A model generated the notes under the pieces. The model did no database searches and had not been told where the DNA came from. It worked only from the letters and a program-made list of their open reading frames with translations. DNA of 64,000 nucleotides from contig JAOADJ010000037.1 of assembly GCA_026417375.1 (NCBI GenBank), positions 124,001-188,000 on the forward strand, written 5' to 3'. Shown one piece after another: positions 1-64,000 of this stretch (its first letter is position 1; every line of letters starts with the position of its first letter). The position numbers and the translations under genes were made by a program. The DNA comes from Melioribacteraceae bacterium (GTDB taxonomy: Bacteria; Bacteroidota; Ignavibacteria; Ignavibacteriales; Melioribacteraceae).

Positions 1-231
1 ATTTAATTTTGTTTGAAATGCAATTTCATTTACAATTTCAGGGTCTTCATTTACAAAAACACCGACAGAAAAAATAAAAGGTGATAATTGAGAAATTATT
101 TCTTTGGCTTTGATTGGTTCAATATATCTTTTACTTTGTTTATAAAAAACAAAACCTAATGCATCAGCTCCACATTCAACAGAAAATAGTGCATCTTCCA
201 GATTTGTTATTCCACATATTTTAATTTTCAT
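1..231 (-). CDS. trpF: Phosphoribosylanthranilate isomerase, partial (C-terminal part outside window)
   Basis: Catalyses the Amadori rearrangement of N-(5-phosphoribosyl)anthranilate to CdRP, the third step from chorismate to tryptophan. The first 77 codons are visible. They begin at an ATG (229-231) and encode [14 protein letters not shown], the phosphate-barrel N-terminus typical of TrpF with the catalytic Cys of the KICG motif, followed by [10 protein letters not shown]. The start overlaps the trpC stop by 11 bases, so the two are translationally coupled. The window edge, not a mutation, ends the frame. Identification is secure from the N-terminal motif and from the gene order trpE-G-D-C-F. 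Confidence 0.93.
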
Positions 232-1015
232 TTTTACACCAGTTAGAAAATAATTGTAATTCTTTTTCTATATCATTTGATTTCATAAAATGTTCACCAA
301 CTAAAACTGCATTTATTTTTTTTGATTTTAATTTCTCTATATCGTTTTTGGATGTGATTCCACTTTCTGAAACGGTTATAATATCAGATGGAATTAATTT
401 TAACAATTCGAATGTAGTGTTAATATTTACATTAAATGTTTCGAGGTTGCGATTATTAATGCCTATAATTTTATTAAGAGAGAAATCAATTTTATCAAGT
501 TGTTTCGGTGAATGGATTTCCAATAAAACATCAAGATTAATTTCCTGAGCAACATTTGTAAAATATTTTATTTGCTCAGAAGATAGAATTTCAGCAATTA
601 ATAAAATAGCATCAGCACCATTGGACTTTGCTTCAAAAATTTGAATTTCATCTATAATAAAATCTTTACGTAACAAAGGAGCTTTTTTTATTGAAGCAAT
701 ATCTTTTAGAAATGTAATATCTCCCATGAAAAATAATCTATCTGTTAAAATCGAAACTGCGTCAACTGAATTATTAAAATAGATTTTACTTATATCAATG
801 TGATTAAAGTTTTCTCTAATTATACCTTTCGAAGGACTGGCTTTTTTTATTTCTGCAATTAAATTTAATTGTCCTTTTTTTGAAATAGATTTTTCGAAAT
901 AAAAATTATGACAATTAAAGAATTGTGAATCTTCAAAACTTTTTTGAGAAAATTTATTTTTAAGATTCAATACCTCTTCTTTTTTGGCTTCTAAAATTTT
1001 TTCTAGAATATTCAT
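221..1015 (-). CDS. trpC: Indole-3-glycerol phosphate synthase
   Basis: Closes the indole ring by decarboxylating CdRP to indole-3-glycerol phosphate. The 264-residue length is normal for a stand-alone TrpC TIM barrel. Visible signatures are [10 protein letters not shown] near residue 57 (catalytic Lys and phosphate contacts), RKDFIID near residue 116, the EIHSP strand and VSESGI near residue 215. The ATG shares four bases with the trpD stop (ATGA, 1012-1015), and the 3' end overlaps trpF. It is not fused to TrpF as in enteric bacteria. It belongs to the attenuated trp operon read from the leader at 4144-4227. Confidence 0.97.
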
Positions 1016-2031
1016 TTGTATTTTTCACCAAATTCTTTCAGTTGCATTAATTTTTGTAAAGTTTTTCCGGATTGAATAGCATCATCAGCAATTTCAATAC
1101 ATTCTTTCAAATTATCAGAAACACCAGCAACTTTTAATGCCATTGCTGAATTTGCAACAACAACTTTATAAGAAGGTGTTTTTTCTTTTTCTGAAAAAAT
1201 GTCAAAAATTATTTTTGCATTTTCTTTACTGCTTCCACCTTTAATATCATCAATGTTTATTTTGTTGAATCCAAATTCTTCTGGTGACAATTCATAAACA
1301 TTTATGAAATTATGTCCATTTGTTTCTATAACATTAGTTGGATGTGTTAATGTAATTTCATCGTAGGAATTATTTGTACAAATAAAAGATAAACTTTTGG
1401 AGTCTAAATACTTTGAAGATTCCGACATAAGCTTTGCAGTTTCTAAATTAAATGTACCTATTAATTGTCTTTTAACATTTGCTGGATTTGTTAATGGTCC
1501 GAGAATATTAAATATTGAACGAAACTCAAGTTCTTTTCTGATAGGTGCAACATGCTTCATTGCCGGGTGATAAAGTGGTGCAAATAAAAATGCAATTCCA
1601 ATTTCATTCAATGCTTTCTCTGATAATTCAAGTGAAAGCTGAACATCAACACCAAGTTCGTGTAATACATCTGAGCTTCCACTTTTACTTGAAATAGAAC
1701 GATTACCATGTTTTGCAACTTTAACTCCGCATGAAGCAACAACAAATCCAACCGCAGTTGAAATATTAAATGTGCCAGAGCAATCACCACCTGTTCCACA
1801 TACATCAATTAAATTATCATCTTCGCATTTGATAGGAATTACCTTTTCTCGCATTGCTTTTATAAATCCGGCAATTTCTTCAGGTGTTTCCTTTTTCATT
1901 TTTAAAGCAGTTAGTAAAGAAGCAATTTGAGAATTATTTACTTCTCCACTCATAACTGATAACATTACTTTATAAGCTTCATCAAAAGTTAAATTATTGC
2001 CATCAATAATTTTTTCTAAAATGTCTTTCAT
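1012..2031 (-). CDS. trpD: Anthranilate phosphoribosyltransferase
   Basis: Transfers the phosphoribosyl group of PRPP to anthranilate. The protein has 339 residues when started at the ATG at 2029-2031. A longer frame starts at a TTG (2043), but the inner ATG forms a 4-base ATGA overlap with the trpG stop, the same coupling seen at the trpD/trpC junction, so it is preferred. Motifs include DVCGTGGD with the following SGTFNIST (PRPP site, about residue 76), KHGNRSISSKSGSSD (anthranilate/PRPP site) and a central NPA near the conserved PLTNPA box. TrpD is a separate protein here, not fused to the glutaminase. Confidence 0.97.
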   Translation of the reverse strand: MKDILEKIIDGNNLTFDEAYKVMLSVMSGEVNNSQIASLLTALKMKKETPEEIAGFIKAMREKVIPIKCEDDNLIDVCGTGGDCSGTFNISTAVGFVVASCGVKVAKHGNRSISSKSGSSDVLHELGVDVQLSLELSEKALNEIGIAFLFAPLYHPAMKHVAPIRKELEFRSIFNILGPLTNPANVKRQLIGTFNLETAKLMSESSKYLDSKSLSFICTNNSYDEITLTHPTNVIETNGHNFINVYELSPEEFGFNKINIDDIKGGSSKENAKIIFDIFSEKEKTPSYKVVVANSAMALKVAGVSDNLKECIEIADDAIQSGKTLQKLMQLKEFGEKYK

Positions 2032-2594
2032 AAATCCAACCAATTTTTAATTATGTTCTTTCCTTCTAATGTCATAATTGATTCGGGATGAAACTGAATT
2101 CCCTCAATAGGAAAATTTTTATGTCGGATTCCCATAATAATTTCATCTGAGGTTTGAGATGAAATTTCAAAATCATTTGGTAAAGATTTTTTTTCCACAA
2201 CAAGAGAATGATATCTTCCGGCCAAAAATTTTTGAGGTATATTTTTATAAATTGTTTTACCATCATGTATAATTTCAGATGATTTCCCATGCATCAAATT
2301 TGGAGCATTAATAATTTTTCCTCCAAATACTTCTGCAATTGCTTGATGACCAAGACAAACACCAAGAATTGGTATTGTATTTCCAAAATATTTAATCACA
2401 TTTGGAGAGATACCGGAATCAATTGGTTTACCAGGACCAGGAGAAATAACAATCTTATCCGGGTTAATCAATTCTATTTCTTCAATTGAAGATTTATCAT
2501 TTCTTTTCACAATTATGTCATCAACAAAATAACCTATAAGTTGAACAAGGTTATATGTGAATGAATCATAATTATCAATTACCAATATTTTCAT
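2028..2594 (-). CDS. trpG: Anthranilate synthase component II (glutamine amidotransferase)
   Basis: Glutaminase subunit that hydrolyses glutamine and channels ammonia to TrpE. A class I amidotransferase domain fills the 188 residues: ISPGPGKP near residue 51, the nucleophile in LGVCLGHQAI near residue 80, and FHPES near residue 168 supplying the catalytic His and Glu. The start is taken as the ATG at 2592-2594 (MKILVIDNYDSFTYN); a TTG immediately upstream is ignored. It overlaps the trpE stop by about 20 bases and shares ATGA with trpD. A PabA role in folate synthesis is possible for amphibolic forms, since no separate pabA is visible here, but the operon position favours tryptophan. Confidence 0.96.
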   Translation of the reverse strand: MKILVIDNYDSFTYNLVQLIGYFVDDIIVKRNDKSSIEEIELINPDKIVISPGPGKPIDSGISPNVIKYFGNTIPILGVCLGHQAIAEVFGGKIINAPNLMHGKSSEIIHDGKTIYKNIPQKFLAGRYHSLVVEKKSLPNDFEISSQTSDEIIMGIRHKNFPIEGIQFHPESIMTLEGKNIIKNWLDL

Positions 2595-4065
2595 CAATTA
2601 CCTCGGCAAATTTTAAAGCGTTAATAAGAACAGCAGATTTATTTTTAATCTCTTTTAATTCAAGTTCGGGTTTACTATCAGCAACTATACCGGCACCAGC
2701 TTGCCAAAAAATATTTTTTTTATTAGCAAAAAATGTTCTTATAGAAATACACATATCAAGATTACCTTTGAAATCAATATATCCAACAGCTCCCGCATAA
2801 ATGTTTCTTCTTAAATTTTCATAATCATTTAATAACTGAATTGCTTTTATTTTCGGAGCCCCACTTACAGTTCCGGCAGGAAAGCTTGCTTTTAATGCAT
2901 CAATACAATTTTTATCATCAGATAAAATTCCTTTCACTCTTGATACAATGTGCATTACATGAGAAAATCTATGAATTGACATTTCTTCGGTTAGTTGAAC
3001 TGTTCCAGCTTTACAAACTCTTCCTAAATCATTTCTGGCTAAATCAACAAGCATAGTATGTTCAGCAATTTCTTTGGGGTCATTTAATAATTCATTCTCA
3101 ATTGAAAAATCTTCTTCAACTGTTTTTCCTCTTCTTCTTGTTCCTGCAATAGGTAAAATTGTAGCACGTTTATTTTTTACTTTTAATAAATCTTCCGGGG
3201 ATGTTCCTATAATAGTAAGTTTGTCATAAAAATCATTTTCTGGAAATTCCATGAAATACATGTATGGCGATGGATTTATAATTCTTAATGCTCTGTAAAC
3301 ATTAATCAAATCACCTTCATAGGTAGAAGAAAATCTTTTTGATAAAACAATTTGGAATACATCCCCTTCAAAAATATTTAGTTTACATTTTTCAACTAAA
3401 TTAAAAAAAGTATCTTCATCATTATTTTCAATCGGAGAATTTGATTTAAAATGTAGTTTTGGATTTATCGATTTTGCTAATTCATTCCTAAGTTTTTTTA
3501 ACTCATCTTTTGCCTGATAATATAAAAATTCAATATTACTTGATGAATCAATATTAACATTTTTTATCAAAATAATCTGATGCTTGAAATGATCGAATGC
3601 AATTAGTAAATCAAAAACTCCAAATATTGAATCTGGAATGTTGTTCTTATTTTCATTTGTAAACTGAATTACATTTTCAATTAAACAAACATTTTCATAT
3701 CCAAGATAGCCAACAATTCCACCAGTGAAATCAGGTAATTCATCAATTTTAGGATCAGCAGTTTTAGAAATTTCATTCGAAAGGAAATCAAAAATATTTT
3801 GTTCAATATTTATAACTGTTTGATTTTCAATTACTGTGATATTATTTCCTTTGTTGAAAAAAATCTTTGATGGATTTTTACTTATGAAAGAATATCGGGC
3901 TAATCTTCCAATACCTTCAACAGATTCAAGAAGAAAACTAAAAGAATTATTTTCTTTTATTTTCAAATACGCCAAAACAGGAGTTAGTAAATCTGCGGTT
4001 ATAATTTCATAAACAGGAATTTTATTATACTGTTTAGATAATTCTTTGAATTTATTTAAATCCAT
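2575..4065 (-). CDS. trpE: Anthranilate synthase component I
   Basis: Converts chorismate plus ammonia to anthranilate and pyruvate, the committed and feedback-inhibited step of tryptophan synthesis. Started at the ATG at 4063-4065 the protein has 496 residues, beginning MDLNKFKEL. A frame from a TTG at 4113 would start inside the attenuator hairpin and is rejected. The N-terminal LLES motif followed by RYSFI is the allosteric tryptophan-binding signature. The chorismate-binding half shows PSPYMYF, GTSPEDLL, GTRRRG, and FPAGTVSGAPK near the C-terminus. It is the first structural gene after the leader peptide, 78 bases beyond the leader stop codon. Confidence 0.97.
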   Translation of the reverse strand: MDLNKFKELSKQYNKIPVYEIITADLLTPVLAYLKIKENNSFSFLLESVEGIGRLARYSFISKNPSKIFFNKGNNITVIENQTVINIEQNIFDFLSNEISKTADPKIDELPDFTGGIVGYLGYENVCLIENVIQFTNENKNNIPDSIFGVFDLLIAFDHFKHQIILIKNVNIDSSSNIEFLYYQAKDELKKLRNELAKSINPKLHFKSNSPIENNDEDTFFNLVEKCKLNIFEGDVFQIVLSKRFSSTYEGDLINVYRALRIINPSPYMYFMEFPENDFYDKLTIIGTSPEDLLKVKNKRATILPIAGTRRRGKTVEEDFSIENELLNDPKEIAEHTMLVDLARNDLGRVCKAGTVQLTEEMSIHRFSHVMHIVSRVKGILSDDKNCIDALKASFPAGTVSGAPKIKAIQLLNDYENLRRNIYAGAVGYIDFKGNLDMCISIRTFFANKKNIFWQAGAGIVADSKPELELKEIKNKSAVLINALKFAEVIDENIGN

Positions 4066-4088
4066 AATAATTCCAAATTGTTTAAAAC

Positions 4089-4121
4089 AAAAAACCCTTC
4101 CCGGTGAATCCAAGAAGGGTT
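4089..4121 (-). terminator. trp attenuator terminator hairpin
   Basis: On the minus strand AACCCTTC (4121 to 4114) pairs with GAAGGGTT (4100 to 4093), an 8-bp stem with a 13-base loop, followed by a run of six U ending at 4089. It lies between trpL and trpE. Its loop (4100-4109) is perfectly complementary to 4142-4151, so it can be prevented by an alternative upstream pairing. Confidence 0.85.
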
Positions 4122-4151
4122 AAAAAAATAAAAAAATTCTAATTCACCGGG
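4100..4151 (-). promoter_or_regulatory. trp antiterminator pairing
   Basis: A perfect 10-bp inverted repeat joins 4142-4151 (RNA CCCGGTGAAT, which includes the trpL stop codon) to 4100-4109 (RNA ATTCACCGGG, the loop and first base of the 3' arm of the attenuator). Inferred mechanism: a ribosome stalled at the Trp codons leaves 4142-4151 free, so the antiterminator forms and trpE is transcribed. A ribosome that reaches the TGA covers this segment and the terminator folds. The 20 or so bases between the last Trp codon and the pairing segment suit a stalled ribosome's footprint. Confidence 0.8.
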
Positions 4152-4227
4152 TTAGGATATATAAATTGCACCACCACCAATTTTGGTTTAATGAATTAGA
4201 ACGATATGTTAAATTAAATTTTTTCAT
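4144..4227 (-). CDS. trpL: trp operon leader peptide with three tandem Trp codons
   Basis: A 27-codon frame, too short for ordinary gene calling, runs ATG (4225-4227) to TGA (4144-4146) and contains TGG-TGG-TGG at 4171-4179 (Trp17 to Trp19). Three consecutive Trp codons in 27 is far above expectation for such an AT-rich sequence. The frame lies immediately upstream of trpE and of a hairpin with a U-tract. Its stop codon sits inside the sequence complementary to the loop of that hairpin. Together these are the hallmarks of a ribosome-stalling trp attenuator. There is no clear Shine-Dalgarno sequence, and the ATG is only four bases from the U-tract of the tRNA-Asn terminator. Confidence 0.88.
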   Translation of the reverse strand: MKKFNLTYRSNSLNQNWWWCNLYILTR

Positions 4228-4231
4228 AATT

Positions 4232-4256
4232 AAAAAAACCCCGAAGCTCGGGGTTT
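4232..4256 (-). terminator. Intrinsic terminator after tRNA-Asn
   Basis: On the minus strand AAACCCCGA pairs with TCGGGGTTT around a 3-base loop and continues into seven T. It starts two bases beyond the tRNA-Asn 3' end and ends four bases before the trpL ATG. That leaves no obvious room for a separate trp promoter. Confidence 0.9.
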
Positions 4257-4258
4257 AG

Positions 4259-4330
4259 CTCCGCGGGTAGGGCTCGAACCTACAACCCTGCGGTTAACAG
4301 CCGCATGCTCTGCCATTGAGCTACCGCGGA
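4259..4330 (-). tRNA. tRNA-Asn(GTT)
   Basis: A full 72-base cloverleaf on the minus strand: 7-bp acceptor TCCGCGG/CCGCGGA, D-arm GCTC/GAGC, anticodon stem TGCGG/CCGCA with loop CTGTTAA (anticodon GTT), T-arm GTAGG/CCTAC with TTCGAGC, and discriminator G. CCA is not encoded. A TTGACA/TATTTTTA promoter lies upstream, and an intrinsic terminator follows directly. Confidence 0.97.
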
Positions 4331-4350
4331 GTACATTCAAAATGTGGGCG

Positions 4351-4382
4351 TAAAAATATGTCTTTAACTATATTTTTGTCAA
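4351..4382 (-). promoter_or_regulatory. Promoter of tRNA-Asn
   Basis: On the minus strand TTGACA (4382 to 4377), an 18-base spacer and TATTTTTA (4358 to 4351) lie about 21 bases upstream of the mature tRNA 5' end. The -10 region fits the Bacteroidota TAnnTTTG form with the last base changed. It closely resembles the tRNA-Met promoter at 56240-56270. Confidence 0.65.
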
Positions 4383-4443
4383 GTCTTTCTTAAAAAATAT
4401 TTTCATATACAAAAAATTATTTCCAATATTTAAGAAAAGACTT
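4381..4443. repeat. Long imperfect inverted repeat between tRNA-Asn and mcm genes
   Basis: Arms 4381-4401 and 4425-4443 are near-perfect complements (aagtcttt-cttaaa...atatt against aatatttaagaaaagactt), with a 23-base loop. On the plus strand the right arm runs into five T, so it could terminate plus-strand transcription. It touches the -35 box of the tRNA-Asn promoter. The rest of 4331-4573 shows only AT-rich sequence with a threefold ttattcttt motif (about 4470-4500) and the mcm ribosome-binding site aaaggtg. No B12-riboswitch box is seen. Confidence 0.4.
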
Positions 4444-4573
4444 TTTGACTTCTTCTTTTAATTTATTCTTTATTCTTTGAAATATTCGTTTATTCTTTGT
4501 TTTTTAAATTCACAAAACATATTTAATAAACGGCACATTACTTGCCACAAATTCATCACTTTAAAGGTGAAAT

Positions 4574-6253
4574 ATGGAATTAGAAGATATTAAACAAAAA
4601 GTACAACAAGCTTTCAACTTATGGAATGAAAATATTTATCAAAAAACAATTACAAAATTTCCGGAACAAAAAAAAGAATTTACAACTCAATCATTTTCTA
4701 AAGTAAATCCGATTTATACTCCTCTTGATTTGGATAATTCAAATTACAATGAAAAAATAGGATTTCCCGGAGCTTATCCTTTTACACGTGGTGTTCAACC
4801 AACGATGTATCGTGGAAGATTTTGGACAATGCGTCAATATGCTGGATTTGGTACAGCTAAAGAATCAAATGAACGATATAAATATTTATTAGCACAAGGG
4901 CAAAGTGGATTATCAGTTGCATTCGATCTGCCAACTCAAATTGGTTACGATAGCGATCACCCTATGGCGCTTGGTGAAGTTGGTAAAGTTGGTGTTGCTA
5001 TTGATACTTTAGCAGATATGGAAATTTTATTCAATCAAATTCCTTTGGATAAAGTTTCTACCTCGATGACAATAAATGCACCTGCTTCAGTTTTGCTTGC
5101 TATGTATATTGTGGTTGCCGAAAAACAAGGAGTAAGTAGAGATAAAATTTCTGGTACAATTCAAAATGATATATTAAAAGAATATGTTGCAAGAGGTACT
5201 TACATTTATCCACCAAAACCTTCAATGAGATTAATTACCAACATATTTGAATTTTGCTCAAAAGAAGTTCCGAAGTGGAATACAATTTCAATTTCTGGTT
5301 ATCATATAAGAGAAGCAGGTTCAACTGCTGCGCAAGAAGTTGGATTTACATTAGCTGATGGTATTGCATATGTTGATGCTGCAATTAAAGCAGGATTAAA
5401 TGTAGATGATTTCGCTGGTCAGCTTTCTTTCTTTTTTAATGCTCATAATGATTTATTGGAAGAAGTAGCAAAATTCCGTGCTGCCCGCCGCCTATGGGCT
5501 AAAATAATGAAAGAAAGATTTGGTGCTAAAAAAGAAAAATCAATGATGTTAAGATTTCACACTCAAACTGCCGGATCTACTTTAACTGCTCAACAAGTTG
5601 ATAATAATATTGTGCGAGTAACAATTCAAACTTTAGCAGCAGTATTAGGTGGAACTCAAAGCTTGCATACAAATAGCCGGGATGAAGCTCTTGCTCTTCC
5701 AAACGAAAATTCAGTTCGAACTGCTTTAAGAACACAACAAATTGTTGCTTACGAAAGTGGAATAATAAACACTATAGATCCATTAGCCGGGTCATATTAT
5801 ATTGAAGCTCTGACAGACCAAATAGAAAAGGAAGCCGAAGAGTATATTAATAAAATTGATTCAATGGGTGGTGTGGCAAATGCTATTGAAGCGGGATACA
5901 TCCAAACTGAAATTCAAAAATCGGCTTACAGATATCAACAAGAAGTTGAAAAAGGAGAAAGAATAATTGTTGGTGTAAATAAATTTATAATTGATGAACC
6001 CGAACCGAAAGATTTATTAAAAATTGATGAGAAAGTTCAAAAAGAACAAATTGAATTCTTAAATAAAATCAGAAATGAGAGAAATAATATTGAAGTTCAA
6101 GAAAAATTAAATGCATTGAAAGCTGCTGCTAAGACTGATGTAAACCTAATGCCATTAATTATTGATGCTGTAAAAGTTTATGCATCTATTGGTGAAATTT
6201 GTAATGTTATGAGAGATGTATTTGGTGAATATAAAGAACATGTAGTTATATAA
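4574..6253 (+). CDS. mcmA: Methylmalonyl-CoA mutase, large (substrate-binding) subunit
   Basis: Adenosylcobalamin-dependent isomerisation of succinyl-CoA and (R)-methylmalonyl-CoA. The 559 residues cover only the TIM-barrel substrate domain. Visible are [21 protein letters not shown] (about residue 69), the [16 protein letters not shown] segment, [17 protein letters not shown] with the conserved His, [16 protein letters not shown], and [18 protein letters not shown]. The protein stops where the C-terminal B12-binding (flavodoxin-like, DxHxxG) domain would begin in the full-length enzyme. The cobalamin subunit must therefore be a separate protein, and none is encoded nearby. The ATG follows aaaggtg at good spacing. 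It heads the methylmalonyl-CoA operon. Confidence 0.95.
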
Positions 6254-6281
6254 TTGTTTGCTTAATTAAAAGGAATACAAA

Positions 6282-6701
6282 ATGAAAATATCACATATTG
6301 AACATATAGGTATAGCTGTTAAAAATTTAGAAGAATCAATAAAATATTATGAAGATATTTTAGGGTTGAAATGTTATGGTATTGAAGAAGTAAAAGATCA
6401 AAAAGTTAAAACAGCATTCTTTAAAGTTGGACAAACAAAAATTGAACTTTTAGAAACAACAGATCCCGAAGGTCCGATTGGAAAATTTATAGATAAAAAG
6501 GGGGAAGGAATTCATCATATTGCTTTTGCTACTGATAATTTATCAGAAGCATTAAAAGAAGTTGAAGAAAAAGGTATTCAACTAATTGATAAATCCCCAA
6601 GAAAAGGTGCAGAAGGATTGAATATTGCATTCCTTCATCCGAAATCTACAGGTAGTGTTTTGACAGAATTGTGTGAAAATAATTCAGAAGAAAATAAGTA
6701 A
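6282..6701 (+). CDS. mce: Methylmalonyl-CoA epimerase
   Basis: Interconverts the R and S epimers of methylmalonyl-CoA, linking the mutase (R) to the decarboxylase (S). The 139-residue protein is a two-module vicinal-oxygen-chelate fold: HIEHIGIAVKNLEES at the N-terminus, GEGIHHIAFATDNL in the second module, and a C-terminal LTELCE. These supply the His and Glu metal ligands expected for the family. The start has an aaagga ribosome-binding site and lies 28 bases after mcmA. Some VOC proteins are lactoylglutathione lyases, but the operon makes the epimerase call firm. Confidence 0.95.
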   Translation: MKISHIEHIGIAVKNLEESIKYYEDILGLKCYGIEEVKDQKVKTAFFKVGQTKIELLETTDPEGPIGKFIDKKGEGIHHIAFATDNLSEALKEVEEKGIQLIDKSPRKGAEGLNIAFLHPKSTGSVLTELCENNSEENK

Positions 6702-6771
6702 ATCAAATTTTTAAAGAATCAAAAAAATTTAATAATTGTTGATAAAAAAATTAAAACTACAAAGGTGAATA

Positions 6772-8331
6772 ATGGCATTAGAAGAAAAAATTAAAGAGTT
6801 GATGGAATTACGTGAAAAGGCAAGATTAGGCGGCGGCGAAAAAAGAATTGAAGCTCAACACAAAAAAGGAAAATTTACTGCACGCGAAAGAATTGAAATG
6901 TTGCTTGATGAAGGTAGCTTCGAAGAATTTGATATGTTCGTTTCTCACAGAACACACGACTTTGGCTTAGATAAACAATCTTTCTTATCTGATGGAGTTG
7001 TTACTGGTTATGGTACAATTGATGGAAGATTAGTTTATGTTTTTTCGCAAGACTTTACAGTTTTTGGTGGTTCACTTTCAGAAATGTTTGCTCAAAAAAT
7101 TTGTAAAGTTATGGATAAAGCAATGAAAGTTGGTGCACCTATTATTGGAATAAATGATAGTGGTGGAGCCAGAATTCAGGAAGGAGTAAAAAGTTTAGCG
7201 GGATATGCAGAAATATTTCAAAGAAATATTTTAGCAAGTGGCTTAGTTCCACAAATTTCTGCAATCTTTGGTCCATGTGCAGGTGGTGCTGTTTATTCTC
7301 CTGCTCTTACAGATTTTACCATTATGAGTAAAAATACAAGTTACATGTTTGTAACCGGACCTAAAGTTGTAAAGACAGTTACGGGTGAAGTTGTTGACGA
7401 AGAATCACTTGGTGGAGCTATGGTTCATGGTTCAAAATCGGGTGTTACACATTTTGTTGCAGATAATGAAGAAGAAGGAATTTTATTAATCAGAAAATTA
7501 TTGAGCTACTTACCTCAAAATAATTTAGAAGATCCTCCTCTTAGCGTTTGTGATGATCCGATTGATAGATTAGAAGATTCGTTAAATGAATTAATACCTG
7601 AAAATCCAAACAAACCTTATGATGTTAAAGATGTAATTCATGCAATTGTAGATTATAATGAATTTTTAGAAATTCACAGACATTATGCGCCAAATATAAT
7701 TACAGGTTTTGCACGCTTTAATGGAATGTCTGTCGGAATAGTTGCAAATCAACCAAATTATTTGGCAGGTGTGTTAGATATAAATTCATCAAGAAAAGCT
7801 GCTCGCTTTGTAAGATTTTGTGATGCATTCAATATTCCAATTGTTACTTTGGTTGATGTTCCGGGATTTTTACCTGGCACGGCTCAAGAATATGGTGGAA
7901 TAATTCTTCATGGTGCTAAACTTCTTTTTGCATATGGCGAAGCAACAGTTCCAAAAGTTACTGTAATATTAAGAAAAGCATATGGCGGAGCTTATGATGT
8001 AATGGGTTCAAAACATTTGCGTGGTGATATAAACTATGCTTGGCCAACAGCTGAAATTGCTGTGATGGGACCACGTGGAGCTGTTGAAGTTTTAAATCAA
8101 AAAGAAATTTCAGCTATTGAAAATCCCGAAGAACGTGCAAAATTTATTCAACAAAAAGAAGATGATTACAGAAAGAAATTTGCTAATCCTTATGTTGCGG
8201 CAAAGTATGGATATATTGATGATGTGATTGAACCAAGAAATACAAGATTCAGAATAATTCGAGCACTTCAATCTTTAGCAACAAAAAAAGAAGTTAATCC
8301 TCCAAAGAAACATTCAAATATTCCTTTGTGA
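6772..8331 (+). CDS. mmdA: Methylmalonyl-CoA decarboxylase alpha subunit (carboxyltransferase)
   Basis: Carboxyltransferase that moves the carboxyl group of (S)-methylmalonyl-CoA to biotin on MmdC, releasing propionyl-CoA. Its 519 residues form the two crotonase-like halves of the acyl-CoA carboxyltransferase family, with GGARIQEGV near residue 131, [16 protein letters not shown] near residue 167 and [21 protein letters not shown] near residue 370. By sequence alone it could equally be propionyl-CoA carboxylase beta (PccB). The membrane decarboxylase subunits encoded directly downstream, and the lack of a biotin carboxylase gene, favour MmdA. The ribosome-binding region aaaggtgaat closely copies that of mcmA. 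Confidence 0.92.
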
Positions 8332-8338
8332 GGCAATT

Positions 8339-8758
8339 ATGAATTTTTTAATTGCACAAATAACACCAGCAGCTGTTGATTCACTTTCTAAATCTAAAAT
8401 TCATGAAAATGCTGATAAATTTTTAAAGATTGATCCACTTGGTATTGGAATAACATTTATTGGAATGTCTGTTGTTTTTCTTGCTTTACTTTTACTTTAT
8501 ATAATTTTCTTTAACATTACAAAAGTAATTAACAAAAAAATATCACTTGTTAAAAAAGAAGAAAGTAAAGAAAAGAAACAAGTAAACATTTCAACAAATC
8601 CAAACGAAGAAATTTATGCCGCAATTGGATTAGCACTTCATCTTCATTTCTCAGAATTACATGATAAAGAAAGTACAGTTTTAACAATTAATAAAGTTGC
8701 AAGAACATATTCTCCATGGAGTTCAAAAATCTATGGATTAAGACAATTTCCAAGATAA
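8339..8758 (+). CDS. mmdD: OadG/MmdD-family small membrane subunit of the decarboxylase
   Basis: A 139-residue protein with one strong transmembrane helix at about residues 38-62 (IGITFIGMSVVFLALLLLYI). A Lys/Glu-rich linker and a soluble C-terminal part follow, the latter starting EEIYAAIGLALHLHF and containing the family's short SPWSSKIYGLRQ tail. This layout matches the gamma/delta chains (OadG/MmdD) that assemble the sodium-pump decarboxylase and hold the soluble carboxyltransferase at the membrane. It lies eight bases after mmdA and ten before mmdC. The N-terminal 35 residues before the helix are longer than in many family members. Confidence 0.85.
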   Translation: MNFLIAQITPAAVDSLSKSKIHENADKFLKIDPLGIGITFIGMSVVFLALLLLYIIFFNITKVINKKISLVKKEESKEKKQVNISTNPNEEIYAAIGLALHLHFSELHDKESTVLTINKVARTYSPWSSKIYGLRQFPR

Positions 8759-8768
8759 AGGTACAATT

Positions 8769-9212
8769 ATGAAAAAATACAAAATGAAAATTAATGGTAA
8801 CGATTACGAAGTTGATATATTGAATGTTGATGATAACATTGCAGAAGTTTCAGTGAATGGAGAAAAATATACAGTTGAACTTGAGAAGAAAAGCCAAACT
8901 TCTAAAACACCAAAACTTGTTCGTTCTGTTGCTGCTCCTTCAACAGATATTGATAAATCAATTGCAAAGACAAGTAATCCAACTGAACAAAAAGGAGTTG
9001 GTTATATTAAATCTCCATTACCAGGTGTTATATTAAATATAGATGTAAATGTAGGAGATGAAGTTAAAATTGGTCAAAGGTTGCTCGTTCTTGAAGCGAT
9101 GAAAATGGAAAATAATATTAATTCTGATAAGAATGGAAAAGTTGTTTCAATAAAAGTAAAGCCAGGTGATAGTGTATTGGAAGGGGATTTACTTATCGAG
9201 ATTGGAGTTTAA
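8769..9212 (+). CDS. mmdC: Biotin carboxyl-carrier subunit of methylmalonyl-CoA decarboxylase
   Basis: Carries the carboxyl group between MmdA and the membrane subunit MmdB. The 147-residue protein has an N-terminal beta-rich segment, a Ser/Thr/Lys/Pro-containing linker (about residues 41-75) and a C-terminal biotinyl domain with the biotinylation motif EAMKM (biotin on Lys112). The flexible linker suits a carrier that swings between two active sites. It is packed between mmdD and mmdB with gaps of ten and two bases. No biotin protein ligase is encoded in the window. Confidence 0.95.
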   Translation: MKKYKMKINGNDYEVDILNVDDNIAEVSVNGEKYTVELEKKSQTSKTPKLVRSVAAPSTDIDKSIAKTSNPTEQKGVGYIKSPLPGVILNIDVNVGDEVKIGQRLLVLEAMKMENNINSDKNGKVVSIKVKPGDSVLEGDLLIEIGV

Positions 9213-9214
9213 AG

Positions 9215-10378
9215 ATGGGAAATTTTCTTGAATTTACAGCTCATGGTTTTGATCAATTTATGAGATATACTGCATTTGCAAATTTTACTATTGGTCATTT
9301 GATAATGATTATTGTTGCTTTTGTTTTTATTTACCTTGCAATTGCAAAAGATTATGAGCCATTACTTTTAGTACCCATTGGTTTTGGAATTTTGGTTGGC
9401 AATATTCCATTTTTAGAAAATGCGAATCTTCAAATTGGAATTTATGAAAAAGGAAGTGTATTAAATTATTTATACTTTGGTGTAAGTAACGGAATTTATC
9501 CACCATTAATTTTTCTTGGAATTGGAGCAATGACAGATTTTTCATACTTGCTTTCAAATCCAAAATTAATTTTGATTGGTGCAGCTGCTCAACTTGGAAT
9601 TTTTGGAGCTTATACTATTGCTCTTTTATTAGGATTTTTACCTCAACAGGCAGCTGCAATTGGAATTATTGGCGGTGCCGATGGTCCTACTGCAATTTTT
9701 CTTGCCTCAAAATTAGCTCCTGAACTTGTAGGTGCTATTGCAGTTTCAGCTTATTCTTATATGGCTCTTGTTCCAGTTATTCAACCGCCTATTATGAAAT
9801 TGTTAACAACTGAAAAAGAAAGATTAATAAAAATGAAGCCTCCTCGACAGGTAAGCAAATTAGAAAAAGTACTGTTTCCTATTGTAGGACTTTTGCTTAC
9901 CTGTTTTATTACTCCTTCTGCTTTGCCTTTACTTGGTATGTTATTTTTTGGAAATATATTAAAAGAAAGTGGTGTTACTAAAAGATTAGCCGACACAGCA
10001 AAAGGACCAATGATTGATGTTGTTACTATTTTAATTGGTTTAACTGTAGGAGCTTCAACTCAGGCAACAACATTTTTAACTGCTAAATCTGTTGGAATTT
10101 TTGCTCTGGGTGCTTTTTCTTTTATGGTAGCTACTTTTGGTGGTGTAATTTTCGCAAAAATTATGAATTTATTTTTAACTGATGAAAATAAAATTAATCC
10201 TTTAATAGGAAATGCAGGTGTTTCTGCTGTGCCAGATAGCGCAAGAGTTTCTCAAATGATTGGGTTACAATACGATCCTAAAAATCATTTACTGATGCAT
10301 GCTATGGCTCCAAATGTTGCGGGTGTTATTGGCTCTGCTGTTGCTGCTGGTATTTTACTTTCATTTTTTATGGGATAA
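9215..10378 (+). CDS. mmdB: Na+-translocating methylmalonyl-CoA decarboxylase beta subunit
   Basis: Integral membrane subunit that decarboxylates carboxybiotin and exports Na+ (OadB/MmdB/GcdB family). The 387 residues are mostly hydrophobic, with about nine to eleven helices. The signature GGADGPTAIFLASKLAP (about residue 148) contains the Asp implicated in Na+ binding in this family. The second conserved loop reads GNAGVSAVPDSARVSQ (about residue 329). It is the last gene of the unit and is followed by a GC-containing hairpin at 10400-10425. Its presence separates this operon from a simple propionyl-CoA carboxylase and implies that propionate formation here conserves energy as a sodium gradient. 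Confidence 0.96.
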   Translation: MGNFLEFTAHGFDQFMRYTAFANFTIGHLIMIIVAFVFIYLAIAKDYEPLLLVPIGFGILVGNIPFLENANLQIGIYEKGSVLNYLYFGVSNGIYPPLIFLGIGAMTDFSYLLSNPKLILIGAAAQLGIFGAYTIALLLGFLPQQAAAIGIIGGADGPTAIFLASKLAPELVGAIAVSAYSYMALVPVIQPPIMKLLTTEKERLIKMKPPRQVSKLEKVLFPIVGLLLTCFITPSALPLLGMLFFGNILKESGVTKRLADTAKGPMIDVVTILIGLTVGASTQATTFLTAKSVGIFALGAFSFMVATFGGVIFAKIMNLFLTDENKINPLIGNAGVSAVPDSARVSQMIGLQYDPKNHLLMHAMAPNVAGVIGSAVAAGILLSFFMG

Positions 10379-10399
10379 TTATTTTCAATTAATAAAATG

Positions 10400-10425
10400 T
10401 GGGAGATTAAGTTTATAATCTCCCA
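10400..10425 (+). terminator. Hairpin after the methylmalonyl-CoA operon
   Basis: tgggagatta (10400-10409) and taatctccca (10416-10425) form a perfect 10-bp stem with a 6-base loop, 22 bases after the mmdB stop. No U-tract follows, so it may be a 3'-end stabiliser rather than a strong terminator. Confidence 0.6.
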
Positions 10426-10457
10426 TAATCAATTAGGTTTTTCAATTCATTAGTTCA

Positions 10458-10465
10458 TATCTTTG
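10458..10465 (+). promoter_or_regulatory. Candidate -7 element (TAnnTTTG) for terC
   Basis: TATCTTTG exactly matches the Bacteroidota -7 consensus TAnnTTTG and lies 21 bases before the terC ATG, after the mmdB hairpin. I could not identify a convincing -33 TTG at the usual distance. A match in an AT-rich gap can arise by chance. Confidence 0.4.
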
Positions 10466-10486
10466 CACAAAAAATTTTAGGAAAAA

Positions 10487-11434
10487 ATGGAAGTACATTT
10501 TCTTTTCTGGGTTATTTTTGCTGTTTTATTCATAATAGTTTTCGCACTTGACATGATGTATGCAAGCCATCATCATGGTGAAATTAATATGAAAGCTGCA
10601 GTTATGTGGAGCGTTATTTGGATTGCTGCAGGGTTTGCTTTTGCTATTTTAATATTTTACTATTTTCCCGAAGGGCACACTAAAAGTTTTGAATATATTG
10701 CTGCATATTTAATAGAAAAATCATTGTCTGTTGATAATCTTTTTGTGTTTCTGTTAATATTTGGTGCAATGAAAATTCCTGAAAATCATCAACATAGAAT
10801 ATTAATGTGGGGAATTGTTGGTGCAGTTGTTTTAAGAATTGTTTTCATTCTTGCCGGTGTTCAATTATTAAAGATGTTTAGTTTTATGATTTATGTCTTT
10901 GGATTTATTCTTGTAGTTACTGCGGCTAAAATGATTTTTTCCAAAAATGAAGAAATTCATCCTGATGATAATTTATTTGTAAAACTGACTAAAAAGTTTT
11001 TTCCTGTTAAAACAGATGTAAATACAGATCATTTTTTTGTAAAAATTAATGGTAAAAGATATGCAACTTTGGCTTTTATAACTTTAGTATTAATTGAATC
11101 TACAGATGTAGTTTTTGCAGTTGATTCAATTCCAGCAGTACTTGCAATTTCTCATGATCCATTTATTGCAATAACTTCGAATCTTTTTGCAATTCTAGGG
11201 TTGCGTTCTCTCTTTTTTGCTTTAGTTGGTATTTTGAATTTATTCAGATACTTAAAGTATGGAATATCATTTATATTGTTTTTTATTGGTGTTAAAATGA
11301 TAATAAGTGGATACGTTCACATACCCGTACAAATTTCATTAATTGTAATTATAGCCACTTTAGCAATTTCAATTTTTGCATCTGTTGTAATTAAAGAAAG
11401 TGATGAATCAAAGAAAAAAACTATTATCAAATAG
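10487..11434 (+). CDS. TerC/Alx-family membrane protein
   Basis: A 315-residue polytopic membrane protein of the TerC family, whose members are linked to metal-ion (notably manganese) export and tellurite resistance. About nine helices are predicted by eye. The hallmark acidic membrane motifs are present: SVDNLFVFLLIFGAMKIP (about residue 81) and LIESTDVVFAVDSIPAVLAI (about residue 204). The ribosome-binding site tagg lies close to the ATG. It stands alone between the mmd operon and the convergent symporter gene. No yybP-type riboswitch is apparent in the short leader. Substrate is not deducible from sequence. Confidence 0.9.
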   Translation: MEVHFLFWVIFAVLFIIVFALDMMYASHHHGEINMKAAVMWSVIWIAAGFAFAILIFYYFPEGHTKSFEYIAAYLIEKSLSVDNLFVFLLIFGAMKIPENHQHRILMWGIVGAVVLRIVFILAGVQLLKMFSFMIYVFGFILVVTAAKMIFSKNEEIHPDDNLFVKLTKKFFPVKTDVNTDHFFVKINGKRYATLAFITLVLIESTDVVFAVDSIPAVLAISHDPFIAITSNLFAILGLRSLFFALVGILNLFRYLKYGISFILFFIGVKMIISGYVHIPVQISLIVIIATLAISIFASVVIKESDESKKKTIIK

Positions 11435-11438
11435 TAAA

Positions 11439-12707
11439 TTATTCTTTTAATGTATATCCTTCGCTTTTGGCAATGTAAGCAGCACAAGTAATATCTCCGC
11501 TTACATTTAAAACTGTTCTACACATATCAAGTATTCTATCTACACCAAGTATTATCGCAATACCTTCTGGTGGAACATTAACCATTGCAAGAACCATAAC
11601 AAGCAAAGGAATAGAACCAGAAGGAACTCCTGCAGAACCAATTGCAGTTAATACACTCATCAATACAACTATAAGTTGAACTCCCAAAGAAAGCTCAACT
11701 CCAAACACCTGAGCTAAAAATAAAACAGTAACACCTTCAAATAGAGCTGTCCCATTCATATTCATTGTTGCACCAAGTGGTAATACAAAGCCAGTAACTT
11801 GCTGTGGAATTCCTAAATTAGTTTGTGAAACAGAAATTGTAGTTGGCAATGTAGCGTTGCTAGAACTTGTAGAAAATGCAGTGAGAATAACTGTTTCAAT
11901 TTTTTTAAAGAATTTTATGGGATTATATTTTACAAGTAATTTTAATAGCAAAGAGAATGTTCCCAAAAAATGTAAGATTAAACCTACCAAAACCGTAATA
12001 ACGTACATGCTTAAAGCAACAAGTAAATCAAAACCAAAACGAGATGTAACACTAAAGATTAAAGCAAAAACTCCATATGGAGCAAGTTTCATTGCAATGT
12101 TAATTACCTTTACAGTAATATCATTAATAGCTTCTAATATTTTGATAAGTGTATTTGCTTTTTCTTTATCAATTAATGTTAAAGCAATTCCAACAATTAA
12201 GGAAAAGAAAATTAAAGCAAGCATATCCGGATTTGGTTTTGCTACGGCAGCAATAGGATTTCTTGGTATAATATTTACAAGTGTTTGAATTCCGAATTCA
12301 GTTTTTTCTGTAGTTGCTTTTATATCGCTTGCTTGTGTTTTATAAGACTCCATTAAATTAATTTTAGTTTCTTGAGGTAGGTAATCACCGGGTCGAATTA
12401 AATTAACTAATATTAAACCAATTGTAACAGCAAATGTTGTAACAACAAAAAAATAAAGTATTGTTCTTATTCCAATTCTGCCAAGTTTTTTTAAATCACC
12501 AATTTGAGCAACACCTAATGCTAAACTTGCAAATACAAGTGGAATAACCATCATTATTAAGAAATTTAAAAATATTTTTCCTAGTGGATCTGTTAAATAA
12601 GTTTGAATAAAATTTGTAAACAAAGAATCTTTATAAGTAAAATTTATTAAAATGCCCAGAATTGCGCCGCTGATTAATCCAATAAAAATTTTAGTGTGTC
12701 GGCTCAT
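11439..12707 (-). CDS. Dicarboxylate/amino acid:cation symporter (DAACS family)
   Basis: A 422-residue secondary transporter of the GltP/DctA family importing glutamate, aspartate or C4-dicarboxylates with Na+ or H+. Diagnostic segments are AFSTSSSNATLPTT (hairpin HP1 serine-rich motif), GATMNMNGTALFEGV (helix 7 NMDGT-type motif), and SAGVPSGSIPLLVMVL (HP2). The long loop at about residues 105-150 is Lys/Thr-rich. The C-terminal helix carries LGVDRILDMCRTVLNVSGD, where the conserved Arg for substrate carboxylate is expected. The start has an aaggaa site. It is transcribed divergently from the M1 peptidase gene and ends four bases from the convergent terC gene. Confidence 0.94.
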   Translation of the reverse strand: MSRHTKIFIGLISGAILGILINFTYKDSLFTNFIQTYLTDPLGKIFLNFLIMMVIPLVFASLALGVAQIGDLKKLGRIGIRTILYFFVVTTFAVTIGLILVNLIRPGDYLPQETKINLMESYKTQASDIKATTEKTEFGIQTLVNIIPRNPIAAVAKPNPDMLALIFFSLIVGIALTLIDKEKANTLIKILEAINDITVKVINIAMKLAPYGVFALIFSVTSRFGFDLLVALSMYVITVLVGLILHFLGTFSLLLKLLVKYNPIKFFKKIETVILTAFSTSSSNATLPTTISVSQTNLGIPQQVTGFVLPLGATMNMNGTALFEGVTVLFLAQVFGVELSLGVQLIVVLMSVLTAIGSAGVPSGSIPLLVMVLAMVNVPPEGIAIILGVDRILDMCRTVLNVSGDITCAAYIAKSEGYTLKE

Positions 12708-12729
12708 TTTAAATTCCTTAAATTAAATA

Positions 12730-12743
12730 GTAACTTTAGTTAC
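12730..12743. promoter_or_regulatory. Palindrome in the divergent promoter region (possible operator)
   Basis: gtaact-tt-agttac is a 6-2-6 inverted repeat lying 23 bases upstream of the symporter ATG and 50 bases upstream of the M1 peptidase ATG. Its location between divergent genes and its symmetry suggest a binding site for a dimeric regulator. No regulator gene is adjacent, and the repeat is short. Confidence 0.3.
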
Positions 12744-12792
12744 AATTATAAAACATTTCATATTTAAATAAACTTTTTCTTTGGAAATAATT

Positions 12793-14817
12793 ATGAAAAA
12801 TTTTTACATAATAATTATCAATCTATTAATCGGAATTAATTTATATCCACAAAATTTAGGTGAAGATTTTTGTTCATCATCAAAAACAAGTTCATTTAAT
12901 AGATTATCAAAAATATCTGAAATAACATATCCGGGCGATAGCAATATTGATGTGACATATTACAGATTAAACTTGAAAGTAACAGCAAATCCAAATTTTT
13001 TAGAAGGAAAAATTACAATTAAAGCTAAACCAACCGTAAATAGTCTTTCATTATTCTATCTTGATTTAAAAAATAATTTAGCAGTTTCAAAAGTCTTATC
13101 AGGAATAACAAATTTAAGTTTTGTTCAAACAGTAGATCATAAATTATCAATAACTCTGGAAAGAAATTATTCAAAAGGTGAAACATTTACCGTAGATATT
13201 TATTACAGTGGTGTTCCTACTGCTGGAACAGGTACAATAAGTAGTGCATCATTCTCATTTTATGATAGTGGGGCTCAAAAAGTAACAATTGCATCATTAA
13301 GCCAACCTTATGGTGCCCGTGATTGGTGGCCCAGTAAGGATACTCCTGCAGATAAACCTGATTCAACAGAAATTGTAATTACTTGTTCAAGTAATTTATA
13401 TGCTGTTTCAAATGGGAATTTAACTGCTGTTATTGATAATTTTAATGGTACAAAAACTTATTGGTGGAAAACAACTTATCCTATAGCAAATTATTTAATA
13501 TCAATTGCTGTAAGTGATTATTTAATTTATCAAGATGAATTTGTCTATAACGATGGAAGAAAATTTCCAATAATACATTATAATTATCCAACCCGACTAA
13601 CAGATTCAAGAAAAACAGTTCTTAACAAAACAAAAAACATGATGAAATTTTTTTCCGATAAATTTGGAGAGTATCCGTTTATAAAAGAAAAATATGCACA
13701 TGCTGAATTTTCATGGAGTGGGGGAATGGAACATCAAACGTGTACTTCTATGGGTGGAAGCGCGATGAATAGTGAAAGTACAATTGCCCACGAATTAGCT
13801 CACCAATGGTTTGGAGATAAAATAACTTGTAAAGACTGGCAAAACATTTGGCTTAACGAAGGATTTGCAACGTATCTTGATAAATTATATCACGAAGATG
13901 CCTATGGTGTATCATACTTTAAACAATTAATGAGCACAGTTTTTTCAAATGCAAAAAGAGCTACCGGAACAATATATGTTCAAAATATTAATAGCGAATC
14001 TGAAATATTTAGCAGTGCAAGATCATATAACAAAGGTGCTGCTGTTCTTCATATGTTGAGAGGAATTGTTGGTGATGAAATGTTTTTTAAAATATTAAAA
14101 GAATATGCAAATGATCCTAAGCTTGCTTATGGTGTTGCAGTCACAGAAGATTTTCAAAGAGTAGCTCAACAGGTAACTCAAACTGACTTGGGTTATTTTT
14201 TCCAACAATGGATTTATGGTGAAAACTATCCAAAATATACTGTTGGAAAGAGTATCAAAAAAAATAATGATGATTCATATAGTGTGATTTTTAGACTAAG
14301 ACAAAGTGCAAATTCAAATCCATCTTATTTTATAATGCCGATTAAGGTAAGAGTAAGTTTCATTAATGGATCGTTGGATACAACTTTATTTAATAATCAA
14401 CAAGAACAAGCCTGGGTTTTAAATTTCAAAAATAAAATTCCAACTGATATTGAATTAGATCCCGACAATTGGTTATTAAAAGATATTATTGCAATTACTA
14501 AAATTGAAGATGAAAAATTATTGCCAAGTGAATTTGAATTATCACAAAATTATCCAAATCCTTTTGGGGAAGCTGTTCAGTCCGAAAATCCTGCAACTGT
14601 TATAAATTATAAAATTCAAAAAGATGGATATGTAACACTAAAAGTTTATGATGCAATCGGGAAAGAAATTGCAACATTGGTGGATGAATATCAAAAGTCG
14701 GGTGAATATAAATCAGTATTTAGAGCATTAAGCAATGATTTACCAAGCGGAGTATATTTTTATACAATAAATTTTAATGGCAATATTCAAAGTAAAAAAA
14801 TGATTTTGTTAAAATGA
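12793..14817 (+). CDS. Secreted M1-family metallopeptidase with T9SS sorting domain
   Basis: A zinc aminopeptidase-type enzyme of 674 residues exported to the surface. After an N-terminal signal peptide ending near YPQ, an M1 beta-sandwich domain precedes the catalytic domain. That domain carries GGMEHQ (substrate-recognition GxMEN equivalent), HELAHQWFGD (HExxHx18E zinc site) and the downstream Glu in NEGFATY. The last 95 or so residues form a type IX secretion sorting domain beginning ELSQNYPNPF and ending SKKMILLK. The ATG at 12793 is preferred over a TTG at 12781. The conserved box is interrupted after NPF by about seven residues, as in the next gene. The downstream esterase overlaps by ATGA. 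Confidence 0.92.
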   Translation: MKNFYIIIINLLIGINLYPQNLGEDFCSSSKTSSFNRLSKISEITYPGDSNIDVTYYRLNLKVTANPNFLEGKITIKAKPTVNSLSLFYLDLKNNLAVSKVLSGITNLSFVQTVDHKLSITLERNYSKGETFTVDIYYSGVPTAGTGTISSASFSFYDSGAQKVTIASLSQPYGARDWWPSKDTPADKPDSTEIVITCSSNLYAVSNGNLTAVIDNFNGTKTYWWKTTYPIANYLISIAVSDYLIYQDEFVYNDGRKFPIIHYNYPTRLTDSRKTVLNKTKNMMKFFSDKFGEYPFIKEKYAHAEFSWSGGMEHQTCTSMGGSAMNSESTIAHELAHQWFGDKITCKDWQNIWLNEGFATYLDKLYHEDAYGVSYFKQLMSTVFSNAKRATGTIYVQNINSESEIFSSARSYNKGAAVLHMLRGIVGDEMFFKILKEYANDPKLAYGVAVTEDFQRVAQQVTQTDLGYFFQQWIYGENYPKYTVGKSIKKNNDDSYSVIFRLRQSANSNPSYFIMPIKVRVSFINGSLDTTLFNNQQEQAWVLNFKNKIPTDIELDPDNWLLKDIIAITKIEDEKLLPSEFELSQNYPNPFGEAVQSENPATVINYKIQKDGYVTLKVYDAIGKEIATLVDEYQKSGEYKSVFRALSNDLPSGVYFYTINFNGNIQSKKMILLK

Positions 14818-16004
14818 AAAATATCTTTAAAAAAATATTTATTGTTTTTGTAGTTACTTCAAAATTAATTTCACAAACTCAACCAACATATTCAAATATT
14901 GATTATGGTGGAAGTGGTAACCAAAGACAAATGTTAGATATTTATATTCCCACAAACAGCAAAGGACCATTTCCAGTTGTAGTTTGGATTCATGGTGGTG
15001 GTTGGTTGGGTGGTTCTAAAAGTAATGTAAATGGATTGTTTTTGTTAAATCATGGTATTGCATTAATTAGTATTAATTATAGATTATCTACAGAAGCAAT
15101 TTTTCCTGCTCAAATTTATGATTGTAAAGGTGCAATAAGGTGGATTAAAGCAAATTCAACAAAATATAATTTTAACCCTAATAAAATAGGTGTATTTGGT
15201 AGTTCTGCCGGTGGGCATCTTGCTGCACTTTTAGGTAGCGCTGGTGATGTGAAAAATCTTGAAGGTAATGTTGGCGGAAATTTATCTTATTCAAGTAGAG
15301 TACAAGCTGTGTGCGATTGGTTTGGTCCAACAAATTTTTTAACAATTGTAAATTATCCAAGTGTTATTGATCATGGTTCACCATTTTCTCCGGAAGGATT
15401 ATTAATAGGTGGAGCTATAAGAGATAATATCGAAAAAGCAAAAGAAGTAAGTCCAATTACTTATGTGTCTAAAGATGATCCTCCAATTTTAATAATGCAT
15501 GGTACTGTTGATATGACCGTACCTTTTCATCAAAGTGTTGAATTAGATTCTGCATATAAAATGATTAATCATGATGTGTTATTTATTCCCCAACAAGATG
15601 CTGGTCATGGTGGTGGGGCATTTAATTCAGATTCAACAAGAAATAGAGTAATTAATTTTTTTAAGAGAACTTTATTAAATAACACTTCTATTAAAAGTAG
15701 TAATGAATTACCAACAGATTTTAGATTAGAACAAAATTTTCCAAATCCATTTGGTAAATTATTTCAATATGAAAATCCAACTACAATGATAAAGTACCAG
15801 ATTCAAAAAAGTGGATTTGTTACTTTGAAAGTTTATAACTCGATTGGAAAAGAAGTGGCAACATTGGTTAATGAATATCAGAATGCGGGTAATTATAATT
15901 CTGTTTTTGATGCTTTGAATATGAACTTATCAAACGGTGTTTATTTTTATACAATAAATTATAATGGTGAAATTCAATCGAAAAAGATGATTTTTGTAAA
16001 GTAA
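14814..16004 (+). CDS. Secreted alpha/beta-hydrolase (esterase-like) with T9SS sorting domain
   Basis: A 396-residue exported hydrolase. The signal peptide ends near SQT. The catalytic domain shows WIHGGGW (oxyanion hole, about residue 54), GSSAGGH (nucleophile Ser, about residue 130), an acid in HGTVDMTVPFHQ and a His in DAGHGGG, the arrangement of hormone-sensitive-lipase/acetyl-esterase-like enzymes. The C-terminal domain from RLEQNFPNPF to SKKMIFVK is a type IX secretion signal. It is strikingly similar to that of the preceding peptidase, including the same insertion after NPF. The ATG overlaps the previous stop by four bases, so the two are co-translated. Substrate is unknown. Confidence 0.9.
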   Translation: MKNIFKKIFIVFVVTSKLISQTQPTYSNIDYGGSGNQRQMLDIYIPTNSKGPFPVVVWIHGGGWLGGSKSNVNGLFLLNHGIALISINYRLSTEAIFPAQIYDCKGAIRWIKANSTKYNFNPNKIGVFGSSAGGHLAALLGSAGDVKNLEGNVGGNLSYSSRVQAVCDWFGPTNFLTIVNYPSVIDHGSPFSPEGLLIGGAIRDNIEKAKEVSPITYVSKDDPPILIMHGTVDMTVPFHQSVELDSAYKMINHDVLFIPQQDAGHGGGAFNSDSTRNRVINFFKRTLLNNTSIKSSNELPTDFRLEQNFPNPFGKLFQYENPTTMIKYQIQKSGFVTLKVYNSIGKEVATLVNEYQNAGNYNSVFDALNMNLSNGVYFYTINYNGEIQSKKMIFVK

Positions 16005-16063
16005 CTTTCAAACCTGATTGATTTTTTAAGTGATAACTTAAAAATCTAAATAGTGTAAAAATT

Positions 16064-16091
16064 AAAAAAGCTGCTTTTTAGCAGCTTTTTT
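16064..16091. terminator. Bidirectional intrinsic terminator
   Basis: aaaaaagctgc (16064-16074) and gcagctttttt (16081-16091) form an 11-bp stem with a 6-base loop, with T-runs in both directions. It serves the esterase gene on the plus strand and the small gene at 16113-16274 on the minus strand. A second AT-only hairpin lies at 16023-16044. Confidence 0.85.
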
Positions 16092-16112
16092 TTAGGAGGA
16101 AAAATGAAATAA

Positions 16113-16274
16113 TTAACTGATAGTATTAATCTTACTTATATCGTCAAGTTTTACAAATTTTTCTTGAAATTTATAAGTACCATTAGCAGATTTTACAGTT
16201 TTAATAACTTTTACATTAACGTGAGTTGATTTTACCTTTTTAGCTTTATCGCCAAAGGTTTGTTGTTTAGCCAT
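16113..16274 (-). CDS. Small basic protein, DUF4295-like
   Basis: A 53-residue frame starting MAKQQTFGDKAKKVKS and containing VKVIKTVKSANGTYKFQEKF. It has an AGAGG ribosome-binding site ten bases before the ATG, and a terminator after the stop. The Lys-rich start and the IKxVKSxxGxYxFxEK pattern recall the short DUF4295 proteins encoded beside ribosomal-protein genes in Bacteroidota, but this is a pattern resemblance from memory and the function is unknown. No ribosomal protein gene is adjacent. The clean flanking signals and codon pattern make a real gene likely. Confidence 0.75.
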   Translation of the reverse strand: MAKQQTFGDKAKKVKSTHVNVKVIKTVKSANGTYKFQEKFVKLDDISKINTIS

Positions 16275-16333
16275 TTTATAACCTCTTTAATTTTCTGTCG
16301 CAAATTTATAAAAAAATGATATTCTGACAAAAA

Positions 16334-16798
16334 TTAAATTAAATCAACAAAGATTGCGTTTGTAACTTTTGCCAAATTATCCGGTGAAATAAATATTTGC
16401 ATTCCACGAATACCGGCACTGCAATATATATTATCATGTAATTGAGCAGTTTCATCGATAAATGTTGGATATTCTTTTTTCATTCCAACGGGAGAACAAC
16501 CACCACGAATATAGCCGGTTAATGGTTGAAGTTCTTTTACTTTTATTAATTCTATACTTTTGCTTCCAGATGCTTTTGCTGCTTTTTTATAATTTAGTTC
16601 AAAATTGCCCGGAATAACAAAAACAAAAATTTCATTTCTTTCATTTCTTGCAACTAATGTTTTAAATACAATTTCCGGTTCGGCATTAATTTTTTTTGCA
16701 ACCGAAATTGCATCAATTTCATCTTCACTTGATAAATATTCAATTGTTTGATGTGGTATTTTTTGTAACTCTAAGATTCTTATTGCATTAGTTTTCAT
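16334..16798 (-). CDS. ybaK: Cys-tRNA(Pro)/aminoacyl-tRNA deacylase, YbaK family
   Basis: A trans-editing enzyme that hydrolyses Cys-tRNA(Pro) mischarged by prolyl-tRNA synthetase. The 154 residues match the single-domain YbaK/EbsC fold, with VFKTLVAR near residue 44, the Lys-containing NYKKAAKASGSKSIEL, and the family signature GYIRGGCSPVGMKK near residue 97, which includes the catalytic-pocket Gly-rich loop. The ATG shares one base with the stop of the haem-binding gene (TAATG), so the two are probably cotranscribed. Other INS-superfamily editors (ProXp-ala) are less likely given the GGCSPVG motif. Confidence 0.93.
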   Translation of the reverse strand: MKTNAIRILELQKIPHQTIEYLSSEDEIDAISVAKKINAEPEIVFKTLVARNERNEIFVFVIPGNFELNYKKAAKASGSKSIELIKVKELQPLTGYIRGGCSPVGMKKEYPTFIDETAQLHDNIYCSAGIRGMQIFISPDNLAKVTNAIFVDLI

Positions 16799-17220
16799 TA
16801 ATTACCAATTGCCCATTTTTTAATTGTTTGCTTTTTCATTAAATCCAATTTGGAAGATGGATGAAATAATGTATAATTACTTATTGGCATATTATCCTTT
16901 TCAATTTCTTCCCAAATTTCTTCTTTTAATTTTCTTTGTTTAGCAGGTAGTAATTTTTCCCAATCAGAAAAATTCAGATGTTCTCTTCCCTCAACTACAT
17001 CTTTACTAACCATCCAACTTACAGGTGCAACTTTGCTATACCAAGGCCATTTGGTTTCATTGGAATGACAATCGTAGCAAGATTGTTGTAAAATTGTTTT
17101 TACTTCTATTGGTGCATCTAAATCTGCTGTAACCGGTGGGTTTGTTTTTTCAACATTTATAAATTGTATTCCTGTTATTCCAATTAATATTAATAAAAAA
17201 ATTATTGTGGATAATCTCAT
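16798..17220 (-). CDS. Haem-binding-domain (cytochrome-like) exported protein
   Basis: A 140-residue protein with an N-terminal membrane anchor or signal (MRLSTIIFLLILIGITGIQF). A small domain follows with a single haem c attachment motif CYDCH in QQSCYDCHSNETKWPWYS, then APVSWMV and a Pro-rich NMPISNYTLFHPSSKL segment. This is the layout of the haem-binding domain family (PF14376-like) common in Bacteroidota, possibly c-type cytochromes of the periplasm. It has a strong aggagg ribosome-binding site and precedes ybaK. Redox partner and role are unknown. Confidence 0.85.
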   Translation of the reverse strand: MRLSTIIFLLILIGITGIQFINVEKTNPPVTADLDAPIEVKTILQQSCYDCHSNETKWPWYSKVAPVSWMVSKDVVEGREHLNFSDWEKLLPAKQRKLKEEIWEEIEKDNMPISNYTLFHPSSKLDLMKKQTIKKWAIGN

Positions 17221-17231
17221 TTACTCCTCCT

Positions 17232-20200
17232 TTATTTTATTACTTGATTAATTTGTTTACAGAAATTTATTAAAAATTCTAAAGCAAATTCCGGGTTTTC
17301 GAAATTTTTAATGATTTCAAGTTTTAGTAAATCTTTTTGTTGAATAAATTTTACATCTTTTGAAAAATGACTATTAATAAATTCGAGTAAAATTAAAAAT
17401 TTATTTTTATAAAAATCTTCTCTTTCACCTTTTGGTAAAATTATAACTGATTTATTTTTTTGAACAATTATTCTTTCAAATAATGCAACAGAAGCATAAT
17501 ATCTAAGTTCTGCTGTTTTGATTAATCTTTCAACAATAAGAGGAGGTTTACCAAATTTATCTTTCATCTCATCAATTATTTCATCAAGTTCATCAATTTT
17601 TATTAATGTAAATAAGGATGTATAAAAACTTAATCTATCAGCTTGATCAGGCATATAACTTTGAGGAATTCCAATTTCAAAAAAAGTGTCAAGAGTTGGT
17701 TCGCTTCTTTCAATAGTTTTTGGAAGGTCTTTAAATATTTCACTGAATTCATTTTGTCTTAACTCTTCAACTGCTTCATCAACCATTTTCAAATAAAGAT
17801 CAAAACCAACAGAATCTATATAACCACTTTGTTCTGTTCCAAGTAAGTTACCGGCACCACGAATTTCTAAATCTCTCATTGCAAGATTAAACCCTTCACC
17901 TAAATCAGAATATTCTTCAATTGCTTGTAATCTTTTTACAGCTTTTTTAGTTATTGCATTTAATGATGGAACTAAAAAATATGCATAAGCCTGACGGTCT
18001 GATCTTCCAACTCTTCCTCGTAATTGATGAAGTTCGGCTAATCCAAATCTATCGGCTCTGTTAACAATTATTGTGTTTGCATTAGGAATGTCTAAACCAC
18101 TTTCAATTATTTTAGTTGAAACGAGCATGTTAAATTCTTTATTTAAAAATTTGTAAATCACATTTTCAAGGTCTGCGGGTTTCATTTGTCCATGGGCAAT
18201 TCCAATTTTTATTTCTGGTACATATTTCTGAATGTATTGAGTAATTTTTTCAATTGATTGAACTCTGTCATGAACAAAATAGATTTGTCCTTTCCTTTGT
18301 ACTTCAAATAAAATCCATTCTCTTATTTTATGAATATCGAATGTTTCAACTTTAGTATAAATTGGTTGACGATTTGGTGGCGGTGTTGCCATTATTGATA
18401 AATCTCTTGCACCAAGTAATGATAAATTCAAAGTTCGAGGAATTGGTGTTGCTGTAAGTGTTAATGTATCAACGTTTGATTTTAAAGAACGTAATTTTTC
18501 TTTTGCCATTACACCAAAACGTTGTTCTTCATCAATAATAAGTAAACCCAAATCTTTAAATTGAACATCTTTGGATAATAATCGGTGAGTTCCAATTACA
18601 ATATCAATTTTACCATTAAGTAAATTGTTAATTATTTCTTTTTGTTTTGCTTGAGATTGAAATCTAGATAAAGCTTCTATTTTTACAGGAAATTGTGAAA
18701 GCCGATTTTTGAATGTGTTAAAATGTTGTTCTGTTAATATTGTTGTTGGTGAAAGCAATGCAACTTGTTTTCCATCATTAACTGCTTTGAAAGCTGCACG
18801 CACTGCAATTTCAGTTTTTCCGAATCCAACATCTCCGCAAACTAATCTATCCATCGGATTCAAGTTTTCCATATCACGTTTTACTTCTTCTGTTATTTTA
18901 ATTTGATCAGGTGTATCTTCATACATAAAAGAAGCTTCAAGTTCTTTTTGCCATATTGAATCTTGACTAAATGAATAACCTTGAGAAGCTTTTCTTTTGG
19001 CATATAAAGTAATTAATTCACGTGCGGCTTCAATTATTTTTGCTTTAACTTTCTTCTTAGTCGATTTCCATTCATTACTTCCAAGTACACTTAATTTTGG
19101 TTGAACATTTTCTTGAGTTGAATATTTTTTAACAAGAGACAAGTAGTTAAGATTAACATAAACTACCCCACCTTCTGCATAAAGAATTTTGATTGATTCT
19201 TGTTCAACTTCACCAATTTTAATTTTTTCTAATCCTGCATATTGTCCGATTCCAAAATTTTCATGAACCACATAATCACCTCTTTTCAACGAGGCTAAAT
19301 CTTTCACTTTTGATTTTTTGAATTTTGCTTTTGAGCTTAGTTTTGTTCGATATGGCTTATTAAAAATTTGATAATCTGTTAAAAGTAAAATTTTACTTTT
19401 CTTATGAATGAACCCATTTTTAATTGCAAGGGTTTCAATCTTAATTTTTCCGTTAGTAAATAATTCATCAAGTTCTAAATTCAGTTCGGTGAGTAATTCT
19501 ATTAATCTATTTTTTTGTAAATCATTTTCAACTGCTATGATTGTTGTAAATTCTTTTTTGTAATAATCAATTAAAACTTCTGAAAGTACATTATAATTTG
19601 AATTAATAATTGGTGGGTCTGAAAATTCTAGATTTAAAATGTTTTCGTTTGAAAAAGTGTTTTCAAAAATAAATCTCGCATTTTTATTGAGAATTTCCTG
19701 AGAAGAAGAATAAATAAATTTTTTTTCAATTGGCTCGCTATGTTTTGTAATTATTTCATTTTCATATAATTCTCTTTTAAGGTCTTCATCTAATTCGGAT
19801 AAATCAATTTCTTTGTTATTTATACCTATAGAATTTTCAAAAAGATTATCAAATTCGGATTTGTTAACAATCAAAAGAGGATTATTTAAATAATCAAAAA
19901 TATCATCATTGTTTTCAAGTTCAGAAATTGAAGATGCAAGTGTTGTGCTTAAAATTTTATCAGAAGAACGTTGTGTTTCAGGATCAAAATGTCTGATTGA
20001 TTCTAAAAAATCTCCATCGAATTCTAATCTACAAGGATGCTTTTCACTGAAAGACCAGAAATCAATTATAGATCCACGGACAGAATAATCTCCCTGTTGA
20101 TCCACATAATTTTCTCTGTTGTAGTTGATTGAATTTAAATACTCAATTAAATCATTAAAACCAATATTTCCGCCAACTTCTATTCTTGTAGTTGTTTCAC

Positions 20201-20567
20201 CAATTTTTTGAGAGGAGGGCAATTTAACATTGAGTAATTCAAAAGTAGAAAGTAATATGAAATTATTTCGTTTGGAAATATCAATTAATTTTTCTTGAAT
20301 TGATTCTAAATTAAAATCGTCAATTATAATTAAATGGTTTTCCAAACCAATAATTGAAAGTTCAACTTTGTTTTCATTTAATAATTGAATCGATGGATAT
20401 AATAATATAATTTGATTTTCAAATGAAGATATTTTTTTTACAAATAAATTTTTAGATGCACCAATGAAACTTGATACATCAATTATTTTTTCTGAAGATT
20501 TAATTTTATCAATTAATAAATTTATATGTTCAATTTTGTTAAATAATCTTTCGGTAAGAAATTCCAT
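17232..20567 (-). CDS. mfd: Transcription-repair coupling factor
   Basis: DNA translocase that removes RNA polymerase stalled at lesions and recruits UvrA. Its 1111 residues are slightly shorter than the E. coli enzyme. In order: a degenerate UvrB-like module at the N-terminus; the RNA-polymerase-interacting segment with KRGDYVVHENFGIGQYAGLEKI near residue 429; a RecG-like helicase core with GDVGFGKTEIA (Walker A), LIIDEEQRFGV (DEEQ box) and TLTATPIPRTL; motif VI in HQLRGRVGRSDRQAYAY; and a C-terminal TRCF domain. The last domain begins near SYMPDQADRLSFY. The ATG faces the divergent Lon-like gene. Confidence 0.97.
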   Translation of the reverse strand: MEFLTERLFNKIEHINLLIDKIKSSEKIIDVSSFIGASKNLFVKKISSFENQIILLYPSIQLLNENKVELSIIGLENHLIIIDDFNLESIQEKLIDISKRNNFILLSTFELLNVKLPSSQKIGETTTRIEVGGNIGFNDLIEYLNSINYNRENYVDQQGDYSVRGSIIDFWSFSEKHPCRLEFDGDFLESIRHFDPETQRSSDKILSTTLASSISELENNDDIFDYLNNPLLIVNKSEFDNLFENSIGINNKEIDLSELDEDLKRELYENEIITKHSEPIEKKFIYSSSQEILNKNARFIFENTFSNENILNLEFSDPPIINSNYNVLSEVLIDYYKKEFTTIIAVENDLQKNRLIELLTELNLELDELFTNGKIKIETLAIKNGFIHKKSKILLLTDYQIFNKPYRTKLSSKAKFKKSKVKDLASLKRGDYVVHENFGIGQYAGLEKIKIGEVEQESIKILYAEGGVVYVNLNYLSLVKKYSTQENVQPKLSVLGSNEWKSTKKKVKAKIIEAARELITLYAKRKASQGYSFSQDSIWQKELEASFMYEDTPDQIKITEEVKRDMENLNPMDRLVCGDVGFGKTEIAVRAAFKAVNDGKQVALLSPTTILTEQHFNTFKNRLSQFPVKIEALSRFQSQAKQKEIINNLLNGKIDIVIGTHRLLSKDVQFKDLGLLIIDEEQRFGVMAKEKLRSLKSNVDTLTLTATPIPRTLNLSLLGARDLSIMATPPPNRQPIYTKVETFDIHKIREWILFEVQRKGQIYFVHDRVQSIEKITQYIQKYVPEIKIGIAHGQMKPADLENVIYKFLNKEFNMLVSTKIIESGLDIPNANTIIVNRADRFGLAELHQLRGRVGRSDRQAYAYFLVPSLNAITKKAVKRLQAIEEYSDLGEGFNLAMRDLEIRGAGNLLGTEQSGYIDSVGFDLYLKMVDEAVEELRQNEFSEIFKDLPKTIERSEPTLDTFFEIGIPQSYMPDQADRLSFYTSLFTLIKIDELDEIIDEMKDKFGKPPLIVERLIKTAELRYYASVALFERIIVQKNKSVIILPKGEREDFYKNKFLILLEFINSHFSKDVKFIQQKDLLKLEIIKNFENPEFALEFLINFCKQINQVIK

Positions 20568-20720
20568 TATAATTCCGTTTTAAAAATATTTCACCCTTTT
20601 CGCCAAATGACGAAAGGAATTATTACAAAATTAAACATAAATTAATTTATAAAAGTTGAATATCTAAAATCTTTTAGTTTAATTTAAGATATATTCATCA
20701 TAAAAATTTTGGATGTTAAA

Positions 20721-23174
20721 ATGAATCTTAAAAAAGCAAAAATCGGAAATGAATTAAAACATCAAGATTTGAAATGGATTTGTGATACAAGTTTATTGGA
20801 TTTTGAAACAACAAATGATGTAAAACCAATTGAGGGAATTGTTGGTCAAGAAAGAGCATTAAAAGCATTAAAAGTTGGAGTTGATTTAAAAAGTCCTGGA
20901 TACAATATTTTTATAACGGGTCTTTCAGGTACAGGAAAATTTACAACCATTAAAATGATGTTAGAAACAATAGCTTCCGGAAATGTTAAATTGAATGATT
21001 ATGCTTATGTAAATAATTTTCAAGATGAAGACAGACCAACATTGTTGAAATTTCCTGCCGGCAAAGCTGTTGAGTTTAAAAAACATCTTTCAAATACAAT
21101 AAAATTCTTACAAGAAAAAATTCCGATTGCTTTATCTAATGAACCATTTATAAGCAAGAAAAAACAAATAATAACAGAATTTAATCAACAACAGCAAAAA
21201 TTATTAAGTGAGTTTGAGGATAAACTAAAAGAAGATAATTTTAGTTTGGGTCAAGTTAAAGATGGTTCAATGGTGCGTCCAGAAGTATTATTTGTTTTTG
21301 AAGGTGAGCCATATTTTATTCATCAACTCCCTGAATTAATTCATTCAAATAAAATTACTAATGAGCAGGTAGATCAGATAATAATAAAATATGCATCATA
21401 TCAGGAAGAACTGCAAAATATTTTCAGAGAAAACTTAAAGCATACTCAAGAAGTTCAGGAAAGAATTTATAATCTTGAAACTGAATCAGTTGATATTCTT
21501 ATAAAATTAATTTTAGAAGATCTTAAAAAGAAATATAAAACAGCCAAGATTAAAGAATGGATTGATCAACTTCACGAAAGCATTTTGGAAAATCTTGATG
21601 TATTTAAAGGAGCAAAACCATCAAGAGAAGCTTCTCAGGAAGGATTTATTATAGATTATCTAAAAGAATATGAAGTCAATATTGTTCTTGATAACTCACA
21701 ACAAAAAAAAGTTCCTGTAATTGTTGAAACTTCTCCAACCTATAATAATTTATTTGGAACAATTGAAAAATTTAATGATGGACGTGGTGGTTGGTTAGCA
21801 GATTTTACAAGAATAAAAGGTGGTTCATTATTACGTGCAAATGGTGGTTATATTATTATTAATGCAACAGATGCTTTTTTAGAACCGGGAGTTTGGAAAA
21901 CCTTGAAACGAGTTCTTCTTTATGGTCAACTTGAAATTCAGGATTTTGCTAATGTTTATCAATTCTCTCCAAGTGTATTGAAACCAGAACCAATTGATAT
22001 TGATGTAAAAGTAATACTAATTGGTAGTAATTATATTTATTCAATTCTTTCAGCTTATGAAGATGATTTTAATAAAATATTTAAAGTAAAAGCAGACTTT
22101 GATTACGAAATGCAAAGAACAGATAAGGCAATTACTGAATATGCTATGGTTATTAAAAAATTAATTGCACAAGAAAATCTTTTAGAGTTTGATAAAACTG
22201 CAATTGCAAAAATTATTGAATATGGTGCAAGATATGCCGGTGAAAAAAATAAATTAACCACACGCTTTGCATACATTGCCGATTTAACACGTGAATCATC
22301 ATTCTGGGCAAAGCAAAAAAATCAAAAGTATGTTTTTGATTTTAATGTAACCGAAGCTTATGAATCCTCAAAAGAAAGACATGGACTTTACGAATCTAAA
22401 GTTTCAGAAATGATAAAAGATGGAACAATTTTAATTGATACATCAGGAGAAAAAATTGGTACTGTTAATGGATTAGCAGTTTATGAAAGTGGACATTATG
22501 CTTTTGGAAAACCGACAAGAATTACTGCTTCTGTTGCTTTAGGAAATGGAAGTATTATCAATGTTGAAAGAGAAGCAGGATTAAGTGGTAATACTCACAA
22601 TAAAGGTGTTTTAATTATTACTGGATATTTTAAAGAAACTTTTGGAAGAGAAATTCCATTATCTTTCACTGCAAGTATAGTTTTTGAACAAGGTTATGGA
22701 ATGATTGATGGTGATAGTGCTTCAATTGCAGAAATTGCTGCGTTGATATCAAGTATTTCTAAAATACCAATAAAACAATCAATTGCAGTAACTGGTTCTA
22801 TAGACCAAAAAGGAAATGTTCAACCAATTGGTGGAGTAAATGAAAAAATTGAAGGTTTTTTTGATACTTGTAAAATGAAAGGTTTAAATGGCAAACAAGG
22901 TGTTATCATTCCGATTCAAAATGTGAAAGATTTAATGTTGAAAGATGAAGTGATTGATGCAGTAAAAAATAAATTGTTTCATATTTATTCAGTTTCTAAA
23001 GTTGAAGAAGCAATAGAAATTTTAACCGGAATTAAATGTGGCGTAAGATTAAAAAATAATAAGTTCGAAGAAAACACAGTTTATTCGTTAGTAGAAAAAG
23101 AATTAATAAGTATGAAAGAAAAAACAAAACCACAATCAGATAAAAATTCTAATAAAAAAAGAAAAAAATTATAA
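20721..23174 (+). CDS. Lon-like ATP-dependent protease (LonB/AAA_32 type)
   Basis: A cytoplasmic AAA+ protease-like protein of 817 residues when started at the ATG at 20721. A TTG at 20709 has no better support. An N-terminal ATPase module shows Walker A GLSGTGKFT near residue 70, then an unusual coiled-coil-like insertion (about residues 150-300). A Walker-B-like region lies at GGYIIINATDAFLEPGVW. The C-terminal Lon proteolytic domain has GDSASIAEIAALIS with the catalytic Ser and GGVNEKIEGFFDTCK with the catalytic Lys. It lacks the LAN substrate-binding domain of classical LonA. These proteins are conserved but poorly characterised. Confidence 0.92.
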   Translation: MNLKKAKIGNELKHQDLKWICDTSLLDFETTNDVKPIEGIVGQERALKALKVGVDLKSPGYNIFITGLSGTGKFTTIKMMLETIASGNVKLNDYAYVNNFQDEDRPTLLKFPAGKAVEFKKHLSNTIKFLQEKIPIALSNEPFISKKKQIITEFNQQQQKLLSEFEDKLKEDNFSLGQVKDGSMVRPEVLFVFEGEPYFIHQLPELIHSNKITNEQVDQIIIKYASYQEELQNIFRENLKHTQEVQERIYNLETESVDILIKLILEDLKKKYKTAKIKEWIDQLHESILENLDVFKGAKPSREASQEGFIIDYLKEYEVNIVLDNSQQKKVPVIVETSPTYNNLFGTIEKFNDGRGGWLADFTRIKGGSLLRANGGYIIINATDAFLEPGVWKTLKRVLLYGQLEIQDFANVYQFSPSVLKPEPIDIDVKVILIGSNYIYSILSAYEDDFNKIFKVKADFDYEMQRTDKAITEYAMVIKKLIAQENLLEFDKTAIAKIIEYGARYAGEKNKLTTRFAYIADLTRESSFWAKQKNQKYVFDFNVTEAYESSKERHGLYESKVSEMIKDGTILIDTSGEKIGTVNGLAVYESGHYAFGKPTRITASVALGNGSIINVEREAGLSGNTHNKGVLIITGYFKETFGREIPLSFTASIVFEQGYGMIDGDSASIAEIAALISSISKIPIKQSIAVTGSIDQKGNVQPIGGVNEKIEGFFDTCKMKGLNGKQGVIIPIQNVKDLMLKDEVIDAVKNKLFHIYSVSKVEEAIEILTGIKCGVRLKNNKFEENTVYSLVEKELISMKEKTKPQSDKNSNKKRKKL

Positions 23175-23192
23175 AAACAATAGAGGATAAAA

Positions 23193-24620
23193 TTGAGAAA
23201 ACAAATTGCTAAGACAAAAATACTTGCAACCATTGGCCCGGCAACGGATACAATTGAAAAACTTGAAAAAATTGTTAATGCTGGTTGTAACGCTTTTCGA
23301 TTAAATTTTTCGCATGGAGATTTCAGTTACTTTGAAAAAGTATTTAAATCAATTAATGATTTATGTGTAATTCATTCTTTACCTATTCCAATATTAGTCG
23401 ATTTACAAGGTCCAAAAATTAGAATTGGTGAATTATCAAAACCAGAAATTGAAATTAAAAAAGGTAATACAATAGAAATTACAACAGACAATTTTATTGG
23501 TACTGAAGATAAAATTTCAACATCATATGAATTACTTCCACAAGATGCTGAAATTGGAAACAAAATTTTAATTGATGATGGATTAATACATTTAAAAGTT
23601 ATTTCAAAAACCAATAATTCAGTTATATGTGAAATTATTGAAGGAGGAAAATTAAAATCCAAAAAAGGAATGAATCTACCAGGAATGAAATTAAGCACTC
23701 CATCAGTAACACAAAAAGATTTAGATAATTTAGAATTTGCATTACGTCATCGTGTTGATTACATAGCACTTTCATTTGTAAGAAGCGCAAATGATATTCT
23801 TCATTTACGAAAATGGCTTAATGAAAAAGGTTTTGATAAACCAATTATTGCAAAAATTGAAAAACCAGAAGCTGTAACTAATTTCGAAAGTATTTTGCAA
23901 GTAGCCGATGGAATTATGGTTGCCCGTGGAGATTTAGGAGTAGAATTAAAACCTTATGATGTTCCAATAATTCAAAAAAGAATAATTAAAAGATGTAATG
24001 AAGTTGGGAAACTTGTAATTACTGCAACACAGATGTTAGAATCAATGGTAAATAATCCGGTACCAACAAGAGCAGAAGCATCTGATGTAGCAAATGCTGT
24101 TTGGGATGGAACTGATGCTGTTATGTTAAGTGCCGAAACATCTGTTGGAAAATATCCTTCACAAGCAGTGCAATTAATGCATGAAATAATTTTAAATGCA
24201 GAAAGAGCTCTTGAATTTGAAAGAGAAATAAATTTTTCGCGTCCGGAATTTATTGATGAAAATCTTTTTGATTCGATGAATAAAGGAATTTGTTCAATCA
24301 GTAAACAAATAAATGCAAAAGCAATTATTGCTTTTACATCAAAAGGAAATACACCAAATGCACTTTCTAAATTTAGACCCAATGCTTTAATTATTGCTGT
24401 TTCTGATTCTTTCGATACAATGAATAAATTATCTTTAAAGTGGGGTGTTGTTTCAATTTATTGTAGCGATATTAATGATAGACATAAAGCAGCTGAATTG
24501 GTAAGAAATATTATCATCGAAAAAAATTATGTTGAAAAAAATGATTTAGTAATTTTCACTGAAGGTGGATTAAAAATTAAAAATGTTAGAGAAAACTGGG
24601 TAAGATTTGAGTTAATATAA
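23193..24620 (+). CDS. pyk: Pyruvate kinase
   Basis: Final ATP-forming step of glycolysis, converting phosphoenolpyruvate to pyruvate. The 475-residue protein shows RLNFSHGD, LVDLQGPKIRIGEL, the active-site IAKIEKPEAV (catalytic Lys), MVARGDLGVELKPYDVP, and TATQMLESMVNNPVPTRAEA. The C-terminal domain starts near NKGICSISKQ. The start is a TTG at 23193: the reading frame is preceded by agagga at normal spacing, and translation begins MRKQIAKTKILATIGPA, matching the family N-terminus, with no ATG nearby. It lies 18 bases after the Lon-like gene and two bases before the radical SAM gene. Confidence 0.96.
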   Translation: MRKQIAKTKILATIGPATDTIEKLEKIVNAGCNAFRLNFSHGDFSYFEKVFKSINDLCVIHSLPIPILVDLQGPKIRIGELSKPEIEIKKGNTIEITTDNFIGTEDKISTSYELLPQDAEIGNKILIDDGLIHLKVISKTNNSVICEIIEGGKLKSKKGMNLPGMKLSTPSVTQKDLDNLEFALRHRVDYIALSFVRSANDILHLRKWLNEKGFDKPIIAKIEKPEAVTNFESILQVADGIMVARGDLGVELKPYDVPIIQKRIIKRCNEVGKLVITATQMLESMVNNPVPTRAEASDVANAVWDGTDAVMLSAETSVGKYPSQAVQLMHEIILNAERALEFEREINFSRPEFIDENLFDSMNKGICSISKQINAKAIIAFTSKGNTPNALSKFRPNALIIAVSDSFDTMNKLSLKWGVVSIYCSDINDRHKAAELVRNIIIEKNYVEKNDLVIFTEGGLKIKNVRENWVRFELI

Positions 24621-24622
24621 AT

Positions 24623-25648
24623 ATGTTAAGTCAATCAAAATATCATTTGGCAAAGTGGTGGAAACATACTGAAAATCAAAAAATACTTTGCACACTTTGT
24701 CCCCGATATTGTACTATTGGTGAAGGACAAGCCGGATTTTGTTTCATAAGACAAAACATAAACAACAAACTATATTCAATTGGATATGGAAGACCAACAG
24801 GGTTTGCAATTGATCCCATTGAAAAAAAACCACTAAATCATTTTTTGCCAGGTTCAAAAATATTAAGTTTTGGTACAGCTGGATGTAATCTCGGTTGTAA
24901 ATTTTGTCAGAATTGGTCAATCAGTAAAGCTAAACTGGATAGCACAAATTCATTATTTGCAACACCAGAAAAAGTAGTTGAACTTGCTAAAAAATATTCA
25001 ACTCCATCAATTGCTTTTACTTATAACGACCCGATTATATTTGGTGAATATGTAATTGATATATCAAAAATTGCTCGCCAAGAAAAAATAAAAACTGTTA
25101 TGGTTACTAATGGTTACATTGATAAAGAAGCAAGAAAAGAAGTATTTGAATTTATTGATGGGGCAAATGTTGATTTAAAAGCATTCACAGAAAAATTTTA
25201 TCATAAGTTAACTTTTTCACATCTCGAACCGGTATTAGATACTTTAGTTTGGTTGAAAAAAGAAACCAACGTATGGTTTGAAATAACCACTTTATTAATT
25301 CCGGATGAAAATGATTCTGAAGATGAGATTAATAAAATGTGTGGTTGGATTGTTGAAAATCTTGGTGATGAAATCCCTTTACACTTTACTGCATTCCACC
25401 CTGATTTCAAAATGGTTGATAAAAAAAGAACTCCAGGTGAAACCCTTTTTAAAGCAAGAGAAATTGCAATAAAACATGGAATAAAATTTTGTTATTTAGG
25501 CAATGTTTGGGATGAAATAGGGCATACAACTTTTTGTCCCAATTGTAAAAAAGGTATTATAAAAAGAAGCTGGCATGATTTAATAGAATATAATTTGATT
25601 AATGGCTTTTGTAAATATTGTAATTATAAAATAACAGGAATCTTTTAA
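24623..25648 (+). CDS. amrS: AmmeMemoRadiSam-system radical SAM enzyme
   Basis: A 341-residue radical SAM protein of the pyruvate-formate-lyase-activase-like group. The [4Fe-4S]-binding motif is CNLGCKFCQNW near residue 90. An N-terminal Cys cluster (CTLCPRYCTIGEGQAGFC) and C-terminal Cys pairs (CPNCKKG and FCKYCNYK) flank it, which is the AmrS layout. The family is usually named for its association with AMMECR1 and MEMO homologues, but neither partner is encoded here. It begins two bases after the pyruvate kinase stop and is probably cotranscribed. The physiological substrate is unestablished. Confidence 0.88.
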   Translation: MLSQSKYHLAKWWKHTENQKILCTLCPRYCTIGEGQAGFCFIRQNINNKLYSIGYGRPTGFAIDPIEKKPLNHFLPGSKILSFGTAGCNLGCKFCQNWSISKAKLDSTNSLFATPEKVVELAKKYSTPSIAFTYNDPIIFGEYVIDISKIARQEKIKTVMVTNGYIDKEARKEVFEFIDGANVDLKAFTEKFYHKLTFSHLEPVLDTLVWLKKETNVWFEITTLLIPDENDSEDEINKMCGWIVENLGDEIPLHFTAFHPDFKMVDKKRTPGETLFKAREIAIKHGIKFCYLGNVWDEIGHTTFCPNCKKGIIKRSWHDLIEYNLINGFCKYCNYKITGIF

Positions 25649-25731
25649 CTTTTTTATTTCATTTTAAACTTTCAATTATTATTTTCAAACCGACCTTAAA
25701 AATTTTTATTAACTAACAGCCAGGAGTTAAT

Positions 25732-26244
25732 ATGAAAAACAAAATCAATTTATTAATCATTTCTATTTTTTTAATTTCATTTTCAACAACATTTTCTCAG
25801 GGACGAATGGGAGAAGTTGGTAAATTATTTAACAAAGAAGAAGCAAACAAATTATTTGGAGGAGTAAAACAATCATTACAAATTAATCCAAATGTATTAA
25901 AAAAAGCATTACAAAAAGCTGATGATTATTTATTATTCACAATTAAGAATGGAAAAATTTTAATTCTAAACGAGAAAAAAATTTCGTTGATTGATGATAA
26001 TGAAAAATTAGGAAGACTTGAAACAGCATACATTTTTAGTAAAAGTAAAGTGATTGAATTTTTAAATTCAGCTTTCGGAAATAATTCTATTCAAATAAAT
26101 AATCCAAAAGAGAAAGCTATTGAAGTATTAAGCTCGGCTGCTGCTCCAATTTTTATTGAACAAAGAGAATCAACATTAACACTAACAGCAGGGTCAACAA
26201 CTTTAGAATTTTCTACAATTTGTCCACCGGTTTGTTTTGAATGA
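25732..26244 (+). CDS. Exported protein of unknown function upstream of a signalling cluster
   Basis: A 170-residue protein with a clear signal peptide (MKNKINLLIISIFLISFSTT, cleavage near FSQ) and a caggag ribosome-binding site. The mature part begins GRMGEVGKLFNKEEANKLFG, is mostly helical in character, and ends in a Cys-bearing CPPVCFE. No known domain is recognised. Its stop overlaps the next start by ATGA, linking it to the seven-helix protein, histidine kinase and response regulator that follow. It could be a periplasmic sensor or a target of that pathway; this is inference from position only. Confidence 0.78.
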   Translation: MKNKINLLIISIFLISFSTTFSQGRMGEVGKLFNKEEANKLFGGVKQSLQINPNVLKKALQKADDYLLFTIKNGKILILNEKKISLIDDNEKLGRLETAYIFSKSKVIEFLNSAFGNNSIQINNPKEKAIEVLSSAAAPIFIEQRESTLTLTAGSTTLEFSTICPPVCFE

Positions 26245-26816
26245 TAAGCATAAGTGATTTATATAAGTTAGTATATTTTTCGGGTATAATAGTATGGATA
26301 CTTCCTGCTATTCGTCAATATAAAACCGAATTTTTCGACTTCTTTTTAATATTAGCATTAATTGATCCCGTTGCGGTAGTATATGGTTATTTCGCTAAAG
26401 CAAGCATTCCACTTTGGCTAACAACACTTTTTGCTTATTTGTTAATCATAAGTTTGCTTTCAGAAGATAACATAAAAAAGCTCCGCTACATTCTGATTCT
26501 TATACCAATAGTTTTTATGATTTCAATTCCATTAATTCAAAGAGAATATTTTCTTTATTTAATCATAACTGAAAACATTATAATATTTATTTTTTTCTTA
26601 AAATTTTTGATTACTCATTACGTTAATCATCAGAAAATAAATTTGTTTTACTTCATGCTTTGTTTTTATGAATTAACAGTGATACTAAAATTATCCAACT
26701 TAATAATTGGTTTTTCTAATGCAATTTTATTTTATTTTTTTACAGGTATTGCCCAAATCATCTTTGGATTCTTCTTTTCAATCGTTAGAGAAGATGAATC
26801 CACAGTCATTGTTTAG
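26241..26816 (+). CDS. Seven-helix integral membrane protein, unrecognised
   Basis: A 191-residue, very hydrophobic protein with about seven predicted membrane helices: VYFSGIIVWILPAI, FFDFFLILALIDPVAVVYGYF, LWLTTLFAYLLIISLL, LRYILILIPIVFMI, FLYLIITENIIIFIFFLKFLI, a helix around LCFYELTVILKLSN, and AILFYFFTGIAQIIFGFFF. There is no recognisable family motif. Its start overlaps the upstream exported protein by four bases and its 3' end overlaps the histidine kinase start by 23 bases. Such coupling suggests a membrane input module feeding the kinase, similar in layout to 7TM sensor domains but encoded separately. Confidence 0.75.
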   Translation: MISISDLYKLVYFSGIIVWILPAIRQYKTEFFDFFLILALIDPVAVVYGYFAKASIPLWLTTLFAYLLIISLLSEDNIKKLRYILILIPIVFMISIPLIQREYFLYLIITENIIIFIFFLKFLITHYVNHQKINLFYFMLCFYELTVILKLSNLIIGFSNAILFYFFTGIAQIIFGFFFSIVREDESTVIV

Positions 26817-28035
26817 TGTAGAAAATCCTGTAATGTTTGGACTTTTCTTGATGTTTACAATGCTAGCGGTTATATATGTTTATAACCGCTTTATTATTAT
26901 TCCCATGAGAAGAAAACATCTTGCTGAAGAAGAAAATTTAAAACTTCAGCAAGCTGAATTAATGGCTTTGTTTGCTTCATTATCTCCTGATCCCATTTTC
27001 AGGTTTGATGAAGAAGGAAAAATAATTTTAGCTAATAATTCTGCTCACAAATTATTCCCACAAAAAATTTTAGAAGGAGAAAACGTTAGAATAATTTTGC
27101 CTTATACTCATAATTATGATTTTCATGATATTATTAAAAATGAAAAATCAATACTTGATGTTATTCAAATTGGAAAATTTTATTATCAATTTATTATTGT
27201 CGGTTCAAATAAGTTTAAGATTTGCCAGGTTTATGGAAGAAATATTACAGAACTAAAACAAACTGAAAATGAGTTAATAGAGGCACTTTTAAAAGCCGAA
27301 GAAGCTAAAAGACTTAAAGAATTTTTTCTTGCACAAATTTCCCATGAAATTAGGTCTCCTTTAAATGTTATTGTCGGTTATTCTGATATTCTAAATGAAG
27401 AACTTAAAGGTAGTAATAATAATTATTATGATGGTATTCTCCGCTCAATCAAAAACAATAGTAAAAGATTATATAGAACTTTTGATTTACTTCTTAATAT
27501 GTCTCAACTTCAAGCAGGAAAATATGAAACTCATATTGAAAAAATTGATTTATATTATTTGTTGAATTCAATACACTTAGAATATTTTTCATTAGCAGAA
27601 GAAAAATCAATTGATTTGAAAATAATAAATACCATTGAACCACCGGTTTATATTTATGGAGATCATTATTCCATTTCACAAATTTTTATTAACCTAATTG
27701 ATAATGCAATTAAATATACATCAAAAGGAGCTGTTGAAATAAAAATTTCCAAAACAAATGAAGAAGAAATTGTTACCGAAATAATTGATAATGGAAAAGG
27801 TATGTCGCAGGAATTTATTGATAAATTATTTCAACCATTTACTCAGGAAGATATGGGATATACCAGAAGATTTGATGGAACTGGTTTAGGGTTAGCTATT
27901 GTGAAAAATTTTGTCGAATTAAATAAAGGAAAAATATCTGTAGAAAGTGAATTAAATAAGGGAACAACTTTTAAAGTTGTTTTAAAAGGAGATAAAACAT
28001 GGTTAAACAATCAGATGATAAACCAAATCTCTTAA
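26794..28035 (+). CDS. PAS-domain sensor histidine kinase
   Basis: A 413-residue membrane-anchored kinase. One N-terminal helix (about residues 12-35) is followed by a short coiled segment and a PAS-like domain (LFASLSPDPIFRFDEEGKI, about 58-150). Then come HisKA with SHEIRSPLN (His184) and HATPase_c with NLIDNAIKYT (N box), IIDNGKGM (G1) and GTGLGLAIVKNF (G2). The start is placed at ATG 26794, after a gagaag sequence; the open frame reaches further upstream but would bury the true N-terminus in the previous gene. Its 3' end overlaps the response regulator by 37 bases. Confidence 0.93.
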   Translation: MNPQSLFSVENPVMFGLFLMFTMLAVIYVYNRFIIIPMRRKHLAEEENLKLQQAELMALFASLSPDPIFRFDEEGKIILANNSAHKLFPQKILEGENVRIILPYTHNYDFHDIIKNEKSILDVIQIGKFYYQFIIVGSNKFKICQVYGRNITELKQTENELIEALLKAEEAKRLKEFFLAQISHEIRSPLNVIVGYSDILNEELKGSNNNYYDGILRSIKNNSKRLYRTFDLLLNMSQLQAGKYETHIEKIDLYYLLNSIHLEYFSLAEEKSIDLKIINTIEPPVYIYGDHYSISQIFINLIDNAIKYTSKGAVEIKISKTNEEEIVTEIIDNGKGMSQEFIDKLFQPFTQEDMGYTRRFDGTGLGLAIVKNFVELNKGKISVESELNKGTTFKVVLKGDKTWLNNQMINQIS

Positions 28036-28436
28036 TTATAGAAGATGATTACGATAATCAAAAATTCTTATATACTTTTATGCAAAGATATTTCAATCTT
28101 GATATCGGCGATTCTGAAGAAAAGTTTTATCACTTCTTAAGCACAAAACAATATGATGCAATAATTATGGACATTTCGATTAAGGGTAATAAAAATGGTC
28201 TTGATTTAATTAAAGAATTAAAAAGCAAAAATGAAACTAAAAACATTCCTGTTGTTTGTTATACTGCTCACGCATTAAGTAGAGATAGAATTAATGCCCT
28301 TGAAGCTGGAAGTGATATTTATATTAGTAAACCATCTGATATTTATTCATTACTTCGTACATTACTTAATCTTATTAATCAAAAGAAAAATAAAATATCA
28401 GAAGATCTTTCAAATACAAATTTTGCAATTGCATAA
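27999..28436 (+). CDS. Single-domain response regulator
   Basis: A 145-residue receiver with no output domain. The acidic pair is in LLIIEDDYDNQKF, the phospho-acceptor in AIIMDISIKG (Asp58), the switch Thr in VCYTAHA (Thr89) and the Lys in YISKPSD (Lys111). A strong aaaggag site lies eight bases before the ATG within the kinase gene, so the 37-base overlap is genuine coupling rather than a wrong start. It presumably takes phosphate from the kinase at 26794-28035 and acts through protein contacts or a phosphorelay, as for CheY/Spo0F-type regulators. Confidence 0.93.
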   Translation: MVKQSDDKPNLLIIEDDYDNQKFLYTFMQRYFNLDIGDSEEKFYHFLSTKQYDAIIMDISIKGNKNGLDLIKELKSKNETKNIPVVCYTAHALSRDRINALEAGSDIYISKPSDIYSLLRTLLNLINQKKNKISEDLSNTNFAIA

Positions 28437-28440
28437 AAAA

Positions 28441-28482
28441 GAACACGAATTCATCAAGTTTTTTACTTAATAATTCGTGTTC
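28441..28482. terminator. Shared terminator between convergent genes
   Basis: gaacacgaatt (28441-28451) and aattcgtgttc (28472-28482) make an 11-bp stem with a 20-base loop. An A-run on the left supplies the U-tract for minus-strand transcripts of ahcY, while the plus strand ends the response-regulator unit. Confidence 0.7.
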
Positions 28483-28493
28483 TCAATTAAAAA

Positions 28494-29915
28494 TTAATAT
28501 CTATAATGCTCAGGTTTATAAGGACCTTCTAAAGAAACTCCTATATATTCAGCTTGCTTTGGTGTTAACTGAGTTAATTTAACACCAATATGTTCTAGAT
28601 GTAAACGAGCAACTTCTTCATCAAGATGTTTTGGTAAACGATATACACCAATTTGATATTTACTCTTGTAAAAATCTAATTGAGCTAATGTTTGATTTGT
28701 GAAAGAATTGCTCATTACAAAAGATGGATGACCAGTTGCGCAACCTAAATTAACTAATCTGCCTTCAGCAAGTAAAATAATTGAATGTCCATCCGGGAAG
28801 AAGTATTGATCAACCTGTGGTTTAATATTAACCTTTTTGATTCCCGGATAAGATTCAAGACGATTAACTTGAATTTCGTTATCAAAATGTCCAATGTTAC
28901 AAACAATTGATTCATTTTTCATTTGCATCATATGTTCCAGTGTTATAACATCACAGTTTCCTGTTGCAGTAACAAAAATATTACCTTCCTTTACCGCTTC
29001 TTCCATGGTTGTAACTTCAAATCCTTCCATAGCAGCTTGCAATGCACAAATAGGATCAATTTCTGTTACAATTACTCTGGCTCCATAACTTCTCATCGAA
29101 CGAGCTGAACCTTTTCCAACATCACCGTAACCGGCAACAACTACAACTTTGCCTGCAAGCATTATGTCAGTAGCTCTCTTAATTCCATCAGCTAAAGATT
29201 CTCGGCAACCGTAAAGATTGTCAAATTTGGATTTAGTAACAGAATCATTAACATTAATTGCAGGAAAGAGTAATTCATTTTTTTCAAACATTTGATATAA
29301 ACGATGAACACCAGTTGTTGTTTCTTCACTTACACCTTTAATATGTTCAATCATTTTATGCCATTTGTTCGGCTCATTTATTAAAGTTTCTTTGAGTAAA
29401 TTTTTAATAATTTGTTCTTCTTCAGATTGTGATGGTGTATCTAAAAAAGATGGATCGTTTTCAGCTTTGTAGCCCCAATGAATTAATAAAGTTGCATCTC
29501 CACCATCATCAACAATTGAAGTTGGTCCATCACCATTTGGAAATGATAGTGCCTGAAGTGTACACCACCAATATTCTTCAAGTGTTTCACCTTTCCATGC
29601 AAAAACGGGAATACCAGCTTTTGCAATAGCTGCAGCTGCATGATCTTGAGTTGAAAAAATATTGCAACTAGCCCAACGAACTTCTGCTCCTAATTCTACT
29701 AATGTTTCAATTAAAACAGCAGTTTGAATTGTCATATGCAAAGAGCCGGTAATTTTTGCTCCTTTAAGTGGTTTTTCTTTTCCATATTTTTTTCGCAGAG
29801 ACATTAAGCCAGGCATTTCTGTTTCTGCAAGTTTTATTTCTTTTCTTCCCCAATCTGCTAAAGAAAGATCTTTTACTTTGTATTCTGTTTTTTGTAATTC
29901 AACTACTTCACTCAT
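28494..29915 (-). CDS. ahcY: Adenosylhomocysteinase
   Basis: Reversibly hydrolyses S-adenosylhomocysteine to adenosine and homocysteine, removing the methylation by-product. The 473-residue protein has [17 protein letters not shown] near the N-terminus, the NAD-binding [17 protein letters not shown] near residue 258, a GHFDNEI motif and the C-terminal KPEHYRY ending that contributes to the neighbouring NAD site. It contains the insertion near residues 150-195 typical of many bacterial enzymes. It is the second gene after metK (15-base gap), and the pair forms the activated-methyl cycle. No SAH or SAM riboswitch is seen. Confidence 0.97.
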
Positions 29916-29930
29916 TTTTTTACCTTTTTG

Positions 29931-31073
29931 TTATAATAATTTTTTAAACATAGGAACTAGATCTAAACGTTCCCAAGAAAATTCTTTTTCGGTTCTACCA
30001 AAATGTCCGTATGCAGCAGTTTTCTGGTAAATAGGTCTTCTTAATTGTAATCGTTCAATAATGCCTTTTGGTGTCAAGTCAATTTCCTGATTAATAAATT
30101 CACCAAGTAATCCATCTGGAATTACACCAGTTCCTTTTGTGTTGACATAAACAGAAACGGGTTGAGCTACTCCAATAGCATAAGCAACTTGAACTAAACA
30201 TTCTTTTGCAAGTTTAGATGCAACTACATTTTTAGCAATATGGCGAGCAGCGTAAGTAGCACTTCTATCTACTTTGCTTGGATCTTTTCCGGAAAATGCA
30301 CCACCACCATGTGGAGCCCAGCCACCATAAGTATCTACAATTATTTTTCTTCCGGTCAACCCACTGTCTCCATGTGGTCCACCAATTTCAAATCTTCCGG
30401 TTGGATTAACAAAGTATTTTGTTTTTTTATCAAGATATTTTTCAGGGATTACTTTTTTAATAACGTTTTCAATAACATCTTCTTTTATTTTCTTTTGGGT
30501 TACATTACTATCATGTTGAGTTGAAATTACAACTGTATCAACTCTTAACGGATTGTTGTTGTTATCATATTCAATTGTAACTTGAGATTTTGCATCAGGT
30601 CTTAAATATGGCATTAATTCCAAATTTTTCTTTCTTATTTCAGAAAGTTTTTTAACCAATTTATGTGCATAAACTATTGGCATAGGCATGAATTCCGGAG
30701 TTTGATCGCATGCATAACCAAACATTATACCTTGATCACCGGCACCACCTTTGTCAACACCCATTGCTATATCAGGTGATTGTGAATGAATTGCATTTAA
30801 TATACCACATGAATCAGCATCAAATTTATATTCTGCTTTTGTGTAGCCAATATTTTTAATTGTTTTTCTAACAACTTCATGAACATCAATATATGCTGAT
30901 GTTGTAACTTCACCACCTACAACTACTAATCCGGTAGTAACCATTGTTTCGCAAGCAACACGAGCATTTGGGTCTTGTTTAAAAATAGCATCAAGAATAC
31001 CATCAGAAATTTGGTCACAAACTTTATCGGGATGACCTTCTGAAACAGATTCGGACGTGAATAAGTATGACAT
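29931..31073 (-). CDS. metK: S-adenosylmethionine synthetase
   Basis: Makes S-adenosylmethionine from methionine and ATP. The 380 residues include [20 protein letters not shown] at the N-terminus (ATP site and metal Asp), [12 protein letters not shown] (conserved hexapeptide, about residue 115) and [17 protein letters not shown] (phosphate loop, about residue 254). The ATG is 17 bases after the stop of the sugar nucleotidyltransferase gene and upstream of ahcY, so the three are likely one transcription unit. No SAM riboswitch precedes it. Confidence 0.97.
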
Positions 31074-31090
31074 TTATACCTCTTAATTAA

Positions 31091-32068
31091 TTAATAAAAT
31101 TCTATTTCGGATGAATCACCGGCATTTAACTTTTTATAATTCCCTTTAATAATTGCATTCATTCCGATTATTGAATTATCTAACATTGATTTTTCAACTC
31201 TTGCGTTCGGTGATAATATTGAATTTTTTATTATTGATTCTTCAACAATACAATTTTCTGCAATTGTTGTGTTCGGACCAATTACACAATTTTTTACAAC
31301 TGCACTTTCAGATATATATACGGGATTAATAATAATACTTCCTTTAACTTTTCTGTTTGTTCCTTTTGTTTGTAATAAAAATTTATTTGTTGATAATAAA
31401 GTCTCGCTTTTGCCGCAATCATACCAACCATCAACATTAAAAGTTGTGAACTTTTCACCTTTTTCAATCATAAGTTGAAGAGCATCTGTTAATTGATATT
31501 CACCTTTGGTTTTAATTTCTTTTTCAAAAAGTTCATTTAATGAATCAATTAATAATTTTGTGTTTTTTATGTAATATAATCCAACAAGAGCAAGTTTTGA
31601 AATTGGTGTTTTTGGTTTTTCAACTAATTTTAAAATAAAATTATTTTCACAAACAGCAACACCAAATCTTGATGGGTCATCAACAAGCTTTACTCCTAAA
31701 GAGCTATATGTTTGATTTAAAACATTTTTTAAATCAACATCAAAAATGGTATCACCAAGAATAATAAAAATTTCTTCATTACTTATTGTTGGAATTGCAA
31801 CATGAATTGCATGACCCAAACCGAGTGCAATTTCTTGTGTTACAAAGCTTGAATTTAATTGCGGATATTCTTTCTTAACATATTCCACAATTTTTTCTCC
31901 AAGATATCCAACAACAAATGTAGCATTATAAATATTCTCACTGAAAAGCTTATCAATTATATGACCTAATATTGGTTTACCACCAACATTTAGTAAAACT
32001 TTTGGTAACGAATATGTGTGCGGCTTTAACCTTGTTCCAAATCCAGCCGCTGGAATTATAGCCCTCAT
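31091..32068 (-). CDS. Sugar-phosphate nucleotidyltransferase with left-handed beta-helix tail
   Basis: A 325-residue enzyme activating sugar-1-phosphates. The N-terminal Rossmann-like domain has AAGFGTRLKPHTYSLPKVLL (nucleotide-binding and catalytic Lys), an IILGDTIFD metal site and KGEYQLTDALQ. The C-terminal part (about residues 235-310) shows hexapeptide-like repeats (SAVVKNCVIGPNTTIAEN), as in long RmlA/GlmU-type proteins. Start chosen at the ATG at 32068, with aagga upstream; the open frame continues to 32098 without support. Glucose-1-phosphate thymidylyl- or uridylyltransferase activity is plausible; the exact sugar cannot be decided. Confidence 0.88.
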   Translation of the reverse strand: MRAIIPAAGFGTRLKPHTYSLPKVLLNVGGKPILGHIIDKLFSENIYNATFVVGYLGEKIVEYVKKEYPQLNSSFVTQEIALGLGHAIHVAIPTISNEEIFIILGDTIFDVDLKNVLNQTYSSLGVKLVDDPSRFGVAVCENNFILKLVEKPKTPISKLALVGLYYIKNTKLLIDSLNELFEKEIKTKGEYQLTDALQLMIEKGEKFTTFNVDGWYDCGKSETLLSTNKFLLQTKGTNRKVKGSIIINPVYISESAVVKNCVIGPNTTIAENCIVEESIIKNSILSPNARVEKSMLDNSIIGMNAIIKGNYKKLNAGDSSEIEFY

Positions 32069-32182
32069 CAATATTTTATCCTTATTTAGTTTATACAAAA
32101 TTATAAAATAGGTTTACGCTAAACAAACATTCGTTTATTTTAATATCATTTACGATTTTTGAAAATAAAAAATGTGAATCAT

Positions 32183-33145
32183 ATGAAAATAAAAAATAGA
32201 ATTACAGAATTGTTAAAAATTAAATATCCAATTATTCAGGGTGGTATGGTTTGGGTAAGTGGCTGGAAATTAGTTTCAGCTGTTTCAAATAATGGTGGAT
32301 TAGGATTGATTGGTGCTGGTTCAATGAAACCAGATTTATTGAAAGAACACATTCAGAAATGTAAAGCAGCAACAAATTTTCCTTTCGGTGTAAATATTCC
32401 ACTACTGAGAAAAGATGCAGATGAATTAATAAAAATTGTAATTGATGAAAATGTAAAAATTGTATTTACATCTGCTGGACATCCGGGAAAATTTATTGAT
32501 GTATTAAAAAAGAATAATATTACAGTAATTCATGTTGTATCAAATGTAAAGCAAGCAAAAAAATCAGAATCAGTTGGTTGCGATGCAATTGTTGCAGAAG
32601 GAGTTGAAGCTGGTGGACATAATGGACCAGATGAAATAACAACTTTCTGTTTAATTCCTCAAGTTGTAGAAAATGTTAATATCCCTGTAATTGCTGCCGG
32701 TGGAATTGTAAACGGAAAGGGAATTGCTGCTGCATTAGCGCTAGGCGCAGAAGGTGTGCAAATAGGAACTCGTTTTGCTGCAACTTTAGAATCATCAGCA
32801 CATGAAAATTATAAAAGAAATATTATTAAAGCTGCTGATACTTCAACAACTTTAGTATTAAGAAAAATTGGTAATGCGAGAGTTATAAAAAATAGCTGGA
32901 GTGAAACTGTAAGAAAAGCTGAAGAAAGGGGAGCTGATGAAATTGAATTAAGAAATTTACTTGGAGAAAAAAGAGAACGATTAGGAATATTCGAAGGTAA
33001 TGAAGATGAAGGAATGATGGAAGTTGGTCAGGGTGCCGGTTTAATTACTGAAATTTTATCTGTTGAAGATTTGATGAATAAATTAATAAATGAATTTAGC
33101 AATTCAATTAATAAGTTAATTAGTTTGGCACATTTGGAAGAATAA
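32183..33145 (+). CDS. Nitronate monooxygenase / FabK-like flavoprotein
   Basis: A 320-residue FMN-dependent TIM-barrel protein of the 2-nitropropane dioxygenase family. Signatures are YPIIQGGMVWVSGWKL at the N-terminus, VAEGVEAGGHNG near residue 140 (the conserved His site), and VIAAGGIVNGKGIAAALALGAEGVQIGTRF. The C-terminus reads GQGAGLITEI. Some members are enoyl-ACP reductase FabK; the WVSGW variant is usually labelled nitronate monooxygenase, and I cannot separate the two. A 14-base direct repeat (32160-32173 and 32184-32197) duplicates the start region in frame, so a TTG start at 32159 is possible. The 3' end overlaps the convergent gene by 26 bases. Confidence 0.85.
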   Translation: MKIKNRITELLKIKYPIIQGGMVWVSGWKLVSAVSNNGGLGLIGAGSMKPDLLKEHIQKCKAATNFPFGVNIPLLRKDADELIKIVIDENVKIVFTSAGHPGKFIDVLKKNNITVIHVVSNVKQAKKSESVGCDAIVAEGVEAGGHNGPDEITTFCLIPQVVENVNIPVIAAGGIVNGKGIAAALALGAEGVQIGTRFAATLESSAHENYKRNIIKAADTSTTLVLRKIGNARVIKNSWSETVRKAEERGADEIELRNLLGEKRERLGIFEGNEDEGMMEVGQGAGLITEILSVEDLMNKLINEFSNSINKLISLAHLEE

Positions 33146-33785
33146 GTTGCATCTGTGGTAACAGAAAATAATATAAAATCCACATAACACTACAAACTGT
33201 AACTGGAATTGTAAAATTATCATCAGCCCATGTACCGGAAATATTTTCTGCCAGAGCTCCAAATGCAGCACCAATAAATCCAATAAAATATTCAATAATA
33301 TTTCCTTCAATTTTAGGAGAAAGAATAACTACTACACATGAAAAAAGGAAAAAAGCTAAAGTACCTTCAAAGCTTTTAAATAAAAATTTTCTTTTTCCAA
33401 ATCTTCTTCCAATTAATGCTGCTGCAATATCACCAATTATTAAAATTGCAAAACCAGTAACAACAAAAACTTTAGGAAAAACAATTACAACAAAAACAGC
33501 GGATATTAAAACATAAGTTGCACCATTTAAATTTTTCTTTTGATGATCCCACTCATGTTTTCTCATCATAAAGCCAAAATATTTTCTAATTATTTCGGAA
33601 AGAAATGGTGAATAATAACGTCCGTAATCAATTGCTAATGAAATTAACATTAAAGGGATTAATATTGAAAGGGCAAGTTCTTTTGTAATGAAATAATAAA
33701 TTGTAGGAATAGAAAGGGAAATCATATGAATTCCCTTTCTAACAATTTCATTTTTGTAATCTATTGTACCACGTTCATCAAGCAT
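33120..33785 (-). CDS. SEC59/DGK1/VTE5-type lipid (polyprenol/diacylglycerol) kinase-like membrane protein
   Basis: A 221-residue membrane protein with about six or seven helices. It starts [21 protein letters not shown]; the NEIxRKxxH element, an [11 protein letters not shown] segment, [20 protein letters not shown], and [10 protein letters not shown] and [15 protein letters not shown] motifs are the pattern of the CTP-dependent dolichol/phytol/diacylglycerol kinase family, distantly related to phosphatidate cytidylyltransferases. The ATG at 33785 overlaps the ftsH stop by eight bases, and it is the last gene of the greA operon. Substrate is unknown. Confidence 0.82.
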
Positions 33786-35835
33786 TGGAATCAGAAGAAT
33801 TTTCTTTTTCTCTTTTTTTCTTTTCCTCAAGTAAATTTTTTACATGTTCTGGTAATTCATCTTCAAGTGGTTGTTGAGATGCATTTCCATTCTTTTTTAC
33901 AGGTGGAAGTTCTTCTCCTCTCATAATCTTATCAATTTCTTCACTATCAAGAATTTCACGTTCAAGGAGTTCTTTTGAAAGTTTATGTAGCAGTTCAATA
34001 TTTTCATTAAGAATTTTTTCAGCCCTTTCCATTCCAGCTAATACAATTTTTTTAATTTCATCATCAATTTCCTGAGCTGTTTGTTCGCTATAATCTTTAT
34101 GTTTTGTGATTTCACGACCTAAGAAAATTTCCTCTTCTTTAGCACCGTAAGCTAATGGACCAAGTTTTTCACTCATTCCCCATTCGCAAACCATTTTACG
34201 GGCAATGTTTGTCGCCTTTTCAATATCGTTTCCGGCACCAGTTGTTAGCTGATTGAAAACAATTTTTTCTGCAGCTCTTCCACCTAGTGCATAAGTTATC
34301 ATTGCTTCAAGATAATTTTTTGAATAAGTATGTTTTTCATCAACTGGTAGATAGGTTGTAACGCCTAATGCTCTTCCTCTTGGAATAATTGTTACTTTAT
34401 GCACAGGATCAGAATCGGGGATCATTTTTGCAACAAGAACATGACCAATTTCATGATAAGCAGTAATTTTCTTTTCGTTTTCAGAAATAATCATACTTTT
34501 TCTTTCCATACCCATCATTACTTTGTCTTTAGCTTCTTCAAAATCATCCATTCCTACTTTCTTTTTATTTTTTCTGGCAGCAAGAAGAGCAGCTTCGTTT
34601 ACCATATTAGCTAATTCAGCACCTGCAAGTCCTGGTGTACCTTTAGCAAGTACAGTTAAATCAACATCTGGTTCGAGTGGAATTTTTCTGGTATGAACTT
34701 TTAAAATTCCTTCTCTTCCTTTAACATCGGGGCGGTCAACAACAACCTGACGATCAAAACGACCGGGTCTTAATAAAGCAGGATCCAGTACATCGGGTCT
34801 GTTGGTAGCTGCAATAATAATTACACCACTATTTTGTTCGAATCCATCCATTTCAACAAGTAACTGATTTAATGTTTGTTCACGTTCATCATGACCACCA
34901 CCTAAACCAGCACCACGATGACGACCTACTGCATCAATTTCATCAATAAAAATTATACATGGTGCGTTTTTCTTTCCCTGGTCAAATAAATCTCTTACTC
35001 TACTCGCTCCAACACCAACGAACATTTCAACAAAATCGGCACCAGAAATTGAGAAAAACGGAACACCAGCTTCACCAGCAACAGCTCTTGCCAAAAGAGT
35101 TTTACCTGTTCCGGGAGGTCCTAATAACAAAACACCGCGAGGAATTTTGCCACCTAATTTTTGGAATTTACCTGGTTCTCTTAAAAATTCAATTATTTCT
35201 TGAAGTTCAAGTTTTGCTTCGTCAGCACCGGCAACATCTTTAAATGTTACTTTAATTTGAGATTCAGAAATTAATTTAGCGCGACTTTTACCGAAATTAA
35301 AAATTCCACGCGAGCCACCACCGGCACCACCTTGCATTCTTCTGAAAAAGAAAATCCAAACACCAAACAGTAAAAGCCAGGGTATGAATCCGAGAAAGAT
35401 CGAGATCCATTCATTTGATTCTTTTACATAAGTATATGTTATTCCTTTTTCATCCCATATTTTCTTCTGTTCTTGAATATCAGATTCAACTATTATAACA
35501 GAAAAATTTTTGACATCGATAAATGTGTTGTTGACACTAATTTTTTCTTTTTCTTTTAATTTTCCTTCAAGGCGATAATCATTAATGTCTGATTTAATGA
35601 TTTTAACATCATTAATTTTTCCTTCGTTAAGAAATTGTTTGTATTGATTAAATGTAATATCAACAGTTGATGATACTCCGCCTCTCATTAATTGCATTAC
35701 AATTACTGCTGCAATTATTACAGCTCCCCAACTGAAAACTGTTTTTATAATTTTTCCCCAGTCGAAATCACCATCTGGTTTTTGAGGGTTAAAGTTTTTT
35801 CTTTGTTTTTGATTATTTGAGTTATTTTCTTCCAT
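33778..35835 (-). CDS. ftsH: ATP-dependent zinc metalloprotease FtsH
   Basis: Membrane-anchored AAA+ protease for quality control and regulatory proteolysis. The 685 residues include two N-terminal helices (about 31-48 and 146-165) around a small periplasmic domain, and a Gly-rich linker. The AAA module has [23 protein letters not shown] and a second region of homology at [17 protein letters not shown]. The zinc protease site is HEIGH, and the C-terminal tail is charged and Lys/Glu-rich. It follows hpt by 26 bases. The tilS-hpt-ftsH order is conserved across distant bacteria. Confidence 0.98.
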
Positions 35836-35861
35836 AAAACTATATTTAATTTGTTATAAAA

Positions 35862-36413
35862 TTATTCACTTAAAACATAAATTGATGATAAATTTCTATA
35901 CTTTTGAGCATAGTCTAAACCATATCCTATTACAAATTTGCTCGGTATTTTAAATCCAATATAGTCAATTTTGACATCATATTTGAGACTTTCTGGTTTG
36001 AGTAGAAGAGTTATAACTTTCATACTTGCAGGATTATGATTTGCAATTATTTCTTCAATGTATTTAATAGAAAGACCACTATCTACAATATCTTCTACAA
36101 TTATTAAATGTCTATCGGTTATGTCAGCATTTAAATCTTTTATTAACTTAACTTTTCCGGATGATATTTTTTCATCACCATAACTTGATAATTTAAAGAA
36201 ATCCATTTCGCAGTTGAAAGTAACTTTTTTCAGCAAATCTGCCATAAACATAAATGAACCATTTAAAACCCCAATAAAAATAGGAAGTTTTGTTTTGTAT
36301 TCGGCTTCTAATTCTTTAGCTAGTTCCGAAATTCTTTTTTGAATTTCTTCCTCGGTTATAAATGGAACAAACTTTTCTGTTCCAACCCATATTTCATTTT
36401 TTAATTCAGACAT
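35862..36413 (-). CDS. hpt: Hypoxanthine phosphoribosyltransferase
   Basis: Purine salvage enzyme making IMP or GMP from hypoxanthine or guanine and PRPP. The 183-residue protein carries the PRPP-binding signature LIIVEDIVDSGLSI near residue 98, VLNGSFMFMADLL (loop I), ELSSYG-type region KLSSYGDEKISSG, and the C-terminal FVIGYGLDYAQKYRNL that contacts the base. The ATG lies 13 bases inside the 3' end of tilS, so translation is coupled. Confidence 0.96.
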   Translation of the reverse strand: MSELKNEIWVGTEKFVPFITEEEIQKRISELAKELEAEYKTKLPIFIGVLNGSFMFMADLLKKVTFNCEMDFFKLSSYGDEKISSGKVKLIKDLNADITDRHLIIVEDIVDSGLSIKYIEEIIANHNPASMKVITLLLKPESLKYDVKIDYIGFKIPSKFVIGYGLDYAQKYRNLSSIYVLSE

Positions 36414-37756
36414 AATTTAATTGCTCTTTTTGTGTTTTTTGTAATTTTTACTTCATCTGAAATTCTTAAACCAATAACCCAAACAATTTTGTTCCTATTT
36501 ATTAAAACAGGAATTTTTCTTTTTTGGTTCGATGGAATTTTTAAATCTGTTAAAAAATCAGATACTTTTTTGTAGTGATTTAAACCTAATGGTTTGAATT
36601 TATCTCCATCTTTCCAGTATCTGATTAAAAAATTTTCTTCAAGATCATCAAATGAAATTAACTCTGTGTTTTTGTTTTTAGAAAAATTTTCATTTAAATC
36701 AGCTTTCTCAATTTTAATTGTATAATTATTAAATCTTTTTTTTTCACCTAATTTAATTTTTATTTCTTCATTGTTAATTTTTTTTGGGGTAGTTAAAATT
36801 ATTGAATCTTTTTCTCTAATTGCCTGCAAGTGTTTTCTTATTAAAATTGATTTACCTTTTTGTTTATTGGTTATATCATTTATTTTTTCAAAATCTTTAT
36901 ATCCAAAATTAACATTTAAATTTTGTTCAAAAATTTTTTTTAATAAAACACCAGGTATAAAACCATAGATATTTTTTAACTCTAAAGAAATTTCAATTCG
37001 ATCTGATAAAAATTTTACATGGTGTTTAATCAAATTTTCGCAAGTCACATTTTCAAATTGAAAATATTCATTTACATTTTTAGCGAATCTAAAAAGTGCA
37101 TCATCAACTGAAGGATTTATATTGTATTTTATTAAAGGTAAAATTTCATTCCTTAAATAATTTCTTTTGAATTCATTTGAAAAGTTTGATGAATCTGTAA
37201 TAAAACGAATTTTATGTTTAGTTAAATAATCTACTATTTCATTTTTTTCGAGGGATAAAATTGGTCTGATTATTTTTCCTCTTTGAATTGGAATACCAGT
37301 TAATCCTTTTATACCGGTTCCAGAAAATAAATTTTGTAGAATAGTTTCTGTATTATCATTTTTATTATGTGCAGTAACAATTTTAGTAAAATTATTTTCT
37401 TCAGCTAATTTGTTTAAATGAAAATAGCGAAGTTCTCTTGCTGCTTCTTCAATGCTCATTTTATTTTTTTTAGCAGATTCTCTAACATTTAGTTTTATAA
37501 TAAACAATTCAATACCAAGACTATTACAAATATTTTTAACAAATTTTTCATCATTATCTGATTCAACGCCTCTCAAATTATGATTAAAATGAACAGCAGA
37601 AAAAGAACAATTAAATTTTTTTTTAAATTTATAAAAAAAGTGGAGAGCAAAAACAGAATCTGCACCACCACTTAAAGCAATCAATAGTTTATCTTTTTTT
37701 TGTATTAAATCATTAAGTTGAATAAAATTTATTACTTTTTGTTCAATTGTTTTCAT
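36401..37756 (-). CDS. tilS: tRNA(Ile)-lysidine synthetase
   Basis: Modifies the CAU anticodon of tRNA-Ile2 to lysidine so that it reads AUA. The 451 residues comprise the N-type ATP pyrophosphatase domain with ALSGGADSVFALHF (P-loop SGGxDS) and AVHFNHNLRG, then the TilS substrate-binding region and a C-terminal domain (RYWKDGDKFKPLG near residue 385, PSNQKRKIPVL). The ATG directly follows the greA stop, with no gap, and the 3' end overlaps hpt. High AUA usage in this AT-rich sequence makes the enzyme essential in principle. Confidence 0.95.
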   Translation of the reverse strand: MKTIEQKVINFIQLNDLIQKKDKLLIALSGGADSVFALHFFYKFKKKFNCSFSAVHFNHNLRGVESDNDEKFVKNICNSLGIELFIIKLNVRESAKKNKMSIEEAARELRYFHLNKLAEENNFTKIVTAHNKNDNTETILQNLFSGTGIKGLTGIPIQRGKIIRPILSLEKNEIVDYLTKHKIRFITDSSNFSNEFKRNYLRNEILPLIKYNINPSVDDALFRFAKNVNEYFQFENVTCENLIKHHVKFLSDRIEISLELKNIYGFIPGVLLKKIFEQNLNVNFGYKDFEKINDITNKQKGKSILIRKHLQAIREKDSIILTTPKKINNEEIKIKLGEKKRFNNYTIKIEKADLNENFSKNKNTELISFDDLEENFLIRYWKDGDKFKPLGLNHYKKVSDFLTDLKIPSNQKRKIPVLINRNKIVWVIGLRISDEVKITKNTKRAIKLCLN

Positions 37757-38227
37757 TTATTCAATTGAAAGAATCTCAAACTTAATTATACCTGCAGGAA
37801 CTTTTGCTTCAACAACATCGCCAATTTTTTTATTTAAGAAAGCAGCACCAACTGGTGAAGAGATTGCAATTTTGCCTTTATCAAGATCAGCTTCTTCAGG
37901 AGAAACCAGAGTGTATTTAAAAGTTTTTTTACTTGTTAAATTTTTTACAGTTATAGTAGATAAAATATGAACCTGATCTTTTGGGAAAGTTGAAATATCA
38001 ATTACTTGTGCACGTGAAAGTAAATCTTCAAGTTTACTAATTTTTAGCTCAAGTAAACCTTGTTCTTCTTTTGCTGCATCATATTCTGCATTTTCAGATA
38101 AATCACCATGAGATCTAGCTTCAGCAATTCTTTGAGCAATTGATTTTCTTCCATTTGTTTTTAAATCATTAAGTTCTTTTTCTAATTCTCTTATTCTTTC
38201 TTTACTTAAATAAACAAAATTTGCCAC
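37757..38227 (-). CDS. greA: Transcription elongation factor GreA
   Basis: Rescues backtracked RNA polymerase by stimulating transcript cleavage. The protein has 156 residues from the GTG at 38225-38227, the normal GreA length. An AAGGAG site sits seven bases upstream of that GTG, which decides the start against an open frame reaching 38320. The N-terminal coiled coil contains the tip acidic motif DLSENAEYDAAKEEQ, and the C-terminal FKBP-like domain ends ISSPVGAAFLNKKIGDVVEAKVPAG. An intrinsic terminator lies in its leader at 38253-38286. Confidence 0.96.
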   Translation of the reverse strand: MANFVYLSKERIRELEKELNDLKTNGRKSIAQRIAEARSHGDLSENAEYDAAKEEQGLLELKISKLEDLLSRAQVIDISTFPKDQVHILSTITVKNLTSKKTFKYTLVSPEEADLDKGKIAISSPVGAAFLNKKIGDVVEAKVPAGIIKFEILSIE

Positions 38228-38252
38228 TTTATAACTCCTTAATTGCTTAAAC

Positions 38253-38286
38253 AAAAAAAATTGCCGCTGAATTTTTATCAGCGGCA
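38253..38286 (-). terminator. Leader terminator (attenuator candidate) of the greA operon
   Basis: On the minus strand TGCCGCTGA (38286 to 38278) pairs with TCAGCGGCA (38270 to 38262) across a 7-base loop; one A and then eight T follow (38260 to 38253). It stands 13 bases before the greA ribosome-binding site, and no gene on this strand precedes it, so it interrupts the greA leader itself. Confidence 0.75.
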
Positions 38287-38382
38287 TCGAAAAATTAAAA
38301 AAAAGAGAAATTGTATGCAACTTAGTTCACTTTGATTTTAATTAAGACTTTTGGTATATGATTCAATTTTAATTAAAACAAA

Positions 38383-38396
38383 CAAAAATAAATTTG
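38383..38396. promoter_or_regulatory. Overlapping divergent -7 elements for greA and the 38465 gene
   Basis: TATTTTTG on the minus strand (38390 to 38383) and TAAATTTG on the plus strand (38389-38396) both match TAnnTTTG, in the only sizeable gap between the divergent genes. No clear -33 boxes are seen. In such AT-rich sequence these could be chance matches. The remainder of 38287-38464 shows no gene. Confidence 0.35.
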
Positions 38397-38464
38397 CATA
38401 TATTTCATATAGATAAAATGAAATTCTAACATCATTTTTTCTTTTAATTAAATAGGAGTTTATT

Positions 38465-38872
38465 ATGAAAACTTTGAAATTATTTGTTTTCATTTTACTC
38501 TATACCATACCTTCCTATGCACAAATTAAAATTGATTATTCAGACCCCGAAGAAGTTGCTCAAAAATTTTTAGAATATTTTTATAAAGGGCAATGGTTTG
38601 ATGCAGCTAAATATTGTGGAGCTGCTGATTGTCAAAAACAAATTGAAATTATGATGACTAAAATGGCTTTAGATGATGTCACTCAAGAAGAAGGTAAATG
38701 TGTTGCAACTGTTGATTCAATAAAAATTGATAATTCACAAGTTAAAGGAACAATTTTTTTCACTAAAAAATGTTCGGCAACTGATAAAGGGGAAAAGAAA
38801 AAATTAAATATTGTTAAAATTGATGAAAAGTGGCTTGTAGATTATGTATTCAAAAGAGATAAATATTTGTAA
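38465..38872 (+). CDS. Exported NTF2/DUF4878-like small protein
   Basis: A 135-residue protein with a signal peptide ending near SYAQ and an aggag site before the ATG. The mature domain starts YSDPEEVAQKFLEYFYKGQWFDAAKYC and ends VKIDEKWLVDYVFKRDKYL. This helix-then-curved-sheet pattern is like the lumazine-binding/NTF2-like DUF4878 proteins. Three Cys residues could form disulfides. It overlaps the next gene by one base (TAATG). Role unknown. Confidence 0.75.
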   Translation: MKTLKLFVFILLYTIPSYAQIKIDYSDPEEVAQKFLEYFYKGQWFDAAKYCGAADCQKQIEIMMTKMALDDVTQEEGKCVATVDSIKIDNSQVKGTIFFTKKCSATDKGEKKKLNIVKIDEKWLVDYVFKRDKYL

Positions 38873-39297
38873 TGAAACTTAAAATACTTTTTTTAGTGTT
38901 TATAGGGTTTGTTTCATGTGTGGAAAAAATTACAGAAAATGAACCGGTTGTAAAAATTTATCAGGATGGTAAATGTCGCAACTATGGTTTAAATAAAATT
39001 AATAATGATAGTTTATGTTTTGATTACAAATTTGATAAATCACTATCAATTAATTTTTGTGTTAAAGGAAATTGTTGTCCCGATTCAAATAGATTTATTT
39101 TTAATTATAAATTAAATAACTCTCAAATTGAAATTTTTGTTGATGATGTTGCCCCAAATCTTTGTAAATGTATTTGTACGTATGTTATTAATGCAGAAAT
39201 TAATGGCTTGTTAAATAAAAAATATACAGTTACATGTTACATTAAAAATAATAACGAATATAAATTGTTGCATAAAAGGGAAATAGGTAAAAATTAA
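38872..39297 (+). CDS. Small Cys-rich lipoprotein, unrecognised
   Basis: A 141-residue protein with an N-terminal lipoprotein signal (MKLKILFLVFIGFVSC, lipobox FVSC). About nine further Cys residues lie in the mature part, including NFCVKGNCCPDSNRF and NLCKCICTYV. No domain is recognised. The Cys pattern could bind metal or form disulfides. It starts on the stop of the preceding exported protein and lies 54 bases upstream of the TonB receptor, so an envelope role is likely. Confidence 0.68.
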   Translation: MKLKILFLVFIGFVSCVEKITENEPVVKIYQDGKCRNYGLNKINNDSLCFDYKFDKSLSINFCVKGNCCPDSNRFIFNYKLNNSQIEIFVDDVAPNLCKCICTYVINAEINGLLNKKYTVTCYIKNNNEYKLLHKREIGKN

Positions 39298-39323
39298 ATT
39301 CTCATTTTATCAATTCAATTAAT

Positions 39324-39331
39324 TAGCTTTG
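39324..39331 (+). promoter_or_regulatory. Candidate -7 element for the TonB-receptor unit
   Basis: TAGCTTTG matches the TAnnTTTG consensus 20 bases upstream of the receptor ATG. The context ctttgca is shared with the candidate upstream of terC. No -33 box is evident, so this is tentative. Confidence 0.4.
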
Positions 39332-39351
39332 CAAACTCATTATTAATAATT

Positions 39352-41682
39352 ATGATTAAAAAAATTATTTTATACCATATTATATTCTTCAGCATAATTA
39401 TTGGGCAAGATGCCTCATTAAGTGGATTTGTCTATGATAAAACAACCGGTGAAACTTTAATTGGCGCTAATATTTACATTCAAAATATTAATAGAGGAAC
39501 TGTTTCTAATGTTTATGGATATTATTCTATTCCAAAATTAAATAGTGGTACATATCAAGTTAATTTTAGTTACGTTGGTTATAAAACTTATACAGTGAAA
39601 TTAAACTTTAAAAGTGATGAAGATAAAAAACTTAATGTCTATCTGGAACAAGATGTTATTCAAGGCAAAGAAATCTTAGTAAAAGCAGATTCAATAAGAG
39701 TTGTAGAAAAACTTTTTAATAAACCTGTTTCAAATATTGAACTCACATCAAAACAAATTCAAAGTGTACCAAGAGTAATTGAAGCTGATTTATTGAGAAC
39801 TTTACAAGCCTTACCGGGAATTGTGCCCTTATCAGATTTTTCATCTGCTATTTATGTTCGTGGCGGAACACCTGACCAAAATTTATTTATGATTGATGGT
39901 ACAGATGTTTATAACCCCGAACATGCTTTTGGACTTTTTTCAACCTTTAATACTGATGCAATAAAAAAAGTTGAAGTCTTTAAAGGTGGTTTTAGTGCTG
40001 AATATGGTGGAAGACTTTCATCAGTGATTGATGTTACAAATAATGATGGAAACAGAAATTTCTACGAAGGAAAAGTTTCTTTAAGTTTACTTTCGTTAAG
40101 TTCAACTTTTTCAGGACCAATTGGAAATATAGGATCAATTTCTGGTTCAATTAGAAGAACATATCTTGATCAGACTTTTGCAAAATGGATTAACGAAGTA
40201 CCTAATTATTATTTCATTGATGGTAACCTTAAAGCTTTTTTTGACTTAAGTAATTCAAACAAATTAAGTGTAAGTTATTTTGGCAGCAAAGATAATCTTG
40301 ATTTTGTATTAGACAAAAACAGACCTGAATCCTTAGGCTTTGATTACATTTGGGGTAACCAAACCGGAAGTGTAAACTTAAGATCAATTTTTGCTTCTAA
40401 CATATTTGGAAATTTTTGGATTACATTTAGTCACTTTAATTCATTTTTCGATTTTGATGATGTCGGAGTAAAAGAAGATAACATTATCAATGACTTAACA
40501 TTTAAAGGTAATATTCAATATTTCTATTCTGAAAATTTTAATTTCAAATTTGGGTTTGAACAAAAAAATGCAAACGGAGGATTGAAGCAAGATTTTCCAG
40601 GTGGTAAAGTTGATGCATCTAAATCAAGAAAGTTGTATTCAGCTTATTCATCTGCAACATGGAAACCTAATCCACTTTGGAATATTGAATTTGGTTTAAG
40701 AGGAGACTATTTCGTTTCCGACAGAACTTATAATAATTTAGATCCAAGATTAAGTATAAAGTATAGATTAAGTGAAAATGCAAATGTTAAATTATCAGCT
40801 GGTTCTTTTCATCAATATGCAAACAGAATTCCCAGATTATTTTTTGTTAGCATATGGACAACCGCTGATTCATTTGTAAATGGCTCCAGTTCAAAACATT
40901 TAATTTTTGGTTATGAAAGAGCATTGGGAGAAAAATTTCAGCTGGAATTTGAATCTTATTATAAAACATATAAAAACATTTATTCTTACAACCAAAATTA
41001 TGTTGCTGATGTTGTTCCATCAGGTTATACAAGTGATAATATTCCAATTTATAATAGCCAAAAAGGACTTTTTACAAGAGGTGATGGCTACTCGTATGGA
41101 ATTGAATTCTTACTAAGAAAAGAAATTGGTTCTTATACAGGTTGGGTTTCATATTCATTTTCAAACACTTATTATACAATTGATGGCATTAATCAAGGAA
41201 AAAGTTTTATTCCCCGGCATAATAGAACACATGCAATTAATTTAGTTTCAACAATTGATTTAAATACTTTTTTCACAGAAATCAAAAACAAAAATTATAT
41301 TCAAGAAGATAAAAAATGGATTTTAGGATTAAACTTTACTTTTTTTTCTGGTCAGCCTATTACACTGCCTAGTTCAATTTATCTTTTTACACAGTTTCCT
41401 GATTGGAATCAAAACAAAAATTCATTAGCAACTTTTCCTTCAACAATTAATTCATTTCAACTTCCATATTATTCAAGATTTGATTTTAGTCTGACATACG
41501 AAATAAAATACAACGGTTGGATGATGTCACCTTACATTCAGGTTTTTAATTTGTTTAACAGAAAAAATGTTTGGTTTATTCAATATAAAAATGAAATTAA
41601 AAATGGAATAGTTAAACAAAAAATTGAAAATGTAAATATGTTTCCAATGTTGCCAAGTTTTGGAATTACTATAAAGTTTTAG
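39352..41682 (+). CDS. TonB-dependent outer-membrane receptor with carboxypeptidase-regulatory-like domain
   Basis: A 776-residue outer-membrane transporter. After a short signal peptide (to about residue 19) comes a carboxypeptidase-regulatory-like beta domain with GETLIGANIYIQ and YVGYKTYTV. A plug domain follows with LPGIVPLSDFSSAIYVRGGTPDQN, FMIDGTDVYNPEHAFG and VEVFKGGFSAEYGGRLSSVIDV, then a 22-strand barrel rich in aromatic girdle residues, ending in a terminal Phe (ITIKF). The adjacent DUF4249 lipoprotein is a recurrent partner of such receptors. No SusD is present, so it is not a standard glycan-utilisation locus; a peptide, siderophore or other ligand is possible. Confidence 0.93.
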   Translation: MIKKIILYHIIFFSIIIGQDASLSGFVYDKTTGETLIGANIYIQNINRGTVSNVYGYYSIPKLNSGTYQVNFSYVGYKTYTVKLNFKSDEDKKLNVYLEQDVIQGKEILVKADSIRVVEKLFNKPVSNIELTSKQIQSVPRVIEADLLRTLQALPGIVPLSDFSSAIYVRGGTPDQNLFMIDGTDVYNPEHAFGLFSTFNTDAIKKVEVFKGGFSAEYGGRLSSVIDVTNNDGNRNFYEGKVSLSLLSLSSTFSGPIGNIGSISGSIRRTYLDQTFAKWINEVPNYYFIDGNLKAFFDLSNSNKLSVSYFGSKDNLDFVLDKNRPESLGFDYIWGNQTGSVNLRSIFASNIFGNFWITFSHFNSFFDFDDVGVKEDNIINDLTFKGNIQYFYSENFNFKFGFEQKNANGGLKQDFPGGKVDASKSRKLYSAYSSATWKPNPLWNIEFGLRGDYFVSDRTYNNLDPRLSIKYRLSENANVKLSAGSFHQYANRIPRLFFVSIWTTADSFVNGSSSKHLIFGYERALGEKFQLEFESYYKTYKNIYSYNQNYVADVVPSGYTSDNIPIYNSQKGLFTRGDGYSYGIEFLLRKEIGSYTGWVSYSFSNTYYTIDGINQGKSFIPRHNRTHAINLVSTIDLNTFFTEIKNKNYIQEDKKWILGLNFTFFSGQPITLPSSIYLFTQFPDWNQNKNSLATFPSTINSFQLPYYSRFDFSLTYEIKYNGWMMSPYIQVFNLFNRKNVWFIQYKNEIKNGIVKQKIENVNMFPMLPSFGITIKF

Positions 41683-41689
41683 GAGAATT

Positions 41690-42586
41690 ATGTTTATAAA
41701 AAGAATAATAATTTTACTAATAACAATTTTTATTTTTAGTTGTGGTCAAAGTGTAGTTGAACTTGAAGATACTTTTGAACCCAAAATAGTTGTAGAAGCA
41801 TTTATTTATCCAAATCAAAAAGTAAATGATATTAGCATAACAAAAAATTTTCCTTTAAACACAGCTCCAAATGCACAGGAATTAATTATAAGAGATGCCA
41901 AAGTTACAATAACAGATTTGAAAACAAATAAAGAATATAATCTTGTATTTAATTCAAAAACTTTTTGTTATGAATATAATTCCAACGATTTGATTATTGA
42001 ATATGACAGAGAATATCAACTTAAAGTTAATGCAACAATTTATGGTAAAAATTTAACGGCAATATCAAAAACTAAAACACCCCAAAAGGGATTTGCTATT
42101 GTCAAAGAAAAAACTGTTTCAGGAACTTTATCATACAGGCAAAAAGATGAAAATGGTTTTGTAAAAAATTTGCCATTGGTGTTTAAGATTTCTGAAGGAA
42201 CTTCATTTTATCCTGTTTCAATTGTCGCGTTAGATGCATCTGAACCAAATTTTATTTATGATAATGCTTACAGAGAAGTTAAAAAAGAAGATGTAATTAA
42301 AGATTTAGATAATTTTAAATTTAGACAAAGACAAATTTTTAATGTGAATTCCTCCGGAAGTTTTTATGAATATGAAATAACATGGACTGCTATTTGGTTT
42401 TACGGAAGATATAGAATGGTAGTTTATGCAGCTGATGAAAATTATCGTCAGTTTTCTTTAACTTATAGAAATGTTCAGGAGTTTGATGGAAATTTTCATG
42501 AACCTAAAATAACTATTCAAGGAGATGGAATTGGTGTTTTTGCATCAATGATTGCTGATACAGTTTATTTCTCAATTAAAAAATAA
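41690..42586 (+). CDS. DUF4249-family lipoprotein
   Basis: A 298-residue lipoprotein with lipobox IFSC near residue 18 and an aggag site. The N-terminal EPKIVVEAFIYPNQKVNDISITKNFPL and TITDLKTNKEYNL segments are characteristic of DUF4249, an immunoglobulin-like exported family found beside TonB receptors in Bacteroidota. It starts seven bases after the receptor stop and is surely cotranscribed. By position it may act as a surface ligand-binding accessory of the receptor, but no function is established. Confidence 0.88.
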   Translation: MFIKRIIILLITIFIFSCGQSVVELEDTFEPKIVVEAFIYPNQKVNDISITKNFPLNTAPNAQELIIRDAKVTITDLKTNKEYNLVFNSKTFCYEYNSNDLIIEYDREYQLKVNATIYGKNLTAISKTKTPQKGFAIVKEKTVSGTLSYRQKDENGFVKNLPLVFKISEGTSFYPVSIVALDASEPNFIYDNAYREVKKEDVIKDLDNFKFRQRQIFNVNSSGSFYEYEITWTAIWFYGRYRMVVYAADENYRQFSLTYRNVQEFDGNFHEPKITIQGDGIGVFASMIADTVYFSIKK

Positions 42587-42592
42587 ATTATT

Positions 42593-42916
42593 ATGGCATG
42601 GGTTTACATTTTTATTGCATCTATTTTTGAAATCAGTTGGGCAGTTGGATTAAAATATTCAAACGGATTTACAAATTTTTATCCTTCTCTCTTCACAATT
42701 ATTACAATGATTTTAAGTTACGTTTTTCTTTCGTTAGGTGTTAAAACATTACCAATCGGCACTGCTTATGCTGTATGGACTGGAATTGGTGCAGTTGGAA
42801 CTGCTATTTACGGAATTTTATTTTTTGATGAACCAAAAGACTTTTTGAGATTATTTTTTATCTTTTTAATTGTTGTTGGAATTATTGGACTTAGATTAAC
42901 TTATAAAGAAAATTAA
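42593..42916 (+). CDS. Small multidrug resistance (SMR) family transporter
   Basis: A 107-residue protein with four membrane helices. The essential Glu in helix 1 is in ASIFEISWAVGLKYS (about residue 13), and helix 3 has the YAVWTGIGAVGTAIYG signature. SMR proteins dimerise in antiparallel fashion and export guanidinium or quaternary ammonium compounds against protons. Which subtype (Gdx/SugE or Qac) cannot be assigned with certainty; the short helix-1 motif resembles the SugE group. It lies between the DUF4249 gene and the SpoU methyltransferase with small gaps. Confidence 0.92.
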   Translation: MAWVYIFIASIFEISWAVGLKYSNGFTNFYPSLFTIITMILSYVFLSLGVKTLPIGTAYAVWTGIGAVGTAIYGILFFDEPKDFLRLFFIFLIVVGIIGLRLTYKEN

Positions 42917-42917
42917 A

Positions 42918-43472
42918 ATGAGAAAACTTACACACGAAGAAATTTCACAAAACCGTTCTACATTAGAAACTTTAAATAAAGTTAACAGACTTCCGGTTTA
43001 TGTAATTTTAAATAGTATAAGAAGTAGTTACAACGTTGGCGCTATTTTTAGAACTTCAGATGGAGCAATGATTAATAAAATATTTTTATGTGGTTATACA
43101 CCTACTCCTGAAAAAAAAGAAGTATTGAAAACAGCACTCGGTTCGCAAGATAGTGTTGAATGGGAATGTGTAAAAGATGCAAAAGAAGTAATTCAAAAAT
43201 TAAAAAGGGAAGGCGTTAAAATTTGTGCATTAGAATTAACAGAAAAAAGTATTCCATATTATAAATTAAATGAAAATTCTTTCCCTCTTGCTTTAATTGT
43301 TGGAAATGAAATAACAGGTGTTCAACAGGAATTGCTCGACTTATGTGATTTTTCAATTGAAATTCCTCAATATGGAATTAAACAATCCTTAAATGTTGCT
43401 GTAGCATATGGAATATCAATTTTTGATTTGAGAAGAATTTATGACAATATGAAAACTAACCAACATAAGTAA
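42918..43472 (+). CDS. SpoU-family RNA 2'-O-methyltransferase
   Basis: A 184-residue SPOUT-fold enzyme. Motif 1 is NSIRSSYNVGAIFRTSDG, motif 2 LALIVGNEITGV, and motif 3 IPQYGIKQSLNVAVAYGISIFDLRR, supplying the trefoil knot that binds S-adenosylmethionine. It lacks the N-terminal substrate-binding domain of RlmB/TrmH-long forms and so resembles TrmH-like short enzymes acting on tRNA or rRNA. Target is unknown. It starts one base after the SMR gene, and its last 17 bases overlap the convergent AlbA_2 gene. Confidence 0.93.
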   Translation: MRKLTHEEISQNRSTLETLNKVNRLPVYVILNSIRSSYNVGAIFRTSDGAMINKIFLCGYTPTPEKKEVLKTALGSQDSVEWECVKDAKEVIQKLKREGVKICALELTEKSIPYYKLNENSFPLALIVGNEITGVQQELLDLCDFSIEIPQYGIKQSLNVAVAYGISIFDLRRIYDNMKTNQHK

Positions 43473-44115
43473 AGTAGCTTTCACCATTATCTTTAATATG
43501 TATTAAAAGTAAATTTGCTCTTACTAATTTTATCAAGGTTCTTGAAGCTCTTCTATCAGATATATTTGCAATTTTCCCTAATTCTTTGACTGTAATTTTT
43601 TCATGCTTATCTAAATAATCAAAAACAATTTTTTCTTCTTTTCCAACCTGATAATGTTTTAATGATTGTCCGCTGCTTTGTGTTTGTAAAATTTTAATCA
43701 TCTCTTTACTTGCCAAAACACTTTTATCATTAATTCGAACATAAACCTGAGCGGAATTTAAATCGAGTGATTTTTTATAATCTTGAATTCTATGAGGTTT
43801 GTTTTGAGATTCAAAAACTTCTACGCAAAGAATATCTTTATTATTAATTGAAATGCAGCTAACTGAGTAATCAATTTTTGGTTCACAAAATTTTTCGGCT
43901 GTTTCGATAATTAAATCGGTATCACTTTTTTCACTTTCAATTCCATAAATTGATTTATCATCATCAATTCCAATGAGTAAAAATCCTCCGCGAGTATTTG
44001 CAAATGCAATCATTTCTTTTGCAATTTTTTCGTGCGATGAAAATCGTTGTTTAAACTCAACGTTGATGCTTTCACCACTTTCAATCATCTCAAGAATTTT
44101 TTTCCGTGAGATCAT
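43456..44115 (-). CDS. AlbA_2 (Schlafen-like) domain protein with C-terminal winged helix
   Basis: A 219-residue protein. The N-terminal half (about residues 1-135) has ESINVEFKQRFSSHEKIAKEMIAFANTRGG (given here only as a region) and LLIGIDDDKSIYGIE, the AlbA_2/Schlafen-type putative nucleic-acid or ATP-binding domain. The C-terminal 70 residues (VFDYLDKHEKITVKELGKIA and SDRRASRTLIKL) look like a winged helix-turn-helix. Such proteins are often annotated as transcriptional regulators or defence-linked factors, but function is unproven. It follows the PorW-like gene by one base and so belongs to the secA-glnB operon. Confidence 0.82.
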   Translation of the reverse strand: MISRKKILEMIESGESINVEFKQRFSSHEKIAKEMIAFANTRGGFLLIGIDDDKSIYGIESEKSDTDLIIETAEKFCEPKIDYSVSCISINNKDILCVEVFESQNKPHRIQDYKKSLDLNSAQVYVRINDKSVLASKEMIKILQTQSSGQSLKHYQVGKEEKIVFDYLDKHEKITVKELGKIANISDRRASRTLIKLVRANLLLIHIKDNGESYFTYVG

Positions 44116-44116
44116 T

Positions 44117-46582
44117 TTAATCTGGTATTGGTGGTTTGGTTTTTACAGAGTCTTTTTTATTCGATTTAGAATTTGTTGTGTCAGTTAAATTTTCATTAAT
44201 AAATTTTTTCTTCAATGAATCTGTATCAGCTTTCAATCTTTCTAAAAAAGATTTTTTAGGACGTGGTTTTATATCATCATTTAAAGAATCAACTGTTGTT
44301 TTATTGTCTTCAGGTTTTATAGGTGTCTCAGCAATTGGTTTTTCTGTTGATTGTTTTTTCTTTTCTTCATCTTGTTGTTTCTTCAGTTCTAGTGCTTTCT
44401 TTTTTTCTTCTTCTTCTCTTTTAATTCTTTCTTTTTCTTTTGTGTATTCGTCATATTTTGCAATTGCATTTTTTGCTAAGGGTTCAAGAGCAAAATTTTT
44501 AGAAAGCATACCGTAAGCTACAGCAGCAGAGTCATAATTCTTTAAATTCTCTTCATAAATTAATCCGGTATAATAGAGTGATTTTGCACCGAAACGTGAT
44601 TTTGGAAATGCTTTTGCAATTACTTTAAAACTATCAATTGCTTCCTGATATTTTTTCTGATAATAAAGTTCTTCAGCTTTTAAAAAAGGTAGAGCTGCCG
44701 GATCACTTGATGAATCTTCTTTTTTCTTTTCTTCTTTTTTGATTAATCCCAATCTTAGTGCTGCTGGTTCATACAATTTGTCTTTCTTATGTTTTTCAAC
44801 TATTGTTTTGTAATAGTTGTTGGCACTGGCTGTATCATTTTTTGTATCATAATAGGTTGCCATAGCAAAAAGAGTTTGTGGAATGATTGGTTTATCTTTG
44901 TAATCGTTCAAGACTTTGTTGAAATAAACAAGTGCAGAATCCAACTCTTCAAGTTCAGAGTAAAAAAGTGAACCTTGATTAAAATAGTTTGTTGCCAGAG
45001 CTGTAGTAATTGCTGAAGAATCCGCAGTTGGTCTTTCTGGTTTTTTTGCTTTGCCTAAAGCTATTAAGGTTTTCAAAGGAATAGGTTCATTACTCTTATT
45101 CTTTAGTTTTTCAAGCAAAAGTTTTTGTTGCTGAATTTGAAGTTGCTGCATTTGTTGTTGTCTTAAAATTTCTCTTGCTTGTGCATCTTCATTGCCAAGA
45201 TTTTGACTTTGGGATGATTCAAGTAGCTTTTTGTTTTCATCCAAATATTCTTTTTCAGCAATTGCATAATCGATTGAATCCTGAATAAATAATTTTGGAT
45301 TTAATAAATATTTTAATTGAGTATTTAATTCATCTAATTCTTTTTTTAAGAAGAAATATCTTTCGAAATTTTTTACTTTTGCACCAGCTTCAAGTTTCAT
45401 TTCTCGTGGGGCTAATGATGAAGAAGCTTTATTAAAATATTTATATGCGCTATCATAATCTTTAATGCCTTTCTCATATATTTTCCCAAGTTTTAAACTT
45501 GCAATACCTGAAGTAGGAAGTTGTTTAAAAGTTGAATCGACAAAATTCAACATATCGATTGCGCGTTCATATTTTCCTTTTTCAAAATATATCTCTGAAA
45601 GCTCATTATAAATTTCATCAAGATTATTTTTAAACTTGCCTTGATTACTCATATTAACTAATTCATTTTCGCTTTCATCAACCTTTTTAAGTTTTTTAAG
45701 AAGCTTTGCATATTGTAATCTGGCTTGAAGTTCAACATCAAAAGTTGGTTCATATTTCAATACAGAAGAAAAAGCTTGAAGTGCATTTTTATCATCATTA
45801 AGTTTTAAATAAATTAATCCCATTTGATTTGCAACTAAAGCTTTCATTTCATCGTCAGTTGAGTTATCGATGAAAATCTGGCATTCAGAAATAGCTTGAA
45901 TATATTGTTCTCTGAAAAGCAAAAAAGAAATTTTAGTTATAGAAGCTTCATTAAAAATTTTATCTTCTTCTTTTTCAATAGCTTCTTTTTTTACTTCTTC
46001 AATTAGCTTTAATCCTTCATCAAAATCTCTTAATTGTAAATATGTTTTTGCCAACCAAAGTTTATTAATCAAATTGTATTTGTTTGTATTAAGTCCAGCA
46101 AGTTCAATAAATTTTCTTTGAGCTTTTGAGTATTCTTGTTGATAATACAATGCTTTTCCTGTCATAAATAATGCATCAGGAAAGAATGAGGATTCCTTTT
46201 CATATTGTAAAATTTTAGAACACTTTTCAATTACTTTTGTCAAATCCTGATTAATATTACCTGAAAAGAGATTTCCACTTGCAAATTGAGAAGAAGATTG
46301 CGAACCAAATTGTTGATTTGAAAATTGGTTGCTATTTCTTAATTCGTTTGAAAACTGTTGGGTTTGATTACTTGGGAATAAACTTCTTCCACCTTGAACT
46401 TCTTCTCTAAATTGAAAAGGGTCTTTCTTTTGTTTTAAAATTTCTTCTTCGGTTCTTTCAAAAATTGTTTTGGCATTGTAATAAGTATTAAAGTATGTTG
46501 TAAAATCTTTATAAAGACCACAACCCGAAATTAAAAAAAGTAATGCTAGGGACGCACCTAGTTTTTTAATTTTGAAAAACAT
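44117..46582 (-). CDS. PorW/SprE-like TPR lipoprotein (type IX secretion)
   Basis: An 821-residue lipoprotein (lipobox ISGC near residue 21) built largely of tetratricopeptide-like helix pairs, with a Gln-rich stretch near 460-480 and a Lys/Glu-rich, low-complexity C-terminus ending KTKPPIPD. The N-terminus TYFNTYYNAKTIFERTEEEI resembles that of SprE/PorW, the TPR lipoprotein that links the outer-membrane and motor parts of the type IX secretion machine. The sorting domains on proteins at 12793, 14814 and 56310 require such a machine. The PorW assignment is inferred from architecture; a general TPR lipoprotein is the alternative. Confidence 0.72.
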   Translation of the reverse strand: MFFKIKKLGASLALLFLISGCGLYKDFTTYFNTYYNAKTIFERTEEEILKQKKDPFQFREEVQGGRSLFPSNQTQQFSNELRNSNQFSNQQFGSQSSSQFASGNLFSGNINQDLTKVIEKCSKILQYEKESSFFPDALFMTGKALYYQQEYSKAQRKFIELAGLNTNKYNLINKLWLAKTYLQLRDFDEGLKLIEEVKKEAIEKEEDKIFNEASITKISFLLFREQYIQAISECQIFIDNSTDDEMKALVANQMGLIYLKLNDDKNALQAFSSVLKYEPTFDVELQARLQYAKLLKKLKKVDESENELVNMSNQGKFKNNLDEIYNELSEIYFEKGKYERAIDMLNFVDSTFKQLPTSGIASLKLGKIYEKGIKDYDSAYKYFNKASSSLAPREMKLEAGAKVKNFERYFFLKKELDELNTQLKYLLNPKLFIQDSIDYAIAEKEYLDENKKLLESSQSQNLGNEDAQAREILRQQQMQQLQIQQQKLLLEKLKNKSNEPIPLKTLIALGKAKKPERPTADSSAITTALATNYFNQGSLFYSELEELDSALVYFNKVLNDYKDKPIIPQTLFAMATYYDTKNDTASANNYYKTIVEKHKKDKLYEPAALRLGLIKKEEKKKEDSSSDPAALPFLKAEELYYQKKYQEAIDSFKVIAKAFPKSRFGAKSLYYTGLIYEENLKNYDSAAVAYGMLSKNFALEPLAKNAIAKYDEYTKEKERIKREEEEKKKALELKKQQDEEKKKQSTEKPIAETPIKPEDNKTTVDSLNDDIKPRPKKSFLERLKADTDSLKKKFINENLTDTTNSKSNKKDSVKTKPPIPD

Positions 46583-46645
46583 ATCTCAACCTAAATAATT
46601 AAAAAAAGTAAAAACTATTATGCGATCACCTATGATTAGTTAAAG

Positions 46646-46993
<348 letters not shown>

Positions 46994-49900
46994 TTATTCA
47001 AATTTACCGTGGCAATTTTTATATTTTTTTCCACTTCCGCAATGGCAAGGATCGTTTCTTCCAACTTTAGGTTCTACTCTTACTGGTTTTACTTTAACAT
47101 TTTGTTGAGCACCTTCCGGATGACTTGCTCTTAATCCTAAATTATCAGCAGAATCTTTTATTGTATTTAATCTTGAAGTTGGTGCAGTTCTTCTGCTTTG
47201 AACTTCAACGGGAGCTTGTGGCCAAAATTTGAAACAAAATGTAACTACTTCATTTCTTAATTCTTCAAGTAATGTTATAAATAAATTATAAGCTTCACCT
47301 TTGTATTCGAGTAAAGGATCTTTTTGCCCGTATGCTCTAAGTCCAATACCTTCTTTTAAATCATCCATTTCTCTTAGATGATCTCTCCATTTATTATCAA
47401 TTACATTAAGTACTGCAAATTGTTCAAGGCGAGCCATTAAATCGCTTCCAAGCATTTCTTCTTTTTTATCATAGAAATTTTTGGCTGCATTTAATATTTC
47501 TTGTTTAATTCCATCTTCGCCAAGCTCTTCCCATTTTTGTGGTGTAATTCTGAAATCAACTAATAGATTTTGTAAAAGATCTTCTCTTAATTTTTCAATT
47601 TCACCATTATCATAATGTTTTTTAACTAACGAATCAACATATTCATCAAGATATTCAAATATTTCTCCTTTTAATCTTTCCCCTTCAAGTGCTTGTCTTC
47701 TTCTTGCATAAATTACTTCACGCTGTTGATTCATAACGTTATCATATTCAAGAAGTCTTTTACGAATAGCGAAGTTATTTTCTTCAACTTTCTTTTGTGC
47801 ACGTTCAACAGATTTTGTAATAAGAGGATGTTGAATTGCTTCACCTTCTTCCATACCAACTTTGCTCATAACATTTGTAATTCTATCACTTCCGAATAAA
47901 CGCATTAAATCATCTTCAAGTGAAATATAAAATTTTGATGTACCGGGGTCTCCTTGTCTTCCTGCTCGTCCACGTAACTGACGGTCAATTCTTCTTGCTT
48001 CGTGTCGTTCGGTTCCAAGAATATATAAACCACCAACTTCACGAACACCGGCACCAAGTTTAATATCTGTTCCACGACCCGCCATATTTGTTGCAATCGT
48101 TACAGCTCCTGGTTGACCTGCAAATGCAACTATTTCTGCTTCTCTTTGATGTTGTTTTGCATTTAATACATTGTGTGCAATTCCCTGGCGTTTCAACATT
48201 CTGCTTATAGTTTCGGAAACTTCTACACTTGTTGTACCAACAAGTACGGGTCTTCTTTGTTCTTTTAGTTCTTTTATCTTTTCAATAATTGCATTGTATT
48301 TTTCTCTTTTAGTTCTGTAGATAGCATCATCTTCATCTATTCTTGCAATTGGTTTGTTTGTTGGAATAACAACAACTTCTAATTTATAAATTTCATAAAA
48401 CTCACCTTCTTCAGTTTCAGCAGTACCAGTCATACCAGCAAGTTTTTTATATAACCTAAAATAATTTTGAAGTGTAATGGTTGCTAAAGTCTGAGTGTCC
48501 CTTTCAACTTTTACATTTTCTTTAGCTTCAATTGCTTGATGTAATCCGTCAGAGTATCTTCTTCCGGGTAAAATACGACCAGTGAATTCATCGACAATTG
48601 CAATTTTTCCATCTTCAGTAATTACATATTCATCATCTTTTTCAAAAAGTGTATAAGCTTTTAATAATTGGTTTATAGTATGAATTACATCAGAGCGTTC
48701 TGAATAAAGATGATAGAGTTCATCTTTCTTTTTTATTTTGTCTTCGAGTGTAAGAGATTTATCGTTTTCAATTTTACTTATTTCAGTTCCTAAATCCGGA
48801 ATAACAAAAAAATCTTTACCTTCTCTCGATCCTAAAGCTAATTCTTCTCTTCCTTTTTCAGTTAAATCAATTTGATTTTGTTTTTCTTCAATTGCATAAT
48901 AAAGCTCTTCATCAATTTCCGGCATTCGTTTAGCATTTTCTCTTAAGAATTCAAGTTCAGTTTGCTGAAGCAATCTTTTGTATTCGGGTTCTGCAAGTAA
49001 TTTCATTAGAGATTTATTTTTTGGAAATCCACGATGAGCGCGTAATAAAAGAATGCCAGCTTTTTCTCTATCTTTATTATCATTTGTTTGAAGTAATTGT
49101 TCTGCTTCTTTAACAATTGAAGCAACAAGATTTGCTTGTTTGCGGAATAATCTTTCAACACGTGGTTTCATTTCATCATATTTATGTTCAGCTTTATCAA
49201 CTGGACCGGAAATGATTAATGGTGTTCTGGCTTCATCAATTAAAACCGAGTCAACTTCATCGACTATTGCAAAATTGTGTCCTCTTTGTACACAAAATTC
49301 TTTTGCACTTGCCATATTATCGCGTAAGTAATCAAATCCAAATTCATTGTTCGTTCCGTAAGTAATATCACAATTGTATTGTTTTATTCTTTCTTCCGGA
49401 TCCATTGTGTTGAGAATGCATCCAACAGTAAGTCCATGAAATTTAAAAATTTCTCCCATCCACTCGCTATCACGTTTTGCTAAGTAATCGTTAACAGTTA
49501 CAAGATGAACACCGCGACCAGTCAATGCATTAAGATATAAAGGTAAACTAGCAACTAATGTTTTTCCTTCGCCTGTTGCCATTTCAGCAATTTTCCCCTG
49601 ATGAAGAACAATTCCACCGATAAGTTGAACATCGTATGGAATCATATCCCAAGTTATTTTAGTTCCTGCAACTTCCCATGATTTTCCAACTAATCTTCTA
49701 CAAGTATCTTTTACCACTGCAAATGCTTCTGGTAAAATTTCGTTTAAAACTTCTTCATATTTTTCAGTTAATTCATCATCTAATTCTTCAATTTGCTCAT
49801 GAATTTTATGTTTTTCATCTGCATCTTTTATCGATTGAAGTTTTATTTTTAGTTCATTTATTTGATCGGTAAGTTCTTTAGTTGCTTCGCTTATATGCGT

Positions 49901-50053
49901 TTTAAACTCTTGTGTTTTTTTTCTTAATTCATCATCTGAAAGATTTTTTAGCTTTTCATATTCCTGATTAATTATATCAACTAAAGGCCATAAATCTTTC
50001 ATTGCTTTTTCATTTTTATCTCCGAATATTTTCTTCAATAAATTACTTAACAT
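46994..50053 (-). CDS. secA: Preprotein translocase ATPase SecA
   Basis: Motor that drives unfolded preproteins through SecYEG. At 1019 residues it is longer than the E. coli form, owing to an insertion near residues 280-390 seen in Bacteroidota-type SecA (contains RLFRKQANLVASIVKEAEQL). Visible: ATGEGKTLVASLP (Walker A), AIVDEVDSVLIDEARTP (DEAD-box-like), TNMAGRGTDIKLG and RQLRGRAGRQGDPG (motif VI). The C-terminal zinc tail is CHCGSGKKYKNCHG. The ATG at 50051-50053 has GGAG upstream. It heads secA-glnB-porW-like-AlbA_2. Confidence 0.98.
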   Translation of the reverse strand: MLSNLLKKIFGDKNEKAMKDLWPLVDIINQEYEKLKNLSDDELRKKTQEFKTHISEATKELTDQINELKIKLQSIKDADEKHKIHEQIEELDDELTEKYEEVLNEILPEAFAVVKDTCRRLVGKSWEVAGTKITWDMIPYDVQLIGGIVLHQGKIAEMATGEGKTLVASLPLYLNALTGRGVHLVTVNDYLAKRDSEWMGEIFKFHGLTVGCILNTMDPEERIKQYNCDITYGTNNEFGFDYLRDNMASAKEFCVQRGHNFAIVDEVDSVLIDEARTPLIISGPVDKAEHKYDEMKPRVERLFRKQANLVASIVKEAEQLLQTNDNKDREKAGILLLRAHRGFPKNKSLMKLLAEPEYKRLLQQTELEFLRENAKRMPEIDEELYYAIEEKQNQIDLTEKGREELALGSREGKDFFVIPDLGTEISKIENDKSLTLEDKIKKKDELYHLYSERSDVIHTINQLLKAYTLFEKDDEYVITEDGKIAIVDEFTGRILPGRRYSDGLHQAIEAKENVKVERDTQTLATITLQNYFRLYKKLAGMTGTAETEEGEFYEIYKLEVVVIPTNKPIARIDEDDAIYRTKREKYNAIIEKIKELKEQRRPVLVGTTSVEVSETISRMLKRQGIAHNVLNAKQHQREAEIVAFAGQPGAVTIATNMAGRGTDIKLGAGVREVGGLYILGTERHEARRIDRQLRGRAGRQGDPGTSKFYISLEDDLMRLFGSDRITNVMSKVGMEEGEAIQHPLITKSVERAQKKVEENNFAIRKRLLEYDNVMNQQREVIYARRRQALEGERLKGEIFEYLDEYVDSLVKKHYDNGEIEKLREDLLQNLLVDFRITPQKWEELGEDGIKQEILNAAKNFYDKKEEMLGSDLMARLEQFAVLNVIDNKWRDHLREMDDLKEGIGLRAYGQKDPLLEYKGEAYNLFITLLEELRNEVVTFCFKFWPQAPVEVQSRRTAPTSRLNTIKDSADNLGLRASHPEGAQQNVKVKPVRVEPKVGRNDPCHCGSGKKYKNCHGKFE

Positions 50054-50187
50054 CAATTACTCCTATAATTAGCGGGCTAAAGTTAATTAAAGCGTGTTTC
50101 AAATACAAAGAAACATGCACTCAGTTGAAAAACCTGAAGTCTTTTTGGTTCCTGATTTTTATTAAAGTAATTTTATTTTTGATAACT

Positions 50188-50195
50188 TATTTTTG
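50188..50195 (+). promoter_or_regulatory. Candidate -7 element for the GlnE-like gene
   Basis: TATTTTTG lies 23 bases before the TTG start, and a second copy lies at 50174-50181. Both match TAnnTTTG. A TTG at 50145-50147 is somewhat farther upstream than usual for a -33 box. Confidence 0.3.
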
Positions 50196-50218
50196 TTAGA
50201 AAGAAATGGAAAAGTGAG

Positions 50219-52963
50219 TTGAATAAAAAAGTTTTTCCTGAAAAATTGATAAATGATATAATTTCAAAGACAGAGGGAATGGTCGATGAAGATACTTTGA
50301 ATAAAGTTATAGAAATTTTCGAAGAGGAAATAATCAAATATTATTTCGATTCAATTGCTCAGGGAAATTTTTATAGAGTTATTAATTCTATTTTTGACCC
50401 TGTTACTTTCCTTAAAGAAATTATTAATTATCCTCATCATGCAGAAATTTTAGTAGCTATTGTTTCTTCGAGTAATTATTTAACCGACATAATTGTTCAG
50501 AATCCAGAATATTTATATCAAATTTTTGATGAAGATTATTTGAAAAAAATTATTTCTTTTGATGAAACAGAAAAAGAATTAATTAACACTGTTAACAAAT
50601 TCAAAAAGTTTGATACAAAAGTTAAAGTAATTCGTCAGTTCAAAAAAAGATATATGCTTAAAATTGGTCTTCAGGATATTTTGAAAGTTCATAATTTAAA
50701 AATTATAACTTATCAATTATCAGTTTTAGCAAAAGTAATAATTTCAGTTCTTTTTGAATTATGCTTCGAAGAAATTTTATACAAATATCAAATCAAAAGA
50801 CCAAAAAATAAATTTAATATTTGTGCTTTGGGAAAACTTGGAGGTGATGAGCTTAATTATAGTTCAGATGTTGACTTAATTATTTTTTATGATAAAAATA
50901 GTTCGGTGAAAAATTCCTCAAAAGATTTTCATGAAATACTTTCTGAAACAATTCAGTTGTTTACTAATATAGCAACACAAATAACTCAAAACGGATTTAT
51001 TTATAGAATTGATTTTAGATTGAGACCAGATGGAAAATATTCACAACTCTGCAAAGAACTTAACGATTATATAAAATATTATGAAACAAGAGGTGAAGAT
51101 TGGGAAAAACAAATGTTAATAAAATTAAGTTACGTTTCAGGTGATATAAATTTATTCAATAAGTTCAAGACATTTGTGGATGCTTATGTTTATCAGAGTT
51201 TTATTTCGGAGTCAATAAAAGATAAAATAAAGCAAATGAAGCTAAATATTGAAAAAAACAATCTTGAAGATGATATAAAAACTTTTGTTGGTGGAATTAG
51301 GGATATAGAGTTTTCAATACAAGCTCTTCAACTTCTATATGGAAATAAAATTAAACAATTAAGAAATGGAAATACACTTGAAGTGCTAGATATATTAAAA
51401 GAAAATAATTTATTGAGCAAAAAAGAGTATGAAACATTTTACAACAATTATGTTTTTTACAGAAAGACAGAACATTTTTTACAACTTATGAATGATACCC
51501 AAACCCATAAATTGCCTGATGATGTTGAAACTCAAATTCGGCTTTCAAATTATTTAAAATTAGATAGTGTTAATCAACTTAAAAATGAGATTGATAAAAA
51601 AAGAAATGAAGTAAGAAAAATTTATAATTCAATTTTATCTTCAGGAATTGAAACAACTTTTACAGAAATTAATTTTATTAATAGAATCAAAGCTGAAGCA
51701 AATTTGTCATTTTTAAAAACAGGAAAAAGTATAATTGGTAGAAAAGAATTTGATTCACACACAATTAAAAGCTATGAAAAAATTGAGGAATATTTATATA
51801 AATATTTGTCGAAATGTGAAAATCCAGATTATGTGTTAGATAATTTTACAAAAGTTATTCAATTTGTTTCGTTTCCATCAATATGGTTTAATGAATTTAA
51901 AAATGAAAAATTTTTATATCAGTTTTTAACAATTTGTAATTATTCAAAAAAAGCAATTGAGATTTTATTTAATTCTAAAAAAGCTTCTGAATTGTTTTTG
52001 AGTAAAAAAGTATTTATGAAAAATTACAAAGATGAATTTGAAAATTTATCGGCTCTGGAAATTAATTTTATTTTGTTAGTTCAACATTCATTAAAACTAA
52101 TTGATAGCATAAAATATTCAGAAATATTAAGTGAATATTTAATTTATCAAACAACTAAAAATTTTAATAAATGGTTTAAAAAAAATATTTTTTTGGCAGC
52201 ATTAGGAAGTTTGGGATCTAAAACATTATCAATTTATTCCGATCTGGATTTAATCGTTGTATGTAATAATTTAAATGATGAAGATAATGTTGAAATTGAA
52301 TTTCAGAATTTTGTACAAGATTTAAAAAAAATATTATACCCGTTTGAAATTGATTTTAGATTACGACCGGAAGGAAAAAAGGCACAACTAGTTTGGGATA
52401 TTGAAAACTATGAATTGTATCTGTTGAACAGAGCAAAAATCTGGGAGTTTCAATCGTTAAGCAAAATTAAATTTATAAGTGGCGATAAAAAATTATATGT
52501 TAAATTTTTGAATTTAATAATCGAAGCACTTAATAAATTCTCAGATGATGATATAAAAAAAGAAATTAAAAATATGCATTCAATTTTAGTTACTAATACA
52601 AAAACAAAAAATATTAAGAATGTAAATGGTGGGTTAACAACTATAGATTTCATTTTCCAATATTTAATATTGAAAGAGAAAAACATTTATCTCTTAAAGA
52701 AAAATTATTTAAAATCAATCAAAGAATTATCTGCCAAAAAAAGTGTAGTAAAAAAACTAATTGAAAACTTTTATTTCTTAAAAGAAATTGAATTTGTTTA
52801 TCAAAATATTTCAAATGAAAAAAAATCAATTTTAGAATCAGATGTTAATGAACAAAAAATGGTTGCTAAATATCTAAAGTATGAAAATGAAGTAAAATTA
52901 AATAAAAAAATTAATGACATATTAGAATTCAACATTATCTGTTTTAATAAAATATTTATTTAA
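50219..52963 (+). CDS. glnE: GlnE-like glutamine synthetase adenylyltransferase with altered second domain
   Basis: A 914-residue, two-domain nucleotidyltransferase. The N-terminal domain has ALGKLGGDELNYSSDVDLI near residue 201, a standard GlnE motif. The C-terminal domain has AALGSLGSKTLSIYSDLDLI near residue 660, in which the G-K-L-G-G-x-E-L consensus is changed to G-S-L-G-S-K-T-L, though the SDLDL acids remain. Each is followed by an RLRP motif (DFRLRPDGK and DFRLRPEGK). GlnE adjusts glutamine synthetase activity under PII control, and glnB lies across secA. The start is a TTG (50219) with only a weak upstream gtgag; the next ATG is at residue 21, so the N-terminus is uncertain. Confidence 0.87.
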   Translation: MNKKVFPEKLINDIISKTEGMVDEDTLNKVIEIFEEEIIKYYFDSIAQGNFYRVINSIFDPVTFLKEIINYPHHAEILVAIVSSSNYLTDIIVQNPEYLYQIFDEDYLKKIISFDETEKELINTVNKFKKFDTKVKVIRQFKKRYMLKIGLQDILKVHNLKIITYQLSVLAKVIISVLFELCFEEILYKYQIKRPKNKFNICALGKLGGDELNYSSDVDLIIFYDKNSSVKNSSKDFHEILSETIQLFTNIATQITQNGFIYRIDFRLRPDGKYSQLCKELNDYIKYYETRGEDWEKQMLIKLSYVSGDINLFNKFKTFVDAYVYQSFISESIKDKIKQMKLNIEKNNLEDDIKTFVGGIRDIEFSIQALQLLYGNKIKQLRNGNTLEVLDILKENNLLSKKEYETFYNNYVFYRKTEHFLQLMNDTQTHKLPDDVETQIRLSNYLKLDSVNQLKNEIDKKRNEVRKIYNSILSSGIETTFTEINFINRIKAEANLSFLKTGKSIIGRKEFDSHTIKSYEKIEEYLYKYLSKCENPDYVLDNFTKVIQFVSFPSIWFNEFKNEKFLYQFLTICNYSKKAIEILFNSKKASELFLSKKVFMKNYKDEFENLSALEINFILLVQHSLKLIDSIKYSEILSEYLIYQTTKNFNKWFKKNIFLAALGSLGSKTLSIYSDLDLIVVCNNLNDEDNVEIEFQNFVQDLKKILYPFEIDFRLRPEGKKAQLVWDIENYELYLLNRAKIWEFQSLSKIKFISGDKKLYVKFLNLIIEALNKFSDDDIKKEIKNMHSILVTNTKTKNIKNVNGGLTTIDFIFQYLILKEKNIYLLKKNYLKSIKELSAKKSVVKKLIENFYFLKEIEFVYQNISNEKKSILESDVNEQKMVAKYLKYENEVKLNKKINDILEFNIICFNKIFI

Positions 52964-52965
52964 TT

Positions 52966-54858
52966 ATGAAATGGATTAAAAAAAATATCTTCTCGATATC
53001 ATCATTTATTGTTTTTGTTATATATCTTTTTACATTAGCTCCAAGTGTAATACAAATTGATTCAGGTGAATTGGCAACTGTTCAATATACACTGGGAATA
53101 GCACATCCAACAGGTTATCCACTCTTTACAATTTTGGGTTATTTGTTTTTACAAATTCCAATAGGGCTAAGAAAAATTTCACAGGCAAATTTACTTGCAG
53201 CTATTTGGTGTTCCTTATCAATTTTATTTTTAATAAAGTCAATCTATTTATTATTAAGTAATAAAATTGAATTAAACAAAAAGAATATCAAAAAGAAAAA
53301 AAATATAATTGAAGAAATAAATTACAGTGAAGATCAAAAAGTTATTTCAGTTATAGCCGGTTCATTTTTTTTAGCATTTAGCAAAACATTCTGGTTACAA
53401 TCAACTTCTGTTGAAGTTTATTCATTACAAACATTTCTTTTTACAATCATAATTTATTTCATACTAAAAGCTTTTTATTCAAACGATAGTAAAGAATGGA
53501 TTTATGTGGGGATTAGTTTTGCATTTGGTTTTGCAAATCATATGACAACATTATTAATAATTCCCTTTGCTTTAATCTTATTTTTATTCAAAGAAAAAAT
53601 TAACGCATATTCATTAAGAATAATTTTTAAAACCATAATAATTTCTTTACCAATATTAATATTGTTTTACCTTTACTTACCATTCAGAGCTTTACAGAAT
53701 CCAATAATGAATTGGGGTAACCCAATTAATTTTGAAAATTTTTGGAGACATTTTACCGGAAAGCAATATCAGGTTTGGCTTTTTTCATCATTTGACTCTG
53801 CGAAAAAACAACTTTCATATTTCATAACAAATTTTCCCGATGAATTTACTTTTGCAGGTATAATTTTAGGGTTCATCGGATTTATAAACTTAGCAAAAAC
53901 AAACAGAAGAATTTTTATATCAACTTTAATAACATTTTTGTTTTCAATTTTATATTCTATTAATTACGATATAGCAGATATTGATACATATTTTTTATTA
54001 GCAAATATAATATTTTCAATATGGATTACTTATGGGTTTGTTTATTTGTATGAAAAACTTTATAAATCTTTGACTTTAAGAAAATTAATTGTGCCAATAT
54101 TTGTTGTAATTATTTTTATACCTTTGATAATAAACAAAAATAAAACAGATCAAAGTGATGTTTTAATATTTGAAGATTATACAAAAACAATTTTAAATAG
54201 TGTTGAAAAAAACTCAATTATACTTTCTTATCAATGGGATTATTTTATTTCAGCTTCTTACTATTTTCAGTTTGTTGAAAATTACAGGAAAGATGTTGTT
54301 GTTGTAGATAAAGAATTACTTCGTCGTTCATGGTATTATAATCAAATGAAAAGAAATAATTATGAAGTTTATAAAAGCATAGAAAACGAAATAAATTCTT
54401 TTAAAGAATCAGTTAAACCTTTTGAAAGAGATGAAATTTATAATGCAACAATTATTGAAAAAAATTATCAGTCAGTTATGACTAATTTAATCCAAAAAAA
54501 TATTAACGAAAGAAATTGTTATTTAGGATTAGAACTTATTCAGAATGAATTACAAAGAGGTGAATTTAATTTACCAGAAGGTTATTCAGTTGTTCCATTC
54601 AATTTGCTTTTTAAAGTCGTTAAAGGAAATGAATATTATGAAGCACCATTACCAAATTTCACTTTAAGATTTCCTAAAACAAATAATAATTACATTGATT
54701 TTATAAGAACAACAGTTGCAACAATGCTAACATATCGTGCGGCTTATGAAATTCAATTTAATAAAAAAGAAAGAGCAAAAATTTATATTGAAAAAGTAAA
54801 GAATGAATATCCAGAGTTTAACATTCCGATTGGAATATTAAACTCTGTTGGTTATTAA
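52966..54858 (+). CDS. DUF2723-family multi-pass membrane protein (putative glycosyltransferase)
   Basis: A 630-residue protein with about eleven helices in the first 390 residues and a soluble C-terminal domain. The first loop, DSGELATVQYTLGIAHPTGYPLF, is the DUF2723 signature. Its acidic residue just after the first helix recalls the DxE-type catalytic loops of GT-C glycosyltransferases (protein O-mannosyltransferase-like). The pairing with lipid-linked sugar donors is inferred. It begins two bases after the GlnE-like stop, and its 3' end abuts the convergent LOG gene. Confidence 0.86.
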   Translation: MKWIKKNIFSISSFIVFVIYLFTLAPSVIQIDSGELATVQYTLGIAHPTGYPLFTILGYLFLQIPIGLRKISQANLLAAIWCSLSILFLIKSIYLLLSNKIELNKKNIKKKKNIIEEINYSEDQKVISVIAGSFFLAFSKTFWLQSTSVEVYSLQTFLFTIIIYFILKAFYSNDSKEWIYVGISFAFGFANHMTTLLIIPFALILFLFKEKINAYSLRIIFKTIIISLPILILFYLYLPFRALQNPIMNWGNPINFENFWRHFTGKQYQVWLFSSFDSAKKQLSYFITNFPDEFTFAGIILGFIGFINLAKTNRRIFISTLITFLFSILYSINYDIADIDTYFLLANIIFSIWITYGFVYLYEKLYKSLTLRKLIVPIFVVIIFIPLIINKNKTDQSDVLIFEDYTKTILNSVEKNSIILSYQWDYFISASYYFQFVENYRKDVVVVDKELLRRSWYYNQMKRNNYEVYKSIENEINSFKESVKPFERDEIYNATIIEKNYQSVMTNLIQKNINERNCYLGLELIQNELQRGEFNLPEGYSVVPFNLLFKVVKGNEYYEAPLPNFTLRFPKTNNNYIDFIRTTVATMLTYRAAYEIQFNKKERAKIYIEKVKNEYPEFNIPIGILNSVGY

Positions 54859-55689
54859 TTATTTTTTCTTTTTAGGGGACAAATAATGTTTTTGAAGGTA
54901 AGTAGTAACTTTTTCAAAAGCGGAATCAACAGAACTAGCAAATTCGAATAATTTTAAATCACTTTTACTAATCATACCATGTTCAATTAAAGCATCGAAG
55001 TTCAAAATTTCTCTCCAGTAACTTTCACCATAAAGAATAACTTTTATTGGTTTAGTAACTTTTTTTGTTTGAATCAAAGTTAAAACTTCCATCATTTCAT
55101 CCATAGTACCAAAACCACCGGGAAAAGCAATTAGAGCTTTTGCTAAATACATGAACCAATATTTTCTCATAAAAAAGTAATGAAATTCAAAAGCTAAATT
55201 TGGATCAACATATTTATTAACAAATTGTTCGAAAGGGATACTTATATTTAAACCAATAGAATGACCACCAGCAAGATAAGCTCCTTTATTCGCTGCTTCC
55301 ATAATTCCCGGACCACCACCACTACAAATCATAAATCTTTTTCCACTCGTTGGTAAACTTGAACTCCATTCGGTTAATTTTTTACTAAGTTCAACCGCAT
55401 CTTCATAGTATTGAGACATTTCAAGTGCTTTAAGTGCTTTGTCGAAAACAGCTTTACTATTTTTTCCTTTATCTTTTTTAGCATCACTTAACATTTTTAA
55501 TGCATCGCGTCTCGAAACAATTCTTGCAGAACCAAAAAAAACAATTGTATCTATTATTTTATTTTTATCGAATCTTGATTTTGGTTCATAAAATTCAGCT
55601 AATATTCTTAGTGTTCTAGCTTCTTTTGAATTAAGGAAATCCAAATTATTATAAGCTTTAACAGGGGCTTTCAATTTTTTCTGTGTCAT
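54859..55689 (-). CDS. LOG-family protein (nucleoside monophosphate phosphoribohydrolase-like)
   Basis: A 276-residue Rossmann-fold protein of the LOG/TIGR00730 group, with CSGGGPGIMEAANKGAYLAGG near residue 121 and ALIAFPGGFGTMDEMMEVL near residue 185 (PGGxGTxxE motif). Members hydrolyse the ribose-phosphate bond of nucleotides such as AMP or cytokinin precursors. The N-terminal 90 residues (with FGSARIVSRRDALKML) and the Lys-rich tail are extensions of the core. The ATG at 55689 is used; an upstream GTG (55701) is possible. A terminator separates it from secG. Confidence 0.9.
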   Translation of the reverse strand: MTQKKLKAPVKAYNNLDFLNSKEARTLRILAEFYEPKSRFDKNKIIDTIVFFGSARIVSRRDALKMLSDAKKDKGKNSKAVFDKALKALEMSQYYEDAVELSKKLTEWSSSLPTSGKRFMICSGGGPGIMEAANKGAYLAGGHSIGLNISIPFEQFVNKYVDPNLAFEFHYFFMRKYWFMYLAKALIAFPGGFGTMDEMMEVLTLIQTKKVTKPIKVILYGESYWREILNFDALIEHGMISKSDLKLFEFASSVDSAFEKVTTYLQKHYLSPKKKK

Positions 55690-55711
55690 ATTTTTTCCCA
55701 CTTTTTAAAAC

Positions 55712-55762
55712 AAAAAATCTCAAAAGCATCTTTCTAAAAAACCAGAAAGAACTTTTGAGATT
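55712..55762 (-). terminator. Terminator downstream of secG
   Basis: On the minus strand AATCTCAAAAG (55762 to 55752) pairs with CTTTTGAGATT (55726 to 55716) and runs into six T. An inner TTCTTTCT/AGAAAGA pairing stacks within the loop. It lies 12 bases after the secG stop. Confidence 0.85.
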
Positions 55763-55774
55763 GATAAAATAAAT

Positions 55775-56113
55775 TTATTTTTTATTTGGTTGTGTTGCCG
55801 GTTGAGTTGGCACTACAGGAGCAGTTGGTACATTTTGCTTTGTGCTTTGAATAATACTTTCTTTGTTTTTATCAGTTGTTCCTGGTAAAAAGAATAAATT
55901 AATAATAATAGCTAAAACCATTAATGTACCTGCAAGCCACCATGTCAATTTACTTAAGAAATCAGCAGTTCTTCTTGTTCCAAAAACAGCACCAAATTGA
56001 CCAACACCGCCAAAAGAACCAGCCAAACCGCCACCTTTACTTGCTTGTAGTAAAACAACTATTACCAAAAGTACAGCTATGATTACAGATATTGTAACTA
56101 ATAATGTGAACAT
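55775..56113 (-). CDS. secG: Preprotein translocase subunit SecG
   Basis: Small two-helix component of SecYEG. Among 112 residues, helix 1 is near 2-22 (TLLVTISVIIAVLLVIVVLL). The conserved LLQASKGGGLAGSFGG and FGTRRTADFLSKLTWWLAG segments and helix 2 follow, then a Thr/Pro/Gln-rich tail ending QPATQPNKK. The ribosome-binding site is ggag. It starts 21 bases after the tRNA-Met 3' end with no terminator between, so both probably share the tRNA promoter. Confidence 0.95.
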   Translation of the reverse strand: MFTLLVTISVIIAVLLVIVVLLQASKGGGLAGSFGGVGQFGAVFGTRRTADFLSKLTWWLAGTLMVLAIIINLFFLPGTTDKNKESIIQSTKQNVPTAPVVPTQPATQPNKK

Positions 56114-56134
56114 TAAATTACTCCGTTAAATTTG

Positions 56135-56208
56135 TAGCGAGGGAGGGATTCGAACCCCCGACACGTGGATTATGATTCCACTGCTCTAACCTACTGAGCT
56201 ACCTCGCC
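56135..56208 (-). tRNA. tRNA with CAT anticodon, probably elongator tRNA-Met
   Basis: A 74-base cloverleaf on the minus strand: acceptor GGCGAGG/CCTCGCT (one G-U pair), D-arm GCTC/GAGC, anticodon stem GTGGA/TCCAC with loop ATCATAA (anticodon CAT), T-arm GGGGG/CCCTC with TTCGAAT. It lacks the unpaired first base and triple-GC anticodon stem of an initiator. Elongator Met is most likely; tRNA-Ile2 (lysidine-modified by TilS) cannot be excluded by eye. CCA is not encoded. Confidence 0.9.
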
Positions 56209-56239
56209 ATTTTTTAAAGAACTTCTATAAAATGGGTGG

Positions 56240-56270
56240 TAAATATAAATTATAGTGCCTCAAACTTCAA
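56240..56270 (-). promoter_or_regulatory. Promoter of the tRNA-Met/secG unit
   Basis: On the minus strand TTGAAG (56270 to 56265), a 17-base spacer and TATATTTA (56247 to 56240) stand 31 bases before the tRNA 5' end. The -10 region and the following C residues closely match the tRNA-Asn promoter at 4351-4382. Confidence 0.6.
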
Positions 56271-56309
56271 GAAAAGTTTAAAAGAATATTTTTATTACGA
56301 AATAATTAT

Positions 56310-57662
56310 TTATTTCATTAATATCATCTTTTTGACTAACGAATTATTTCCAACTATCAATCGATAAATGTAAACTCCATTTGATAAGTTACTTCCATCA
56401 AAATTTATTTTATAATTTCCTGCTTCCTGAAATTCATGAACTAATGTTGTTATTTCATTTCCTAACACATCATAAATTTTTAATTGTACAGAATTAGGAC
56501 TAGTTAAAAAATAAGAAATAGTTGTACTTGGGTTAAACGGATTAGGGTAATTCTGATAAAGTTCAAAGCTGTTAAAAATATTTTTATCTGAAATGTTTTC
56601 CACTGAAGTTATATTATTTGGGTTGTAAAATGTATATGAAATTCCACCTTTTGCAAACCACGATTGTGTTAAATTGGTTTTGTCATGAATATAACTATTA
56701 CCGTTTGATTTAGCCGGATCATGCACAATAACTTTACCATCGTTTGTAAAACCTGCTAACATTACTAAGTGTCCGTTTGGATAAAGTGGTGAACCGAGAG
56801 ACATTGCAATTCTTCCTTTTGCTTCTAAAACTTTACGAGTTTCACTCCAGGTTCTGTATCTTGTTACAGCGCCATCTAATCCATATTCAGCAGCATTTTG
56901 AACAACACGTGGCCAAACACCAAACATTTTATGATATGAATCATATGTTGTTACTGCAAACTGATAAGGATCTACTTGAATATTATAACTTCTTAAAATC
57001 ATAGAAACAGTTGTTGGAGAACAAATATCTTTGCCGATTACCGGATCAACTCCATATTGATAAATAAAACTAGTGGGAATAAAAATTTCTTTTGGGTTGT
57101 CATTTACAATTTGTGCAACATTTACATTGCTTGTTGTTTTCGAGTCATTAACAAAAAAACTAATCTTGTGGATTGATGGTGATTTTGAAGAGAGTGAATT
57201 TCTTGTCAGAATAACTTTAAATTGCCACTTCGATGTGTATGAAGTTAGTTTAACATAATCAACGTCAATATAACCACCATTAAAAGCTGTTAATCCATAA
57301 TTATTCCAAATATTAGTTTGCCAATAACCAACAGTTAACCAGTCAGACCAACCACTTCCGTATGGAAATCTCATTTGTACTTTAAATCCACTTTGGTTGT
57401 CATAAACTTTTCCATTATAAGATGGTAAACCTTGATTAAAAGGAAATTGAGAAGTTTGTTCTTTAAAGATTATAAATCCATCTAAAACATTGTCTTCCAG
57501 AACAAATGATTTTCCATCGTTACTTAATTTTACACCTGATGAAGTTTCAATTTTATTTTTTAAAGAATCAATTCTTAATTCATAAAACTGATCGGGATAA
57601 ACTTGAGCAAATAAAACTGAACAAATAAAAAATAATAATGAAATTAAGAGATTTACATTCAT
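56310..57662 (-). CDS. Secreted C39-like cysteine peptidase with T9SS sorting domain
   Basis: A 450-residue exported protein starting MNVNLLISLLFFICS (signal peptide ends near FAQ). After a beta-rich N-terminal region, a C39-type papain-like domain shows the nucleophile in GKDICSPTTVSMIL (about residue 215), the His in NGHLVMLAGF and the acid in VHDPAKSNG. The last 80 residues form a canonical type IX sorting domain with LYQNYPNPFNPSTTISYFL and VKKMILMK. Unlike the two hydrolases at 12793 and 14814, it has no insertion after NPF. It is followed (upstream in the sequence of transcription) by the dipeptide epimerase gene, which suggests peptide processing. Confidence 0.88.
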   Translation of the reverse strand: MNVNLLISLLFFICSVLFAQVYPDQFYELRIDSLKNKIETSSGVKLSNDGKSFVLEDNVLDGFIIFKEQTSQFPFNQGLPSYNGKVYDNQSGFKVQMRFPYGSGWSDWLTVGYWQTNIWNNYGLTAFNGGYIDVDYVKLTSYTSKWQFKVILTRNSLSSKSPSIHKISFFVNDSKTTSNVNVAQIVNDNPKEIFIPTSFIYQYGVDPVIGKDICSPTTVSMILRSYNIQVDPYQFAVTTYDSYHKMFGVWPRVVQNAAEYGLDGAVTRYRTWSETRKVLEAKGRIAMSLGSPLYPNGHLVMLAGFTNDGKVIVHDPAKSNGNSYIHDKTNLTQSWFAKGGISYTFYNPNNITSVENISDKNIFNSFELYQNYPNPFNPSTTISYFLTSPNSVQLKIYDVLGNEITTLVHEFQEAGNYKINFDGSNLSNGVYIYRLIVGNNSLVKKMILMK

Positions 57663-57697
57663 AGATAGTCTTTCTAAATATCTCATTGAAAAAATAA

Positions 57698-58798
57698 TTA
57701 TTTAATTTCAATCTTATCACATTTTTTTAGAAACAAAGGATCAACATCAGCACCATGACCCGGAATATCAGGCACTTTAATTTCTCCAACGTTATAAATT
57801 GCGCCATCAATTATCGGATCTTCTTTCATAAATAAATAGCCATCTAAATCTGCATAAGTAAAATTTGTAAATGCAGAAATTACATGAGCAGCTGCTGTTA
57901 ATCCTAATCTTGTTTCAGTCATACAACCAAGCATACATTTTATACCGGCAGCTTCTGCAACAGAGTTTATTTTAAGTGCTGTAAAAATTCCACCGGATTT
58001 TGCTAATTTAATATTAAAATAATCGCAACATCCATTTGTAGCAAGTTTAAATGCATCATGATGATCGAATAAAGATTCATCTGCCATTATTGCAATAGTG
58101 GTTATTTCTCTCAATCTTTTTAGATTTTCATAATCCCAGTGTGCAACAGGTTGTTCACAATATTCAATTTCAAATTGCTCGAGTGCTTTTAATGTATTTT
58201 TAGCTGTGTGAAAGTCCCAACCCTGATTAGCATCAACTCTAATTGGTAAATCAAAACCAATTTGTTCTCTTATACTTTTAATTCTTGCAACATCAAGTTC
58301 TTTTGTAGTACCTAATTTTACTTTAATAGCTTTAAATCCCAACTCTTTGTATTTAATTGCTTTTTGTGCAACACGTTCTGGTGAATCAAGACCAATTGTA
58401 TTATCAGTCCAAAAAATTCTTTTTCCTCCACCAAGAAAAGAATAAAGTGGAAGATTAGCAGCTTTTGATGCAATATCATAAAGTGCCATATCAAATGCAC
58501 TTCTTATTGTAGAATTAAATGCAAGATATTTGTGCATTTCTTTGTTGCGTTCTTCAATGTTTAAAGGATCTTTCCCCAAAATAATTTTGGCTAAATCAAC
58601 TGCAGCAGCAAGGTTTATTGATTGAGTTTCTCCAGTAATACCCCAATAAGGATTTGCTTCACCTATGCCATAAATATTTTCATCTGTGGAAATTTTTATA
58701 AATACACTTTGAGCAGCAGGTATTTCCATTATAGCAATCTTAAATGGTTCGTGAAATGGAATATCAGCTTTGAAAATTTCGACTTTTGTAATTTTCAT
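57698..58798 (-). CDS. Dipeptide epimerase (enolase superfamily)
   Basis: A 366-residue member of the muconate-lactonising-enzyme subgroup. The catalytic KVKLG (KxK, about residue 160), metal ligands in RVDANQGW (Asp), EYCEQPV (Glu) and MADES (Asp), and the second acid/base Lys in NIKLAKSGG match L-Ala-D/L-Glu epimerases that recycle murein peptides or handle other dipeptides. The exact dipeptide is not predictable. It is transcribed just before the C39 peptidase, with a 35-base gap, and after the envelope protein gene (15-base gap). Confidence 0.9.
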   Translation of the reverse strand: MKITKVEIFKADIPFHEPFKIAIMEIPAAQSVFIKISTDENIYGIGEANPYWGITGETQSINLAAAVDLAKIILGKDPLNIEERNKEMHKYLAFNSTIRSAFDMALYDIASKAANLPLYSFLGGGKRIFWTDNTIGLDSPERVAQKAIKYKELGFKAIKVKLGTTKELDVARIKSIREQIGFDLPIRVDANQGWDFHTAKNTLKALEQFEIEYCEQPVAHWDYENLKRLREITTIAIMADESLFDHHDAFKLATNGCCDYFNIKLAKSGGIFTALKINSVAEAAGIKCMLGCMTETRLGLTAAAHVISAFTNFTYADLDGYLFMKEDPIIDGAIYNVGEIKVPDIPGHGADVDPLFLKKCDKIEIK

Positions 58799-58813
58799 TT
58801 TAAGCTCCGATTG

Positions 58814-59737
58814 TTATTTGGCATTTTTTATAAAAGTAAAATTATAAGTTAAATTTATCCAGGGAATAAAAGGGAAACCATTATTGGAAAAGTTAGTTGG
58901 TCGAACTAAACCAATATCACCTGAAAAATTTTCATTATAAAAACGAAAACCAAAAAATATTATAGCAATTTCTGGAAAAGAAGTTTTTGAAGAGGGAATC
59001 CAAATTTCACTTAAAAATTTAGAGCCATTTTTAATTTCAGATTGCAACCCTAAAAAAATCATTGGTGAATCATCAAATTCAGAGTCAGAATATCCATAAG
59101 CTAAACCAGCTGTAAAGTTATTGTTTCCTTTATTGTATGTTCCAATTAAATATAACATTCCAAATTTGTTGTTAGTTTTTGAGAAATCAGTAGAATTGGT
59201 AACAAAACCCCCAGTTGCAAATGTAAAGTTTTTATAACTTAAAAAAGTAATTTTAGGAGCAAGGTAATAAATCTGGTTAGTTGCACCGGGTAAAATTGAA
59301 ATTCCTCCACCGACAGTAAAAATATTTGCTAAACCTATTGCAGCAAAAGGAAAGAAAATCATATTAGATGAAATAAATCCCTCTCCATGTGGTATTGCAT
59401 TGGCTGTAGGGAAGAAAAACATTCTGTGTAAACTTTTATCAATATATTTTTTCTCTTCAACTTTAGCTGAATCTTTTACAATTTCTTTTTTGGGTGATTC
59501 TTTTGGTAAATCTTGCATTCGATAAATTTCAAGAATTGATTCTTTCGGAATTATAAATTCAATCCCATTTTTATCAATAAAATTAAGTTTTCCATATTCG
59601 CTTGAAATAATTCTTCCATAATAAACTGAACTATCTTTAAGAATAACTTTCATCATTGGAGATTTTAAAGTGTCGATTTGAGCAAACAAGTTGATGTAAA
59701 TAAATGAAAAAAGGAGAAGAAGAATTTTGAAATTCAT
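58814..59737 (-). CDS. Exported envelope protein of unknown function
   Basis: A 307-residue protein starting MNFKILLLLFSFIYINLFAQ (signal peptide) at the ATG at 59737; a TTG further upstream is not supported. The first mature part has KDSSVYYGRIISSEYGKLNF, a small beta-barrel-like segment with IPKESILEIYRM. The C-terminal 180 residues have alternating hydrophobic and polar strands with many Gly and aromatic residues, as in outer-membrane beta-barrels, and end NLTYNFTFIKNAK. No family is recognised. Confidence 0.72.
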   Translation of the reverse strand: MNFKILLLLFSFIYINLFAQIDTLKSPMMKVILKDSSVYYGRIISSEYGKLNFIDKNGIEFIIPKESILEIYRMQDLPKESPKKEIVKDSAKVEEKKYIDKSLHRMFFFPTANAIPHGEGFISSNMIFFPFAAIGLANIFTVGGGISILPGATNQIYYLAPKITFLSYKNFTFATGGFVTNSTDFSKTNNKFGMLYLIGTYNKGNNNFTAGLAYGYSDSEFDDSPMIFLGLQSEIKNGSKFLSEIWIPSSKTSFPEIAIIFFGFRFYNENFSGDIGLVRPTNFSNNGFPFIPWINLTYNFTFIKNAK

Positions 59738-59788
59738 TTTTCTGCTCAATATTATTAATTAAAAATTAATCAAATCAATGAATAAAAA

Positions 59789-60619
59789 CTATTTATTTGT
59801 TTTTTTAACAATAAAAACATCTTGCATCAAATGAATATCATTTTGTCCTTCTTCGTAGTAAAGAAGCTCGAAACCATCAAACAAATTTTGAGTTGTCCAT
59901 TCAAATGTTTGATATGTCGAAAATTTATTATCACCTTCTTCAAAATAATTATGTTCAAAAATTCCTTTTTGATTAAGAAAATTTATTTCTGATGATGTTA
60001 AGTTTTTCAAAGTTTTCTTTCCATGAGTTGTAAAATAGAAAACGCCATTTGGTTTTAATATTCTCTTAATTTCATTCATCCATTTTTTTTGATAATCTTC
60101 ACTCAAATGTGTAAAAACAGAACGGGCATAAATAAAATCAAAGAAATTGTTTTCATAATTAGTAGGAGGAAGAATATTATTAGTTGAAAAATTTCCAAAA
60201 GTTAAATTTACTTTACACCAATTAATTAATTCATTATTAATATCTGAACCAAAAAGATTATAATTATTTTCGGTTGCAAAATGACGAATTAATCTTCCGC
60301 ATCCACAACCAAAATCTAAAATGTTTGAATTTTGTGGTAATTCTACTTTAGTTTTATATAAACTCGTTCTAATATTATCATATATAATTTTTCCTGATTT
60401 AAAATACTCACTAACCCAAGGAATTGCGATAACAGTAAAAATTAATTTTGAATTTGGATATGGCAGTTTATCGGGTAAACCATTTTTTCTAAATGAAATT
60501 TCTTCTTTAATTAAATGTGGATTTAAACTTTTAATGGAGTTATAAACAAATCGAATCTTGTCTTGAATATTTTTATTCTTAATAAGTTTTTTAATTATTT
60601 TTTTCAATGTTATCACCAT
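59789..60619 (-). CDS. Class I SAM-dependent methyltransferase
   Basis: A 276-residue methyltransferase. The Rossmann core carries ILDFGCGCGRLIRHFA (motif I, about residue 101) and GSDINNELINWC. It continues with FFDFIYARSVFTHLSEDYQKK (motif II/III region) and RILKPNGVFYFTTHG. The N-terminal 80 residues (KYPNSKLIFTVIAIP-like YPNSKLIFTVIAIPWV) are of unknown role. Substrate is unknown. Its start overlaps the MFS transporter 3' end by 29 bases; a TTG at 60607 is an alternative. Coupling with a transporter hints at small-molecule modification and export, but that is speculative. Confidence 0.85.
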   Translation of the reverse strand: MVITLKKIIKKLIKNKNIQDKIRFVYNSIKSLNPHLIKEEISFRKNGLPDKLPYPNSKLIFTVIAIPWVSEYFKSGKIIYDNIRTSLYKTKVELPQNSNILDFGCGCGRLIRHFATENNYNLFGSDINNELINWCKVNLTFGNFSTNNILPPTNYENNFFDFIYARSVFTHLSEDYQKKWMNEIKRILKPNGVFYFTTHGKKTLKNLTSSEINFLNQKGIFEHNYFEEGDNKFSTYQTFEWTTQNLFDGFELLYYEEGQNDIHLMQDVFIVKKTNK

Positions 60620-61781
60620 TATAAATGAAAATTAGCAAACTAATTAATAAAACTATACCACAAAAAATGAATGAAAAATTTAAATTTGTTATAGCAACAA
60701 TTAATCCAGCCAAAGTTGGTCCAATTAAATTTCCTACCATTTGAAAACTCGAACCAATCCCCATTACTCCGGCTTTAAAGTTTTGATTTATTTGTTCACT
60801 CATTAAAGAATATAAAATAGGTAAGATAAATCCTAATGCTAATCCAATTATAAATAAAAAAGTTGCAAACAAATAAATATCTTTTGTAAAATTTATAATA
60901 ACAAAAAATAATCCGGCTATAATAAGAGAGTTAATTAAAATAAATTTCAGAGAAAAATATTTCTTTAGAAAAGGTAAAGAAAGATTTGATATTGCAGCTG
61001 CAAAACCAAATAATGTAAATAATAAACCAGAAATTGTGGCTAAGTTTTTTACTTCTAAAAAATTATTATCAATGTATAAAGTAAATATTGGTCTTATCAT
61101 TGTTACACTTAATGTATAACTAAGTAATAAAATTGCAATTAATATCAAGTGATTATTTTTTATAAAAAACATAAAATTATTTTTCAACGAAGATCTTTTA
61201 ACAGTAGATAAGTTTTCTTCTTCTTTAAATAATAAAATTGGAATAGATGTAACGAAAACAGAAAAAGCAAAAAGTAAAAAGACATATTTAAAACCAAAGT
61301 TATCTGCAATTAATCCACCTAATAACGGTCCTAAAATATTACCTAAAGCATTTGAAAATTGAATAAAGCTTAATGAATCAGCAACTTTTTCTTTTGGTGA
61401 AAAAACAGTTGTAAATGAAACAGCAGATGGATAAGCTCCACCAAATATTTCTTGTAAAGAAAATGCAATTAATATAAAAGTAACACTTGAGCTAAAACTT
61501 AAACTAATTTGTGAAAGTACAAATCCAAACGCCGCTAAAAATGTTGTATAGTTTCTTCCAATTTTATCACCTATAGTTCCCCAAAAAGGTGTAGAAAAAA
61601 AAGAAATCAAAAAAGGAGAAGATAAAATCCAACCGCTCCATAAAATTATTTCGTTATTGTTAAACTCGGAAATATCTTTTATAAATAAAGGCAAAATAGG
61701 AATTATACTTCTTACACCAGCACGATAAAAAAATTGATTGACTGATAATAAAATTAACTTAGTTTTCCAGTTGAAATTCAT
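60591..61781 (-). CDS. Major facilitator superfamily transporter
   Basis: A 396-residue, 12-helix transporter. The N-terminal half has FSTPFWGTIGDKIGRNYTT, the DxxGRR-like motif A between helices 2 and 3. A central loop (LLFKEEENLSTVKRSSLKNN) separates the halves, and the C-terminal half has FAAAISNLSLPFLKKYFS. The pattern resembles multidrug/tetracycline-type MFS exporters. The start is the ATG at 61781 (MNFNWKTKL); the open frame to 61832 begins at a TTG. It is divergent from the xanthine dehydrogenase genes. Substrate is unknown. Confidence 0.9.
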   Translation of the reverse strand: MNFNWKTKLILLSVNQFFYRAGVRSIIPILPLFIKDISEFNNNEIILWSGWILSSPFLISFFSTPFWGTIGDKIGRNYTTFLAAFGFVLSQISLSFSSSVTFILIAFSLQEIFGGAYPSAVSFTTVFSPKEKVADSLSFIQFSNALGNILGPLLGGLIADNFGFKYVFLLFAFSVFVTSIPILLFKEEENLSTVKRSSLKNNFMFFIKNNHLILIAILLLSYTLSVTMIRPIFTLYIDNNFLEVKNLATISGLLFTLFGFAAAISNLSLPFLKKYFSLKFILINSLIIAGLFFVIINFTKDIYLFATFLFIIGLALGFILPILYSLMSEQINQNFKAGVMGIGSSFQMVGNLIGPTLAGLIVAITNLNFSFIFCGIVLLISLLIFIYNGDNIEKNN

Positions 61782-61893
61782 AAATTCAAAATAAAGTTGG
61801 GCAAAATTAAGTTTTTGATTTCGGCATTGCAAAACATTAATTTTGAATGCAAATGTTCTTTAAATAAGAACCAGGTTGAAAAAAGAGATATCT

Positions 61894-63294
61894 ATGATCG
61901 AGTTTATACTAAATCAAAAAAAAATTTCTACAAATACTAGTCCAACAAATGTACTTCTCGATTTTATTCGGAAAGAGATAAAGTTAACAGGGACTAAAGA
62001 AGGTTGTCGTGAAGGTGATTGCGGCGCTTGTACAGTTATGATTGGTGAATTAATAGATAACAAAATTAAATACAAAACAATTAATTCATGCTTAGTCCCC
62101 ATCGGTTCAATTCATAAAAAACATATTGTTACAGTTGAAGGATTAACAGTAAATAATTCATTAACACCAATTCAAAATTCACTTGTTGAAGAGGGTGGAA
62201 CACAATGTGGATTTTGCACACCAGGTTTTGTTATTTCAATGACATGTTATTTCTTAAACAATAAAAATTTTGTTGAACATGAAGCAATAAATTATTTAGG
62301 TGGTAACATTTGTCGTTGTACTGGTTACTATGGAATTATTCGCTCGTTAACTAAAACATCTGAAATTATAAATAATTCCGAGGGGAAAACATACTTAGAT
62401 AAATTAATTTCAGCTAAGATTATTCCAGAGTATTTTAAAATTATTCCTAAAGAATTAAAACAAATAAAATCAAATAAAAATAAAATTGATAAACCGAAGT
62501 TTGTAATTGGTGGCGGAACAGATTTATATGTTCAAAAATGGGAAGAAATAGTTGAAACAAAATCTATATTAATTGATACTAAACAAATATCAAATGAAAT
62601 TTATAAGAAAGAAAATGAAATAATAATTGGTGCAACAGCTACTATTGAAGAATTTATTAATTCAAAGGTAATTAGAAAAATTATTCCACAAGTAAAAGAA
62701 TATCTTGAATTATTTGGCTCACTGCCAATTAGAAATAAAGGAACAGTTGCCGGAAATATTGTAAATGCTTCTCCGATAGGAGATATTACGAATATACTTT
62801 TAACACTCAATTCTAAAATTCATCTTGAAGGAAAAAAGAAAAGAATTATTCCACTTGAAAAATTTTATTTGGGTTACAAACAACTCGACAAAAAGAAAAA
62901 TGAAATTGTAACTAAAATTACATTTGAAATACCATCAAAAAATTTTCAGTTTAATTTTGAAAAAGTATCAAAAAGAACTTACTTAGATATTGCAAGTGTA
63001 AATTCATCAATTGGAATTTTAGTAAAAGAAAATATTATAAAACAAATCAGAATTTCAGCTGGTGGTGTTGCACCAATTCCACTTTATTTAAAAAACACCT
63101 CCGAATTTTTATTAAACAAAGAAATAACAAATCAAAACATAATTGAAGCAACAAAAATTGCTATGAGTGAAATTTCGCCTATTAGTGATGCGAGAGGAAC
63201 TGCAGAATATAAAAGACTTTTATTACGGCAACTAATTTTTGCTCATTTCATTTTACTTTTTCCGGAACGAATTAATGCGGAGGAACTGCTATGA
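61894..63294 (+). CDS. xdhA: Xanthine dehydrogenase small subunit (2Fe-2S and FAD domains)
   Basis: Electron-transfer subunit of a molybdenum hydroxylase. The 466 residues contain a plant-type ferredoxin domain (CREGDCGACTVMIG), an alpha-helical second 2Fe-2S domain (GGTQCGFCTPGFVISM and NICRCTGYYGI), and a FAD-binding domain with FVIGGGTDLYVQ and LPIRNKGTVAGNIVNASPIGD. A C-terminal CO-dehydrogenase-flavoprotein-like domain follows. The ATG at 61894 follows agagat; a TTG at 61876 is rejected. The stop overlaps the next start by ATGA. It could serve purine catabolism or be a related hydroxylase. Confidence 0.94.
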   Translation: MIEFILNQKKISTNTSPTNVLLDFIRKEIKLTGTKEGCREGDCGACTVMIGELIDNKIKYKTINSCLVPIGSIHKKHIVTVEGLTVNNSLTPIQNSLVEEGGTQCGFCTPGFVISMTCYFLNNKNFVEHEAINYLGGNICRCTGYYGIIRSLTKTSEIINNSEGKTYLDKLISAKIIPEYFKIIPKELKQIKSNKNKIDKPKFVIGGGTDLYVQKWEEIVETKSILIDTKQISNEIYKKENEIIIGATATIEEFINSKVIRKIIPQVKEYLELFGSLPIRNKGTVAGNIVNASPIGDITNILLTLNSKIHLEGKKKRIIPLEKFYLGYKQLDKKKNEIVTKITFEIPSKNFQFNFEKVSKRTYLDIASVNSSIGILVKENIIKQIRISAGGVAPIPLYLKNTSEFLLNKEITNQNIIEATKIAMSEISPISDARGTAEYKRLLLRQLIFAHFILLFPERINAEELL

Positions 63295-64000
63295 AAAATA
63301 TAGATTCAGTTCATCATGTGCGTGGCGAATCAATTTTTATTGATGATGTTAAAGTTCCTGAAAACACTTTATCTGCTTATGTTTTTTACTCACCAATAGC
63401 AAGCGGTAAAATTTTAAAATTAGATTTTTCCGAGGCGTTAAAATCAAAAGGGGTTAAAGGAATTTTTTCTGCCAAAGATATTCCGGGAGAAAATCAAATT
63501 GGCGGAATTATTCAAGATGAAAATTTATTTGCAGAAGAAGAAGTTCATTTTGTCGGTCATCCTATTGCAATTGTTGTTGCTGAAAAATATTTACAAGCAA
63601 AAGAAGCTTCTAAAAAAATTCATGTTGAATTTGAAAAACATAAACCAATATTAAGTCCAAGAGAAGCAGCAGAAAAAAAATCTTTTATTATTCCTCCAAG
63701 AATTTTTCAATTGGGCAACACAGAAAATGCATGGAAGGAATGTGATTATGTGTTTGAAGGAAAGGTTGAAAGCGGTGGACAAGAACATATTTATCTCGAA
63801 ACTCAAGGTGCTGTCGCAATTCCAATAGAAAATGAATTATTGAAAATATATTCAGCTACTCAAAGTCCAACAGCTGTTCAAAGAACAATAGCAAGAATAC
63901 TTGCCATATCAATGAACAAAGTAGAAGTTAATGTACATAGATTAGGTGGTGGCTTTGGTGGTAAAGAAGATCAGGCAACAGCTTGGGCTTGTATGGCGGC
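63291..64000 (+). CDS. xdhB: Xanthine dehydrogenase molybdopterin-binding subunit, partial
   Basis: Catalytic subunit binding molybdopterin; about 236 residues are visible before the window ends. It starts at the ATG overlapping the xdhA stop, with gaggaac nearby, and reads MKNIDSVHHVRGESIFIDDV. Later LFAEEEVHFVGHPIAIVVAE and GGQEHIYLETQGAVAIP are the hammerhead and second-domain features. RLGGGFGGKEDQATAWA is the molybdopterin-contacting Gly-rich motif. The frame is open at the window edge. The purine-binding Glu region lies outside. Confidence 0.92.
   Translation, partial: MKNIDSVHHVRGESIFIDDVKVPENTLSAYVFYSPIASGKILKLDFSEALKSKGVKGIFSAKDIPGENQIGGIIQDENLFAEEEVHFVGHPIAIVVAEKYLQAKEASKKIHVEFEKHKPILSPREAAEKKSFIIPPRIFQLGNTENAWKECDYVFEGKVESGGQEHIYLETQGAVAIPIENELLKIYSATQSPTAVQRTIARILAISMNKVEVNVHRLGGGFGGKEDQATAWACMA

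Follow-up and report, generated by a model that had tools for sequence, protein, structure and literature searches.

The trp operon of the Melioribacteraceae bacterium studied here, of whose DNA we analysed one stretch of 64,000 nucleotides (the window), is preceded by a short reading frame with three adjacent tryptophan codons and by an intrinsic terminator. We read this arrangement, with a probability of about 85%, as a ribosome-mediated transcription attenuator of a known kind with an unusual antiterminator target. The reading is directly supported by the frame and its codons, by three mutually exclusive helices, by their conservation and covariation among relatives and by the equilibrium switch computed for the window's own leader. 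Leader-peptide attenuation itself is known; what appears to be new here is the host group, Bacteroidota and Ignavibacteria, together with the unusual way of blocking the terminator. The locus comprises the following elements:

4144..4227, minus strand: trpL leader frame of 27 codons (ATG 4227-4225, stop TGA 4146-4144), peptide MKKFNLTYRSNSLNQNWWWCNLYILTR
4171..4179, minus strand: sensor, three adjacent Trp codons, Trp17-19 (TGG at 4179-4177, 4176-4174 and 4173-4171)
4190..4202, minus strand: segment 1, within the leader frame; pairs with 4148-4136 and stops 10 bases short of the first Trp codon
4136..4151, minus strand: segment 2, the switching segment, with one part (4148-4136) that pairs with segment 1 and another (4151-4142) that pairs with the terminator loop and upper 3′ arm
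4100..4109, minus strand: antiterminator target, loop 4109-4105 plus upper 3′ arm 4104-4100; perfect complement of 4151-4142
4093..4121, minus strand: intrinsic terminator with a 12-bp stem, a 5-nt loop (ATTCA) and a T-run from 4094
2575..4065, minus strand: trpE, first gene of the operon (ATG 4065-4063); best NCBIfam model TIGR00564, 506 bits against a cut-off of 517.7
2028-2597, minus strand: trpG, downstream of trpE; NCBIfam trpG_papA model above cut-off
1012-2043, minus strand: trpD, downstream of trpG; NCBIfam trpD model above cut-off
221-1015, minus strand: trpC, downstream of trpD; NCBIfam TrpC model above cut-off

Positions 4151-4142 read CCCGGTGAAT, exactly the reverse complement of the ATTCACCGGG found at 4109-4100, and the predicted fold holds a third helix, between 4202-4190 and 4148-4136 (segments 1:2), which is mutually exclusive with the antiterminator because both use 4148-4142. 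A first-pass annotation of this DNA had described the 27-codon frame with Trp17-Trp18-Trp19 and the perfect 10-bp pairing of 4142-4151 with 4100-4109, and in both cases coordinates and bases read as claimed. The terminator and U-tract that it placed before trpE are present, but the stem has 12 bp and the loop 5 nt, not 8 bp and 13 nt. It had the loop captured rather than a full arm; five loop bases are indeed taken, but the 10-base partner 4109-4100 also includes five bases of the upper 3′ arm. The competing 1:2 helix is absent from that account.

The attenuator would operate as follows. When Trp-tRNA is plentiful, the ribosome would pass the three Trp codons, reach the stop codon and cover segment 2 (4151-4136), or alternatively be released, whereupon segment 1 would tie up segment 2; with segment 2 covered or tied up, the terminator at 4121-4093 would form and transcription would end before trpE. 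A shortage of Trp-tRNA would make the ribosome wait at the Trp codons, covering the loop-side, clashing part of segment 1 and leaving segment 2 free. The free segment would pair first with the future loop bases and then extend this helix into the upper 3′ arm while the arm is leaving RNA polymerase; the terminator would thus not be complete in time, and trpE would be transcribed. What we infer in this scheme is that the frame is translated, that the ribosome stalls and covers the distances assumed, that pairing starts in the loop and that expression changes.

The arrangement of trpL and terminator is very unlikely to be a product of chance, a judgement whose weight is carried by conservation and covariation and not by folding energy. 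WWW occurs in 2 of the 1347 frames of 10-45 codons in the whole window, the trpL frame being one of the two, and the region 3950-4600 holds three terminator-like sites (two of which overlap) against 0.4 (s.d. 0.7) in shuffles. Whole-leader folding energy was discarded as evidence, with a z of only -1.79 and 13 of 200 shuffles folding at least as well. Matches at the Rfam gathering score within the window were tRNAs only, with no leader family among them; between 3950 and 4400, Trp_leader (RF00513) was absent from the 19 matches up to E 10, and the best sub-threshold leader match near trpL was Phe_leader, at 22.7 bits of the 55 needed. The T-box family likewise gave no Rfam covariance-model match, either in the window at the gathering score or among those 19 matches. 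A TRAP-controlled trp leader, another known type, has about 11 (G/U)AG repeats and goes with a TRAP gene.

Among the relatives examined, the attenuator is very probably general and not limited to the window's genome, as judged from the sequences upstream of their trpE genes. The nearest TrpE, at 82-83% identity, is that of Stygiobacter electus, which places the window's genome among the Ignavibacteria. Related trpE loci were drawn from the best 80 of 197 relatives from named genomes and from family genomes (77 of 79 match TrpE at E 0.001, paralogues counted in); leaving out duplicates and loci with a TrpE identity below 46% gave 65 distinct upstream regions. A Trp-rich leader frame followed by an intrinsic terminator is found in 64 of these 65, the exception being L041, and the Trp run takes the form WWW, WAWWW, WGWW and similar, while the peptide outside the run is widely variable. 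The automatic choice of start codon may miss the true start of a leader, which affects its 5′ end and with it the scans for the frame, helix 1:2 and promoter boxes. Relative to the last base of the stop codon, the start of the best 10-base match ranges from 30 bases upstream to 15 bases downstream (64 leaders; the extremes are possibly chance). The first-pass annotation had placed the antiterminator across the leader stop codon; this is so in the window, but the variable offset among leaders excludes it as a design rule. More distant loci from named genomes (Clostridia, Chloroflexota and others) are mostly without a comparable leader. Short frames with a Trp run also stand before trpE in L065 (Calditrichota, WWWW), L043 (Balneolales, WW) and L064 (Brevinematales, WW), and in L076 (Neisseriaceae) a WW lies in a frame that runs into trpE. 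As a genome-wide probe, TGGTGGTGG was uninformative, with 112 sites versus 67 for the reversed pattern.

Segment 2 fits the terminator of its own leader. Over the 64 leaders, the 10-base score is 14.02 with the own terminator versus 11.94 with swapped ones (s.d. 0.28), beyond the maximum of 12.92 in 5000 permutations, and the duplex energy is -16.2 versus -13.0. Placing the motif blind to the terminator left 54 of the 64 leaders usable, the 10 without a motif at the cut-off being left out. In these 54, pairs 2, 3 and 4 are Watson-Crick in 43, 53 and 46 leaders against 25.9, 47.3 and 31.1 expected, values matched by none of 2000 permutations in each case; the values for pairs 7 and 8 were matched by 20 and 7 of 2000. 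Pairs 1, 9 and 10 gave no significant covariation in the same 54 leaders (1086, 103 and 364 of 2000 permutations); variation at pairs 5 and 6 is too slight to be informative on this point. Among 16 leaders of identical core, the result for the loop pairs was 34 of 5000 permutations, uncorrected for relatedness. Because permutations are blind to relatedness, double Watson-Crick changes were counted on a TrpE tree; pairs 2-4 account for 8 + 3 + 4 = 15 of them, pairs 7-10 for 1 + 2 + 3 + 1 = 7. Pairs 2-7 hold 16 double changes on this tree against 0 at every slide of one to three bases (of the six pairs, one lacks a partner at slide -2 and two at slide -3). The antiterminator is thus exclusive with the terminator and backed by covariation. 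The protector helix 1:2, which would tie up segment 2 when no ribosome waits, also fits its own leader specifically: its energy over 64 leaders is -11.83 kcal/mol for own and -8.78 kcal/mol for swapped segments (s.d. 0.33; minimum of 5000 permutations, -9.95), although its form differs between leaders and it is weak in several. The first-pass reading of the locus as a ribosome-stalling trp attenuator is upheld by these comparisons, in which the Trp codons are kept and the two complementary segments covary.

Covariation and peptide sequence also bear on whether the leader frame could be translated for another reason, as a trans-acting small protein or to aid reinitiation at trpE, with a terminator outside the control of tryptophan. 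Both have precedents, in that the Sinorhizobium peptide peTrpL has been reported as trans-acting (PMC7298713) and a role in promoting reinitiation has been proposed for leader frames (PMC4833913). We consider such an explanation very unlikely for the present leaders. Outside the Trp run the peptide varies widely; coding does not explain the conservation of segment 2, because this segment lies inside the frame in some leaders and outside it in others; and the covariation of mutually exclusive helices speaks against a terminator that is not Trp-controlled.

To locate the target of the antiterminator, the segment after the Trp codons was scored separately against the 5′ arm and against the loop plus 3′ arm of the terminator. 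In the window's group, pairing with the loop plus 3′ arm exceeds pairing with the 5′ arm in all 64 leaders (medians -12.65 and -4.25, respectively); splitting the hairpin at its midpoint instead makes the 5′ half stronger in 2 of 64. The E. coli trp leader, used as a control, returned the textbook topology (5′ arm -10.9, loop plus 3′ arm -4.9). In E. coli, trpL combines Trp codons in the leader frame and a terminator before trpE with alternative 1:2, 2:3 and 3:4 helices, and segment 1 includes the Trp codons. The window's leader shares the Trp-codon frame, the terminator before trpE, the exclusive helices and the same predicted logic. It differs in that E. coli segment 2 pairs with the 5′ arm whereas that of the window's group pairs with the loop and upper 3′ arm, and in that segment 1 of the window ends 10 bases before the Trp codons whereas that of E. 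coli includes them. If the E. coli type is defined by an antiterminator on the terminator's 5′ arm, the window's group falls outside it.

Trp leaders are common in our sample of the phylum, where the antiterminator seems mostly to capture the 5′ arm, as in E. coli. From 296 genomes drawn evenly, 253 had trpE at E 1e-70, and 98 trpE upstream stretches outside the window's order (L156-L253) were picked by hand among the matches listed, so that they are not a random set. An automatic rule found a short frame with WW in 56 of the 98, or 55 once the implausible L226 is removed; these leaders fall in 17 of 28 families, and a terminator accompanies the frame in 54 of the 55. The count leaves out L156, whose pattern is W-Y-W. 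No Trp leader was found in f24 (0/10), f41 (0/7), f10 (0/4) or eight smaller families of this 98-locus sample. The trp leaders of family f30 and of other families have the same kind of frame and terminator as the window's group, but the 5′ arm is mostly the stronger target, in 28 of 29 and 17 of 25 leaders, respectively. The window's lineage thus appears to aim the same kind of switch at the opposite side of the terminator. Among the 8 of 25 other-family leaders without a stronger 5′ arm, the gaps are largest in L196 (f28; -11.4 versus -5.3) and L194 (f43; -14.1 versus -8.7), which are possible independent cases of the loop plus 3′-arm topology. In L161 (f30), the switching segment GCAGTGGGTTTTTT resembles the terminator's own 3′ arm, including the T-run.

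A second biosynthetic operon of the window's family provides a comparison within the same genomes. In the window's own genome, outside the window, the region before hisG contains:

L254 2196-2267, minus strand: His-rich leader frame MNLIIGVNHHWHHRIPRRGAGLV, followed by a terminator, before hisG
L254 2331-2404, minus strand: tRNA-Gln, upstream of the hisG leader frame

hisG was found at the cut-off in 49 of the 75 family genomes searched, and 30 loci were read. A frame with at least three His codons and a terminator precede hisG in 29 of the 30 (L308 is without them), which independently supports leader-peptide control in these bacteria. The his leaders resemble the trp leaders of the same genomes in frame and terminator but differ in that their specific pairing is with the 5′ arm: over the 29 leaders, 5′-arm pairing is -9.37 for own and -8.29 for swapped terminators (s.d. 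0.25; minimum -9.12 in 2000), and loop plus 3′-arm pairing, at -8.34 versus -8.42 (s.d. 0.30), is nonspecific. Judged by strength alone, the 5′ arm is ahead in no more than 16 of 29; the contrast between his and trp is thus one of specificity. Elsewhere in the own genome, no comparable leader was found before the gene with a prephenate dehydratase domain or before three leuA-like genes.

The prevalence of 5′-arm capture elsewhere raises the question of whether the working antiterminator of the same attenuator also acts on the 5′ arm in the window's group, in the manner of E. coli, through bases that follow the motif (for example, TTGAAG). Its own 5′-arm pairing is slightly better than swapped (-4.37 versus -3.96, s.d. 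0.12), GAAG:CTTC pairs lie beside the main helix in some leaders, and the 5′ arm is the stronger target in most f30 and other-family trp leaders and the specific one in the his leaders of its own family. Against this, 5′-arm pairing is the stronger in none of the 64 leaders (two by the midpoint split), and the double changes with slid controls fall on 3′-arm and loop pairs. On balance we regard a working 5′-arm antiterminator in this group as unlikely, and retain the loop and upper 3′ arm as the probable target.

Folding calculations indicate how such a target might be reached. At equilibrium, a ribosome placed at the Trp codons brings terminator pairing in the window's leader to 0.00, compared with 0.96 for a ribosome at the stop codon and 0.94 for the leader without a ribosome. 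In full-length equilibrium folding across the group, stalling lowers terminator pairing by more than 0.05 in 11 of 64 leaders and not in the other 53; a purely equilibrium switch fits the window's leader but only those 11, and was therefore set aside in favour of a kinetic mechanism and a folding test in which the last bases of the 3′ arm are withheld, as though RNA polymerase had not yet released them. The antiterminator was counted as prevailing at a mean pairing above 0.5; this is so for 6, 24, 51, 61 and 57 of the 64 stalled leaders when 0, 3, 5, 7 and 8 bases are missing, an outcome that depends on the number of bases cut. With seven withheld, the antiterminator prevails in 8 of 64 when the ribosome is at the stop codon, and in stalled leaders the mean antiterminator pairing is 0.76 with own and 0.57 with swapped terminators; L023 and L032 show 0.00 antiterminator pairing in this test. 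The ribosome was assumed to cover 11 bases past the codon before the last Trp codon, or 9 past the stop codon. In this model, segment 2 would win a race for the loop and upper 3′ arm on the emerging RNA, an order of events that we infer.

Leader-peptide trp attenuators have been described in other groups. Those of Corynebacterium and Streptomyces are reported to have a leader frame with double or triple UGG, a GC-rich terminator with poly-U and complementary triples gGCC-rGCy-GGCC (PMC1262725). They resemble the window's leader, beside which they are set here by description, in the UGG-run frame and poly-U terminator but belong to another phylum. The same source names Proteobacteria, Corynebacterium and Streptomyces as known hosts (PMC1262725). 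A 2010 survey devoted to premature terminators states that leader-peptide systems were known only in Proteobacteria and Actinobacteria, with an antibiotic-sensing exception, before its own case in Firmicutes (PMC2965389); earlier large-scale leader searches are cited in another article (PMC4833913). Portions of a Bacteroides thetaiotaomicron transcriptome study report leader-peptide-like short frames in long 5′ UTRs, and a trp example is not noted in those portions (PMC7366714). In agreement with the first-pass annotation, which was aware of no experimentally described case in this group, the open-access full-text literature yielded no trp leader in Bacteroidota or Ignavibacteria, although subscription papers may hold one.

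In most relatives a promoter-like element lies immediately before the leader frame. Of the 64 leaders, 44 (for example, L026, L107 and L018) have a TAnnTTTG/TAnnTTTA box that precedes the leader ATG by 4-12 bases, against 3.2 in shuffles, and 37 combine the box with a TTG 20-22 bases upstream, against 0.2. In B. thetaiotaomicron, according to the same transcriptome study, a TAnnTTTG-type element is centred at -7, and 5′ UTRs of fewer than 10 bases make up only about 3.7% of the total (PMC7366714). An element centred at -7 would place the start of the leader transcript about 1-8 bases, mostly 3-5, from the ATG. This spacing suggests that translation of the leader peptide is nearly leaderless in the relatives. 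In Sinorhizobium meliloti, too, the trp leader frame lies at or near the transcript start. The two cases are alike in this position, judged here from promoter spacing, and differ in that S. meliloti is proteobacterial and a trans-acting peptide is reported there.

A broader account can be drawn from these observations, to which we would give slightly better than even odds. Leader-peptide attenuation would be general for trp (and his) in Bacteroidota; in Ignavibacteria the trp antiterminator would have abandoned the 5′ arm and taken the loop and 3′ arm as its target, blocking the apex kinetically by loop-first capture just before termination, with a nearly leaderless leader frame; and the his switch in the same cells would have kept the 5′ arm. 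If this is true, ribosome stalling controls trp genes across much of the phylum, and nature has performed an experiment in which the same switch is aimed at opposite terminator arms in different families and even in different operons of a single genome. This contrast would make the order of cotranscriptional folding events testable.

The window and its sister species depart from the promoter arrangement of the relatives: the TAnnTTTG/A box is absent in both, and in its place stands a tRNA-Asn with its own hairpin and T-run. The upstream elements in the window are:

4258..4330, minus strand: tRNA-Asn (GTT), directly upstream of the trp leader
4236..4256, minus strand: hairpin resembling a terminator, followed by a T-run, in the interval from tRNA-Asn to the leader ATG
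4353..4382, minus strand: promoter-like TTGACA / TATTTT before tRNA-Asn, a consensus match only

Promoter-like TTGACA / TATTTT matches number 4 in the stretch against 3.3 in shuffles. With no evident separate trp promoter, the operon may depend on read-through that starts at the tRNA promoter and meets two successive terminators. In both the window and its closest relative, the T-run of the upstream hairpin ends a few bases before the leader ATG, and the two hairpins are unrelated in sequence. The terminator-like hairpin between the promoter-like site and the leader was counted against the attenuator reading of the window itself. This position, behind tRNA-Asn and a terminator-like hairpin, is also what might be expected of a chance Trp run before an ordinary terminator or a tRNA read-through junction. 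Such a coincidence is, however, extremely improbable: the arrangement of leader frame and terminator is kept almost throughout the related trpE loci, and of 50 such loci scanned only that of the closest relative has the upstream tRNA-Asn. At another locus, L118, the upstream tRNA is a tRNA-Lys, encoded on the opposite strand.

The trp operon is adjoined by a set of genes for methylmalonyl-CoA metabolism (window 4574-10378). A mutase N-terminal domain, an epimerase and the beta subunit of a sodium-pumping decarboxylase score above their NCBIfam cut-offs, and a decarboxylase alpha-like protein and a biotin-carrier-like protein score below them.
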